A DNA stretch of 64,000 nucleotides from Nautilus pompilius (Eukaryota > Mollusca > Cephalopoda > Nautilida > Nautilidae): positions 1,594,501-1,658,500 of the forward strand of contig JACATO010002730.1 in assembly GCA_018389105.1 (NCBI GenBank), given 5' to 3'. Shown here in pieces: positions 1 to 64,000 of this stretch. Position 1 is the first letter of the stretch. Each line of letters starts with the position of its first letter. The position numbers were made by a program, and so were the translations under genes. The notes below the pieces were generated by a model. That model had not been told where the DNA came from and did not search any database. It was given only the letters and a program-made list of their open reading frames with translations.

Positions 1-85
1 ATAATGTGACAATTCTATTAATATTGTTGTTAGTCGTGAACAGTATCAGCAATCATGGTAATTTTAATAATAAGTAATGTTTAAA

Positions 86-92
86 ATTATTA

Positions 93-147
<55 letters not shown>

Positions 148-196
148 TATTATTATATTATTATTATTAGTAGTAGTAGTAGTAGTAGTAGTAGTC

Positions 197-238
<42 letters not shown>

Positions 239-245
239 TAGTAGT
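86..245. repeat. (ATT)n array passing into (AGT)n
   Basis: A run of ATT units from about 86 to 169 changes in the same 3-bp phase to AGT units from about 168 to 245, with a few interruptions. Poly-Thr/poly-Asn reading frames across it are microsatellite translations, not genes. A second array near 49.3 kb has the same ATT-then-AGT order. Confidence 0.98.
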
Positions 246-534
246 TGAAATTGTTAATATTAAGAATGACAGAATTGATATGAATGTTATTAGTTGCAGC
301 AAAAGTGAAACATACTGGCATTGTAAAGTAAATGTTACTTAAATTGCCTTTTTTTCACAAGACAATTGTAACATGGCCTTACATGCAAATTGTTAGAATA
401 ATCACCATTTTCATCTAACTGTTAATTCAGCTGCAACATTTCAGTTTCGTAAAACAGGCGAAGTAAACGGGTTGCAGAGCATAGACTCACATCCTTAGCA
501 GAAACTCCCTCTGGGAGGAAAATTGTAAAAGCTC
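246..534. other. unassigned AT-rich DNA next to SINE copy 1
   Basis: No gene is visible. The part from about 440 to 534 is richer in GC and lies on the tail side of the SINE that follows. It may belong to that SINE's 3' body, but I found no second copy that shows this. Confidence 0.4.
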
Positions 535-675
535 AAGCGGCTAGCTAGTGAAGAAAAGTTACAAAAAATATGCTTTTGGGAATACGCTAAAACGAACCAG
601 TTCCCACCGGGTTTCGAATTCGAGCATCTCAATTTTAGACATTTAGTAGTCAATCACTGGACCGCAATCTGCTCA
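535..675 (-). mobile_element. tRNA-derived SINE, copy 1
   Basis: Read on the minus strand, this segment has an A-box-like stretch (GGTCCAGTGATTGAC, about 645-665) and a B-box-like stretch (TTCGAAACCC, about 608-622), spaced as in the RNA polymerase III promoter of a tRNA. After the B box comes a non-tRNA body. The second copy at 11.9 kb matches it in the tRNA-like head, the CGGT-GGGA-CTG stretch, a GTTTTA/GCGTAT stretch and a TTTTCTTCAC block, so homology goes beyond the tRNA module. The head is too diverged from a cloverleaf to be a functional tRNA. Such elements do not code for protein and depend on a partner LINE to retrotranspose. Confidence 0.7.
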
Positions 676-3600
676 AAATATTCCCTTTTTAAACTCAGTT
701 ATTAAATACGATTTTTTTCTTCGAAGCATTTTTTTTTCAAATCCATTATTTCGAGATCCTACCAACTATTAACTAATAGTATTCAGCTCCGGGTGTATTT
801 GTCTCTTTAAAACGTTCTAATCCTGAGGGGGAGATAGGTTAGAGAACGAGTGCAAACTATTCTCTGTTCAAACCGTTCTTCGCCATAGTCGGATAGCTAA
901 AAAAACAAAAAACAAACGACGGTTAACATTTCTAAAATAGTGAAAAATTGTTGGATATCAAATTGGTTTATATTGCCATGATCCCACTTTAAAAAAAATT
1001 AAAATCAACAAAAGGTTTTCACAAAGCAACTATTGAAATTACGAAAGCGACGCGACCACACACACACACACATACTGTATATATATATATCGCAAGTCCA
1101 AGTAAGTATGGAAACCATCATCCAGAGCGCAGTAAAGGTATTTAAAGTTTTTAAAATGAAAATGTGTAACAGACCCTATGGATGCTTCAAAAGCTTCGAT
1201 GCTTTTAATTGCCCATGGGAAATAAATTGTTCAAAAAATGACTGAAATATCCATGCTTCCTTAAGCATGCATGTGATGGGTTTCTGAACCAGACATCCAG
1301 TCGGTGAAATGGGAACTTGTAAAACCGTTTCAACATATTTAAAAACGAATTTTGTAATTGCGTAATGTTGGTTATTGGCACATTTAGAGCGACTACTTTG
1401 GCCATGAGTCATGAGTTGCCCTAAGGAATTAGTTTTCATTTACTAAAGTAACAGATGTGAAGTCCATCTTACTTGACATGCTATTTACTGATAAAGAATA
1501 GCAGCAAATACTTACTGGCAATTCAAAGATGGTTACTATCCAATAATTTAGAATCAAGTCTCACAATGTCAAAGAAATAAGAATTTGCTGTTTGCACAGA
1601 AAAATGAAAAACTTTTTTTTTTTCATTTCATTACTATGTTTAACGCATTAATATGTAATGGAGTTTTAGCATCAGTAATTCCTAATTTAACCGGATGAGT
1701 TATAATAGTGGTTGTATGCTTTGATCTTTGTTTGACATTCAAAGAATGACGTTGGTTATCTGTACACTATAAAGAAATTACAGATGTTGTACCAATTTAA
1801 TCTTACAACCACTAGCCCCGTCACCCAAACATCTTCACTTTGTTACCAGAGCACAGAGAGATGTCTAGTTAAATTTTCTTTTGGTAGAACTTTAAATACA
1901 TTGTTGTAATATATCAATAAAACTTGAAATTTGGCAACTAGCATCTTACTGGTTTTCCTTTAATTTCACTAATATCACTTCGGTTGCTTAGCTCAATTTT
2001 TAGTATTTCTAATCTAAATTCTCTTGATTAAATTGCAGCAATACTTAAATTCTGAGGCAGATTTTCTCATTAATTTATTACCCTAATAACATTAATTTCA
2101 ATTTACCTGCTAATTTTAGATCATTAAATATAAATATGCACAAAAACATGGACGAGTTGGCATAGCTTTAAATAATATGAAGAGAAAAAATTATTTATTT
2201 ACGGCTAAAGACTGAGTTCTTTTGTTGAACGTAACAGAATAGAGGAAATATTTTCCATATCTCTTTAGCGTTGATTAAAGACAATGTTTTTCAAAATTAA
2301 AAGTAAAAGAAACGCACATAACGACGAACTTGCAGATATTTTACCGTAAAACCACACACACACACTACCCTATGACAAATAATACAAAGATTTATTTTTT
2401 ATCGTAGTTGTGAATGTCTGTATAATGAGAATGAGATTACGGAACAGTTTCGATTACAAATGATTCGACACTTTCCTATGGTCAGATAGGCATGACTTTT
2501 CAGTACATCTTGTCAAGCATGCGAAAAGAACAGAAAAATAAGAAAAACAAAAATAAATAAGTAATTTAATAATCTGACATATGCAAGAATAAAATTAATT
2601 ATGCAAGCAATAGGTGGAAGTAAATAAATTCATTTCCTATATATATATATTAAAAAAAAAACGTTTTAGAACAATTTAATTTATTGCAGAAAGTAAATTT
2701 ACTTGCATGTATCGCTGGTATATAGTGCATTTTTTGTTGCTAAATATTGAAATTATTCAGTATTTAGCATGTACACTTACAGATTTTAAGTTTCTGTGTA
2801 CGGCTGAGTAACCTTGCTTACGGGTTATAAATATACCGAAATACCATGCTTCTCCATGCATTAAAATCTCTCACACGTTAGTCATTTATTTTGTTTGATG
2901 GTTAGCCATCCATGTATTCTCATAAAAATATGAATAATATTTATATCTGGTTAGACGAACTCATTAATGATAAAGATCAGTCATCACATGTTCACTGAAG
3001 AAAATGTTTTACGAGATCAACGGTATGCTTTGAAACCTGATCAAACCGCATAATGAACCAAACTATTCAGTCTTCACGGGAATGGTACGTTATGACATTT
3101 TTAAAATTTGTTACCTGATATGTTTCCCTTAAGCTGACTTCATTCTAAATGCATCTTGAAACCTCAATAGATCTACCATCATGCTTAACTAAAGATGGTG
3201 TATACTATTTTTGGTGTAGATTTTCGTTACATGAGATTATTTTCTCAGCATATACAAATGAAGAGCATTTTTGCAAGTATATTAGAAGGGTGTGACTTTT
3301 TGCGTTACATGATATTGACTCAGCTTGACTCTTGTACGCTTAGGTATGGAGTCCATTATCAAGTTCATTTCCAGATTTTGTCCATTTCATAATAAAACCA
3401 AAAATATTTTTTTTCGATTTTGCTCAACTATATTTTTCTTTCACTACCTTTTAGATTATTTACACTGCCACAGCCATTAAAAACGTTTAAACAAAATGTT
3501 ATTTCACACATGAAATAACATTAATCTATCAAACTCTAATCACACACAGGTGTCAAGTGATATTTCTCGCTTTGATGCCAAGCCTGAGTTGTAAACTGTC

Positions 3601-5466
3601 AAATAATATCCTACTTAAGTGTTAAAATAGAGCGGTATGTTTTTGTATAATTGGTATACACACAGTCAGTTAAAGACAAACACATTTATTTTAATTTGCC
3701 AGCCATATTAGTTATGCTACTTCGGTCATTTTGCGAGGACAAAGATCGTACAATAATGACTGGTGTTTATCTAATTGCAGTTGTAATTATACGAATGAAT
3801 GCATCGAAAATAACCTAAAAATCTGAAAACCAAAAACATTCTAATATATATTCAGTGAATGCATTCACATTACGTTGTAAGCAGAAAATTCTATCGGAAA
3901 CATGCGTAAACTAATAAAATACAAATTCAGTGTGTTGAAATCGGTATTTCCATAACTAATTCTACTACCTGACAACTGCCAGAAAATTCGTTTATGGATA
4001 CATTGTTATCTTTAATTATATAAATTACTTATCTAGAGAATTAAACGGTAATATTAGCAAATTTGCAAGTGGTACTAGTATATTTGTAAGTGAATCAAAA
4101 GCAGTCTTATTAGTAGTAACATATTTATCTAATGAGTTTGTGTTGATTAGAACGTTCGGTCGTAAAACTGTTTATAAAAATCCTCTACTTTCTGTAAATA
4201 ATACTTCAATAACTTTCCGTTCATGTGTAAATGTTGATAGCGAAACGATTAAGAAAAAATTTCAGGTAAATTTTAATACTTTACTTCTTAGGCCATTTAG
4301 GTGGGGTAATTATAAATATAATGGAAAAAAGAATATAAATTATTACAAGTAATACAGATAAGTATAATTTATTATAGGAAAACATTAAACTGACAATATA
4401 GTTGCAGAAAATGATCTGGTGCATTCGTTAATTAAAATTTGAAATAGGTCAAGTAGATAATTTCATCTACACGCAAATCAAATAGAATGTGAGAAGTTAT
4501 TAACCAGAATAGCAAACAGGAAAAAAATGAAAGATTTAATTTAGTTGCAATCATTCTCAAATTGTTTACAACTTGAATATGCTGTGCACACTTGGAAATC
4601 TTATCTAAGAAAGTATATGATTTATTAGAGAGTTTGGCGTATATTTTCCAAATATTTAAAATTCATGTCTTTGAAATTTGCTGAATGAATAAAGATATTA
4701 CATCTACCAATTTAAATGGTGAACGTTTAAGAGAAGACCTAAAATGAATTTCAATCTTGTGAAAGGATAAATATTTTTATGATATCTAAAATTATTGATA
4801 TCAGGAGCATTAATACAAATTAACTAAGATTCGAACATACTGTATGTAGATATCAGAAATTATTTCTAGTAATATAATTGTCGTAGAATAAATCTCTTTA
4901 TGTGTAGTTGATAGTGATAGTGTTAATCAATTAGCGAATTCTATTGATAGTCATTCAACCATCTTCACTGATTAGTGACGTGGCAAATACAATAACCATA
5001 GACTTTATATTTGAAAGTAATGTTTAATAGTGCAGGTATGAAATCACACAAACTTTATATTTTACAGAGGGATAAGAAAAGAATAACTACAATAAAATAA
5101 CATGTTATGATTTGAGTAATTGTAAAAAAAAAACGAAATATTTCGATAAACTGAAGGTGTTAATGTATATATTTACATAATTATTTATTGGATATTATAT
5201 AAACTTGCTATTTATTACGTTAAATAAATATGACAGCAATCATTATATTATGGTGTATTTCAATAAAACTTCAAATTATGTAGGGAAGCTCTCTCTTTCT
5301 CTCTATAAATATATATACATGAGATTTTATTTTTTTATTTTCTTACCTTCAAAATAAAATATTTTCGTACTTAAATAGTCATGCTCTACACAATTCACTA
5401 TGTTTTTAAAGGTTTTTTAAATTTTCTTAGAAGTTTATAGTAAAGTCAAAATCTAGAAACAAAATT
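676..5466. other. AT-rich DNA, no gene recognised
   Basis: I see only short open frames (87 codons at most) without recognisable domains, short CA and TA tracts near 1060-1090, 2353 and 2640, and one perfect hairpin at 3495-3522. The two overlapping minus-strand frames at 1176-1439 resemble nothing I know. Confidence 0.6.
3495..3522. repeat. perfect 12-bp inverted repeat, 4-nt loop
   Basis: Two perfectly complementary arms, AATGTTATTTCA and TGAAATAACATT, flank the loop CACA. There is no T-run, gene end or transposon end beside it, so no function is assigned. In AT-rich DNA an arm this long could arise by chance or be a relic of a small foldback element. Confidence 0.75.
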
Positions 5467-5637
<171 letters not shown>

Positions 5638-8600
5638 GCATCTAATGAATGTATATTATCCGGTGTGAAATGGATCTAACCTACTGGGATTTGTGTACGT
5701 TAATGTAAACTGCCGATGTCAATGTAAAGAAAAGAAACATTTGAAAGCCCAAACTATAATTAATATGTAAGTATACACATTTCACGAGATTTCTTTTATT
5801 CATCTTTAAATGTAAAGTTTTTTAGGTAAGATTCTAAATAGAAACCTTAAGAAGAAACATTGACGAATCCCTTCATGTTTGAATTTATTTCATGCTAGAA
5901 CCAAATGGCCTCGGGAGAATATCATGTTGAAGATTTGTCATTGTTAATATACTTCAGAAAATTTTAAATGTATCAGCATGCTCACGTCTAATTTTCTTAC
6001 CAGTGCTGGGTATTTACAGCGTTTCTTAATTAGCAGTCGTGTGGTGGATCCTCCATCACAAGGCACAATACGAATCCAATAGCTTTACTTCCATTTACTA
6101 TAACTATTGTTGTTTTTTCTCTTGGCTTCATTATAAAATGTGTGTGCTTGTGGAAAGTGTTACAATAAAACTCTAATAGCCGAGAGCAACATAAGTGTAA
6201 TAAAAGGTGGGATTCCGTTTGGACTGTATTTATAATTGCATGAATTTATATAACAAAGACATTCAGCAGCTTAAAATCTTTGCAGGATTCAAACAACGTA
6301 ACCGTTAAAAATTTTTTGTCTATTTAATTTTTAGATTTTGTGAAGAAACAAAAAAAGTAAAATATTAAATCAATAATAGTTAAAAATAAATTTTCTATTA
6401 TCTTGATTAACTTATAAGATATAATACGTCGACTTTCATAAGCAATTTAAGACGGCAATATAATGTGATGTGAAATATGACGCTTTCTATCATTTAAATA
6501 ATAATTATTATTGAAATTAGCAAAAATTTCCACAATGCAATTCCATTTGTACGAAAACTGGGCAATAACTGATTTTATCCCAATTCCTTGGAGTTTAATG
6601 ACATAAAATAAACAAATAATGAATTAATTAATATTAATTAATAATTATAAGATAATAATAATAATCATAACTGTTATGAACACTAGGTTGTTGCTTAAAA
6701 ACACTTGTGAAAAAAACAATACAATTGATTTTCATGTAATGGATATGTAATTCCGATTATAAGGGATATGTTTTATCATAATTTGTACAAGTGTTACAAT
6801 CTTGACAAAGAGATCGCAGTGATATTTTAATGACTTACAGTAACATTTTTGCAATAGATTTGGTGCCATTTTTATATGCCAGAATAATTATTAATTCCGG
6901 AATAAATTCCACAATCTACTTCGTGTGCATATCTATAGAGTGAATTATGAAGGAGCTACTTTAGGTTGTAAATTCTAGCAAATAAAATTTCAATACATAA
7001 ACATATCTTAATAAAATTAAACATCGTAGCTTCATGCAACTATCGATTTCGGATGGTGTGAGACCAGATACCATAACAACATAAAACACAGAATATCTCA
7101 TTATTTCGTGCTTGGACCATAATGGTCCTTGGTGGGAGGCTTCGTACTTTCAACATGGGTCATCGTGCATATAACAGCAGTAATGATACTGTGGCAAATT
7201 TTAAATGAAATAGTCAAAATTTTAAAAAAATATATCTGAAGTGCTGGTTAAAACGTCAAAAACGAAGCAGGTTATAGCCGATGAGAATGAGAAGATAGCG
7301 TAAAGTTAAATTGAGAAAATCTCATGAATAGCAAAACAAAGAGATATTCAATTGAACGACCTTGTTTTTATTCTTTGTCCGAATTAATCTTAAACTTTAT
7401 GCAGCACTGTCATATATTTTACTAGTATTTGTAAATATCCTAATAATAACGTCTATCGCGTCTTCACTGTCACTATCATTTATAGAAATCAGATACAATA
7501 GTGGATCCAAAACTCTTACCACTAAAATTTGTTGATTTAACGATAGTATTTAATTTAATAATGTACTTTTCCTGGCTAGTATCGTAACTAGGTAATGGTG
7601 CATCTAAATATTTGACATAATTTAGGCTCAATTTTTCTTTCTTTCCTTTCACGGTCTTTCGGTCATTTACGATTACAATTAGCATTGCCCTTCTCTGTAC
7701 ACACCTAACAAATCAGTTAATTCATATGTGGAATTAACCTTCATGTTATTATTAGTAAGTCGAAGACCCCAAACAATCGTCTTTACACTCCATTTACTAT
7801 ATTTGTTTTTAATTTTATAAAAAGGCACGAAAATATGGTATTTCGCATTTTGCCACTATTAAAGATGAAGTAAAAATAACCTTCTATACAGTAGTTTTTC
7901 GCTTGTCAGTTTCATTCTTCAGACAATGAATACAGTGGTTTAGTGCGATATGTCACTACACTACACGGAGTAAAATCAAATATGAAGACAAACGCGCACA
8001 CTGCCAACGACTTTCGCGGCTGTACACTTGTGTTAAAATGTACTCGAGGCCTTGCGGTTACCAAAATAGCAATATCTACACGTATTTGGAACCTATTCGC
8101 CTTCCAACGATAATGGTTCAATAATGAAGACAATTATTCTCATGAGATTTCATAAAAGAATTGAAAATGTGATTTGAAGCACTTTGCGTCCATCCAGGAA
8201 AATAAACTGATGTCTAATTAAAAAATATAAATATGTAGCATCGGCAAATGTTATTGCATACTCTTAAATAATTAAGTTTTTTTAAAGAATAATTATAGAA
8301 TAACTAATGCAATGTTGACCATTTCCAATCTTGCATTATTCTTGCAGATATTTTCATTATCGAATTTGATTTTTTTAAAAAACTTAAAATGTGAAAGAAA
8401 GCCTTCCTAGTTCTGAATGCCATACTCATGAAACATCTACCCTAAAGTGGTTATATAAAGGAATGCCAATACGAATGTTAGGATATTGATTTTATTCTTT
8501 TTTTTAAACCAAATATTTTTTTAGTTCTGTTTATCTTTAAAGCATTTTTATTCAGCATACTTTAATTTATCAATCTGATTATTCAATATATATTACTATA

Positions 8601-9704
8601 AATAAAAAAATTATTCATTAAAGGAAGTTATAAAAAAGTTTCTTACAAACAGATTATATGCTTAAATAATTAGTTAATGAACATTTCTTTTTGATAGTTT
8701 CGAAGGTTATCGAAAAAGGTTTCTGTTAGTGCATCATTTAAGCCTAGAGCATAATTGCAAAACCAACATTAAAATCATGCTACCTTGACATTGTAACCAC
8801 GACCACTTGTATATGTTTGCTTTTGAATACTTCAAATCAACACACACTTGTCAAAACGTATAAGATCATTTCCAAAATCGTGTAATAGCATGTTAGGTTT
8901 CAAACTGTCGTAATTTTTTTTCCAATCAGATCATTAAGTATGCAAAATCTACTAAGCAGTATGTATTTTAATAGATTAAAATACATTATTTTGCAAATTC
9001 AGCAAATTTAAGATATTAGCTATTTTCCTTTATAGCATCTGACAATTCATATATTAATCCGAAATGTGGTTTACTTAATAAATTATCCGATCAATGACTT
9101 TTTTTTCACAAATAGATCTGTGACTCAGGTGTAAATATTTGATATTTTATACAAAATACTGCTATTTATTCAATAAAATCAGTTTACCTAAAACTTCTGA
9201 ATGTTATATTAGCGGCTTTAAATTGAAATTTAAATATGAGAAAGTGTTTCAAATAGAGGATATCTGAAATCTGTGAATAGCTTTAACAGAAAAGTATCTT
9301 ATATTAGGAAGAAAGTTGAAAGTTATTTTTTCTTTCCTTTTTGTGTACCATTTTTATTACAAGGCTTTTATTTGTAATTTAATTTTGATTAAATTAAATT
9401 AATGGAATTTGTATTAAATAACCAACTATCAACTGATTTTACCTAGACGTCATAATAACACAAGTAGACTTCTTTGGAAGTTAATTATAGGACAGGCTAC
9501 ACATTAGATAGTTATAACCTCAGGCCTAGTCCATCCATGAGCATCAATAATCTCTCAGTATCACGAAACGTAAAAAGTGTACGTGCATTATAAACGTATT
9601 TGACAAATAAATAGACATTTTAAACAGCTGTTCTTTTATATATTAAACCAGAACATTTATCATTTGTATTCGTATTTGTCTGTAATTGGTAGATATCAGA
9701 GATA
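5638..9704. other. AT-rich DNA, no gene recognised
   Basis: Low-GC sequence with short unrecognised frames only. The frame at 7912-8133 on the minus strand lies in a slightly GC-richer patch but has no motif I can name. No end-to-end repeat was seen. Confidence 0.55.
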
Positions 9705-10025
9705 TGAACTCCATCTTCACAGTTGGTAGGTGGTGGATACGAGCTAGATGGGACAATGCAATATTTTCTGATGCATCAATGTGAGTCTGTACTTCAGAGC
9801 GGCAGAATTCGTGTGTGGGAGAAAACCAAAGAGGGTGCGCATTAATAGTACAAATGGCTGATGGACGGTATGCTGTAAGATGTGGACAGGCATCATAGAG
9901 CGTGATAAAATCGAGCAAGCATCTCGCTTTCAGCGAACATATACTAGATCTGTTATACAGAAAGAATATTCTCCACCGACTGTTGTGTCGTTTTTACAAG
10001 GTTGTGGCCAAGTATTTATTTATAA
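9705..10025 (+). pseudogene. Tc1/mariner transposase fragment around the first Asp
   Basis: Across two frames the plus strand reads a block like the start of a Tc1-type DDE domain: W-x(4)-W-D-N-x-IFSDAS (Asp codon at 9770-9772), then SGRIRVWEKTKEGAH. This matches the family pattern VxFSDESRF followed by a GRxRVWRRxGE stretch. Farther on, VIQKEYSPPTVVSFLQG corresponds to the family's xxYxxxILxPxVxPFLQ segment just before the second Asp, after which similarity ends. The Glu of the family's SDES motif is Ala here, and a TGA follows soon after, so the copy is dead. No terminal repeats were found. The longest open frame here, on the minus strand at 9643-9918, is a shadow. The assignment rests on my memory of the family pattern. 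Confidence 0.55.
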
Positions 10026-10813
10026 TTAATGCCTCAATTAGTCCAGTACTGATATAAATTTATTCAGGTTTATAAATTAAACACTTCTGAAACGAAGTAT
10101 CCATAATTCTCAAATGCAACAAAATCTTTGAAAGATACGCATGTTAAGTTGTATTTGTTAATAAAGAATGCAGGGTCCCTACAGGATGTAATCAGACTGC
10201 TTATCCTTGACACGAGAAAACAATGTCCGTCTGTAAAGGTGCTAACGGGAAAAAAACACGGTTTTTAAATTGTCCGTCTACTTTGGGTATTTTCACTACT
10301 GCGTTATATGAGATACTATGACGTCATGTAAAAATGAACAGGAGACCTAAGACAGACACCAATTTCTCACAAATGTACCAATGAAATATGGTACTAAATC
10401 AAAATCAAAAATATTTTAATAAAATACTTTACGTTTCTCTTACATCTGATATCCTTATGATTTTATATACATTTTAATTTGTGACAAAATATCGGCATTG
10501 TTAAAATAAAGTAATTTCAGAATATTAGTAGTAATAACAGCTGAATTATTTTCACCGAACATAATTTTTATTTTATCAAATTTTAGAAAGATATATCTGG
10601 TGTTTTGAAGGGCTCACCGCTTAAACAAAAAATATGCATTCAACCAAGAAAATGGACATAACAAGGTCTTCATCAGGGAAGCGTTAAGGAAAATCTCGAT
10701 GGCATTAGCGGATACACAGATAAATATACACAAATCTGATACACAATAATCAGCTAAGTAAAACGTATAAAACGTTTTAGCTGAAGCAAAAGCAGCATAT
10801 ATACATAAAAAAC
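10026..10813. other. AT-rich DNA, no gene recognised
   Basis: Nothing assignable. The rest of the 9.7 kb transposon may have extended here, but I see no catalytic motif or terminal repeat. Confidence 0.5.
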
Positions 10814-10863
10814 AGAGAGAGAGAGGGTGTGTGTGTGTGTGCGCGTGCGCGCGCGTGCGTGTA
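10814..10863. repeat. GA tract then alternating GT/GC tract
   Basis: A short (GA)n run leads into an uninterrupted purine-pyrimidine alternation from 10827 to 10863, first GT then GC/GT. Such alternation is the classical condition for Z-DNA. The CpG-rich part stands out sharply in this AT-rich window. The frame reading through it on the minus strand is simple-repeat translation. Confidence 0.95.
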
Positions 10864-11884
10864 AGAAACATTTTCTGCGTAAATTAAATATTGAAATACA
10901 TTTTTGGTGAGAAACTTCAGTTTACTACTTAAAAGGTCATATTTCATTGATATACAAATTAGAACATTTTAAAAATTGGAAAAGAGACAGAAAGCTAACA
11001 GGTGTGATGAAATTGCATATTTAAAGGATAATTAGATCAATAAAGAATTAAACAACAACTTTGCAGCAAAAATAAATAAATAATGACTTAACTAGGCAAT
11101 GATTACAATAAGCTGAACAATAATTAATAGCTATTAGATTGAGATTTTCATTTTCTAAAATAAACTGAGAAATTTCTTTAAAAGAAGAAGTTTCCCTATT
11201 AATGAATATGTCAACTCCTTTTAAAATAACGCTTTAGAACAAAAGCAGTTTAAGGCTCCTAAATGTAAAGTAGGTACAGTTGGAATTTATTTAATAAGTT
11301 GGCATTATACAAATAGTAAACATTTATGAAACTTATTGAAAACAAAGGTTAAAAATATTTAAAGTTAATCTTAATATCATTTTAAGCATTATGTTTATAT
11401 TTATCTAAAAAAAACAAGAGAAAAATAAGCCATAACAACATAACATTTAGAGTTAATTCATATCCATGAAAAATAAACTTGCTTGCATGGCTAGCTGTGA
11501 GGCAAATTGAATATACTCTCTGACGATCAAATAATCGCCAATGCTGATATTAGAATAGGCAAGAAAACAAAAGATAAACAACTTATATGTAAGTACCTTT
11601 TTACCATATTAAAATTCCGAAAGGATTTGCATTCAAAGAGTAATTTGCGAATTCCTGTTTTGGCATCTCTGTTGACGACATCACAGAAGTAAGCAGGAGA
11701 AAACATGGAACATCTGCTGTGACTACTAAGCAAGTGAACTGAATACTGTTAGCTGGTTCTGAGCTCTGGTCAAGGTGTCAGATACTCGAGAGTTACCGGC
11801 GGAGATTCCAACACAAGGTATCATAACTCTTCATTTTCCAGATGGTGGTAGATACTAGGTTGGCAAAAACAAAAAAAGTATAAA
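10864..11884. other. AT-rich DNA up to SINE copy 2
   Basis: Overlapping short frames at 11507-11733 on both strands have no recognisable domain. The patch 11690-11870 is more GC-rich and abuts the SINE tail, so it may be part of an older repeat. Confidence 0.5.
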
Positions 11885-12013
11885 CTGTCGGTTTGTGAAG
11901 AAAAAGCAAGTAAAATCTATGCTGGGGGTATACGGTAAACTGAGTCGGTCCCGACCGGGATTTGAATACTAAACTTTACAGTGTAGTCGTATACCACTAG
12001 ATCGCCCCTCCAC
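11885..12013 (-). mobile_element. tRNA-derived SINE, copy 2
   Basis: Same family and orientation as the copy at 535-675. On the minus strand the A-box-like stretch (GATCTAGTGGTATACGAC) lies at about 11983-12001 and the B-box-like stretch (ATTCAAATCCCGG) at about 11955-11968. The conserved CGGTCGGGACCGACTC stretch follows, then AGTTTACCGTATACCCCC and a TTTTTCTTCAC block near 11890-11905. This copy keeps its Pol III boxes better than copy 1. Target-site duplications and the 3' tail could not be fixed by eye. Confidence 0.75.
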
Positions 12014-13189
12014 TTACGCTTCCAGTTAAAACGCAATGGTTAACTGGATTGTTGTTGTTTTTGTTTATTTAATTTGAAATCTCCAACATAAATGATCAAG
12101 CTAAAATGGTTCATTTAATATCAAAGTCATTTTAAATAATGCTATTACCAAATTAACGATTGAACCAAATCTAAACGTTTTTGAATAAAACATAATTTTT
12201 AATGCAATAAATTACAGCAAGTGTAGAAAACATTTCTACAAAAATATTAAGCGTATTTTAATAAAGTTGTCAAATTTTTGTTATTTTTATAATTTGTCCA
12301 TGGAAAAACGGAGAATGGCTAATGTTAGGTCATTTAGGAAAAAATATTAAAAAATTAAAAATAACTAAAAATCGGTTTATTGAATTTCTACATTCCAGTG
12401 GGTGACCCGGAATTTACACTACCGAACTACAAAAGGCTAAAATTTCCAGATCGAATTCCAGTCAATAGTGACTCGCCTTGGCGCACCTCACTAGCGCCGT
12501 TTCTGCTCGCTTTTATCTACCGGTGAATAGTGTACGTTTTTTCTACCTATTCTGCTTTCCTTCTACATGGGGAAAAAAAAACGTTCTGGGGTAGTTTCGT
12601 TCAATATAGAAAAAGTTCTTGTGACATATGCCACACAAATCCCCTTATTCAGAAAAGGTCAGCCATTAACCAAGCACATAGTATTCTCGCTCCGAGAGGC
12701 AACACTAAGTGCTATTCACTTTTCTCCGTTTTGTCCAAAAGATTATAGCCAACCTTGCTAGTTATACAAACGGTATTATTGCAATGGTTTTCTTTTTTTA
12801 GTTGAACTTTCTAAAATACAAAAATTTCCAAATTTTCTTTTTAAGGTTTGAAAGTTATAAAATATTCAGCATATTATGTATTTTGTATTTTTCAATACTT
12901 TTTTTAAAATAAATGACTAAATGGAAACGATTTTAAGTAAGTTTCGCCTTCTCTTGCGATTTGGTATAGATTTATTGGTTTAAATTAGGCATTCAAATTA
13001 TCTACCAATCTTTTAAGAACTCGCAAAACAAATCCGCATATAAGGAATTCGAAAAAGATAACCTTCAGTTTCCTAAACCTAGCGAGGAAGAACAGGGTAG
13101 GGAGATTAAGGGAAAACAGGATATGGAGGTCGTGAGACAACACTATAGAGGTTTCGCGCACGCCTCATAAGCATTAATGAGTATATATA
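12014..13189. other. unassigned DNA between SINE and Tc1 element
   Basis: AT-rich with a more GC-balanced patch at about 12390-12760. Two overlapping plus-strand frames there (12530-12761) have no recognisable domain. One B-box-like word occurs near 12450 but is not enough to call another SINE. Confidence 0.45.
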
Positions 13190-13191
13190 TA

Positions 13192-13418
13192 CAGTGCCGG
13201 ACAAAAGAGTTGGGTCGCTTCCTGTGTAATTGATATTTGAGCTCCCTCGTTTCAACAAACGTATTTAAATACCCATCACATTGTTTATTATATGCACAAA
13301 ACATGCCTTTACGATGTATAAAAGCAACATATGCTATATGTTTAAATTTTCTTTGGAAAAATATATGAATCAGCAATGTCCGATTTGTACCGCGACAAAA
13401 GAGTCGGGACAGTGAGCA
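13192..13418. repeat. left inverted terminal repeat with two internal sites
   Basis: The outer site starts at 13192 and contains GACAAAAGAGTTGGG. The inner site at about 13391-13418 contains GACAAAAGAGTCGGGAC. The sequence between them is also similar to the opposite end. This is the IR/DR layout known from some Tc1-like elements, where each site binds a transposase paired-type domain. Confidence 0.9.
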
Positions 13419-13479
13419 GAACCATAAATATTTTTCAACATTCCAAATTACAATCGAACAAATGCATGGAAATGATCAA

Positions 13480-14290
13480 TTGAATAGTAGTGGGTGGCGT
13501 ACCAGTGATTTTCGATCAATTCGTTACAACGAAGGGGCATGGATTCGACCAAACAAAGGCAGTCAGATTTGGTCATTTTCTACCAGCTTTTCTCGACGGC
13601 CTACCAGAACTTGTCTTGGTTGAGATTCTTGTGTTTGACCAACTTCGCCTTCAGCTGCTTCCAGACATTTTCGATTGGGTTGAGATCCAGACTTTGGGGG
13701 CGGCCAGCGCATGACATCCATTCCTAGTCGGGTGGTGAGGGATGTGAGGACTCTGGCGGTGTGGATCGGGGACATTGTCGTGCTGGAAGATGGCGGTGAC
13801 TGTCGATGTAGTCGACGACAACATTCCTCAGTAAATTGCAGTAGGTCTGGGCGGTCACTCTGCCCCTGTTCAACTTGAAAGGGCCTGGTTGCGCCGCGTC
13901 CATACACCCCAGGCCATCAACGATCCTCCTCCGGCCTGTACCGTCGGTCGGGTGCACTTTATATTTTATTTTTCGCCATGGTAACGTCGAACATATACTA
14001 GGCCAGCACTGCGAATACGCGTGATCATCGTTTCGTCAGAAAGGAGAACTCTAGCCCATTGAACTTTGGTCCAGTTTTTGTGCGCTTTAGCCCTTGCTGT
14101 CACATTTTCGCGGTATACCAATTCTCATTTTTGGTTTCGTGTTTCCGGTCTCCTTGTACTTCTTCAGAATGCAGTTTACAGTGCTTTTCGGGCGATTGAC
14201 TTGATCGGCTATCTCCCGACAAGACAGATTTTCTTGGTGGTGCTCAAATATCAAGTCTCTGATTTCAGACGACGTTGTCTTGCCAGGCAC
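13480..14290 (-). pseudogene. Tc1-like transposase, internally deleted and frameshifted
   Basis: The ATG at 14288-14290 opens a 67-codon frame with a first helix-turn-helix: residues of the type EIRDLIFEHHQENLSCREIA, then RPKSTV, then the basic GNTKPK...IPRK linker. A TAA ends it. Directly after the stop, the KNWTKVQWARVLLSDE block with the first catalytic Asp (codon 14035-14037) begins, so the second helix-turn-helix and linker (about 70-80 codons in relatives) are missing. Next come a stop where the 54.6 kb copy has Tyr, the GWG-like block, and the second-Asp block IFQHDN (about 13780). One extra C there shifts the frame. The last block, DLNPIENVW, survives in the shifted frame, followed by more stops. 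No functional protein can result. Members cut DNA at TA sites by a DD34E mechanism in the nucleus. Confidence 0.9.
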
Positions 14291-14400
14291 AGTGCAAAAA
14301 TGACCGTAAATGATCTTAGATGGTCATAGATGATGTGATTCTTTTCATTTGATTCTTTAAAAATGAATATATTGAGGCGAATAATTGTATGCACAGATTT

Positions 14401-14627
14401 TGTTCACTGTCCAAACTCTTTTATCGCGCTACAAATTTGACTATGCTAATTCAAATATTTTTTCCAGACAATAGATACACATATGACATTCGTTGTTTTT
14501 ACACATTGTAAAGGCACGTTTCATACAAGTTGTGGACAATAGGATGGCTATCCGTATGCAAATGTAAAAACAAGAGAATTCAAATATCAATTTTACAGCA
14601 AGTGTCAAACTCTTTTGTCCGGTACTG
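14401..14627. repeat. right inverted terminal repeat with two internal sites
   Basis: Read on the minus strand, the outer site (end at 14627) contains GGACAAAAGAGTTTG. The inner site at about 14401-14429 contains GATAAAAGAGTTTGGACAG. Spacing is the same as at the left end. The right end has diverged more from the shared word than the left. Confidence 0.88.
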
Positions 14628-14629
14628 TA

Positions 14630-16189
14630 TGTAAAACCAATTTGATGATTGTTTTCAATATAAAGTAATTATTGTGGGTTTTCGTTAAATTGTTTAATGC
14701 CAGAAAATGCTAAATAATAAATAATATATATATATATTTTTTTTTAAAATTATAATATAAACAGCTGGTCTGAACTTGCTTGTTGATGCGTATTTATTTT
14801 ATAAAATAAAGTAACATTGGCATGCACAATTTCTTTTTATCTAACAATATCCTCAATGGATATATAAATAAATAAATAAATGCGTATTCCGTCACAATAA
14901 AGCATGTTCGACATTCTCTCTCTGTTTTGTGGCTTTTTATTTAAAGCAACTGATTTGTCAGGTATATCACCTTGGATGATAGTTGACATCATCTCGTTAA
15001 ATTTGTTTTCCAACATCGAACCGGCTAGAAGGTATCATACAGGGGCTCAGAGAAAATTAGGAGTGCAAAACTGGATCTTTGATGTCCACAGTTTTATAGA
15101 AAATTCCCTATCTGTCAAACTTTTATCTATCATTTAGCGTTAAAACAGTCAGAATTATAAATAATAAAAACGAAAAAATATAATGAATTTACTTGCATGC
15201 AATACGACAATAACATCGCTTTCCAACATCAGAAGCAGCTGGTTAATGGAGAACTGTGATTTTGAAGATTCTGTTCCTTTATGGCTGCAGTTTCTCTAAA
15301 CATCTGAGACGAACACTTTAATATATAACGTTTGATGTAAGCTATTCGCCATCCTAACTGAAATGTATTTTTCGTTCTAGAGAAAAGTCCATTGGCCAGA
15401 CGATAGGTGCTTTTCTTTTATACCATCGAAAACGATAAAAGACTATACTTTACACATTTAAGACTTCATGTCTTCGTCGTTAAACCTGCGGCAAGTAGCA
15501 ATGGAGAAATCTTAGTGTGAAGACTACCTCCTATGATTGTACCGATAGACTTTCAGACTCAGCACGGAAATCCAAATTGTCAAAAGTGACAAACTAATTA
15601 CCTTTCAGAAAGTGATTTGTTTATTTCTGGAAGCATACGCAAACCAACCGCGTGTTGTTTATTGATAGCAATATCAAATCACACCACAGTGAAGATAGGT
15701 CTGATAATTTTAAGAGAATGCCACCGAAGACTCTTCAGACTCTAAAAAATAACCTACCATTATATCATCTGCAATGAGCTAGGTTGAGAACTATTCATTT
15801 TTCGCACACTCTGACTATGCATATAAGTATGCTTGCATAATGGCCAATAATATCTTAAGTAAAGATCTGATATCTGTGAAAAAATTATCCTTTTTGCCTG
15901 GCAACATACACCATACTGAAACTAATGCTGTAGCTATGGACACTTATTTGTACACATTAATTTTTATTTATCATGCAACTCCAGGGTTTGTTAAAATGGT
16001 TAGTAATTCATAGCAATATTTTATCATCATATTAAGAGAAATTGTAACATATTGGACGCTAAATGATTTCAAAATAATAATTCATCAAAATTTGCATATT
16101 TATTTATTATTAAATTTAATCTTTTGCCTTTAAACTTTAAATAAATGATTTTAAAAATATTTAGTTTAATGATATCATTAAAATAAAGA
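14630..16189. other. AT-rich DNA, no gene recognised
   Basis: Contains a short TA tract near 14727, a 77-codon plus-strand frame at 14904-15137 without recognisable domain, and a moderately GC-balanced stretch at 15200-15800 in which I found no coding motif. Confidence 0.5.
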
Positions 16190-16525
16190 CAGTTTGTTCT
16201 CAATCAGCACTTCACAATAGCGGATGCGACTACTTGATCCCTTGCATATATGCGCTTGTTTTACCTTTATCTTCGACTCCAAATCTATTTTAAGAAAGAA
16301 TTTATAAATTTTTTTGATTTAAGAAACCATTCAAATGTCAGAAAGACGGCAGTGTTTTTAGATTGCGCAATGATAATTTCTTAAAGCGGTTTTCTTTCGA
16401 TCAATAATTTCTAATTATGTTCATGTAAAGAGGAGAGACTTTTCTGCAAACACCGAATCCATACCACTGCTCTGATAAGAGAAAATTGTATTGAGGGGAA
16501 GCAATTTCAGCACCTAAAATATCCC
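16190..16525 (+). repeat. diverged direct repeat, copy 1
   Basis: Starts CAGTTTGTTCTCAATCA and aligns with the copy beginning at 17183. Shared blocks in the same order include a TATTTTAAGAAA word, TTTTTGATTTAAGAA-CCATTCA, AATAATTTCT, a CAATTATG/TAATTATG-TCA-GTAAA block, GAATCC, and a GAGG-AATTT-AGCA-CT-AAAT block. It does not look coding: both strands have stops. It may be a non-autonomous element or an old local duplication. Confidence 0.75.
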
Positions 16526-17182
16526 AGTACATCCCGTCTAGGAAATCGAGATGGCCTGACACAGTTTTTAAATTAAATAGCCAAGCTAATTTTAAAACCC
16601 AGTATTTATACTAACACGTTATTATTGGAGTTTATGAACATAGTAAGTGCAAAAGATCAGAATTAGACATTTTAAATAAAGCTCCACATGTTATACAGAT
16701 TATTTAATAGTGCAGAGGCAAATATTAGACAAGCTTTATTAAACACATAATCAGTTTGATTATGCATTAAATATCCAATTGATGACACATTTTATTGTAA
16801 AAGCATGTAGAATTAAGTCAGTGCTGTCTGTTTGGAATGATAATTAAAAATATAGCGCAATGTTCAATGTTGAACCTCTATATACGTATGTGTGTACATA
16901 TATATGTAAACATCATTTAAACGCAAATTATCTTTATATTAAAATATTTATGCAAAATGACAATAATAAATGAAAAGAGTGGAAAATTATAGAAGCAAAA
17001 ACAAAGCATTACAATATTTCGAGTAATGTTACAACATTTAAAAACAAAATACAAAAATGAAACCAAGAAACATAGTTTCAACTGTTTCTTAGCAAAAGCA
17101 TACAGCGTGTTACTGTCAAAAGATTGTAAGTAACAGAATAATAGGAAGAAAAAAATATACTTTTTTATTTTTTAATAATTTC
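16526..17182. other. spacer between the direct repeats
   Basis: AT-rich, no open frame of note, and not similar to the flank beyond copy 2. The pair is therefore not a simple tandem duplication of a 1-kb unit. Confidence 0.5.
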
Positions 17183-17490
17183 AGTTTGTTCTCAACCACC
17201 ATATTTTAAAATAGCAGCTATTCTGATTTGTTATTTTGTAACATTTGTATGTCTTTTACTTTGAGAGCTGAGCTATTTTAAGAAATCTTTTTGATTTAAG
17301 AATCCATTCAGTTTTCAAAGTAATGGCTATACTTTTAGAATAAGCAATAATAATTTCTGAAAACCTTTTTTTTCAATCGATAGTTTGCAATTATGCTCAC
17401 GTAAAAAGAAGGAATTTTTTTAAATAATGAATCCCTACATGTTGTTGAAAAAAATATTGATGAAGAGGAATTTAAGCATCTGAAATGTTT
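17183..17490 (+). repeat. diverged direct repeat, copy 2
   Basis: Second copy of the 16190-16525 repeat, same orientation, offset about 993 bp. Many substitutions and several small indels separate the two, so the duplication is old. No protein motif is visible in either copy. Confidence 0.75.
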
Positions 17491-20400
17491 AATATATCCA
17501 CAGAGGATATACTAATGTGAAGAAAGCGTTGTCACTTGATAGGTACGTGAAATGAGCAATCACGTAACTTAAAGTGGTTGGCAACTTTATAAGAAATGAT
17601 AACCTTCTATAACATCCATTATTCGAGAAAATCTGTTGGCTGCGTAAGTGGAATCGAATGTGCCAAGAACATTAAACATATTGCTAGATTTTTAGATTGA
17701 ACCAAAAGCAAGGACAGGTAATGTGTTGTGAAAAGCATGTTGTGGTCACAATAAATGTCAGCCACATCGCTTAATGCAATTTTATTGAATTTGATACAAA
17801 TATTAATACTTTCACTGCTTGCTTCACATAAGCATAATTTATTAATTCAGCACATACGCAGTGCTATTACTTGAAGAAAATAATTTTCTGATTTGTATTT
17901 GAGACGGATTCTTACTTACAGTAATTTGTACATATTGACCTAGTAGTATTTTATAACTGTACATAGCAGAAAAAATTTACCTTCCCACGAGCTCAAAACA
18001 TGAAATAACATTTGAAATTAAAAAAAAATCAGATTCGAATTGATTTAATGATTTCAGTCGTTCGGCGTGCTGAATATACTTAAAGCTTAGAATCATGCTA
18101 AAAACCGATGCACGTATATATACTTTCTGATTTTGGCAATAGTCAGACTGCAGCTGTCGTTTAGCTCATTATATGGTTTTTTGAACGTGCTACAGTGCAT
18201 CTAAAAGTATTGTGAACATGTTGTGTTCTAATATTTTTCACCAGCACCACTAGTGACTTGGCACATTAAACTTCATCATTAGAATTTCTTGCGCTGGCAG
18301 GTGCACTTTCACTATCAAAGAACAGAAGAATTAATAATGTTAGCAAATACAAAGCATCTTTTGATATCAGCAAGTTTTCGGCCGTATTATTGGTGGAAAT
18401 TGCTATGTTGTTTCTGAGACTTGTTCTCTTGTGTTTCGCAGTGGAAATATATTATTAAGTTACATGTGCCAATGACTTCTTCACAATAAAAATGTAATCT
18501 AACATCTTAAAAGTTTCATCCTGATGTATCATGCCAATATTAAGTGCAGCATTCTTTTGTACTAATGATTTTCTCACACTTCCTTTGGTTGCATATGTAT
18601 CATATTATACAAATCCCTGCACAAGGTCTCCACCAGTTCAGCAACAATTTCAAAGAAAAGGACTGTTTGTTTACCGTATATTTGATTTCATCTAAAAAAT
18701 CTAATATTGTGCTTAAATCAGGGATGTTCATTAAAAAGATTTTATTGCATTGCTCTGAATATATTGCACCGCTACAACCCCTTTGTAATTCTTGAATATT
18801 AATTTGATAACAAGCGAATGGTCATAGAAATAAAGAATAATGACACGTTATAGAGTGAGTTCCCAGTGCCTTAGCATTTAGTGCTCTACAAACAGTAAAA
18901 CATCAAGCTCACAGCATAGGTAACACAATGTCAAACAACGTATTCACTATCAAAATAATTTAAGTATTATTTCCTCCATATCAGCTAGTACTCTGAATAT
19001 TCAAATTTTCGCTCTTCCATTCACATAATCGACTTTGGGAGAAAATTGCCTCCAGAAATATCCTCAAATTACAATTGCAACGCTGAATTGCTCAACTAAA
19101 TTTTGCACTCCTATTTCGATCTAACAGCCTTTGAAGTTTCACAAGGCGACGGGTATTGCAACCAATGCCACCTGGTCTCTTCGACATAGTTTGGTGGAAA
19201 CACCATTGATCGTTTTACAGGAGCTTTTCAGATCATTAGCCCTTCAGGATTTGCTTATTTATCATTTTATAGTTAAAGAAAATCCATTTTACCAGCAAAA
19301 AACATGAAAAAATCAGATAATCTATATATCATTAAATTAAAAGGCTATCAATTATGACGTTATTGCATCAGGATTTAACTTAATGATGGACCACCAATTA
19401 TTTTTTGACTGTTCAATTTAATTCATACCAAAATCTGATGTAATCGTGTTCATCTGATATCGTTTCTTTACAATATTTTGATTAACTGTTATATGTTGCT
19501 ATTCTTTTGTATAAATATTAATGGACATCAGAATGCTCTCGTTTTGTTTCGCAAATGTAAAAAGGAAACTAAACAAAACTTTCTAAAGAAATAAGGCTGC
19601 CCAATATTGGCCTTCATAACGCTGGTGGTTTCAACGAAAAATTGTACAATGAGTTTTATTTGCAACGATTGGTCTGAGCATAAACAATTAATAATGAAAC
19701 AACAGACTGCCTTAGAAATAAACCAACGATTGTTTTCTAGTTCAGAAGTCAAGAGAAAGCTCTTTTTTCAAAAAGCGTCATTTCTTACCAGAATTTAATT
19801 CAGAATGTAAACTTCTAACACCAAAAAACTATTAATAAAGGATGAAATGATTGGCCAAGTAGCAGCTAGGAAGCCCTTTCTTAGAGATAATAACTACAAA
19901 ACGCCGCATGACTGTTTTAAGAAACATCATAACTACATCTTTGAGCAGTACAGAAATGTAATGTGTTTAGATTAGAACAGAAATTAAATATTTGGTTCTT
20001 AGCAACGCTAATATATTAGAAAACTTGCTGCAGATATTCATGAGAGCTCCCCTTGCCAAACAGTCGAGCATGGTGATGGGAATGTTAAAATATTGGTTTA
20101 TGTTCCTTGTTATTTGGTTGATGATTCGATAAAACTTACATAATATGAAAAAATAAATATCAAATTATTTTGCAAAAACATTTAATTTCTTAACAGTATT
20201 ATTTCATACGTAACGAATTTTTAATACAACAGTATAATGATTCTTAGCACAATGCATAGATCAGTGGACAATGTCTTGTTAAAGGAGATATTTAAACCAT
20301 TGCTTTCTTCTTCAGTCTTTAGTTCTGAGCCCAAATTATCTGATGTGGAATGAACTAAAACGAAAATTTAAGAAAAATAGGAGTAAAAAATAATCTCTAG

Positions 20401-23400
20401 CAGTCATGCATGTTATTACTTGGATGAAAATTTGAGGATTCTGTACAAAGACATTTTTTAAAAGTTAATGAACTGGATGTCAAAAATTTGTGAAGCATGT
20501 ATTCATGCAAAAGCTGTCAATTTTGATTTAAAGATCTCAAAATGATAACAATAGAATATTATTAGTGTATATGAGCTGTTACGTAGTTCATTTTATTTTT
20601 ATATATAATAATTGGAATTATGCATTTTAGTTAATGTTAATATAGCAGATAATGGTTTGTTTTGCGTGGTAAACTTATATAGTTTTGGCCAAACATAATG
20701 GAGCATTTGGGAAGATTTATCACTGATATCTTCTAAAAATATTGTAAATGTATAACTAATAAGCAAAAACTAGTAGTATATCGCCAGTGAACAAGTCGTA
20801 AACCAAATTAAGCTAACGGTTCTGAATCTTGAACATGAAAAACTGATTTGTCAGCTCACGATATAATTTTCTCACTTCGACAGAGCAGAATGGTTTGCAT
20901 TTCATACAACTGCCACAGTTACTATTTATGTTTCTGATGACCTTTTTCTGACCGTCTCATCTTTCGATCTAAAACAGTATACAATGTTGATATTTAATCG
21001 TTGTTTCCATTTAGAGATCAAAAGAAAAATGATTACAGTTTGACTTTTCGAAATTATTAACATTATTTTATTCTCATTTATGTTTTTAATTCTTTACAAT
21101 TTATTTTAATTCTGTCATAATACGTTCATACGACTGTCTATTTAATGTAATGTGCAGAGATTTTGTTTTACAACCAGTTAATAATGATTAAACAAAAATG
21201 TTTCCCAATTGAAATCAAAGATTGTTTCCTGAATAGATTTTATGAACAATAGGACTCTCTTTATTTGCTCAGGTCTCCCGGAATAAACAAAGAGTCAGTT
21301 TGTCTTAATAAATTCACTTCTTTTTTCTGTTTAGTAATTTCGATCAAATTTAAACAAGATGGCTTGATTTATTAATGTCAGAAATAAACTCTCAACACTT
21401 TGGTGTTCTATTTTTCTTATTGTTTTAAATATCGTAGTATGGTCAATAATATTATTTAAATATACTATATACGCATTCGGATAATATTTCACATCCGCTA
21501 ATGAATTATCAGAATGGGCTATTTTGCTGATGTGGGGGTACACCAAAGTCTACAAGGTAGACATGTCTGGTGAAGGAGCGCAGTTCGGCTGTTGTCCGCC
21601 GGCAAAAGTTGCCAAGCTTGCTTCACAAGAAGGCCAACATTTCTAACTTCGGCATAAATCTAAAATAAAAGTCTTTATTTTCAGATGTAAAGGAACCCTA
21701 CGCGGAAGGGGGTCGGAAAGAAATGCAAAACGTCATCCAAAGATATTCGCAAAACTAAGCCGCTCACACGCGAAGTGAACTCTGGCTTTTGACCTTCACA
21801 GTGCACTAACACTAACCGCCAGACGTGTATCCCAGCAGGATATTTTAACGAAAGAGATCTTATGATAAATGCTTTAACATTAGGTTATTATAGAACATTT
21901 TACTTATATTTTCTAACAGTAATTTACTAATATGTTGGTAACTAAATATACTAATTGTTCAGCTTTGTATGTGTGTTGTTGTTGTTGCTGCTGCTGTTGT
22001 TTTTATCGTATTTAGATTTTTGAGGTGTTGCTTCTTATTCATGTTTTTACATAAATTTGCATTATTACAAATTTTATTAAATTGTACGAGTTAATAATCA
22101 GCTTTTTTTTCTTTTTGGTTTATTATTAAAGTTTCTCATTTCCCAGCAACTAATTTATCGTGGTAATGTGCTTGGTTTAGGTTTATATTATGTAGTAATA
22201 ATTTCATATCACTTCAAAATTCTTCTTAGTCACAATTTAAAAAATAAATTAAGATGACATATTTTGATAAATCGTTTAATTGTTCCCTCAGCTTTAATAA
22301 TATAATTCTATTTATTTATTTGTTTATTTCTTCAAGTACAATATTGAACGAAAAAATTGAACGGACGAAATTTGATAGATTTTTCATGAACTCTTGTCTT
22401 TGTCGGTCTTTAGTTTTTGTTTTCGATCTACTACCTTCCTGAAAATTTTTAAAATAATATTTAACTGTTGTACTTTTATTTGATGTTTAGATATTTCAAA
22501 AATTAAAATTGCTAACAGTGATATTTCACTGCAAACTTGTAATCATATCAAATAACACCGTAAAAAAACACCATTATACGAAACCGTGAATTAAAGAAAC
22601 TAGGGTCAAATGATCAGCATTATTACACACAGCCACTCAGTCATGTACTTGTATAAGTAATAAACCCTTGATGACGACATTTATTGATGAACAACCCACA
22701 AAGCGGTCAGCGTGTGGTCCTGTTTTAGATGGTTCTGTGAAGTGGGCTTGAAAATCGGCGACGTGTTGGATAAACACAAATGCAGCTGAAAACAACTGAC
22801 AACATATCATTTCGAGAAGTGGATACGGGAGGATTGCGAATTTAAACACAGAATAAATTTGCAGAAGAACTCAGCCACACAACTAATTGTTGTCTGGATC
22901 TGGCAGGAAATTGCAAGTTCTAAATTTCCGAAATTCCACGATCCGTATAACAGTGGTGTCACAAGCTAATTAGACTACTACAAAGTCTACCCCCATATAC
23001 CAATATAAGGGCCGTACCTGGCTTGAATGGCGTAGCTAATTTATAGAGCTATGTTCCATTAGTTGGTGTATATCTTGCGTTTTATGTAAAAATTCCCTTT
23101 ATTAATAACATATTAATGAAGACCTTTTCTGTATTTGTCACTTCGTTTTATATCGAAATTTTTTATCGATTTTAGTATTTATATATATATATATACAACT
23201 GCAACTGTCTTTTCATGTAAGATGAACCTAATGTGCTTTCTATATCATGAGTAATAAAAAGTATTTTTTAAAGGAAAGAAATTAAAGCAACTAACTTATT
23301 TTAACTAATTAGTTATGTGTATTAAATTAGGCTAGATAACTATTTATTGTTTAAAACTCAATTCGCTTTTATTATTATCTCTTTTTTAAATATCACAATT

Positions 23401-24881
23401 TTATCTCGTGTTTACACAGTTCTTGTCTGCTTCATCAAACTCCGCATCATTTATCTTCTCTAACAAAGATAAAATTTTAATAAATTACCCATCTGTTACT
23501 GACAAACAAGAAGCTCTTATATATACAAAGAACAAGACCAAAAAATTCAGAATTAACATTTACTTTTATTTTAATTAGAAAATTATAATTGGTGAACAGA
23601 TGTATTGCGTCTTTAACGTTAAAAAGAAGCGATTAGGATCTGCATGGAGTTCTTAACCGACAGTATAGTATTAATATTCTTTTAATGCTTATTTTCCGTA
23701 AACTTCACTAAGCAGTTGTTAAGATTTTTTAAAATTTTTAAGTGACTTATCACATGGTTCTCAGGTGTTGCATGTCGGTTCCCATAGTTTGAACATTGTG
23801 TTATTTACAGTTATCATCTGCTACACAGTCCAGCAGCAAAGCAAAATATTACGAACATTATCAGACCGTCTTTATTTAGTGTAAAGCGTCATTAGTGAAC
23901 ACACTTGTTAAATACAGCACAACTCTGTCTTTCGATTTTTAGAATTTTTTCTGCTTCATATATTGTAATTTATAGTAAAACAGTAATTTTAAAAGCAACA
24001 ACAGCAGCAAAACGCGCGATTAGGCATAGACAGATATTTTAAAAGTAATATACTAAAATGCATAACATATCTTTTTTAATTAAAAAAGAGCATTCAACGC
24101 TAGGGTTTTGAGATTGAAAAATTCCAAGTTTGGCCATTATTTTAGAACGTTAATTTTAAAATAGTCAATAAAAATCAAGAAAATATCAGAATCACTAAAG
24201 TTTAGTATACATTACTCTTATCAATTCAATTATTTAATCATTTTCTTCTACTCACTTATTAATGCATAAAATGTAACGTTCTATGGATGAAATCTTCATG
24301 CAGTTTTCCACGTTGTAAAACATCAGAACGGAAAGAATACCTCCGTACTGTTTCTTTGCCATATGACGCTAAGTATCAAAACGTATTTTGTATGTACTGT
24401 TTGAATTCCGTTTATGATAGAAAAGGTTAAATAATTTAAAATGGACATCGATTTGTTTATTTGTAGTGTTTATAAAATATTATTTGTCTAATGCAAAATC
24501 AATTATTTATATAAATATAATCCTAATTACCGCTGTTTGTGCCCATTGTCATGATTTACAAGTTTCTAAGGAAAAATCGCTTTTATTTCGTTGAATTTAT
24601 TATTACAAAAACGGAATATTGTTATCTCACTTGTGATTAATTTTTAATGCATTTTTGTTTTATACACACATTTTTTATGATTTTAAATAATAAAAATACT
24701 GAAACGAATAATTTGTTACTTTAATTCAAATATATAAACATATTTATTTCTTTATCGGTAAACGGAATGATCAAGATGCATAAATTGTTTGTTTTAGAAA
24801 TGATTTAGTATACATTTGATAGACCATACATGGTTATAAATAACATTTCTTGATAACAATAGTGCAATGACTGATATCTCC
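17491..24881. other. long AT-rich stretch, no gene recognised
   Basis: More GC-balanced islands stand out at about 18120-19260, 21540-21860 and 22620-23040, but none gave a motif I can name. The largest frame is 83 codons (18544-18795, plus). A 70-codon minus-strand frame at 22637-22849 and the sequence beside it may be old repeat copies. The rest is low-GC sequence with CTG/GTT-type short repeats near 21970-22010. Confidence 0.45.
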
Positions 24882-24910
24882 AATAATAATAATAATAATA
24901 ATAAAATAAA

Positions 24911-24974
<64 letters not shown>
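24882..24974. repeat. (AAT)n array
   Basis: About 93 bp of AAT units with one AAA interruption near the start. The overlapping poly-Ile and poly-Tyr minus-strand frames are artefacts of it. Confidence 0.98.
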
Positions 24975-24977
<3 letters not shown>

Positions 24978-26744
24978 TTTATCAAAATTAAAATCTAAAC
25001 TATTACAGGTCAAGAAGGACTGCGTCAATCGTAAAAGGATCAGACATGAAATAAGTATACTACAGGTACAATGTTATCTAACACCTCTTATAATATGATA
25101 ACTACATCAAGTCGGTTCCTGCATGATCAGTAGTAGACACAAGTTTATAAAAATATATATCGAGGAGGACATTATGAAGGTTTTAAAGATAAACACTTAA
25201 TACTGACTTCACCAAGAGAAAATAATGGGAAATTTCCGTGGCTGCTGTTATTTAACGCGATTACATCTACGTAAGAACACTTAAACACTATTCTCTTTTC
25301 CTGAAAAATTTCCAAATTGAGAAAAAAATTATTTGACTGCGAAAGATGAAGGAATAAGAAATTAATAATAAATGAAAGAATAAAAACAAGAACAGATATT
25401 CATAATTGCAGATGAAGAATGGTTGAAATGAAAAAAAAAACAGCTTCTATAGTATCAGAAGTCATAGTCAAGCGATCATTTGCCAGTATGAAAAGACCTG
25501 AAAACAGCCAAAAAGTTAAGAATTTGAAACTATTAGCTGGAAATGTTAAAACTGTACAAAACGAAAATTTAGATCCCGTTGTGAATGCAAAAAAAAACAA
25601 AAAAATGGTAATAATTGCAGAAATATGGAATATATTTTGAACGACAGGAGACCAGTTGCCATATTTTAATTTATTGTTCTGGAACTAATAAAAAGTGAAT
25701 ATGCGCAGTAAAAACGAAGAGACTGTCAGGCATACACAAAAGTTACGGATGAAAACATAAAACTTAATTAAAAATGGAAAGCCAAGGACATGGTCTGGAC
25801 GCAAGTATTACATTTAAAAGTAGAAATCTGAATCTGATATGACTCAAATGTCCCTGTTCCGCTTGCATTTGTTTGACTGCTTTAAACTGTTCTTGCTAGG
25901 TAGAAATCCATATGCGAAGAAATTAAGTATATAATTATATATCGAGAGTTTGATTGGTATGGTATTACAAATTCTGATACATGTACTATACATTTGAAAT
26001 ATACTGGTGCAAATGACGAAATGAACTATTATTTAAACTTTAAATTTACAACAAATATAAATGCATAATTTGTATAGATTTTCAAAATATTTTTTTTTCA
26101 TTTTACATCATTTACAAAATGAATAAAATATTAAGCTCTATAGAGACGTGATTTATTAAAGCATTTATAATTATCGACTTATATTAGTCTTTAATTTTAG
26201 TTTTATTATCAATATGGATGATTTTAACTAGTAGATCTATCATTATTTCAGTTATCTTTAGTTCATGGTACAGCGTTAGAAAATGCACTAGATTCGTGTT
26301 TTAACAGTACTCTGATTAAAGACTGAAACTTCAAAATACTGAAAATAGTTACTTTTTGTTGAAATTATATGGATCAGATCATTTGAAAAACGAGATATCA
26401 TAACTTTGTCAATTCAATCAAGACATTAGATTTGCATCTAAAACTATAAATTATAAGAAATATTTTGTAAACAAAATCTCAGATGTAAAAACTAAAATAA
26501 AATTTTAAAATATCTGGCATTATCGTTTGTATCTTTTTTGGGAAAATGAAATAGCAGAATGAGAATAAAATTGAAAAGATATCGCACAATAACCATTATT
26601 TTCAGCGAAAATTTGTTGATTTAAGAAAATAATTGCACTATGATGCCACGATAAAATAAAATTTTTTCTATGTAAGGTTAAAAAATATTGCTGCTCATAG
26701 CGTTTCATAATTCAGCTACAGCATTTGTTCACCGTCTGACCCTT
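24975..26744. other. AT-rich DNA, no gene recognised
   Basis: A 73-codon Lys/Val-rich plus-strand frame at 25419-25640 has the same span open in another frame on the minus strand. Neither has a domain I recognise. Nothing else is supported. Confidence 0.5.
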
Positions 26745-27100
26745 TCCTTATTAATATAAGTTCAAACGATCAACAATATTAAAGACAAGACTTTTAGCAG
26801 GCCAATTAATGCTTCAAGCACACGATAATGCCTTTTCTTTTCCATGTATCGTTTGACTATATTTACTGCATGCTTCGGATCACTTGTTGAAAATGAACCA
26901 ATTTCCAATTATTTGAGTTTTTGGTACTACTGTTTAATATATAATAATATATTTAGCAGCAGTTAAAGTGCCGTCAATCTTATATATCTGCACTCCGTTT
27001 GCGGAAATACATACAGCATTTGAATCGATCCACCTCTACGCTTCACCTATATACATTGACTTGTGTACCTTTTTCAGTTGTGCTGTCACAAATGTTGTCG
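26745..27100 (-). pseudogene. decayed Tc1-like transposase, central to C-terminal part
   Basis: On the minus strand, in linked frames, the order of Tc1 landmarks is kept. VKRRGGSIQM (family VKHGGGSVMVWG) comes first, then a TLTAAKYIIIY segment (family MxAxKYxxIL), then IIGNWFIFQQ-x-DPKHAVNIVK (second Asp block, family GFIFQQDNDPKHT), at about 26869-26901. The NWPAKSLVFNIVDRL block follows (family WPxQSPDLNxIExLW), where the catalytic Glu is Asp. Several stops and indels disrupt it. Wording around the second Asp is close to that of the fossil at 44.8-45.7 kb, so both may belong to one lineage, distinct from the 13.2 kb element. No terminal repeats found. It codes for no working enzyme. Confidence 0.75.
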
Positions 27101-30100
27101 TTCATTTTTTTCTAATTATCTAGCTCTTTGATAAACACGCTATTAGGTGTTGGTTTTGATGTTTTTGGCTCACTCTCCATCTTCTGATGCGCATTTCATC
27201 TATACAGTTTTTCTCACTATTCTCATAAATGTTTTTTTTTTCGAAATGCAACATGTTTGTTCAAATTACTCTCTCTAATCTTTTACCTACTGCTACTGGG
27301 TAAAAATTGTATCTGTATTTACAAATTTAGCACACTATTACTAAAGACAACACAGATTTTTTATACTTTGCAATCAATACAGTTTTGTATAGGTTAATTA
27401 TTAATCCTTAGAACTAATCACAGTTAAATATATACAATAGTACTATTAGCCAAATAATAAATAAAAATTTGTATACAGTTCATGTCATTATTTGCTGTTA
27501 TTTTTTCCCTTTTCTCCTTCAGTTTTCTGCTTTTTATAAACCTATATCTAATAATGAACTTCGAAGATTGGAAATACTGGATCAGATATATTCTGATCAA
27601 AACTTAACATTTTCTAAAATGAGAACAGCTGTAAATGAATCTTTGCACTAATATTTTACCCTGCTTTACGAGTTTAGCATGTGTCTGGAAGGTTTACCTG
27701 TCGCAATCATATAATAGCGGGAGATGACTTCCACTCAGAAATTTATTTTCATTAAACATTTATAGCATATTCTCTAAATCATATCAAAACTTTCTATCAA
27801 CTTTATTTATTTCTTAAATTTGCTTTTTTTTTCTTTTCCTTCCTTAAACTATAATTACTGGATACTTTGCACTATTTCGTTTCTGTTGGTGCTCTTCATA
27901 TTCTTATAAAATTTAAATCTAGTTACAGATTCAATAAAAACAAAATTCTTTTCCTGAAGCATAGAACTCGGAAAACGTTTAAACACATCTCAAGATTTTT
28001 TTTTTATTTTTCACTGTAGTATTTGTTGTTGTAAAACATAAATTTGAAGTATTTACCAATTCATTATTTTTCACGTCAAAAGACAGAATATTCCATGATA
28101 TTATTTTCAAGAAAAAATAATAAATGTCTGATTTTATTTTTTTTACTTTAAGGTATAGCAGTAAAATATTGAATTTATAAAATGCATTCTAGAAAAGTTC
28201 GTTTCATTTTAACGATTTATATTTAAAATAAAAACTTTACTTTAACATGAGAATTTTATCATTTATTTTAGTGTCATATAAATAGCGTATAAAATTTACC
28301 TATTTTATTCTTTTGTCGATCATTAAAGATAAAATAAATTACTTTTCGTCTAGTATTATTCGGTAGACAACATTAGGAATTTATCTTTATTATTGTTCTA
28401 ACTACAATATTAGTGACGTTTGGAATAAGAATATTGTATGCAGCCACAAAGATAAATACGTGGCTACCAGGAAGTAATTTGCTAGACCAAAATTTAATAT
28501 GAGACAAAAATTTCATGACTGTTTATCAGAAATTAATAAATGCTTTCACCAGACTATAAGCAACACCATTAACAACTATTGACATTGTATTTAAAAAGTC
28601 ATAAATAAAAGAAATATTTGACTGATATTAATACATACCATAGCAATAAGAGAAAGTAAATCAGTCTTGCAACTTGACGCTCACACCATGTTTGCCAAAG
28701 CGTTTCACGTTCTTTGATCTTATTTGCTTTAGAAATATTAAAAAACGAATCCTAGAAAATTTTTGAATGGTGCACTTTAAAAAAAAATAACAAATTCAGA
28801 TGAAAATACATTCCTAAAAGAAAATTCTATAAATAGTAGCCGATGCTGCAGATACACCATTTTTACTACAGACAGGAAACTATTCACTATCTTGTCGCAG
28901 CTTGGCCTATTAAGTCAATCTAGAAGACTGGCCTGAGAAAATTGGCTAAACTCCATAAAATAAAATAATATTGTCTTGATTTATTGCATACATTTTGCAT
29001 ACTTGTTTAGCCGAAAACATCAGTACTAAATCTGCCTGATTGAGAAACAAAACCATTATTTGTATTCTATTTTATGTTCCAAAATAGTGGTGAAATATGG
29101 CAATAACTTTTAATACATTAAAAGTATTTGCGATAATTGGATGTATTCTTATATGTATGCGGTCTTATTTTGCACTCTACTATGTTAGAATCAAGGCCAT
29201 TAAAAGGCTTTATATTAGTAAAAAAAAAATACATTTTGAAAACTATTAACGAATAATATTTAAAATAATTCAAGAAATAGTAAAATTACTTTAAATTATT
29301 TAACAGGTAATCTTATTCATGATCATTTGTAGGCGAACAGTAATTAAAGAATGATTTGTTTTTATATATTATCTACAAAGTAACAGTTGTTGCTTTATAC
29401 ATTACTGCCAGGTTTTTGGTAAGTTGCTGTTTCATGTTATCCACTATTCAATTCCAGGCTTAATTTATTCAAATTTATCAGCTCTGAATAGTCGAGCACT
29501 AATTTCATCGTTTAAATTTCATTAAATTTAAAGACAATTAATCAGCCACATCTGCTTCTGTGCATGCTTGGGCATTCCTTGATAGAACGTTCGATAAGAA
29601 ACAGTGAAAAATAACAAATAGCAAAAAAAATATATTCAATTAGTTTTTTAAGATAATAATGCATATACTAAAATTTATGTTTGCAAAATATTTAGGATGG
29701 TTGTTGCTTACTATATATATACGGTAAATACGAGGACAGCATAAACAATGCTCGTATTTTTTTCCGACGAAACAGCTGAGAATTTTTCAAATGTTCTTGT
29801 TATAAAATATTGCAAAATGTTCCATTCCAATAAAATTGCACAGCATAACTTAGATGAAGGTATTAGAGCAATAAAAACTAGAATAATCTGATATCACTAA
29901 TAGCGACATTAATGAGAAAACATTATTATATAATTTCAAATATGCATTACGCAAGCCTTACTACAAATTACAGAGATTAATGAGTATAATATATAAACTT
30001 GTGTGTGCATATTGTTTAAACCATGAATTTTTTTCTGCTGATCAGCTGAAAGTAATGTGGAAAATCTTATCATGTACCATTTAACAATAAAATAAACTTC

Positions 30101-31104
30101 TGAATCTATTGTCGGTCAAACAACTTTATCGAATTGCAGAAAAAATTTGACAATTTTCGCAATAGAAGTTAAAATGATAAATAGCATTTCTATCGTGTTG
30201 CGGAACCAAAGACGGTATAATGTACATAGAAACTCAGCCATAAATGAAGTGAACTGAAGGCGAAGTATAGAATATTCTCTTTTATGACCATTCGCTTGAA
30301 CACGTTGAATTGACTTGTATTGCACCTAAGAGCAAATAGTATACCTATTATTACAAAACAACAACTGCATTCCACCACATCAAAGACGGGAGAAGTAAAT
30401 GAAAACAGAACAGCCAGAAATTAAATCAATCAATATTTTTATACTAAAAACAGTTCTTTTTAAACACTCAGTTGATATTGTTTCCTTTGACGTTGACTGT
30501 TACTAGGATGCATAATATATACTTAAAAGTTTGATCCAAGTAATATGAGAAGCGATCGACAGTTACTCCAGATTTCCATATGTAATCATTATTTTAATTC
30601 CTTTTTCTGAATGGCACTTTAAAATCTAAATTAGGATAAGTTGTAGCTGTAAAACCTAAGAATATTCAATGGTTGCACCCTCATTTGCTTAAGTGTCTGC
30701 AAGGAGTCGACAGTTCGAAGAAAGGCAAGAGATAAACCAGTTCTAATCTGCTTTACTAACACAGAACGCTTCATCACTGTCAGATTACGCAAACAGTACT
30801 AACGCTGACTGTTTCCCGGATAATGCAATAAATCAAAACACTAATAAAAAACAAAAAGCTATTTTTATCAACAGAAAAATTGCATTATTTTAGCATGAAA
30901 TAAAAGAGATAAATAACATAGAAAAAAATAACAAATCACTGGAGAGAAAACATTTCTAGTAAAATATCGTTAATTAGTTAAAGATTTACTATTTTCTACA
31001 ATCTATATAGAAGTACGTTTCTACAAATTTGATATTCATAATGTAACTCCAAAGAGTACTAAAACTAAATATCTTTGTGAAAGTGTAATCAAAGTTAAAT
31101 TAAG
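27101..31104. other. AT-rich DNA, no gene recognised
   Basis: The first 150 bp may hold the lost N-terminal part of the 26.7 kb transposase. The frames at 27469-27651 and 30116-30378 are short and unrecognised. No repeats beyond A/T runs. Confidence 0.5.
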
Positions 31105-31106
31105 TA

Positions 31107-31328
31107 CAGCGTTGTGAAAAAGTCGTTCATAAAAATGACTAGACTTAGAAAATGGGTTCTTATTTTGAATAAATTAGTAACTATTGTATGTTTTCTGTTT
31201 AATAGAAAGGTATCGGTGTCTTTAAACGATTTATAACACTAAGATCCATTTTGTAATTGCACCGTCAAAATTTCAATATAAATAAAATAATTTGCATGAA
31301 ATCGGCGTGTGCAAAAGTGTTGCATAAA
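31107..31328. repeat. left inverted terminal repeat with two sites
   Basis: The outer site begins at 31107. The inner site at about 31304-31328 reads GGCGTGTGCAAAAGTGTTGC. The inner copy matches the right outer site better than the left outer site does, so the left outer site has decayed. Confidence 0.85.
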
Positions 31329-31438
31329 CTAGTAAAAAAATTAGAATATATATTTTGTGCTATAATAGTTTAGGATAGTAGAATATAAATATGAAAATCT
31401 GTTATTTTTCAATGATTCATTTTTTGTTCAATATAGTG

Positions 31439-32625
31439 ATGCCGAGAGCCCGATATTTGACCCCAGAACAGTGGACCAAAATCGTTCCCATGAAAGATGG
31501 TGAAACTGAGTGGGTCATAGCGGATCGTATCGGTTGCAATCAGGCGACGATATCTCGCACCCTGAAACATTGGAAAGCTGATGGGATCCTAATTTCAAAA
31601 CGCAGATCCGGCAGACTGATGAAAACGACGGATCGACAGGAACGTCTGGTCGCCCGCATGTCGTACTCGGACCGATTTCGCACTTCCACCGACATCCAGA
31701 CCGCCTTGTCAAGGTACCATGGGATCCAGGTGGCCTCGTGCACCATCAGACGGCGTTTGATCCACATTGGACTGTTCAGGCGATCGGTACAGAAGAAGCC
31801 GTTCATCAGTCTGGACAATCGTCGAAAGCGAATACAGTGGGCTGGCGACCATCTCCACTAGACCTGGCCCAGTGGTTTCGAGTGTTGTTTTCCGACGAAA
31901 GCAAATTCGTGAAGGTCTACTCGGCGGGACGGGTGTACGTTCTGCGATCGATGTCCGAGAAATACCATCCTATTTCCTACTCGACCGACTATGAAGGCAG
32001 AGGAAGATTCGGCCATGGTTTGGGCTGATTTCAATCGTCCGGTGTCGGTCCGTTGCATCATGTGGAGGATCGAATGAATGATCAAGTCTATGCAAAGCTG
32101 CTCTCGCTAGTATTAGGTACACTAATACAAAAAAAAAAATAATACAGGTCGAAATAAGACCTCAATTATAAACAGCTGAGGCGGCCGGTCGTGGAACCGA
32201 CCCAACTCCCACCACACATTCGCAACTTCACAAACACACCCCAACAATTGCACCACACCCCCAAAAAAGATCGTCTCGGACATTGTCGAACCGTATGTGT
32301 GACCACATGCCCCTGAAGGCCATCTATCAGCAGGAAAACGCCCCCATCCACAATTAGGAGTACCAAGGCCTTGATGGCAGAGTTAAGAATCCCCCTTCTC
32401 GACTGGCCGGCTCAAAACCCGGATCTCAATCCCATGGAAAACATTTGGCACTCGATTAAAAACTCAGCGTTAGTACCAAAATACCGACAAATAAAACCGA
32501 TTTGAAACGGAAAATCTAGGAAGCCTGGTCGGAGTTCAGTAGTGACAATTGTCAGCGTTTGGTAGCCAGCATGCCTCGTCGTTTTGAACAAGTTATCAAG
32601 AATTTCGGATATTCTACTCATTAAT
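31439..32625 (+). pseudogene. Tc1-like transposase, stops and frameshifts, second Asp replaced
   Basis: A clean N-terminal frame of 140 codons starts at the ATG at 31439 (MPRARYLTPEQW). An upstream in-frame ATG at 31391 adds 16 hydrophobic residues and is less likely. It holds two helix-turn-helix units (VIADRIGCNQATISRTL, then TSTDIQTALSRYHGIQVASC with TIRRRL) and an RSGR linker between them. The frame stops at TAG (31859-31861), where relatives have Trp, and a base is lost just after. The next frame carries WFRVLFSDESKF with the first Asp (about 31894). Another shift follows near 32000 (SAMVWADF block), and then a C/A-rich stretch. The second-Asp block reads IYQQENAPIH, with Glu for Asp, followed by a further shift, then DWPAQNPDLNPMENIW with the catalytic Glu. 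The C-terminus also has stops. The protein would cut DNA at TA sites if intact. Confidence 0.92.
32195..32275. repeat. C/A-rich low-complexity stretch inside the transposase
   Basis: The plus strand is almost only C and A here (CCACACATTC, CACACCCCAAC, CACACCCCCAAAAAA), unlike the rest of the element. It replaces the region between the fourth beta-strand block and the second Asp block, so it is probably a local expansion or insertion rather than ancestral coding sequence. Confidence 0.7.
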
Positions 32626-32690
32626 GATAGATCTGATCACTTTATGCATAATTGGAATTGAATCTGAATTAATTAGATAGCTGTCTAGAT

Positions 32691-32910
32691 TTTTATGCAA
32701 CACTTTTTCACTCGTTGATTTGATGCAAATTTTTTCTAAAAATTATAACTTTTCTTACAATGAAACAATATTCTTGATATTATTGGAATAGATGCACAAC
32801 AGTAATATAGAAATACTTTAATGAACATGATTTGATAACAACTGCTTTCGAAAAAATGCGAGCTAATTTACAGGAAAAATTATTTTATGCAAGACTTTTG
32901 CACACCGCTG
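32691..32910. repeat. right inverted terminal repeat with two sites
   Basis: Outer site ends at 32910. The inner site at 32691-32714, read on the minus strand, is ACGAGTGAAAAAGTGTTGCA. Spacing of outer and inner sites equals that of the left end. Confidence 0.85.
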
Positions 32911-32912
32911 TA

Positions 32913-33399
32913 TTTAAATATTCTAATCATGAAATATTAATTTTAATAAATTGCATTATGATGAATTTTAAACACGATACTAAATTGGCTTAATCATATA
33001 GGATGATGATATTTGAGTAACAGATCTTAAGCTATTATTCCAGATTTAGCTGTCAGTATCTTTTGATAATCTGGAAAGATAGAAACCAATTAATCTATGC
33101 ATTAGATACTGATATTATGCCAATTTTCTGTCCTAACTATGGTATCCGTTAGAACTGTTTACGCACTAATTTTACACCAACAACCACCGAAGTGTGTGCG
33201 CGTTTGTCTTTAATTATCGGTTAACGGGAAATCTTTAAATTCGAGAATTGGCATAAGTAGCGTAGTTTTTCATTGAGGAACTGATTGATGCAACATTCAC
33301 TGCATAAATCACAAAATGATTTGCTTAGTTACTATTTGAATGCTGCTTGTTTGGTAATGTTTGCAGCTGTCACCTTTTCTGCACACAATTTATCCTGTC
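32913..33399. other. AT-rich DNA between two Tc1 copies
   Basis: No gene. The segment from about 33250 on may contain the decayed C-terminal end of the transposase fossil that follows on the minus strand. Confidence 0.45.
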
Positions 33400-33720
33400 T
33401 GATAGTGCTTGCTGCTCCATAGAATTTTGAGAATTACTTCGCCACCAACAATACCCAGAGATTCTCAAGGGGTGAAAATCTGAAGTGATGGCTGATCATT
33501 GCGCCGTAATTGTGTAGTTATTCATTCTAAATGTAATAACTGGTAACCTCCATAGCACTGTGTTGCTTAGAGTTTTCATCCTCAAATACTAAACATGGTG
33601 TAATTTATTAATGAAGTGGCAGAACTATTCGCCTAACAGTTTCATGTACGTATCTCCTACTAGTCAGATACTGCCAACCATGATCCCTTTTTACTGCTTT
33701 ACATTTCATCTAGATGAACC
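33400..33720 (-). pseudogene. decayed Tc1/mariner transposase, C-terminal catalytic part
   Basis: On the minus strand the second-Asp block is still readable at about 33555-33590 as IFEDENSKQHSA (family IFQxDNAxxHTA). After roughly 30 residues with two stops comes FSPLENLWVLL at about 33455-33475 (family DLNPIENLWGLL). The spacing between the two blocks is near that of DD34E enzymes, allowing for an indel. Asp is replaced by Glu in the first block. Downstream residues fit the family's loosely conserved tail. No terminal repeats were found on either side. The plus-strand frames across this segment are shadows. Confidence 0.6.
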
Positions 33721-34574
33721 ATTGTGCCAAGCAACATTGGATGAAAGAGAAAATATTACTTTATTCTCTTGTCTTTTCCGTACTCCATATATATATATAT
33801 ATATATTTGTTAAATTCTTTTCGTTTATTCTGCTTATTTTTCCAATATTATAAAAGAGTTTTTATCATTACTAATAATCACCGTTTTAATGTTTCCTTAG
33901 TATATTTATGATAATCACTTTAATTCTTAAATTATAACTATTTCCCACTTTAAATAGCAAATTTACCCATCACTACATGTGATTAGTCTATCTCATTGGG
34001 TTGTTAGATAGAACGATTTTGCTTGTCTTTATATAATTCTACTTTTAAACATTTCATTGTATAAATGTATATAAACATTTCCTTCAACTTGCTTTGTATG
34101 ATGATATCCATATAATATCCGCAATAACTTTTCCACTATATTAGTGTCATTTCCATTTTAAAATGGCAAAAATTTCTCTCAACCTAATATGCAGATTTTC
34201 TTTTATTATGAAAGTGATAAATGATTTGCATCATCTGCGTGTTTTACACTGGTAATATTGGTACTCTTCATCGGGAAATGGCATTTGTTCAAATAAATAA
34301 AATGTCTCAACTCCGACCGTGTATACGTCTGATTACACGTTAACTTGAATAATTTTCATATTAAGGATTTAATTCATATAAATACTCTGTTATTTCAGAA
34401 GTCAGAACCGTAAGTTTAATAATATAGTATTTAAATATTTATATTTATTTAATCAATTAACTTGTTGATTAGATTTTAAATAAAACCTGCGGGTTGTTGT
34501 AATATTTAAATATGCTAGTAAATGCATTTTTCCTGTGTTTTTTTTTTCTTTTCAATTATTAAAAATAAATAAAT
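33721..34574. other. AT-rich DNA, no gene recognised
   Basis: Contains a TA tract at 33787-33807 and AT-rich sequence. A pyrimidine-rich stretch at about 34529-34552 lies upstream of the candidate exon that follows. Confidence 0.5.
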
Positions 34575-34937
34575 ATGAATGTTATTCACAACTGTAAATT
34601 TAAAAACCAACAAAAAACAAAGGAATTTTATTTGTTTCGAGAAAAAGCTGTTTCATTTATAAAGCTTCTGATAAGACTCTCGGACATTAAAGATCAATTT
34701 TTCAATCAATTTACTTGTCAAAATATGCCTCGGGAGATTCCAGAATATTGCCTTTGCTGTTTGGCTAAACTCCGTCTGTGGCGTTTAGTTAAACACGAAG
34801 TCACCGAGCTGATTCTTGGAGATAATAGAAGTTTATTGAACAGGAAACAGGAAGAGGAACTTTTAGTATGCAGAAAGTGCGTGGCGGTCAGAGGAGACCT
34901 TCCAGAAAGTTTGAAGAGCAGAAAAGGAAAGCGCTAG
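34575..34937 (+). CDS. unrecognised 120-codon frame with two C-x2-C pairs, candidate exon
   Basis: I do not recognise this protein. The frame is open from 34575 to a TAG at 34935-34937. It becomes protein-like from about residue 48: MPREIPEYCLCC, then a basic/aliphatic helix-like stretch (KLRLWRLVKHEVTELIL), an acidic-polar run, CRKC and a Lys/Arg-rich end. The two C-x2-C pairs are 36 residues apart. This is the arrangement of a two-pair zinc site, loosely like a zinc-finger-associated domain, but that is only a pattern. The region and its 3' flank to 35240 are more GC-balanced than the surroundings. It could be a terminal exon (poly-pyrimidine upstream at 34529-34552, possible AG at 34618-34620), a repeat-borne frame, or chance. 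No stop or frameshift breaks it, unlike the transposon genes here. Confidence 0.35.
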   Translation: MNVIHNCKFKNQQKTKEFYLFREKAVSFIKLLIRLSDIKDQFFNQFTCQNMPREIPEYCLCCLAKLRLWRLVKHEVTELILGDNRSLLNRKQEEELLVCRKCVAVRGDLPESLKSRKGKR

Positions 34938-36099
34938 GGAAAATCCCATTGCCTTACTGTTGAAATTTCATGTGTGTTTTCGTGATTTTAATGCAAACCA
35001 AGCTTCCTCTTAACCAGTTGGATCGAGTGTTTACACACTTCATAAATGTTGTCAAATCGTCGCCAAAGCTGTAACTCGGTTTTATAGATGCGCTGCAGTT
35101 TAATTATAAAACTTGTCCCGCTATAACAGAAAATAGCATGCTACTCCATGCGCGCTACCATCTGGGGAAAATGGAATGCTTCTACCGGTGTTGTTTGCTA
35201 TGTAGATTCTCTCTTAAGGCGGACTCCTAACAGAGTCTTCAGTCCACAAGCAAGACAAACGCTTACTTCCATTTAAATTAATGACGTTAAATGTTATGCA
35301 TACAAAGTCTTTTATTTGTTCTTTTATAATTTAAAATTTTAAAACCTGTTAGAATTAGTTGTTAAACAATAAAGTAAATAAATTTGAATATTATTTACAT
35401 TGGCTGTATAATGGCTAATCAAATGTTTTTTTAAGTTATCTTCTTTAGAATTTAGAAACATTATAATTAATTTATAATTCAATCAAAATTTTAATTTTTA
35501 TGCATGTTAAGTATCCATGAGGATGACAGTGGTCAGCTAAGAGAAACTATTTGATCTTTATCAAAAGCGGTTGTTTCTGATATTATTTGATTTTTAAAAA
35601 GATTTCCTTCGTGCTACAGATAATAAAAATTATTATTCTTAATTTTAATATATTTATTTTATTAATTATTACTTTCAGTCGCATTAAAGGAAAAATTATA
35701 ATAGTTAAATCAAAATCTGATATATATTTGAAAATTTGTGTTTCGGAAGCAGTATTTTGAAACAATTCTATAACTGCTTCAGTGTTACTAAAGGACAATT
35801 AATGACACTCTTTCAATCAGGTATTTCGTATTTTACTACGCTATAGCAGGAGGACCATTATGTATCTCATAGTATTTACGTTCGTTTGACAATAAAAAGA
35901 TACAGAAAAATGAATATACCATTACATCGCTTGTTGTTAAACGCTTAAAATACAAATAGCTGTATTTGGCAATAATATTAAAGAATGATATTTCTAACAG
36001 GAAATGAAACGTTAAAAGCAAAGTGTGCTGTTGAAAATCTAATACTCATTTTATGTGATTAAAAAACTCAGAATAAGCATATTATCATTATTAAAATTT

Positions 36100-36102
<3 letters not shown>
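34938..36102. other. possible 3' flank of the candidate exon, then AT-rich DNA
   Basis: 34938-35280 is GC-balanced but has no long frame. The remainder is AT-rich with two short unrecognised minus-strand frames (35583-35798 and 35836-36021). Confidence 0.4.

Positions 36103-36132
<30 letters not shown>
36103..36132. repeat. (TA)n tract
   Basis: Perfect TA dinucleotide run directly beside the 3' end of the LINE remnant. Short simple repeats are common at the 3' ends of non-LTR retrotransposons, so it may be that element's tail, but the order does not prove it. Confidence 0.9.
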
Positions 36133-36133
<1 letters not shown>

Positions 36134-36149
36134 TTGGTTCTGTGCTCCA

Positions 36150-36720
36150 CCGGATCCATTCCACGGTCTTGAGGTGGATGCCAGAGTTTAGCAGATGGAA
36201 ACTGATTTCCTGAGTATATGGGATAATCAGCAGGAGCTTCTTTCTGGAGCTATACGGCGTCGATTTTTTTGCTTAAGATACTTCTGGTGTTCTGTATAAT
36301 TCTTTTGTTCACTGGTTCAAGTGTTGCAATCACAAGTGGTACTTCCGATACTTTCTTTTACCACATTTTTGCTATTTATATCTCGCAGCCATGCATTTTT
36401 ATAGTTTCTCTGTTTTCTTAATGGAATTTTATATTTTTACGGTATTTCTACATCTATTAGCAAGTATCCGTTGTTTCTTGCTCTTGCGTATATCTGATTT
36501 ATTGACCCAAATTGTTTTTGTCTGTACTTACTCGTGTGACTTCGTCTTTTATAACACAATGGAAGGTATCTGCTCATAGTGTTTTTGTGTAAACTGATGG
36601 GTGGTAGTTTTAACAGATTTCTCTATGGTTATACTCTACTACCTTGTTATTTCTATGAATATATTCAACATAAGCTTGAACAAAACCTCTCCAAACGAGA
36701 TGGTCTTTTGTCAGTTTTTA
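36150..36720 (-). pseudogene. LINE-type reverse transcriptase, C-terminal remnant
   Basis: Minus-strand frames, with several stops and shifts, give the ordered landmarks of the C-terminal region of a non-LTR retrotransposon polymerase widespread in animals. First comes YVEYIHRNNKVVEYNHREIC (family: YLxRHNxVAxxIHxxLC). A KTIWVNKSDIRKSKKQR-type stretch follows (family: KTIxANxPDIxxxDKxxK), then LLIDVEIP (family: LIDVAIP), and a KYKNAWLRDI-like basic stretch. Last is VSEVPLVIATLEPVNKRI (family: VxVIPVVIGALGxV). The polymerase palm with the YxDD motif is not here, so the copy is truncated as well as decayed. This agrees with 5'-truncated LINE insertions, whose 3' end would lie at the left next to the TA tract. 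I do not assign a clade. Confidence 0.7.
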
Positions 36721-37184
36721 TTCATTGTAAATTTTACATTTTGATTATGTAATTTTTCAAGTCTTATTTTTATTATTATTAATAGAAAACCTGTTTAATA
36801 AATACTGATGTCTACTAAAAGTAATTGAAAGGAATAAAACTAAATGCTAAGGATAAATATCTACCAAGTGCATATACATTACGAACAATAATATATATAT
36901 ATAAAGGCTATTTTATTTTTATAAGTATACTTACAGTGACTTGCTTATTAGTTTGTTATCCTCATCATTTTTAAGAAAGTAGATAGTCAGATGCACTATC
37001 ACAGCATTAAGTTGCAGTACAGCGACATTAATCTAAATCGTATTATACATGGCTCAAAATGTGGCCAGAATTACAAATAGATCGCCTAAGATCTCAGCAT
37101 TTTCTTACCTCTATAATAAATATTATGAAGTCAATTATTAAAATCAATTCCATTGATTTTACAAATGCTTAGCTTAAAACCTCT
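36721..37184. other. AT-rich DNA between LINE and Tc1 remnants
   Basis: No gene. A short TA tract lies near 36889-36902. I could not follow the reverse transcriptase upstream into this segment. Confidence 0.45.
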
Positions 37185-37835
37185 AAACTTTAAGATCATG
37201 ACAAAAATAACCCGCCGTTATCGTCAGCATTGGCACTGACCACCCGGTTAATCTTTTACATCGTCCATGCAACAGGCATAAGCCGACAAATAGTCCACAG
37301 AATGTGTAGCACATAAGATGGACTATTTGTGAAATAGGAATAAAATCTTCGAATGTTCTGATCAAAGAATGTCTGGCAAGATATTAAAATATTGCCGCTG
37401 TATGCCCAAATCTCTATGGCTCACAGTTCATTATGGTGACAAGAGTGTCAAAAACATTGTCAGCAATCTGACATTATAGAAGGATGTAATTAGTGGGTAG
37501 TTAAGAAAGGATATCTAACATCTGCGTTTCAAAGTCTTTAAAAAGCACATCTGCTACCGATGTGCACACAGCATGCGGAGATTCAATATCTGGCGCTTCA
37601 CGATACACCTCTCATGTAACCAAGGTCTGGGGGACTTTTGATATTCAATTTAGACCCTGAGTACCCAAAAGCCACAATTTAAATCGCATGGAGAAGCTGT
37701 AATAACAACCTGTCTACCAACTGCCAGTATGCTGAAATTAAAGGAAGCTGTCACACAGATGTATCAGAATCTGTTTCAGACTATACAAAATCTTGATTCA
37801 ATTCCAAACAGGGTAGAGATATTCGTGCCTTAAAA
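37185..37835 (+). pseudogene. decayed Tc1/mariner transposase
   Basis: The plus strand keeps an N-terminal helix-turn-helix-like stretch near 37260-37330 (HATGISRQIVHRMC, family: xxGVSxxTVxRRL). At 37655-37700 it has YPKSHNLNRMEKL, corresponding to the family's SPDLNPMEHL with the conserved Glu. The C-terminal end, 37718-37832, is the clearest part: LKLKEAVTQMYQNLFQTIQN, then LDSIPNRVEIFV, matching the family's LxxAWxxIPQxxIxxLxxSMPxRVxAVI tail. The parts between are scrambled by stops and indels. No terminal repeats were recognised. It belongs to a lineage different from the two end-to-end elements, judged by its C-terminal wording. Confidence 0.55.
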
Positions 37836-40434
37836 GATAGCATGACCAAGTACTAACATAAATAATACCACTTAATTAGTTGTATTTATTTTGCGTTTTC
37901 TCCAACAAGCTAACATAATTAAATAACAACAAGCAATCAAATTATTATAACACGATGTAATGAGATAAATCCATTAGAAAAAAAATATTTATTTGTTATT
38001 ATCTGTTTTGAAATTTAGGAAATTACAGCGTCTTTTTGCAAACAATAAAATTTAGGTCTAGGGAATATAAGTAATACTTTATATATTGTTAAAAAAGAAA
38101 AATTTTTTAAATGAAAATTAATATATACAGAAAGCGCAAGGAATAATTTGAGCACAGTGCGAATTATTATTTTTAGAAAGTAAATAAATAGAGCAATTAC
38201 AAGACATATTAGTGACACATAAATTAATAAATGAATAATATTCATTCGATTTTATTTTAAGCAGGTGGGAACTACAAGACTGATGTTGGTGGACATAACG
38301 CCAATCACGCGTATATCATTAGTGTACACTTCAAACAGTACAAATGCAAGATACATATATCTCGCGTTTATACAAATTATTAAAGACAAGAACGTAATTT
38401 AGACTTTAATTTTATATAACCTGGTTTTTAAATAAATGTATATATAGAAAAGAGAGGTTAGGCTGATTACCTTTAAACAAACAGCAAATATTATTTAATA
38501 TATGACTTAGAACCGACTTTAGAAAAAATATGTTAAGCATACCTAACACTTACAAAGGAAAATATGTCAGTCAATTTCATAGTGCAGTTAGTAAATGTTG
38601 CTCTATTTCTAAATGTATTACAAAATTTGTTATTTTTATTAGACAACTCTGGGCTAAAGATGGTATAAAATTTAGTTTGAAAAAAAACAACAACGATCGA
38701 GTATTAAGACAAAATGTTCTCTGTCGACAGCAATAAAACGCCAAGCACATACTGTCAGCGTACATAAAAGATTTTTATTGATATAACTATCAATTTTTCT
38801 ATAAATTGAACACATATATAAATTATTCATGAACAGTTTTCAAGTATCCTAATCTTTTATCTTTTGTATTATGCATGAAAGTACAATAGCTTCTTTAAAC
38901 TTTATAAAATTAATAGCTGTAAGCATTAAAAACTCAGTGTCTTCACATATTTCATTGCCTAACTGGCAATGTATCACGTTATTTCATGATTGATAATACA
39001 AATTTGTAAGATATCGCATTGGTATTTATGCGCTCACTTGACATATTCATGTATTGGATATCTGATATTAATGGAAAGATGCTCGCTAGGTGAAATTTAA
39101 TCAATTCTCTAATGCGAAGCTGCCACTTTCTTAGCAATTTTCCTAAAACGTTTAGCGATTTCTTTCAGCTTGATCAGGAAACTAATTAATTTAATCTGCC
39201 TGGTTCTGGCTACAAATTGTCATGTGTTTTAATAATTATCGTAAAGAAACACCTAAGCACCATACGAATGCACCATTTGGCTTCAGAGGAATCGATATGC
39301 CAATCTATGCTTTGACTTTTCCGCTGAAACTAATCTGATAATTATGAAATCGATGACATTAATATTCGTGTTTAAATGCTTACATCTGGTAAATTTTAGC
39401 ATGTGGTACTCACAAAGGTATCAGCTTATGTTCTTTCCTTTTAAATTTTCTTTTCTTTCTTTACGTTTACATTAGTTTGTAAAAGCGGTATTGAGAAATA
39501 TTTTTTTCTCAAACTGAACACATAAATAAATAAAATTTATACGAAAAATTTTTCAAACAAGCATTTAAATATCTTGAAGGCGACTGTATCAGTAGGTTAA
39601 GACATTAGTATACGAATTTTAAATTATTTATTTCTGATATTATGAATGAATTTTTAGTTGTTTCGTAAGATATTGCATGTCTGGAAAACTTTATGGGTTT
39701 CTCTTTTGCAAAAATGGACATGGAAATTGAAATCTGAAAACTTGTGCACTTACTACCAAAGAAATTCAGTGGTCAAACAAGCGTTATCGACCAAAATTGA
39801 GCTTTCTTTAAAATAGGTTTTCTAAATAAATTGATATTGGTGTCTACTTTACACTTTTTAGCACTATGACGAGTCAACAGAACCTAGCCAAAAGATCAGT
39901 TACTTTCTGCTGACAGCTATACACGTTGGAAACTCTGGAAAATCACGCAATCAGGCGCTTATAACTCTCGTTCTCAGACATCGCATGGTATGTAAAAATG
40001 TGAAATGTTTAAATGTATTGTTTCATTATAAAAGTGGAGTACTATCTACCGGTGGTATAAAGTAAAATCTATTACGGTAGTCCGCAAATATAACTCATGT
40101 GCCAAAATACTTTCAAATCGGTAGCGTAATGTCTCCGAGCCGAAGTTCGTTTGTAGAAATTGCGTCTTCAACATGCAGCATTAGGTTTTAGATCGCAATA
40201 ATCGTTTAGCTTATGCGATTTTATCAAATGCTGTAGAAAAATCCATTTGCCGCAAATAATATTTAAAAGAATTTTTGTAATAAGTCGCTTCGATCTTTTT
40301 ATTTTTCTTTAATGGCAGAGTCGAGTATTATCCTGTATTTCTTCCAGTGCTATGCAGCATGAATGTTATTGTGGCATCAATGGATCAATTTTGGCTGGAA
40401 TCAAGGAAAACATAAAAACGACCATGGTAACTGT
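37836..40434. other. AT-rich DNA, no gene recognised
   Basis: Short unrecognised frames only (38015-38245 minus, 38530-38765 both strands). GC-balanced patches near 39880-40000 and 40080-40270 show no motif. Confidence 0.5.
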
Positions 40435-40782
40435 TCAAAATCTTTCAAGTAAAGTGTTACATAGATGAGATTGTGATACCGATGGACTTGACTCTTCATA
40501 AAGAACTGAAAGCAGGGATTCAACACGTATGACCAGAACGCTGGAATGAACAGGATCAGCTGGGGTAGTCAGTTTTAGGGCAAACAGCATCACTACAATA
40601 CGACGACCACTATATCCCCAGATCATTATATCTCTAGAGGTTTTTTGTAGATTCGAAAGATTCAGGGATTTTACTCCAGTGAACCTAGAAAATGTAGATA
40701 GACATGTGTCAGGAGTAACAAGTAAGACCAGATGGGTAAAACACAGGCCTTCAAAATTTGGGTCACCAAAAATTGTCTGCAA
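40435..40782 (-). CDS. unrecognised 115-codon frame downstream of the 41 kb family copy
   Basis: An uninterrupted minus-strand frame starting MQTIFGDPNFEGLCF and ending in an Arg-Phe. It lies about 130 bp beyond the last readable codon of the decayed gene at 40.9-42.2 kb, on the same strand. It does not read like a continuation of that family as I know it. The complementary plus strand is also nearly open in one frame (VSFRANSITTIRRP, then NLENVDRHVSGV), so which strand codes, if either, is unclear. It may be part of the same mobile unit or of an older repeat. Confidence 0.3.
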   Translation of the reverse strand: MQTIFGDPNFEGLCFTHLVLLVTPDTCLSTFSRFTGVKSLNLSNLQKTSRDIMIWGYSGRRIVVMLFALKLTTPADPVHSSVLVIRVESLLSVLYEESSPSVSQSHLCNTLLERF

Positions 40783-40909
40783 TGTTAACTGATATTTTTG
40801 TTGTTTGGTCTGTTGATTTTAAATATGACCACTATTTTTCTCTATCACGTAAAGACTTTTCACCAAGTGAATACGAAAATATGGGAAAATAGATTATTAA
40901 TACGTATTC

Positions 40910-42177
40910 TGGTTGAAACATTTATTTCAGAAGTTTCAGAATATCTGGACAGAAGAAAACACCTTTCATTTTTGCATCTGACAGTCCCGAAAACATGTTG
41001 CGCAGGTATTAAAAAACTCTCCATCTTTTGACAGAGCCTTTACAAATTGTTTCATCAGTCTAAGCTTGATATGAAGTGGAGGCACGAGGACTTTCCTTGG
41101 ATCAACCAAACTTTCCCGTACTACATCTACCATAAACGGCCACTCCTTTTTGATCCAGTGTTGGCCCCTATCCAAACTGTCCCATTCACACAAGAAGCGG
41201 GAGTACTTGGTGCATCCTCCCTGCTGTCCAAGAAGCATGGAAATTATTTTTAGATCGCCGCATATCGTCCATCCATGATCCTTGTATTTCAGTTCGGCGA
41301 GAATTAAGGCTAAATTCGCGCAGCATTCTTTCAGATATCCAGAATGCCCTACTGGTACTGAAGCGTACTCGCTGTCATTGTGGAGAAGCACTGCTTTGAG
41401 GCTTCTTTTTGACGAGACAATAAAGAGCCTCCACCTCGTTCACGTCATACTGTATGTTAAACCTCTCCATCAGTCCAGGGACGTCGCTACAGTAAACCAG
41501 GTCATCTTCTTTAGAAAAGTATGGAATGGAATATTTTTCTCTATTTCTAAACCATGAGAAAGAGATACCAGCGGCCAAAATATTATTTTCCTTTAACCTA
41601 GAGGCTAACAGTTCTGCTGCATCTTTAGGAAGACCCATGTTTCTGACTAAGTCATTCAATCCAAGCTGTGAAAAAAGTTGGAGCTTGCTGCTGCCTGAAA
41701 CATCATGAAAGTCATCATCAGAACCCTGGCCTTCTTTTTCAGAGTCTTCAGGAGTGTTTTATAGTTTTTTGGAGGTAAAGGTACTGGTATAACTGGGCCA
41801 TGAGGTACAGGGCGTATTGCCGGCGAGAGGTTCGGATAGAAAATTTCTTTCTTATTCTTTTAGATTGAACACCTGTACGTTACACGAACAAAAGTAACAG
41901 TCATTACTGTGATTTCTGGGTTCCCTCCATACCATAGGGATCCCAAAATGGAAAGATCTTTTCTTACCTTGAGACCGCAGTCGGAGTTCTTCCACAAAAA
42001 TAGAACGCACTTTATGTGGGGCCCAGGACGTATACTGGTCACCACGTTTCAAACCAAAATACGCATAATACACTTTTTTAACAAAGTCTTGATGTTTTTT
42101 TGCTGTTTCTTCATTACAAAGTTCCCACAAATGTAACAGAAGTTATCAGGTGCATTAAGACAACCCCTTGCAGCCAT
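40910..42177 (-). pseudogene. frameshifted copy A of an uncharacterised, probably mobile, protein family
   Basis: The gene starts at the ATG at 42175-42177 (MAARGCLNAPDNFCYICG) and can be followed in five pieces in three frames. (1) 42177-42091, with C-x2-C. (2) To 41855: DFVKKVYYAYFGLKRGDQ, SWAPHK, GKKRSFHFGIPMVWREP and CYFCSCNV. (3) About 41878-41770: KEIFYPNLSPAIRPVPHGP. (4) About 41760-41375: an acidic spacer, then LNDLVRNMGLPKDAAELL, SFSWFRNREK and PYFSKEDDLVYCSD. (5) About 41434-40966: EWRLFI, KAVLLHND, WTICGDLKIISMLLGQQGG, FLCEWDS, WIKKEWP and PPLHIKLRLMKQFVKAL, then one more shift and FSGLSDAKMKGVFF to about 40913. I recall this domain order from unnamed multicopy proteins of arthropods, cnidarians and molluscs. 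The usual C-terminal part (about 130 residues) is absent. Two Cys expected after WAPHK are lost. Function unknown. Confidence 0.8.
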
Positions 42178-44839
42178 TTAGTACACTTATAAAAAGAAGA
42201 AAACCACAAATAAAAACTACTAATGAAAAAGGAGAAAAACAGTAAATTCTGCAGAAATGACACGTCTGTAAAAGTACACTGGTTATGACAGAACCTTCTC
42301 AGACAAAGATCTAATTGAAACTGAGTCAAAGTACGGAGTGTTGATAGGAGAAAGCAAAAAGGAGTGAGTCATCAGCTGATCTCACTGTCTGGGGAGGGGG
42401 GAACAAAAAAGAGTGAGTAAAAAAGAGTAAAAAAAAGAAAATTTAATTATAATTAATTTTTTGTTTAGAAGCTTAATACAGTGATTCTGGAGATTTTGAA
42501 ATCGAAAATTTGAGTTTGTGGGGAAAATAGTACGTGATGCAATTTTTAAACTATTTTTACTGAAAACAACACCCAAAGATCTATAAGTATCAGCTATTAG
42601 TTTTCGGACAATGTTTCCACTGCAGGCCTGTGTAATCAGTCGAATCGTTTTAGGTATGTACAGAGCGAAGTGGTCTCAAGGATACTGACTATGCTATTCA
42701 GTTTATATGTTGCCGGTACAAATTGTAACATTGTTCCTTCTTTAATATATTCTAATTAAATATATGAGTTCACTTGGCTAAGTGTTTAAATACTTTCTTA
42801 TAATTTTTAACTACAATCAATGTTTCATTAAGTGTAATTGGATGTGATGTCATTTTCAGATATTCCTATATTTTTACCAATATATATGCATAAATAAATC
42901 GTATGAAACAAAAGAAAATAACTAATGAGATCTTGAAATTGATTTAATATATATTAATACCTGACCTAGGATCTGCAAGTTTCAAATAGGCTATTCTATG
43001 CACAACGCTGACAAATGTTAATTCATTTTATTTGAAAGTCCTGCAATAAGGAGATGTTTGTTGACCAATGACTGCTGAAAAATTGTATAAAACACTGTTT
43101 TATGTACTAGACTAAGTTTCAAATAAACGTTTTAACTATTTCCTATTTTCTGAAACACTAGAAGAATTTCTTAGTGGTGGGTATGAAATATTTTGCTAAA
43201 GCGAAATCCTACTGTGTGATTAGCTGGGTGTTCACTATAGACAGAGATGCCTCCTCTCTTTAAATGTCATATTAATTGGATCTCATAGACTTAAGCAAGT
43301 AGGATTCGTCTTTTAAAGTATTTAATTCCGTTATTTCCATTGCAAACAAAATGCAAACTTCATGCAAACCAAAAAATATCTCACTGTGATTTTTAAAAAT
43401 ATTTTATCCTACAATAAAGATACTTAGAATACTCTGTGTAACAAAGCGGTTTTTCAAATTCGTACGTTTAAACGATCTCGACTCTTACTGTCACAGATTC
43501 CTGGTTACCCTGTTTTTAATTTATCAGAGTTTTTTTTTAATTTGAATGTTTTTCTGATCTGAAAGATAGTCATTCTCTGCATATCCAACCCCCCAAAGAG
43601 ATTTAACATTTCTTGGGTTTTAGCTTTCCAATCGTAATGATTGGTTTATGGAAATCGCAGGTCATTACAAGAAAAAAACACTGCTAAAAGAACTGATGAA
43701 CTTTAAATATTATAAAGCCTGCTATTTATTTATTCATAATCGAATGATAAATGAAGGATAGATTTCCGCCACCGAAACGGCATTCAAGTAATTTTATATT
43801 CTTTTAATATTACGCGGAATTAAATGTAACTGAATCAAAGCTTTTTTTTTCCCACAAAGGTGTGAAATAACTTGAGAGGAGAAATGCATAGCATGTCTAG
43901 TATTGAACTCCATTTATAAGCATCAGTTTAATCGCATTCAAACCAAATTTATGAATTTAAGCTAAAGCTAACCGGAGATTATGTTTAAGATTGCCATATG
44001 GTTACTTATAATTCAAAGTTTCTCTGATTATCAATTGTCTAACCCATTATTTTATGTCGCATGATGATTTTTTTTGAAAATCAAGAATGTCCTGCTGTTT
44101 AATGTGAATTCTGACTTTACTAATAAACATTTGAACAATTAAAATGCTGATAAATTTGATTGCTAATACATTGGAAGAATGTTATAAGAATTATCTTCTA
44201 TGTAGCATTTAATTTTTAATTCACAACGAATTTTGATGGATACTGCATTCTTAAAATGAATCTTTAAATAGAGATTTTTACAAAGAAGAAACAAAACGCT
44301 CCATATATATATAATTATATACCGTTTAATCAAATGATTTACACGATGCACAAGAACGCGTCCAATAACTAACTATCAATTTACTCTGATGACTGGTCGT
44401 TTTTGTTAGATTACAAATAAATGAAACCTCTATTTGCATAGAATTTATTAATTAAAGTAGATTTTGCATTATTATTTTGTTTCATGTGATCATTTACAAG
44501 ATGGCTGTCGATGTTTTAAAAGTCTACTGTTTCAAAATTGCTGCATTGCACAGTGCCCATTAGGGTGAAAGAAATGTGCTTATAACAATGTTCAGCGACA
44601 GAAAAAGTTCATATATAATAATGGAAATAACCATGAAAACAAAATATGCAGAAATAATGAATAAATCCAATGCAATATTTTTTTAAAAAATAAATACGTT
44701 GCGCAGTGCATTATTATTTGTAATTTAAACCTTTTCTTTTACATAAACAAGAGCATAGCATTGTTTTCATTCTCCTATCCAGGTTAATAGTATATGATTG
44801 TGGAATGATGTTTCAGATATCTTACTTTTACAATTCATT
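42178..44839. other. upstream flank of family copy A, then AT-rich DNA
   Basis: The minus-strand gene's 5' flank (42178-42430) contains a G-rich stretch and repeated GAGTGAGT/AAAAAGAGT words. No inverted terminal repeat matching the downstream side was seen. Beyond 42600 there is AT-rich DNA without recognised genes. Confidence 0.45.
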
Positions 44840-45680
44840 CAAGATGTTTATTTTCGTTTGACTTTCTGGGTAACTATATAACCCCCCAATACACTCAGTG
44901 AGATTTATATCGGGAATTTATGCTTGTCAGGACATCTTTATAACTGTTCTATCAACCACATTACGTTCCAAATTCTTTTTATACAGTAATTGTATGCTTA
45001 TATCATTGTCATGTTAGAGGATGAATCCCCATCATATGAGATATATTCCCGAGAGAATGGCATGATTTATAAGAATGTGCCTGTATTTTGTCTGCAGTCA
45101 GTATAGCTTTTGATTTTATGCAAGTCTTTGAAACATCTGGCTGATATATAGTCTCTTACTTGTAATGACCCACTGTCATGCCTCAGTTTATCTATCGTAC
45201 ACTGACTGTTATACTGCATCCACTCCACCTTTGATAAATCTGACGTTGATTATTGTCAAACAGTTCAAACTTTATCTCATCTGTAACGATCACTTTTTTA
45301 CCAGATTTGGTTATTTCACTGTTTCATTTATGCTGTCCATTTCGGCCTTGCCGTTTGTTTGCCACTTCTCAGCAAAGAGTTTTGGGCAGTTATACATCCA
45401 TTATGATCACTTTTCGCAAATGTCTATCTTACTGATTTTAAAAAAGCATTAATACCCACACATGCAGTTAAGTCATTCACCAGATTCCAACTAACTGATC
45501 TTCTTACGAGCAAAGAGGATATCTCGACGTACATAACATCACTTTTGAAGAGTTTTGGTTTTGTTATTCGATTGCGTATATTATGAACCTCCTCTGATTT
45601 TTGCATGCAGCTTCTACTGAAACATGAAATTTGTCTGCAACCTGCCACATGGAGTATCCTTTACTAGCTAAGACTTTTTT
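44840..45680 (-). pseudogene. decayed Tc1-like transposase, near full length
   Basis: Minus-strand frames keep the whole order. A helix-turn-helix at 45615-45680 comes first (KVLASKGYSMWQVADKFHVS). A basic middle follows, then the first Asp block KKVIVTDEIKFELF at about 45270-45310 (family: xxVIxSDESKFELF). A HAILSGIYLI stretch leads into WGFIL-x-HDNDI at about 45005-45050 (second Asp, family: GFIFQHDNDPKHT). Last is S-x-QA-x-IPDINLTECIG at about 44878-44930, where Trp and Gln codons have become stops and the catalytic Glu is kept. At least ten stops and several shifts make it inactive. It resembles the 26.7 kb fossil around the second Asp. The plus-strand frames here (45165-45452) are shadows. 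Confidence 0.78.
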
Positions 45681-45865
45681 ATAAATTTACCTATACTTTT
45701 ATCGTTCTCATGCATGTGAGTCAATTACTGAATGCTTGAAAAAACAATCACAATGCATTATATAAACCCATGGCTGCACTTGAAGCATTTCATTTTACGC
45801 ATATGATGCTATTATAAAGTGCAATTTTCATTTAAAATCATTTTTTCCTGTTTCATTATATACAG

Positions 45866-45900
45866 TGCTGCAAAAGGGTTTGAATTAACTTGTACAAATT
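45866..45900 (+). repeat. possible orphan Tc1-type transposon end
   Basis: TA followed by CAGTGCTGCAAAAGGGTTTG has the form of a Tc1 terminus pointing right. No matching end was found downstream within about 2 kb. The sequence near 46070-46200 contains an AKVIEFWRRT-like stretch that could be a worn helix-turn-helix, but this is weak. Confidence 0.3.
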
Positions 45901-48900
45901 AATTTATCTCCATAGATTATTTTTAAATGATAATTATAAACAGGGCATTCTAAATGTAGTGTACAGGATTTTTGTTGAATAACATTTAATATATCAGTGA
46001 TATAATTTTATAATTTTTGCCTTTTCAAAAAATTTAAAGAGACGTTTTTCCCAATTAAAATTTTCCTTTGGAAAAATGAACAGCGAGCAAAAGTTATTGA
46101 GTTTTGGAGAAGAACCCTGCAAAGTAGGATCACATCATTAATGGATTTTGACTACCAACTGCTTCCAAAAGATTTCTAAAGTAAATGGACCGTTTGAAGA
46201 GAAGTTTTTCTTCAACCATTGGCAATACAGAGGGGTGTTTTGAAAATGTCATATAAATTTTAAAAAGCTTAACAAAGATGTTTTTTATTTTTGAATTAAC
46301 AGAGATTAAGCGCCGATAGCCAAACGACGTAGCAACAATAGTACATTAATAATATGGTGACCCAACATGAAATTCAATAAGCTATATAAAAAAATATTTT
46401 GTTGATAGTACAGACGAAAGGGAAAAAATAAGATATTATCAGAGAAATAGGTGTGGCAATACAGAGATATTTTTTTTTTATTTTCTGGTGGTCATCATCA
46501 AAAATGCTGTGAAACTAAATACAGGAATTTAACATTTGGATTATAATAAATCATGTAAATTTTAAAATAATCTTTCCAAATATTTATGTCATTGATTTTG
46601 TACAATCTTAAAATGTGTTTTTGGAAATATGTATAATTAAGGTCAACCACTCTGGAAAAACTATGAAACCACGTAGAGTATAAATTCCAGAAAATGATCA
46701 TTAAAATAATATTTAAATTGATATATATACTTTACATGCATTGACTGCAAGGAGCCAGATTATCCAGTCTTTAAGTGATCCAAGAAATAGTAGAATTATA
46801 TTGTGTCTAACTTTAGGATATATATAATGAACATTTAGTAATTGGCATTTCTTTCCCATTTCCTTTCTTTTCTTTTATTTCGTCAAATTGCTTGACAAAT
46901 AAAGTACCTTGATATTGCTAGATACAAAAGTTTGTCAAACTGTTACCGGATATCTCACGTATAAGTAAGCATACTCAATATTCTAGATTAACATATAAAT
47001 AGTGAAATAAACAAAAACACAAAAAATAAATCGGACACCAAGAACAAAAAAGAACAAATCAAATCAGCTGAAGCAAATAGATTTCAATCAATTTGATGCA
47101 AATGCAAGTAAGCTAAACCAAATTTTTGTGAAAGAAACAAATGATGAAAAGAAACGAATTTCCAGATGAAACCAAAAGAAAGTACATGTTTATTAACTGG
47201 GACAATTGATCAGTGAAATTAGTGCAGTATTATTCATTTGCTGAAAGTGAAAACAACTTCTGCATCTCGAATAAAAGGAAATACCTTTGTCTGCTCTAGA
47301 CACGTTGCTATTTAATTACATTTAAATGATTAAAGTTTTCACATAATGAGACGAACAGTTTTCTTTGTAAAAAATAACAAAACAGTCTGTCGAATAGTCG
47401 TCACTTTTATTTCTCCGCTTCCGTTAATGTGCATAGATTTATACGCGGCTTTATAGTGATAACGTATCTTTTCCGTTTAGTTATTAATAGTTCGTACTTT
47501 CATTTATATTTGCATTTGTATAGAAAACTGGATCACATCAAAAAATTGCTCATACTATTTTTGATCTTCTGAACCATATGCTTTCAGATTTTCTTGGAAG
47601 AAGAAACTCTCGTCTACCCTTTCCTGATAATAAAAATAATAATATACATTAATCTGTTATTTATATTAACTTTTACAAGTCTCTGCAATGAATATTAAAA
47701 CGTGGTTTTGATAAAAAGCAAGTCATCTGAAGAGTAAAATTTAATTTGTTGCATGAATATTTTTTATGAATTAATCGTTTAGCAGCTGTTAGTCTTTAGT
47801 ATGACTAAGATTTTATGTATTTATTCCTTATATAAAAATACAAAACCAAAATTAAAAAAAAAAAAAAACAGATGCAAGCTACCAGTAAATATGTCTGTAT
47901 TTCCATGACGATTGGCTTCTGGTTGCATTCGCGTAAAACAAACATTAAATGAAATATAATATATTTTGAGAAACTTTACTAAAAGCTTTTGAAAACCTTT
48001 TGAAGCATTGCACACGAATTTGAAGTCCATAGTTAGTCGATTGGCACTTATGACTACGCAAAAAAGTAGAACTGAAAAAAATGCATTTGAAATGTTACAT
48101 TTTAATTAATTATACCACATTACATTACAAATAACTTAATATATTCATGCTTACGTGTTCTACTTAAACAGCCAATCTCATGTAAAGAAGGTAAATTCTT
48201 CTAAATAAATAAAATATGGATGAAGGTGCTTTTAATCAAAGAAATACAGCATTAAATATGAATGCAAAGTGAATTTGACTGCCTAAAATTAGCCATGGTC
48301 TGTAGCTTTTAGCGAAACAATTTAAAGTCCCATGGGGAATTTATTTCTGCCACACCTATGTACAAATGCTTGTTGGAAGTGAGAAAACATCAGAAAATGG
48401 CAGATTCATTTAGTGGTAAAGTCGTCAGTGTCAACATTGCTAGCAACGTTTCTACATCAGGCTTTAAATTTAAGACATTTTGTTATAGAAAATTTAATCA
48501 ACCATTTGTGGGAATAGGAAGATCGATACAGTGGTTAGTAGACGGAACTGATATAGTATATAGTCATTTCATTTGAAATAATAAAGACGAATGGTGTCCA
48601 CATTATTAAGTATGGTGATGTTTACACGTGATTAAATATTATTCGGAAAAAATAATTTTGATTAAGTTATATTTTGAAATTACTCTGGAATCCGGTTCAC
48701 ACCTGTATATACGTGAATAAGTTAAATTTATTTTGTGAGCAGAGTGCATCATCTAAAGTTAGTGAAACATCATTTAAAATGGTAGAAAATATAAACTATT
48801 TTTAAAAACGTAGATTACTGTAAAATGTTCGAAATGCTGCTGATTTCAATACATTTTCTATAAAGCAAAACGATTTGATAAAACCTCTAATTATAAATGT

Positions 48901-49236
48901 TACGTAATAAAAATACGTTTTATATATGTAAAATTTGTAAGGTATTAGTTTAGCACAACAGATATGATTTTGCTGAATTAGACAATTTGATGAAACTTTA
49001 AACAGTCATAGTTTCATGAAGTAAGAGAATTAAAAAAATCGATGCCTGATTGTGTGTGTGAGTGTGTGTGTGTGCAAAACTCCAACAAAAATATTTAGAC
49101 TGGTCCGATAAAAGCTATGATTCCATTTCATCCCTCCAGGTTTCAAATGGGGTTTACTTGTTTTAAATAACGACCTTATTGCGCTAAAAATAGAAAGAGA
49201 GTTATACAATAACGTGTGACGTTTTTTTAAAATTGA
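45901..49236. other. AT-rich DNA, no gene recognised
   Basis: Short unrecognised frames only, including 48358-48576 on the plus strand (72 codons). A GT-rich tract lies at about 49051-49075. Confidence 0.5.
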
Positions 49237-49309
<73 letters not shown>

Positions 49310-49411
49310 TATTATTATTATTATTAGTATATTATTATTATTAGTAGTAGTTATTATTAGTATTATTATTATTATATTATTATTATTAGTAGTAGTAGTA
49401 GTAGTAGTAGT
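49237..49411. repeat. (ATT)n array passing into (AGT)n
   Basis: ATT units with scattered AGT variants, ending in a clean AGT run from about 49387 to 49411. Same composite order as the array at 86-245. Confidence 0.98.
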
Positions 49412-52400
49412 TAGACTTGGTTGTTTTATAACTAGACAAGTTGTCTTAAGTTTGATGTAAACTTTTTCTTTTAAATATTATTAGATAAATGTAAACCATT
49501 GTAATTTTATCTATTTAATTTTATTTTGCACTATATAACGGTTATTGTCTATCTTAAAAATAATAAACAGAAAAGAAGATTAAAATTATGAAATTATGTG
49601 TAAAAGACAAAAAAATGTATGTAAGGACATTTGATACAAAAATCATATTTCATTTATAAGCAGTTTTGTTTAGAATCTACTGAAAGAAACTGCTATTAAT
49701 TTTCCGTAGCTATGGGAACTATCACATTTATAGAAGTCGAATATTAATTGAGAGAGCTTCATCTGAATTTTTTTTACAAGTTTGCAGTTTACAAGATAAA
49801 ATTCAGAACCGCTATTGAAAACATCATTTTGGATCTTTATAAAATTTTTTTATAATAATGAGCAAAATTTCAAGAAAACGAAAAACAAAATTAATTATGT
49901 AAACCGAATGCAATATTAAAAATTCTAATATATATTATTATTGGTTCAAACTTTGTCTAAGCCATTAGTGACAGTTTAAAGAAAACGTTTAGTAGCATAG
50001 AGGCAGGAAAAGTATATTTTTATCCTTACTGACTAAAGTGAATTAAAAATAGAGTATCTTTATGTGATATATACATAAGCTAAAGAATGAAAGCCGTTAA
50101 ATATAACCTTCGTCAGTCATTAAAGATAAAGTTTCTTGAACTCCATGGGGGCGCGGCAAGACACCTAAGGTCCATGACCCGATGAATCACTATTTGAAAC
50201 AGTTCGTTTCGCCGTACTTCCAAAGTATGGTTTCATTTTGCGCTTCTTTCGGGAATTCATCTCACCTCTAGAAAAAAGGGATCTAGGAGGGATATTGCTG
50301 CCAATGATTGCGCCATAGTGAAAAATCTCTACCTCTCCTTTTAATTTCACAATAGAATAGGACACTTGCTTGGAGATGTACAATATGAAAAAATATATGA
50401 AGCTATAGAGATCACTTTGAAATTATTGAAAATCCATAATTTTGCTCAAACATCCATAAACGAGACATCTCTAATAGCCTTAAGATTTGCGCATTTGAAA
50501 AGACAAATGTCCAGTAATCAGCCAGGAAGCCCTCCAAAACAATGACATATAACTACTGCATAGATTTGATTTTGGTTTTTATGATAGTTATTAAAGATAA
50601 GGTGAAGATTTCTTTGTGTTCTGGGCATGTTTTGAATTTGAAATGCTGTAATGCTTCTCAAAATTGTTCAATACTATAAAAAGTTTTATTTCAATTTCTT
50701 GACATCTGTAAAGTGTAATGGACCGTTAATAACTATAAATAAAATAAAAGTTACTGTCATGACTAATAACATGTTATCAGGATTGTTTTACTTTTGTAAT
50801 TAAAGATCGAAAAATAATGGAATACTATGTAACAAAAAAGCAGGAAATGCTGGTTGAAAGAAATCACGATATCAAATACCACAAACCTAACTAATTTTCA
50901 TTTTCTCCTGGTAAAGAAACTTACGTGTTTTGTGTTGGGAAAGTTTAGTTATTTTACTTTATCAATGACAAGATTAATTATTTCCAGAGATTACTGCAAC
51001 GACTATTAGATAATGAACTTACTTTTATCAGCCAATCGCAAAAAAGCTTAATAGTTTTACTTGCCAGGCAAAGTAATTTTACAAGCTACCCATTTATATG
51101 TAAAGGCGATTCCTCTAGACTTTTAATAGATTTCTCATTTTAAAAAAAATAATTCCTTTTTCCTATTAAATTCTGTTTATGATGTCTTCAAAAACTTTTA
51201 AACAATTTTCATCTCCTAAATTTCAGGCTTAAATGAATCTAATCGATGCAGAGCGTTCGATCATGTCAAAACGACCAGGGAAAGAGTCGTAGACATTATA
51301 AAGTGCTATTGTCCATGAAAAATAAAAGCCATCTTCAAATAATAATGATAATAATTGTTTTAATATTTTTTTTTAAAATTGACATTATCAATCTTCGTGA
51401 TAGGTAAACGTTATCAAGACTAAAATAAAAGTGGTAAGCACTTTTTATGGAATCTGCAATGACTTGGAATTTTTCATGGAATAATTATGTTGATTCTCCA
51501 ATCTCGCTCTTTGGATCAGAACACGCTTACACTAGGCACCATATTACTAGCACAAAAAATATTTCTTTAAATTAAAATAAACTATCCTTAGCCAAAATAT
51601 GTACTTGAAGTACGATAAAGATATTCTTAAAGAACTTCTGCGTTTAATGTATAGTAAGAAACAGTAGTATCTTTCGTGACGTATAAATATCATATAAAAC
51701 TAATTTGCATTTAAAAATTAAAAAAAATAATAAATGTTTGCTTTATTTCATCGTTTTTAAGATATTTTATGCAAGGAGAGCATAGAACCGACAAAATTAA
51801 TTAATAAGAAAATCAAATTCAAAGTATACAAAGTTCATAAAAATACAATTTAAATAAATAGAAAATTCATATTGATACAATGCAAAATTAAATCCAAACT
51901 ATCGAAACAGTTTGTAATGTATATATAAATAATCAAGTAACTTTTTGTTACATAATATTTTATAGATATATATTTCTATTTGGTCACAATGAAAATAATA
52001 TAAACTTAATTGATTCAACTCGCAAAAGCTATTCTTTTACTGGAAAGAATGACTTGTCCACTGAAGTTTATATAGATACTGTCATTCCATTAAAGTTTAT
52101 TGTTTTATTCACATATCAAACTGATAAAATGTAAACATTAAAAATCAGTGAAAAAGATTTTTCTAAAGCAATCGAACCAAGACTTACTTAGACAATAGTA
52201 CTTGTAGTCAGTAGTCTTTTACAGTAAACTAATAGACCCAATTTGTGCAACCAGAAAAGAGTATATTAGAGAAAACATTTTGTTAATTACTTGTATTAAC
52301 CTGCATTTTACAGCTTGAATTAATTTAGTCAGAAGACTAAAAAAAATATAATCCTAATGGCGAGTTTTCAAATATTTTGTGTAAGAGGAGATGGATGGTG

Positions 52401-54549
52401 GAATGGCTTTTGGTGGTGGCACTATATCTGTTCTGGATTAGGAAATGAAACTGCTGCAAGATAGTATAATATTCGTGGGCTGTCAAGCCAAACAGAAATC
52501 GGAAACAACAAATTTTCTATATGTAGACGGAAGGAAAAGCCAGAGGTCTGAATACAGGTTAGCGATAAAGCCAGGTGATTGTTCTCTGCTGGCAGATGTG
52601 AAACTAACGGTTAATATAAAGCGTGTTTAGTATCTTAGAAGTTTACAATATATCGAATTTGCTACCGAAGAACAATTCGGGTACAGCTTCTCAGAAAAAA
52701 GAAGAAAAAGTATATTGTGAATGTTTAAAAATTGGCTGGCACTCGAGACTGTTACATCCGCTGATATTACAAATAGTCGTTGAAAAACCGTCAAACGCTT
52801 CGCAAAAAAATTGCAACAGAAGTTGAGTAGACATATATCACACAATGATTCTGAAAGCATATAGAAACAACAAAGAAAATAGTTTTGTACATGCTGCTAA
52901 AGAGCTTAAAGGTGAATGTAAACTAAGTCAGTGTAGCTATGGAAAACTGACGATAATTTTGTTAAACTAGTGATCATAGTTTTATGTTTTCAAACTATGA
53001 GATAAGCATAAATTCAGAAAAAACTGACAGATCATGGTTAGTATACTTAAGCCTAGAGACGCTGTTTTTTGTGTTTGCATTTAACTATATTGCAGTTACG
53101 GGAGTGTTAGCGTAACATTTCTCAAACTGAAAAAAAAAAAACGTATCACAAAGGATCACTCAGCATCTATTATGCCCAACACATGGAAAATTTCTATAAA
53201 TGAAAACATCGAAGACTAAACTTTAAGAACGGGACTTCAATAGTTCTACACATTCGCGACAGTTAAAGTCCCATGCAAATCTTTAAGTTCAGAACATGGA
53301 AAATAAAATGTGTAATTATGAGTTGAAATAAATTCATTTTATCGTGAGCTGCCTTTGGGGTTCAAACAGGATTTTTGTTGTTGTTAATTTTGAAAAAAAC
53401 TGTTGCCTATATTTAATGCTTTTTAGTTACTAATTTTAAACAATTAACATTTAAAGTATTGAAAAATTTTGTTTTAATATAAACTAAATTTATATAATAA
53501 TCAAATGGGTAATTCATGTTGAATAATTAAGTTATTATAGTTTTTGGATATACTGCTATTTGATCGGTTACTGTTTTTTCAGTCGTCTTCAAATATAATT
53601 AGAATAGTTTTTGATTGGAAAATAAAAACAAGGCTTTTTGACTGATACATTTTTCGCTTCTGTCGAATTTAATTTTTATTTATATCAAGTTTAGCAGCTG
53701 TCTGCCGGAAATATATACAAAAATGAACAAACCTCTATTTCTGCGTGGCGCATAACTTCGATGATGATCTCGTGTGGAAAAGAAAGCTATAGTTTTTGAA
53801 AGTCTTTTAATGTTTCGTTATCATTAATAATTATATGAACTTACAATTATATTTTTGTTGTATATTTCTTATTAACGTATGCATTTCTCAATAATTAATA
53901 ATGATTTATGTATTTGCTTTTAAATATTGAAAAAAAACATTTGAACTCATCTTCTTGCTAAAGAAACCAGTTTAATCGGAAACAGTTCAAAGTAAGAAAT
54001 ATGGCATGCGAATTCAGAGGCTCAGTATTTTCTTTCTTTGCGATTTATGAGAAAATTACTTCAAATACCTGGGCTTTGTTGATCAGATTAATCAACATAG
54101 TTTTTTTTTTTTTTTGATTGTTCTCTCCTGTGCCTTTCAAGAATTAACGTCGACAATTTGTTAAAAAAGCACAAATCATTAAACAATTAAAATCTCTATT
54201 TTTTGCAGCTTATGCGTTTAATCCTAAATGTTCTAAATATTTTAGCATATTAGCTTTCCAAAAATAAAATAATAGTACATGCTAATCATGTTAACAAACT
54301 TAATTAAAAATAAATCAAAACGGTAGTGATAAAATTAATTAAACAAAGAGAATTTTAACCAAAATAATAAACAATGTAATTAAACGGTATTGATAATATT
54401 AAATTTTCTGTTATGTGCGTTTAGTAAGGAAAAATATTTAAATAAATGAAAAAGGTGATCAGGACGAAATGAAAAAGTTAAATACCTAAATTAAAATGTG
54501 CAGATAATAACATTTCCGAAGTTATATTCACATAAGTAATGTGATTTTG
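49412..54549. other. AT-rich DNA, no gene recognised
   Basis: A GC-balanced island at about 50130-50350 carries a 72-codon minus-strand frame without recognisable domain. Overlapping short frames at 52445-52860 are also unassigned. A poly-T run lies at about 54100-54115. No terminal repeat of the Tc1 element that follows is present on its left. Confidence 0.5.
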
Positions 54550-54552
54550 CGA

Positions 54553-55173
54553 TGGGTTAAAGTGTACAAAGAATGGATCAAAGTTCAACAGGATAGAGTT
54601 CTCTTTTCCGACGAAACGATGATCATGCGCATTATCAGTGCTGACCGAGTATATGTTCGACGTTACAATAGCGAAAAATACAATATAAAGTGCACCCGAC
54701 CGACAGTGCAGGCCGGATGAGGATCGTTGATGGTCTTGGGGTGTCTGAGCGTAGCGGGACCAGGCCCTCTGAAGTTGATCATTGGCAGATCGACCGCCCA
54801 GTCCTAATGAAATTTACTGAGGGATGTCGTTGTCGACTACATCGACGAGAACATGCCAGTCACCGCCATCTTCCAGCAAGACAGTGCCCCGATGCACACC
54901 TCCAGAGTCGTCTCTTCCCTCACCACCCAACTAGGAATGAATGTCATGCGCTGGTCGCCCCAATGTCCGGATCTCAACCTAATCGAAAATGCCTGAAAGC
55001 AGCTGAAGGCCAAGGTGGCCAAGGAAAGGAATCTCAATCAAGACCAATTCTGGCAGGGCGTCGAGAAAAGCTGGCAGGAAATGGCCAATTCCGATTACTT
55101 TCGTTTGGTCGAATCCATTCCCCGTCGTTGTCGAGAAGTGATCGAAGATCACTGTAACGCCACCCACTACTAG
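54553..55173 (+). pseudogene. Tc1-like transposase catalytic domain with four stops, frame intact
   Basis: One continuous frame of 206 sense-position codons plus the terminal TAG (55171-55173) covers the whole DDE domain. The first Asp is in VLFSDE (codon 54610-54612), the second in IFQQDSAPMHTS (54880-54882), and the Glu in DLNLIEN (54985-54987). Exactly 34 residues separate the second Asp and the Glu, the DD34E signature of Tc1. Decay is by point mutation: TGA at 54718, TAA and TGA at 54805 and 54808, and TGA at 54994 where relatives have Trp. No indel breaks the frame, unlike the 13.2 kb copy. The C-terminal tail (FRLVESIPRRCREVIE) is well kept. The long plus-strand frame 54690-55157 is another phase of the same DNA. 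The N-terminal DNA-binding part is absent. Confidence 0.93.
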
Positions 55174-55242
55174 TCAATTGATCATTTCCATGCATTTGTT
55201 CGATTGTAATTTGGAATGTTGAAAAATATTTATGGATTTGCT

Positions 55243-55464
55243 CACTGTCCCAACTCTTTTATCCCGGTATAAATCGGACATTGCCGATTCAAATACTTTT
55301 TCCAGAGAATATGTAAAATGTAACATGTGTTGCTTTTATACATTGTAAAGACATGTTTAGTGCATATAATAAACAAAGTTATGGGTATTTAAATGCGTTT
55401 GTTAAAACGTGGGTGCACAAATATCAATTTCACTGCAAGTGTACCAACTCTTTTTCCGGCACTA
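55243..55464. repeat. right terminal repeat of the truncated Tc1 element
   Basis: Inward on the minus strand it reads GTGCCGGAAAAAGAGTTGG at the end and GATAAAAGAGTTGGGACAG at the inner site. Sequence between the sites closely matches the left terminal repeat of the 13.2 kb element, including a TTGATATTTG block and a GTTTATTATATGCAC block. Confidence 0.9.
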
Positions 55465-55466
55465 TA

Positions 55467-56517
55467 AAACATAATTCCTATCTTTATAAATAAGTGATCA
55501 TCTACGTGCAAATACTGTACATTGAATACATGAAACAGCCATGAAAATATAAATGCACGAAAGAAGAGTAAGTTATTTTTATAGAATATTTGTATGCTAT
55601 TCCATATTATTTTTTAAACGATCTCACTTTCTTGTTGAAAAAACTAGCAGCAGTCTCCTATCATTCCTGGATTTTATATTCCCTGATAATTTTTTTGCAT
55701 TACAAAAATATCCGAATGGAAGTACTTTCCATTTTTATCGCTAACTTTATTCACATTCTTAAAAAAATAGTCTGAGTGTAAGAAGTATATCCATAGCGAC
55801 ATTCATGCATTTATAGTCATCCAGAAACTTTTAAGCAAATTTATAGTAATTTGCTTTTATGTTTAGCAAGAAATCTCTTACAACTGTTTTGAATGATTAC
55901 CTAAAGAGCTAATTCAAAATTAAACAATTTGTCTTCAACAATTTAATCATTTACAATCTCATGAATCTGTGGGCCAAAAAATCCCTTCTTTCACATTGGC
56001 ATTACTGATTTTTGGAAATATATTCTCGAGATAGTTGAAAGCTCCGTTTCAAACTTTGACAAAATTTTCATTATGACAAGCGTAATATGTAAAGGGAGAG
56101 ACTTTGTTCTGATTGACTAATGGAGAATGATTAACATTACTTCTTTCAGGAGTAAATTCTTATCACGGTGGCTACTGTTTTACTATATACAGCTATTCAG
56201 TTTCGCGTCTCTGCCAGATAAATGTCTTTTGATGAATAAATTGAAAAAAAATTGGAAGAGGCAATCACGATACAGATGAGATACTGTTATGTGGTGAGTC
56301 AGTCTGAGTGAGAACTGTGTCGAGCTATTGTAATAACCCATTTAGATGGATTTAAATTCAGCATGATGTGCTGGTGATGTTTTTGCAGTAGTTTTCTTCA
56401 CTCGATCGTTCTACCAAGCTCATTCAGGTGGTACACATTTTTTTCATCAGCGAGTACATTGCTTCAATAGCATTGACTTGCTCAGCAGTTAAGCAAAAAT
56501 TTTTTTATTTAAGATTT
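55467..56517. other. AT-rich DNA, no gene recognised
   Basis: Short overlapping frames at 55553-55775 have no recognisable domain. Nothing else is assignable. Confidence 0.5.
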
Positions 56518-56805
56518 TCAGGGTGCTTTGGAGTGGAATCTTTCAGTCAGTGGCTGGGTGAAAACCATTGTGATATTTGCAGATTCGACTCTAGAGTCAA
56601 ATTCTGCTGTCACTGCTGGACTATTCAAACATCTCTCCACCGAAGTAGTTAAAATGGACATCATCCTCCACGTGTCTCCTGGTATTTTCTGTGCTAGAGT
56701 TTCTGTTGACAATATTTTGTGAAGCCTGAATGTAAACGAAGTAAAATTACATGAATTTAAAACTACCACAAATGTTCTAGTCGTGATACCTATAATTGAT
56801 AGCAT
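56518..56805 (-). CDS. unrecognised 95-codon frame near family copy B
   Basis: The minus-strand frame is open from 56805 to 56518 and reads on past a stop as a further open stretch (AEQVNAIEAMYSLMKK near 56440-56490). It lies about 250 bp downstream of copy B of the uncharacterised family on the same strand. I cannot match it to that family or to any other. The plus strand is open too (56528-56722), which weakens the case. It may be part of the same mobile unit, an unrelated repeat, or chance. Confidence 0.25.
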   Translation of the reverse strand: MLSIIGITTRTFVVVLNSCNFTSFTFRLHKILSTETLAQKIPGDTWRMMSILTTSVERCLNSPAVTAEFDSRVESANITMVFTQPLTERFHSKAP

Positions 56806-57049
56806 TGAGAAAGATGGCTATACTTTCATGAGTTTCCTTCACAAATGAAATGAGTAAATGGATCCAAAAGCTTATTTTTTTCGATTATTCAAATTATCTC
56901 TCTTTAGATGCATCATTAAAAAATTTATAATCAGGTGCTAGTCATTGGAATTAACTCAATTAATGCATATTTCTACTGACATCTGTGCACACAAAAATAG
57001 AATCTCGCATTTAAAAATTGGTTAGCAATACATTATGGTGAATCCTAAA

Positions 57050-57500
57050 TACAAACTTTGGTACCTCAAACTAAGATGTTCAGCTTGTTGCTTCTTCAAG
57101 GTTGAATCACGTACCAAATCATCCAGCTCTTGTGATTTATTAAGTCCGGCAGTTTGTCTTCATTCTGCAGAAGTTTGTGTCATGTGATGCTGAGTCTCTG
57201 TGTTGACATATTTTCGTTATACTACTGTTACTTCCAAGTTTTCGATGTAGTTGAAATTGGCAATTCTTCATCATGAGGAACTGGCTTAATGGTAGAAGAC
57301 ACATCAGTGTATTGGATACTATGCTTTTGTTAGAAGAGAACACGGCAATTTTCTTAAGACAAAAGTAGTAGTTACCTTTGTGATTTTTTGGCTCTCGACA
57401 TACCACCGAAATAAAAAGACACTGAATAACGTTTTCCTCTTAGCCATAGCTTGAAATTCATTGAACACTGGAATACAACATATAAGAGATGCACACGTTT
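57050..57500 (-). pseudogene. copy B of the uncharacterised family, 5' part only
   Basis: Minus-strand frames give, in the family order: a QAMAKRKTLFSVF stretch (family: GKxxSxxFxxP), VCREPKNHKGNYYFCLKK at about 57340-57410 (family: VWREPKNHxDDCYFC), VSSTIKPVPHDEELPI (family: SAIRPVPHxxxxPV), and at 57055-57135 QELDDLVRDSTLKKQQAEHL (family: LNDLVRxLxLxKxxAELL). The first Cys of the YFC pair is Tyr here. The wording (CLKK for CSCN, PHDEELPI for PHGPVIPV) differs from copy A, so two subfamilies are present. Frames change at least twice. The CGDLK/FLCEWDS region was not found to the left. Confidence 0.65.
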
Positions 57501-59144
57501 GTCCAGACCTACAATTTTGCGGCTTAAATGAAGATGATTGATTGACATCCTATGTCAGTGGAGATATTGTCTTAAGCTGTGATTTTGTTTTGAACTTTCT
57601 GTACAGGTATAATAAAAAGAGTCTGCATCGTTGATACAATCACAGATACTATTTTTATAAATAATTCATATTTGTGAAGAAACAAATACAGAAAATATTA
57701 AATTATGGAATTAAACAATACATGTAAGCATATACTGTATATGCATGCATGCATACATTTATGATTATATGCATTTCGAAAACCATACGTGATGCATGTA
57801 AGCTGAATGCATTTTATATAATACAATATTTTAAATCAATTTTACATGTTTATACTTAGGAGAAAGAATCTTTGTTGACCACCATAATATTTTATCAATT
57901 TTCTGTGGAAAAATAAATTAAGGTTGTTTTTTAATCATTTTAGAAAATTATGTTTGTGATCATTGCTATCCTATTTAATTAACTGTGTACAAATTAATTT
58001 TTTGATATGTCTCTGCTCGTGTCGAGCGCGTAGAGAGAATGAAATCACGCGTAACGATGTGAGAATTATAAACTGGTGGTGATAATCAGAATTATAATTT
58101 GTCAGCAACTGATCAAATTTAATTATTTATTTGCTTTTAAAGCATATCAAACCGTGAAAACATCCAACAAATTCAGAAAGTTGACAAGAATTGAATTTAT
58201 TGTGAAGTAATGAGGCTTGTTTAAATCGTTGCGAAGCTACTTTCACAATGAAACCATCAGCAAACATTGATTTTAAGAAACAAATCTAGAAACTATAAGA
58301 CAAATATGAAGATCAATGTCACGTTTAATGGATACCTGAATTGATTACAGCATTCACTGGTTTGGTATACTGAAAAGGTCTCAAAATGTGTAAAACATTG
58401 GTAAGAAACCTCTCATTAAAAATTTGCCATACTTTCCATATAAACAGCTATAACATATAATTATACGTTTCATATATTCAGTAGAGTTGAGATCTACGTA
58501 ACTGTGGAATTGCATATCTATGTCATTGTTTCGTTTAATTTAGATGGAAGTAAGGCACAGGATATTAATAAAAAATATGTAAAAGAGAGCTTGGAATATA
58601 GTTGTAAGTCAGCACTTCCTATATCTGGATATAGTATCAGACTTTGCCGTATGCCAAACCCATAAATCCGCGAAACAAAATTGCACAAAAGAGACACGGC
58701 TCTAATATGTGAATAAACATTATGCAGGATTTCATTTTTTTTAGCAAACCGTGATAAATTCTACTGAAATATGGAGAATACTTATGCTTAAAATACGTGA
58801 TTTTGTTATTTTAAAGGTACTAGATCCACAATAAACTTTGACATGAAAAGCATAAGAAGCAGACAATTTTCAATATGTCTGTGTAATGGTGACATCTCTA
58901 TTTTTAATCAAGCTATTTTTTTTAAAACTGATGAATTATTTCATCACCTTTTTACAATAAGGCCGAATTTAAAAAACAAAACAATGTTTTTAAAAGATAT
59001 AAATATGCAGCTAATATATAATTATGATAATATATAATAATAAAGACATAAATGATTAGTAGTAATATAAAACAAAAACAAGTCAACATATTAACGGTTT
59101 GAGCGGACCATGTTTCGGGTAAACGCAAACTGTGCAAGGGACTT
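57501..59144. other. AT-rich DNA, no gene recognised
   Basis: The part to about 57600 could contain the missing start of copy B, but no Cys pair was found. The rest is AT-rich with a GCAT-repeat patch near 57745. Confidence 0.45.
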
Positions 59145-59365
<221 letters not shown>

Positions 59366-62300
59366 AGAAATCTTAGCGTTACTTATTAGTAGGCCCGTAA
59401 GGCTTTAATAATTACAAAGTACAGCTGAATCATAAATCAACGAATTCTCTCCTAAGATGCAAACAAAACGGTTACCAGAGATTGAATACCTATTCTTCAA
59501 ACAAACAGTCGCCAGAATCAATCTTCCTAACGCATGTTTTTCCTGATCCCTAAGCGCCAGTAATTTCATTACTTTCTCAACATATTTAATAATTTCACTT
59601 ACATCTACCGTTTTTCAGAAGTTCAACGATCTCTTCATAACAAAAAGACCACTCGTACCAGTTTATGACAATAAATACGTAGCCCTGGATTGAAGCAGAA
59701 AGCTGAAGGTCAAGGAGGGGCAAGAGCTATTACATTAATTTTGCATAGACAATTGGATATTGTATCTTTGAAAGTTTTCTCCAGTTTATTACCATTTCTA
59801 TGGTACAAACCATATTGATTAAAGAAGTGAAATGTTGCCCATTTTTTTCCAAAAGTTCTTCATCGGGTTAACTTGTACTTGTTGTAATTCAATTTAGCTA
59901 GTTTATTTATATCACTAATAAACTCTGCTATTGCCAATGGACGAACAAGCTCAAGCAAAATCTAATTCTGCCATGAAAGGAAATCTATGACTCTTCGTGC
60001 GAGTTTAGGGTGAGGTGCATACTAATTTGACAGAGCTAGCCTGTTCAATTGAAGGTAAACACTGAAAACAGTTACTGTGAGAATTATGTTGGCAGAGACC
60101 TCGCGCGATTGTAAATTGTTTTGTAAGAACTCAGTTTTATTTCTATGGAAAAAAGATTAGTTTTTGTTTGTCTGATTTTTGTCTTTTTTACCTGCCTGGA
60201 ATAAAAATAATTTTAAAAAAACAAACTAAATTGAAAATATGTAAATGTTAAATATGTACTTCTATATTTAATAAATAATGTACTCTATTTAATAAATTAT
60301 CACAATAGTATTTAAAGGAAACAAAACTTTCTAAAAAAAAATAATTAAAAGGTGTTAAATTGCATTGAAGAGCTCCTATGATTTTCTTCCATAATAAAAC
60401 TTGTCAAAGATGGAAATTTTTGAATTGAAATAAATATTATAAAATAATAATAATAACTAAATAAAAGCGAGGGAAAAATAAAATGAATTTCTTTTCAGGT
60501 AAAGAAGTAGCGTTTAACGTGATTATACTAGTAAATAGGTAACTGAAACATACAGCACGCATGAATGGAATGTTGCTGGCGGTGTGTAATCTACAGAAGT
60601 CAGCGAGTTTGCGATTTTGTTACTGATTAATAGAAATGCAACAATAAAAAGAAGAATCGCAGCTAAGTTTCGTAATTCCGTATACTAAATATATAGCCAT
60701 TTTGATAACCTGAATGTAGTAGAAGCTCTGAACTACTAAATAATACCACGGTAAACTGCATAAAAATATAAGAAATTGATGCGCACACTCTAAGCAACAG
60801 AGTAATGAATAATTAAGCATCTCTTACTTTAATAACCCTGACATCTCATGAATTATCATTTTTATATAATGTTTTATGCATGGAGATTATCTGTAATTAA
60901 GTTCGTTTGATGTTACTTTTTCAATACGTCCACTCTTTCTGTATTTAGTTAAATGAATAGGCGGGAATGTTAATTAAGGTGTGACAAAGACATGCTTCAT
61001 CTTCATCCAAATGAACCCACTTTTTCCATACCTGTAGCGTACCTGTAGAATAGCAGACGGAAAAACCCGGACTCACTCAAACTGGTCAGGTTGCATAAAA
61101 TAAGATATAGTGTCATTATTTCTTGTAAAAATCTGCTAATAGGAATTAGTTTTTTTAGTGTAAATTTGTTTCACAGTAAGTTCAGGTAGGTACAAAATAA
61201 TTTCAAAATTTCTCACAGCGTTAATGGATAGGTATTTGTGCAGGTAGTATGAGCTGGATGACAATTTTATTTTTTTCAGTTGTCTGGTACCGAAAGTCTG
61301 TACGGATTTAATTTATTTAAACAAATTAAGATAATATGATTAGGACTGATTTAATGTTTTTTATTGCTGAAGAAATAAATAAATAAATAATATTATCAGG
61401 TAAGTAAAGTATATAACATTTTTATGCGTTAATGCCTAAAGTAAAAATGGATTTGCCTTGCGCACAGCATTAAAATTCACAAGTGCATGATTTCAAAATA
61501 TATAGCGGAAAAAGACCGAAAAAAGCCATTTATGCGATATTTTTATTATTGATAGCAAATTCTTTTTTACTTAGATGTAGAGTGCACGTGCAGAGATTAA
61601 GATTAAGATCGCTGAACAAGTGCACAACATCGTGTATTTAGTAAAACTAAATAAATTCTACCATATTTGCAGCTAAAGATGGGTTTTAAATGACATTTGT
61701 TGATAATTTAAAGATGACAACAGAATGGAATTAAAGAAACTATTTTGTTGATCACAGATGTCATTCGAAAAGACATTGCCGATGTTAAATGGGTCGGGTA
61801 AACATCAGTTACTCTGCGGGATTTGCTGATAACGTGTTTTCGAATGTGCTGTTATTCTTTTTACCATTGTGTCTTATTTTGGGGAAATTCATGTGTTTGA
61901 GCAGTCATCGGGAATTTTGTCTAATCTCGACAGTCTGAAAAAAAAATGCTTACTTCAAAATACACTGCATGTAGAGATCGCCTACGCAAAATCGCCTTTT
62001 TATGTGCCCAGCAGTATTGCTGCAATCCATTATACTTGATTGGACGCTGATCGTCTGACAACTACTAATGGTGCTGAGTCCAAAATCACTTGGCTGAACT
62101 TGCTAGAAACGCGCTGTGCTGGATTTTGTATCCGATCGAGTCACGCAGGCAGAAGCTGTTGACAATATAACTACTCAGGAAATGACAGTTTACATACATT
62201 ATTTATTACATTTTTTATTATAAAAATTTTCTTTAGTAACACGAATTTTGTCGTTGATGTTGATGATAATAATAATAATTTTTTAAAAAAATAAAATTTC

Positions 62301-64000
62301 AGTATTGCCTTCCATCTATAGAGCTGTTCAATTTCCTGTAAATAATAAAACATTACTTTAAAAATCAATAAATCAGAGATTATTTTAATATTACGTCCTT
62401 ATGCAGCATAGATACATATTAATGTCCTGTATTTATGTCACCGTTTTTTATATTTTCAGCGTTAATTTTTTAAATATATTAACAAATATTTGAAAGTATA
62501 TATAACGTTAATTTCCACATCTACAAATGCGTGTATATATATTCAGTTATTAAAATTACAATATGCATCTATCAATTACCTTTACTTCATAAAATACTGC
62601 TAATAAGCATTCATATAAGAGGAATTTTCTCTACTGTCAACTATATTATTCAGTATAATTTAGCCTGTAATATCTTTTGACATAGATTTAAAACTTAATT
62701 TTGTTATTGGCTTATAGATCGTCACATTTCATTAGGTGGTTAAATGCTACAAACCAGTGAGCATAAAAGTCACTTAAATAAATGTATGGTTATACTCTAC
62801 AACTATGATCATTATATAGCGAGTTAAAAATTACCTTTCCTTTCATAGAGTATTGAAAGGTTTTCAGGAAATGTGCATAAGAACGAGAAAGAAATATTTG
62901 CTAAATCAGAATTGTTTTGCTGCAACTAATAAAAAGTGTTAAAGTTAGTAAAACGAAAAATGAGTTATATGTGAGTTTCAGTAGATGCGATACGGAAAAC
63001 AATCACCAGATTTCAGGTGTCTTTATCACAAAACTTCAGGAGTCTTCTGACATATTTTACAGGCTGAGCCCACCCAGACATTGATGTTATATGCATGTGC
63101 TGAGTGGATCAGGCAAGTATCAAATAAAATTACATGACATTTAAATGTCACAGATTGTATATTCAATGTTGTCACGTGGAGAAAATCTTTCCTACGTTAT
63201 TTTTAGCATTACTGTCTTATTAGTCAAATAACCATAAGCAGCGGCCCAGATGATGTCTATAACCAACGATTTATTTCTCTAGGCTCATCAGAAACTCCAA
63301 CATGCGTATCAGACCCTTCTGATAACTGAGTGAGTTTTGAATATTGCTGTTAGGAAAATTTTTTCTCGGAAAACAATAACGTCACATAAATTTGTTATTA
63401 CATTTCAATTAACTTTCACTATAGACGTCACAGCAAAACTTTTAAATGGAATTACAGTGCCCTTCCTTACAACACACGAGTTGCATATATCTTTTGGCAC
63501 AAATTCATGTTTCCAGCACTTTGATTTGGCATAAAATTTTCAGCCTGTAAAAAACATCTACATCGTCACGGCTCACTTTTTAACAGGACTTGTAACCAAT
63601 GGAATAACTTTAAGGAAAAACAGACTCAAAAAGAGAGAGAGGTCTTTTACAAATACTGGAAAAGTTTTGTTCATGCTTGCGAAAATTATCCGGTATATTA
63701 TCCAGCGGGCTCTTAGTAATTTGCTGTGTGGTCGAGTCTGCTTTTCTTTTGCTAATCTTGCTAAATTAAACAATAATTTTCTTTGAATTTTATTAACCTA
63801 AAATAAATAGAATGTAAATTTAAAGTCAAAAAGGTCTGTCGAGTGACATTATAAATACAGTGAAAACAAATGTATTTTTCGAGCACCTCTTAAATTACTT
63901 CTGTCTTCTTGTATGTTTTGCTCTATCAATGTAAAGCTTTGGAAAAACAACATTTTCTTTTACACACACAAAAAGAAATTCCCGCTTAACATCTTGTAAT
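59366..64000. other. AT-rich DNA, no gene recognised
   Basis: Only short frames. A short stretch near 59690-59720 (GAAGCAGAAAGCTGAAGGTC) weakly resembles the C-terminal coding part of the 54.6 kb transposon. A 16-bp perfect palindrome lies at 63135-63150. More GC-balanced DNA at 61740-62170 and 63000-63320 gave no motif. Confidence 0.5.

Follow-up and report, generated by a model that had tools for sequence, protein, structure and literature searches.

The window analysed here, a stretch of 64,000 nucleotides from the genome of Nautilus pompilius, carries the remains of a cysteine-rich protein on its minus strand. The question is what this protein was, and whether it belonged to a mobile element or to the host. 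With a probability of about 0.93, what lies here is the dead remnant of a DNA transposon of the cut-and-paste type that belongs to the Chapaev3 group (CMC clade), an assignment made through published hallmarks and not through sequence comparison. The original prediction had seen decayed protein from a multicopy family and had suggested a mobile element, and this is borne out by at least 150 strong matches in the genome, defined ends and target duplications. It had also proposed an undescribed mobile system, which does not hold, the termini, target duplication and motifs being those published for Chapaev3 in the available sections of PMC4079192.

The broken reading frame

Reading of the frames assigns 42177..40925 on the minus strand to one decayed protein, broken into six pieces that lie in two alternating frames. 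The N-terminal piece (42073..42177) contains the FCYICG Cys pair. It is followed by a piece with the WREP-NH-DCYFC Cys motif (41855..42073), the YPNL..RPVPHG linker (41734..41859) and a piece that runs from LNDLVR to SKEDDLVYC (41435..41740). The catalytic piece (41011..41439), in which the LH motif is present, was read from the frames together with the alignment of relatives, where the window copy is L007. The final readable piece (40925..41008) extends up to a deletion. The motifs reported beforehand (FCYICG, WREP-NH-DCYFC, LNDLVR, SKEDDLVYC, CGDLK, FLCEWDS and others) are all found at their given place on the minus strand. The broken protein is likewise confirmed, with six pieces rather than five, as YLRNMFSGLSDAKMK, in the other frame, carries the family on past FVKAL and adds one.

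There are five frame changes in this copy, referred to below as copy 1. The position of the first catalytic Asp is occupied by Val (codon beginning at 41418), the second catalytic Asp is kept (codon beginning at 41256) and Arg stands in place of the first Cys of the C(2)C motif. Copy 1 is incapable of making a transposase; both of its termini remain.

Limits of the element and its internal deletion

Alignment to 24 close relatives (L008-L026, L049-L053) ends near 42632 and 40742, and both ends match the termini of the subfamily. The whole decayed element, probably of Chapaev3 type, occupies 40742..42632 on the minus strand, a length of 1891 bp with both terminal inverted repeats. Of the extent first proposed, 40910..42177, the edge of the readable protein at about 40910 stands; the element itself reaches further on both sides. 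The 5′ terminal inverted repeat, CACAGGCCTGCA, lies at 42621..42632, at WIN1 position 869 of the alignment (22 of 24 bases match), and the 3′ repeat, CACAGGCCTTCA read inward, at 40742..40753 (20/22), both on the minus strand. Each is an arm found by the inverted-repeat finder, which had already listed the ends of copy 1 as one among many short pairs. End reading on the same strand gives a target site duplication of TTA on the 5′ side (42633..42635), with A before it, and on the 3′ side TTT (40739..40741), one base off TTA, with T after it.

The proposal that copy 1 is cut off at its 3′ end was dropped, as the alignment with the 24 relatives pointed to an internal deletion instead. The junction lies at 40925..40927 on the minus strand, and roughly 470-505 bp are lost, the size varying with the relative compared. 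At position 2574/2576 (WIN1), copy 1 joins position 2033 to 2515 of L008 and 2436 to 2925 of L050. The remainder of the coding sequence, including the H(4)H motif and the catalytic Glu, was lost in the deletion. This junction was seen in none of the 24 relatives. Two of these, L049 and L050, share a contig, with about 1.25 Mb between them, and are 99% identical far past the element, which suggests duplication of a single locus and not two separate insertions.

Copies in the Nautilus genome

The host genome comprises 727.6 Mb in 2558 contigs. A search with a single piece of copy 1 returned at least 150 strong matches, all with E <= 1.4e-45, among the 150 scored out of 4642 first-look candidates. 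Twenty regions were fetched around matches of a more distant group that is poor in stop codons. When one of these loci, L027, is compared with the other 19, 15 align over about 2315 bp with 98.7-99.8% identity. L044 and L045 align to it along the 3′ 1943-1964 bp only (99.2-99.5%), and L042 and L043 form a separate subfamily. The original prediction had proposed that boundaries be found through paralogous insertions, and alignment of the 20 loci did give sharp element ends.

In the 18 young copies that could be read at both ends, the element measures 2287-2394 bp. Their 36 flanks, up to about 500 bp each, were compared, and none matches another fetched locus (E <= 1e-6); two show a partial match, to the window only. 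A genome-wide search for the left terminus of the L027 subfamily found 74 occurrences, of which 70 are exact, while the reversed control gave 0. The genome holds dead copies plus very young, intact-looking relatives of the element. At L041:700-1956 on the plus strand, a 419-aa open frame adjoins the element.

Termini and target sites

Base-by-base reading of the ends gives the terminal inverted repeats of the L027 subfamily as CACAGGGGAACA and CACTGGGGAACA, one at each end; at L037 a single base of the terminus is changed. The ends of L042 and L043 are CACAGGGTAACA and CACTGGGTAACA. Termini of the form 5′-CAC..GTG-3′ with inverted repeats are present in three subfamilies, represented by CACAGGGGAACA, CACAGGGTAACA and that of copy 1. 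Each of the 18 young copies is bordered on its two sides by an identical TWA (TTA or TAA), and in every one the duplicated TWA has A before it and T after it. These 18 comprise 16 of the L027 subfamily together with L042 and L043; L044 and L045 were excluded from the count as their left end was not found, and L032, which is counted, lies within a TAA repeat and so carries no information on this point.

In the older subfamily, to which copy 1 belongs, 25 copies including copy 1 itself were compared, and 21 of them had both ends located at thresholds of 17/24 and 15/22 matching bases. Their target duplications are identical in seven, differ by a TTA/TAA swap in five and show other changes in nine. 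Among the 12 older copies with TWA on both sides, five (L012, L022, L023, L051 and L052) combine TTA at one end with TAA at the opposite end, which is more than we would expect from mutation, as a matter of judgement and not of calculated expectation. That the swaps arose from ends joined to different copies of the target, for example by pairing the ends of two neighbouring elements, is considered improbable. If the swaps were due neither to point mutation nor to gene conversion, they would indicate an additional mode of Chapaev3 insertion, which the available sections of PMC4079192 do not mention.

The intact protein and its catalytic residues

An intact frame of 574 aa is present in four of the 20 fetched loci (L027-L030), and in L027 it is the sole open frame above 250 aa. 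Alignment with relatives reads the catalytic triad of L027 as D272 (RLFLDSS), D326 (CVDLK) and E524 (GERFH). The C(2)C motif corresponds to C345/C348 (PCFLC), LH to H394 (PPLHIK) and H(4)H to H502/H507 (HFLNSH), giving the order D272, D326, C345, C348, H394, H502, H507, E524. In a census of 47 fetched loci, chosen by similarity and many of them near-identical so that the counts are not independent, the first Asp is kept in 41, the second in 46, each of the two Cys in 45 and the LH His in all 47. Among the 44 loci readable further on, the two His of H(4)H are kept in 42 and 40, and the Glu in 37.

The family protein is very likely a DDE transposase. Both Asp residues proposed as catalytic at the outset can be placed on this alignment. 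That of CGDLK is the second catalytic residue, whereas that of FLCEWDS directly follows the C(2)C motif and lies outside the triad. A structure model of the window piece alone had a mean pLDDT of 38.8, too poor for use; at low confidence, its start (strand-strand-strand-helix) agrees with the beginning of an RNase H fold.

A second copy and other features of the window

Another member of the family, of a different subfamily, lies on the same strand of the window. Its N-terminal part and the start of the catalytic domain occupy 56712..57638 (minus strand), where a frameshift-aware alignment with the copy 1 read-through scores 178, with 100 of 339 aligned columns identical. The family resemblance is far beyond chance: scores elsewhere in the window do not exceed 52, and the best among 16 shuffles is 59. 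A further scan again peaked elsewhere at 52, reached at two places, one of which (40928) belongs to copy 1, and a third copy was not found in the window. The C-terminal part of copy 2 lies at 55617..56150 on the minus strand and reaches a GKYFHSD region that corresponds to GERFH of the intact copies. From 56150 to 55952 it was aligned (score 78, 30/70 identical; best of 60 shuffles 45), and from 55952 down to 55617 the frames were read by eye. Between the two parts, 56150-56712, about 560 bp are without match to the family. Termini of copy 2 were looked for and none were found; its decay is worse than that of copy 1.

Copies 1 and 2 are identical at 52, 60 and 31% of first, second and third codon positions over 362 aligned codons, in an alignment guided by the protein, which biases identity toward positions 1 and 2. 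The corresponding values with a shift of one codon are 28, 32 and 27%. This pattern fits two lineages that would have diverged as working proteins and died later.

Other features of the window were recorded. A remnant of a Tc1/mariner-type transposase lies at 31382-32028 on the plus strand (HTH_Tnp_Tc3_2, E 7.4e-17 for 31382-31861). An unnamed 0.9-kb repeat is present at 54554-55466 and 13190-14093, on opposite strands and 85% identical, and a pair of short repeats at 16306-16464 and 17283-17438 is 74% identical. At 34569-34937 a 122-aa open frame has two Cys clusters (CLCC, CRKC); its weak Pfam match, nsP3_ZBD at E 0.053, is under the cut-off.

Database searches

The intact protein has no Pfam match at E <= 10. 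Searches with 15 members of the alignment gave six families (Peptidase_S80, DUF5390, RAG1_imp_bd, TOP_N, RAMP and zf-AD), each in one or two members with best E of 0.045 to 3.1; none is a transposase and all were treated as chance. No credible PDB match was obtained with the intact protein, either as a single sequence or as an alignment profile. For copy 1, the five broken pieces had no match in Pfam, three pieces had none in NCBIfam, and the same number searched against PHROGs gave one PHROG at E 0.081 and otherwise nothing. The catalytic piece had no match in the PDB, and two PDB matches of the read-through were both rejected as chance. Relatives were not found in scans of viral and bacterial contigs, where six loci proved to be chance matches, nor by tblastn against phages. 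The motif strings of the family were not found in the papers searched. The missing Pfam match means only that no curated model was matched.

Alternative explanations

None of the Pfam models linked to CACTA, Mirage and Chapaev (PMC3985635, in the sections available) was matched at E <= 10, which is what a new DDE superfamily of the CMC clade would show, one with Chapaev3-like termini and target that is nevertheless not Chapaev3. All the testable Chapaev3 hallmarks given in the available sections of PMC4079192 are present, however, including the unusual A-TWA-T and the lengths of element and protein. An unnamed superfamily was dropped once the target sites and these hallmarks had been compared, and it is now regarded as highly unlikely.

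The codon positions of copies 1 and 2 bear on a different reading, that of a host gene family with its pseudogenes and no mobile element. Selection before decay seems likely from their 52, 60 and 31% identity, but active transposase lineages would give the same pattern. Evidence against a host gene comes from the sharply defined ends, the inverted repeats and the target duplications of 3 bp in 18/18 copies, as well as from near-identical copies across many contigs with unrelated flanks, and this origin is given almost no weight. Equally little weight goes to a retroelement RNase H, or some other non-transposase nuclease carried by the element. The string LFIDSSKRSLKAVLLHN superficially resembles, in our own reading, the first strand of an RNase H; short inverted repeats and TWA duplications round an element of 2.3 kb do not fit a retroelement, and the sole frame above 250 aa in L027 was not matched by any reverse transcriptase model of Pfam. 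The preferred reading is still a transposon of the Chapaev3 group; what counts against it are the missing Pfam and PDB matches, the poor structure model of the window piece, and the older subfamily, where only seven of 21 copies have identical target duplications.

Proposed mechanism and significance

Direct observation covers the copies with their termini and target duplications, as well as the motifs and the intact frames. An intact element is about 2.3 kb long and contains a single long frame that encodes the transposase, of about 574 aa. This protein has N-terminal Cys pairs and a probable DDE catalytic domain with C(2)C, LH and H(4)H. It probably binds and pairs the CAC..GTG inverted repeats and excises the element, and insertion into ATWAT with a stagger of 3 nt would leave the TWA duplicated. 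By analogy with the family, the catalytic domain would adopt an RNase H fold, C(2)C and H(4)H would have a role in binding zinc, and the chemistry would be that of transposition. Copy 1 would be an old insertion that later suffered the internal loss of roughly 470-505 bp and the five frame changes.

The cysteine-rich protein family, at first sight nameless, very probably represents the transposase of a transposon group already described. Proteins of the same type, presumably listed in databases as uncharacterised, could be labelled on this basis, and the young copies would be suited to a transposition assay of Chapaev3.

Comparison with known systems

PIF/Harbinger elements have a target duplication of TWA, as in the Nautilus element, and differ from it in their ends; the intact protein has no Pfam match to the PIF/Harbinger nuclease domain at E <= 10. 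The target duplication of Transib/RAG1 is 5 bp, whereas the Nautilus element duplicates 3 bp, and no match to the RAG1 core was found in the PDB or Pfam.

EnSpm/CACTA elements are similar in their CAC..GTG ends, 3-bp duplications and the motif pair C(2)C/H(3-4)H, as described in the accessible part of PMC12730594. The difference is that the Nautilus duplication is a fixed sequence, TWA. The EnSpm/CACTA model Transposase_21 (PF02992) was not matched at E <= 10 by the intact protein or by the alignment members. The CMCT motif definition in the accessible part of PMC12730594 covers a wider clade, and the Nautilus element also shows it. The sections of PMC3985635 that are available tie Pfam models to the CACTA, Mirage and Chapaev superfamilies. 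The Chapaev model, DUF1280 (PF06918), gave no match at E <= 10; Chapaev serves as an outgroup to Chapaev3 in PMC4079192, so that a missing match speaks neither for nor against Chapaev3.

According to the available sections of PMC4079192, Chapaev3 elements have TWA target duplications flanked by A and T and 5′-CAC..GTG-3′ ends, and their proteins carry C(2)C, LH and H(4)H motifs. The Nautilus element shares the A-TWA-T target, the CAC..GTG ends and C(2)C/LH/H(4)H with DDE with the Chapaev3 elements Garfield, Merrow and Conan. The original prediction had named a clear match to a named transposase superfamily as the outcome that would speak against it, and such a match is found here in the termini, target duplication and motifs (PMC4079192), not by sequence comparison. 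The length of about 2.3 kb compares with 2289 bp for Garfield_BM, which encodes 556 aa. The Nautilus protein, of 574 aa, is encoded in one frame, whereas Garfield and Merrow have two exons; Chapaev3 transposases are mostly single-exon, and in this the Nautilus element is like most of them (PMC4079192). We infer from the termini, target duplication and motifs that the protein groups with the named Chapaev3 proteins. The element is assigned to Chapaev3 because each testable hallmark in the available sections of PMC4079192 is found in it.
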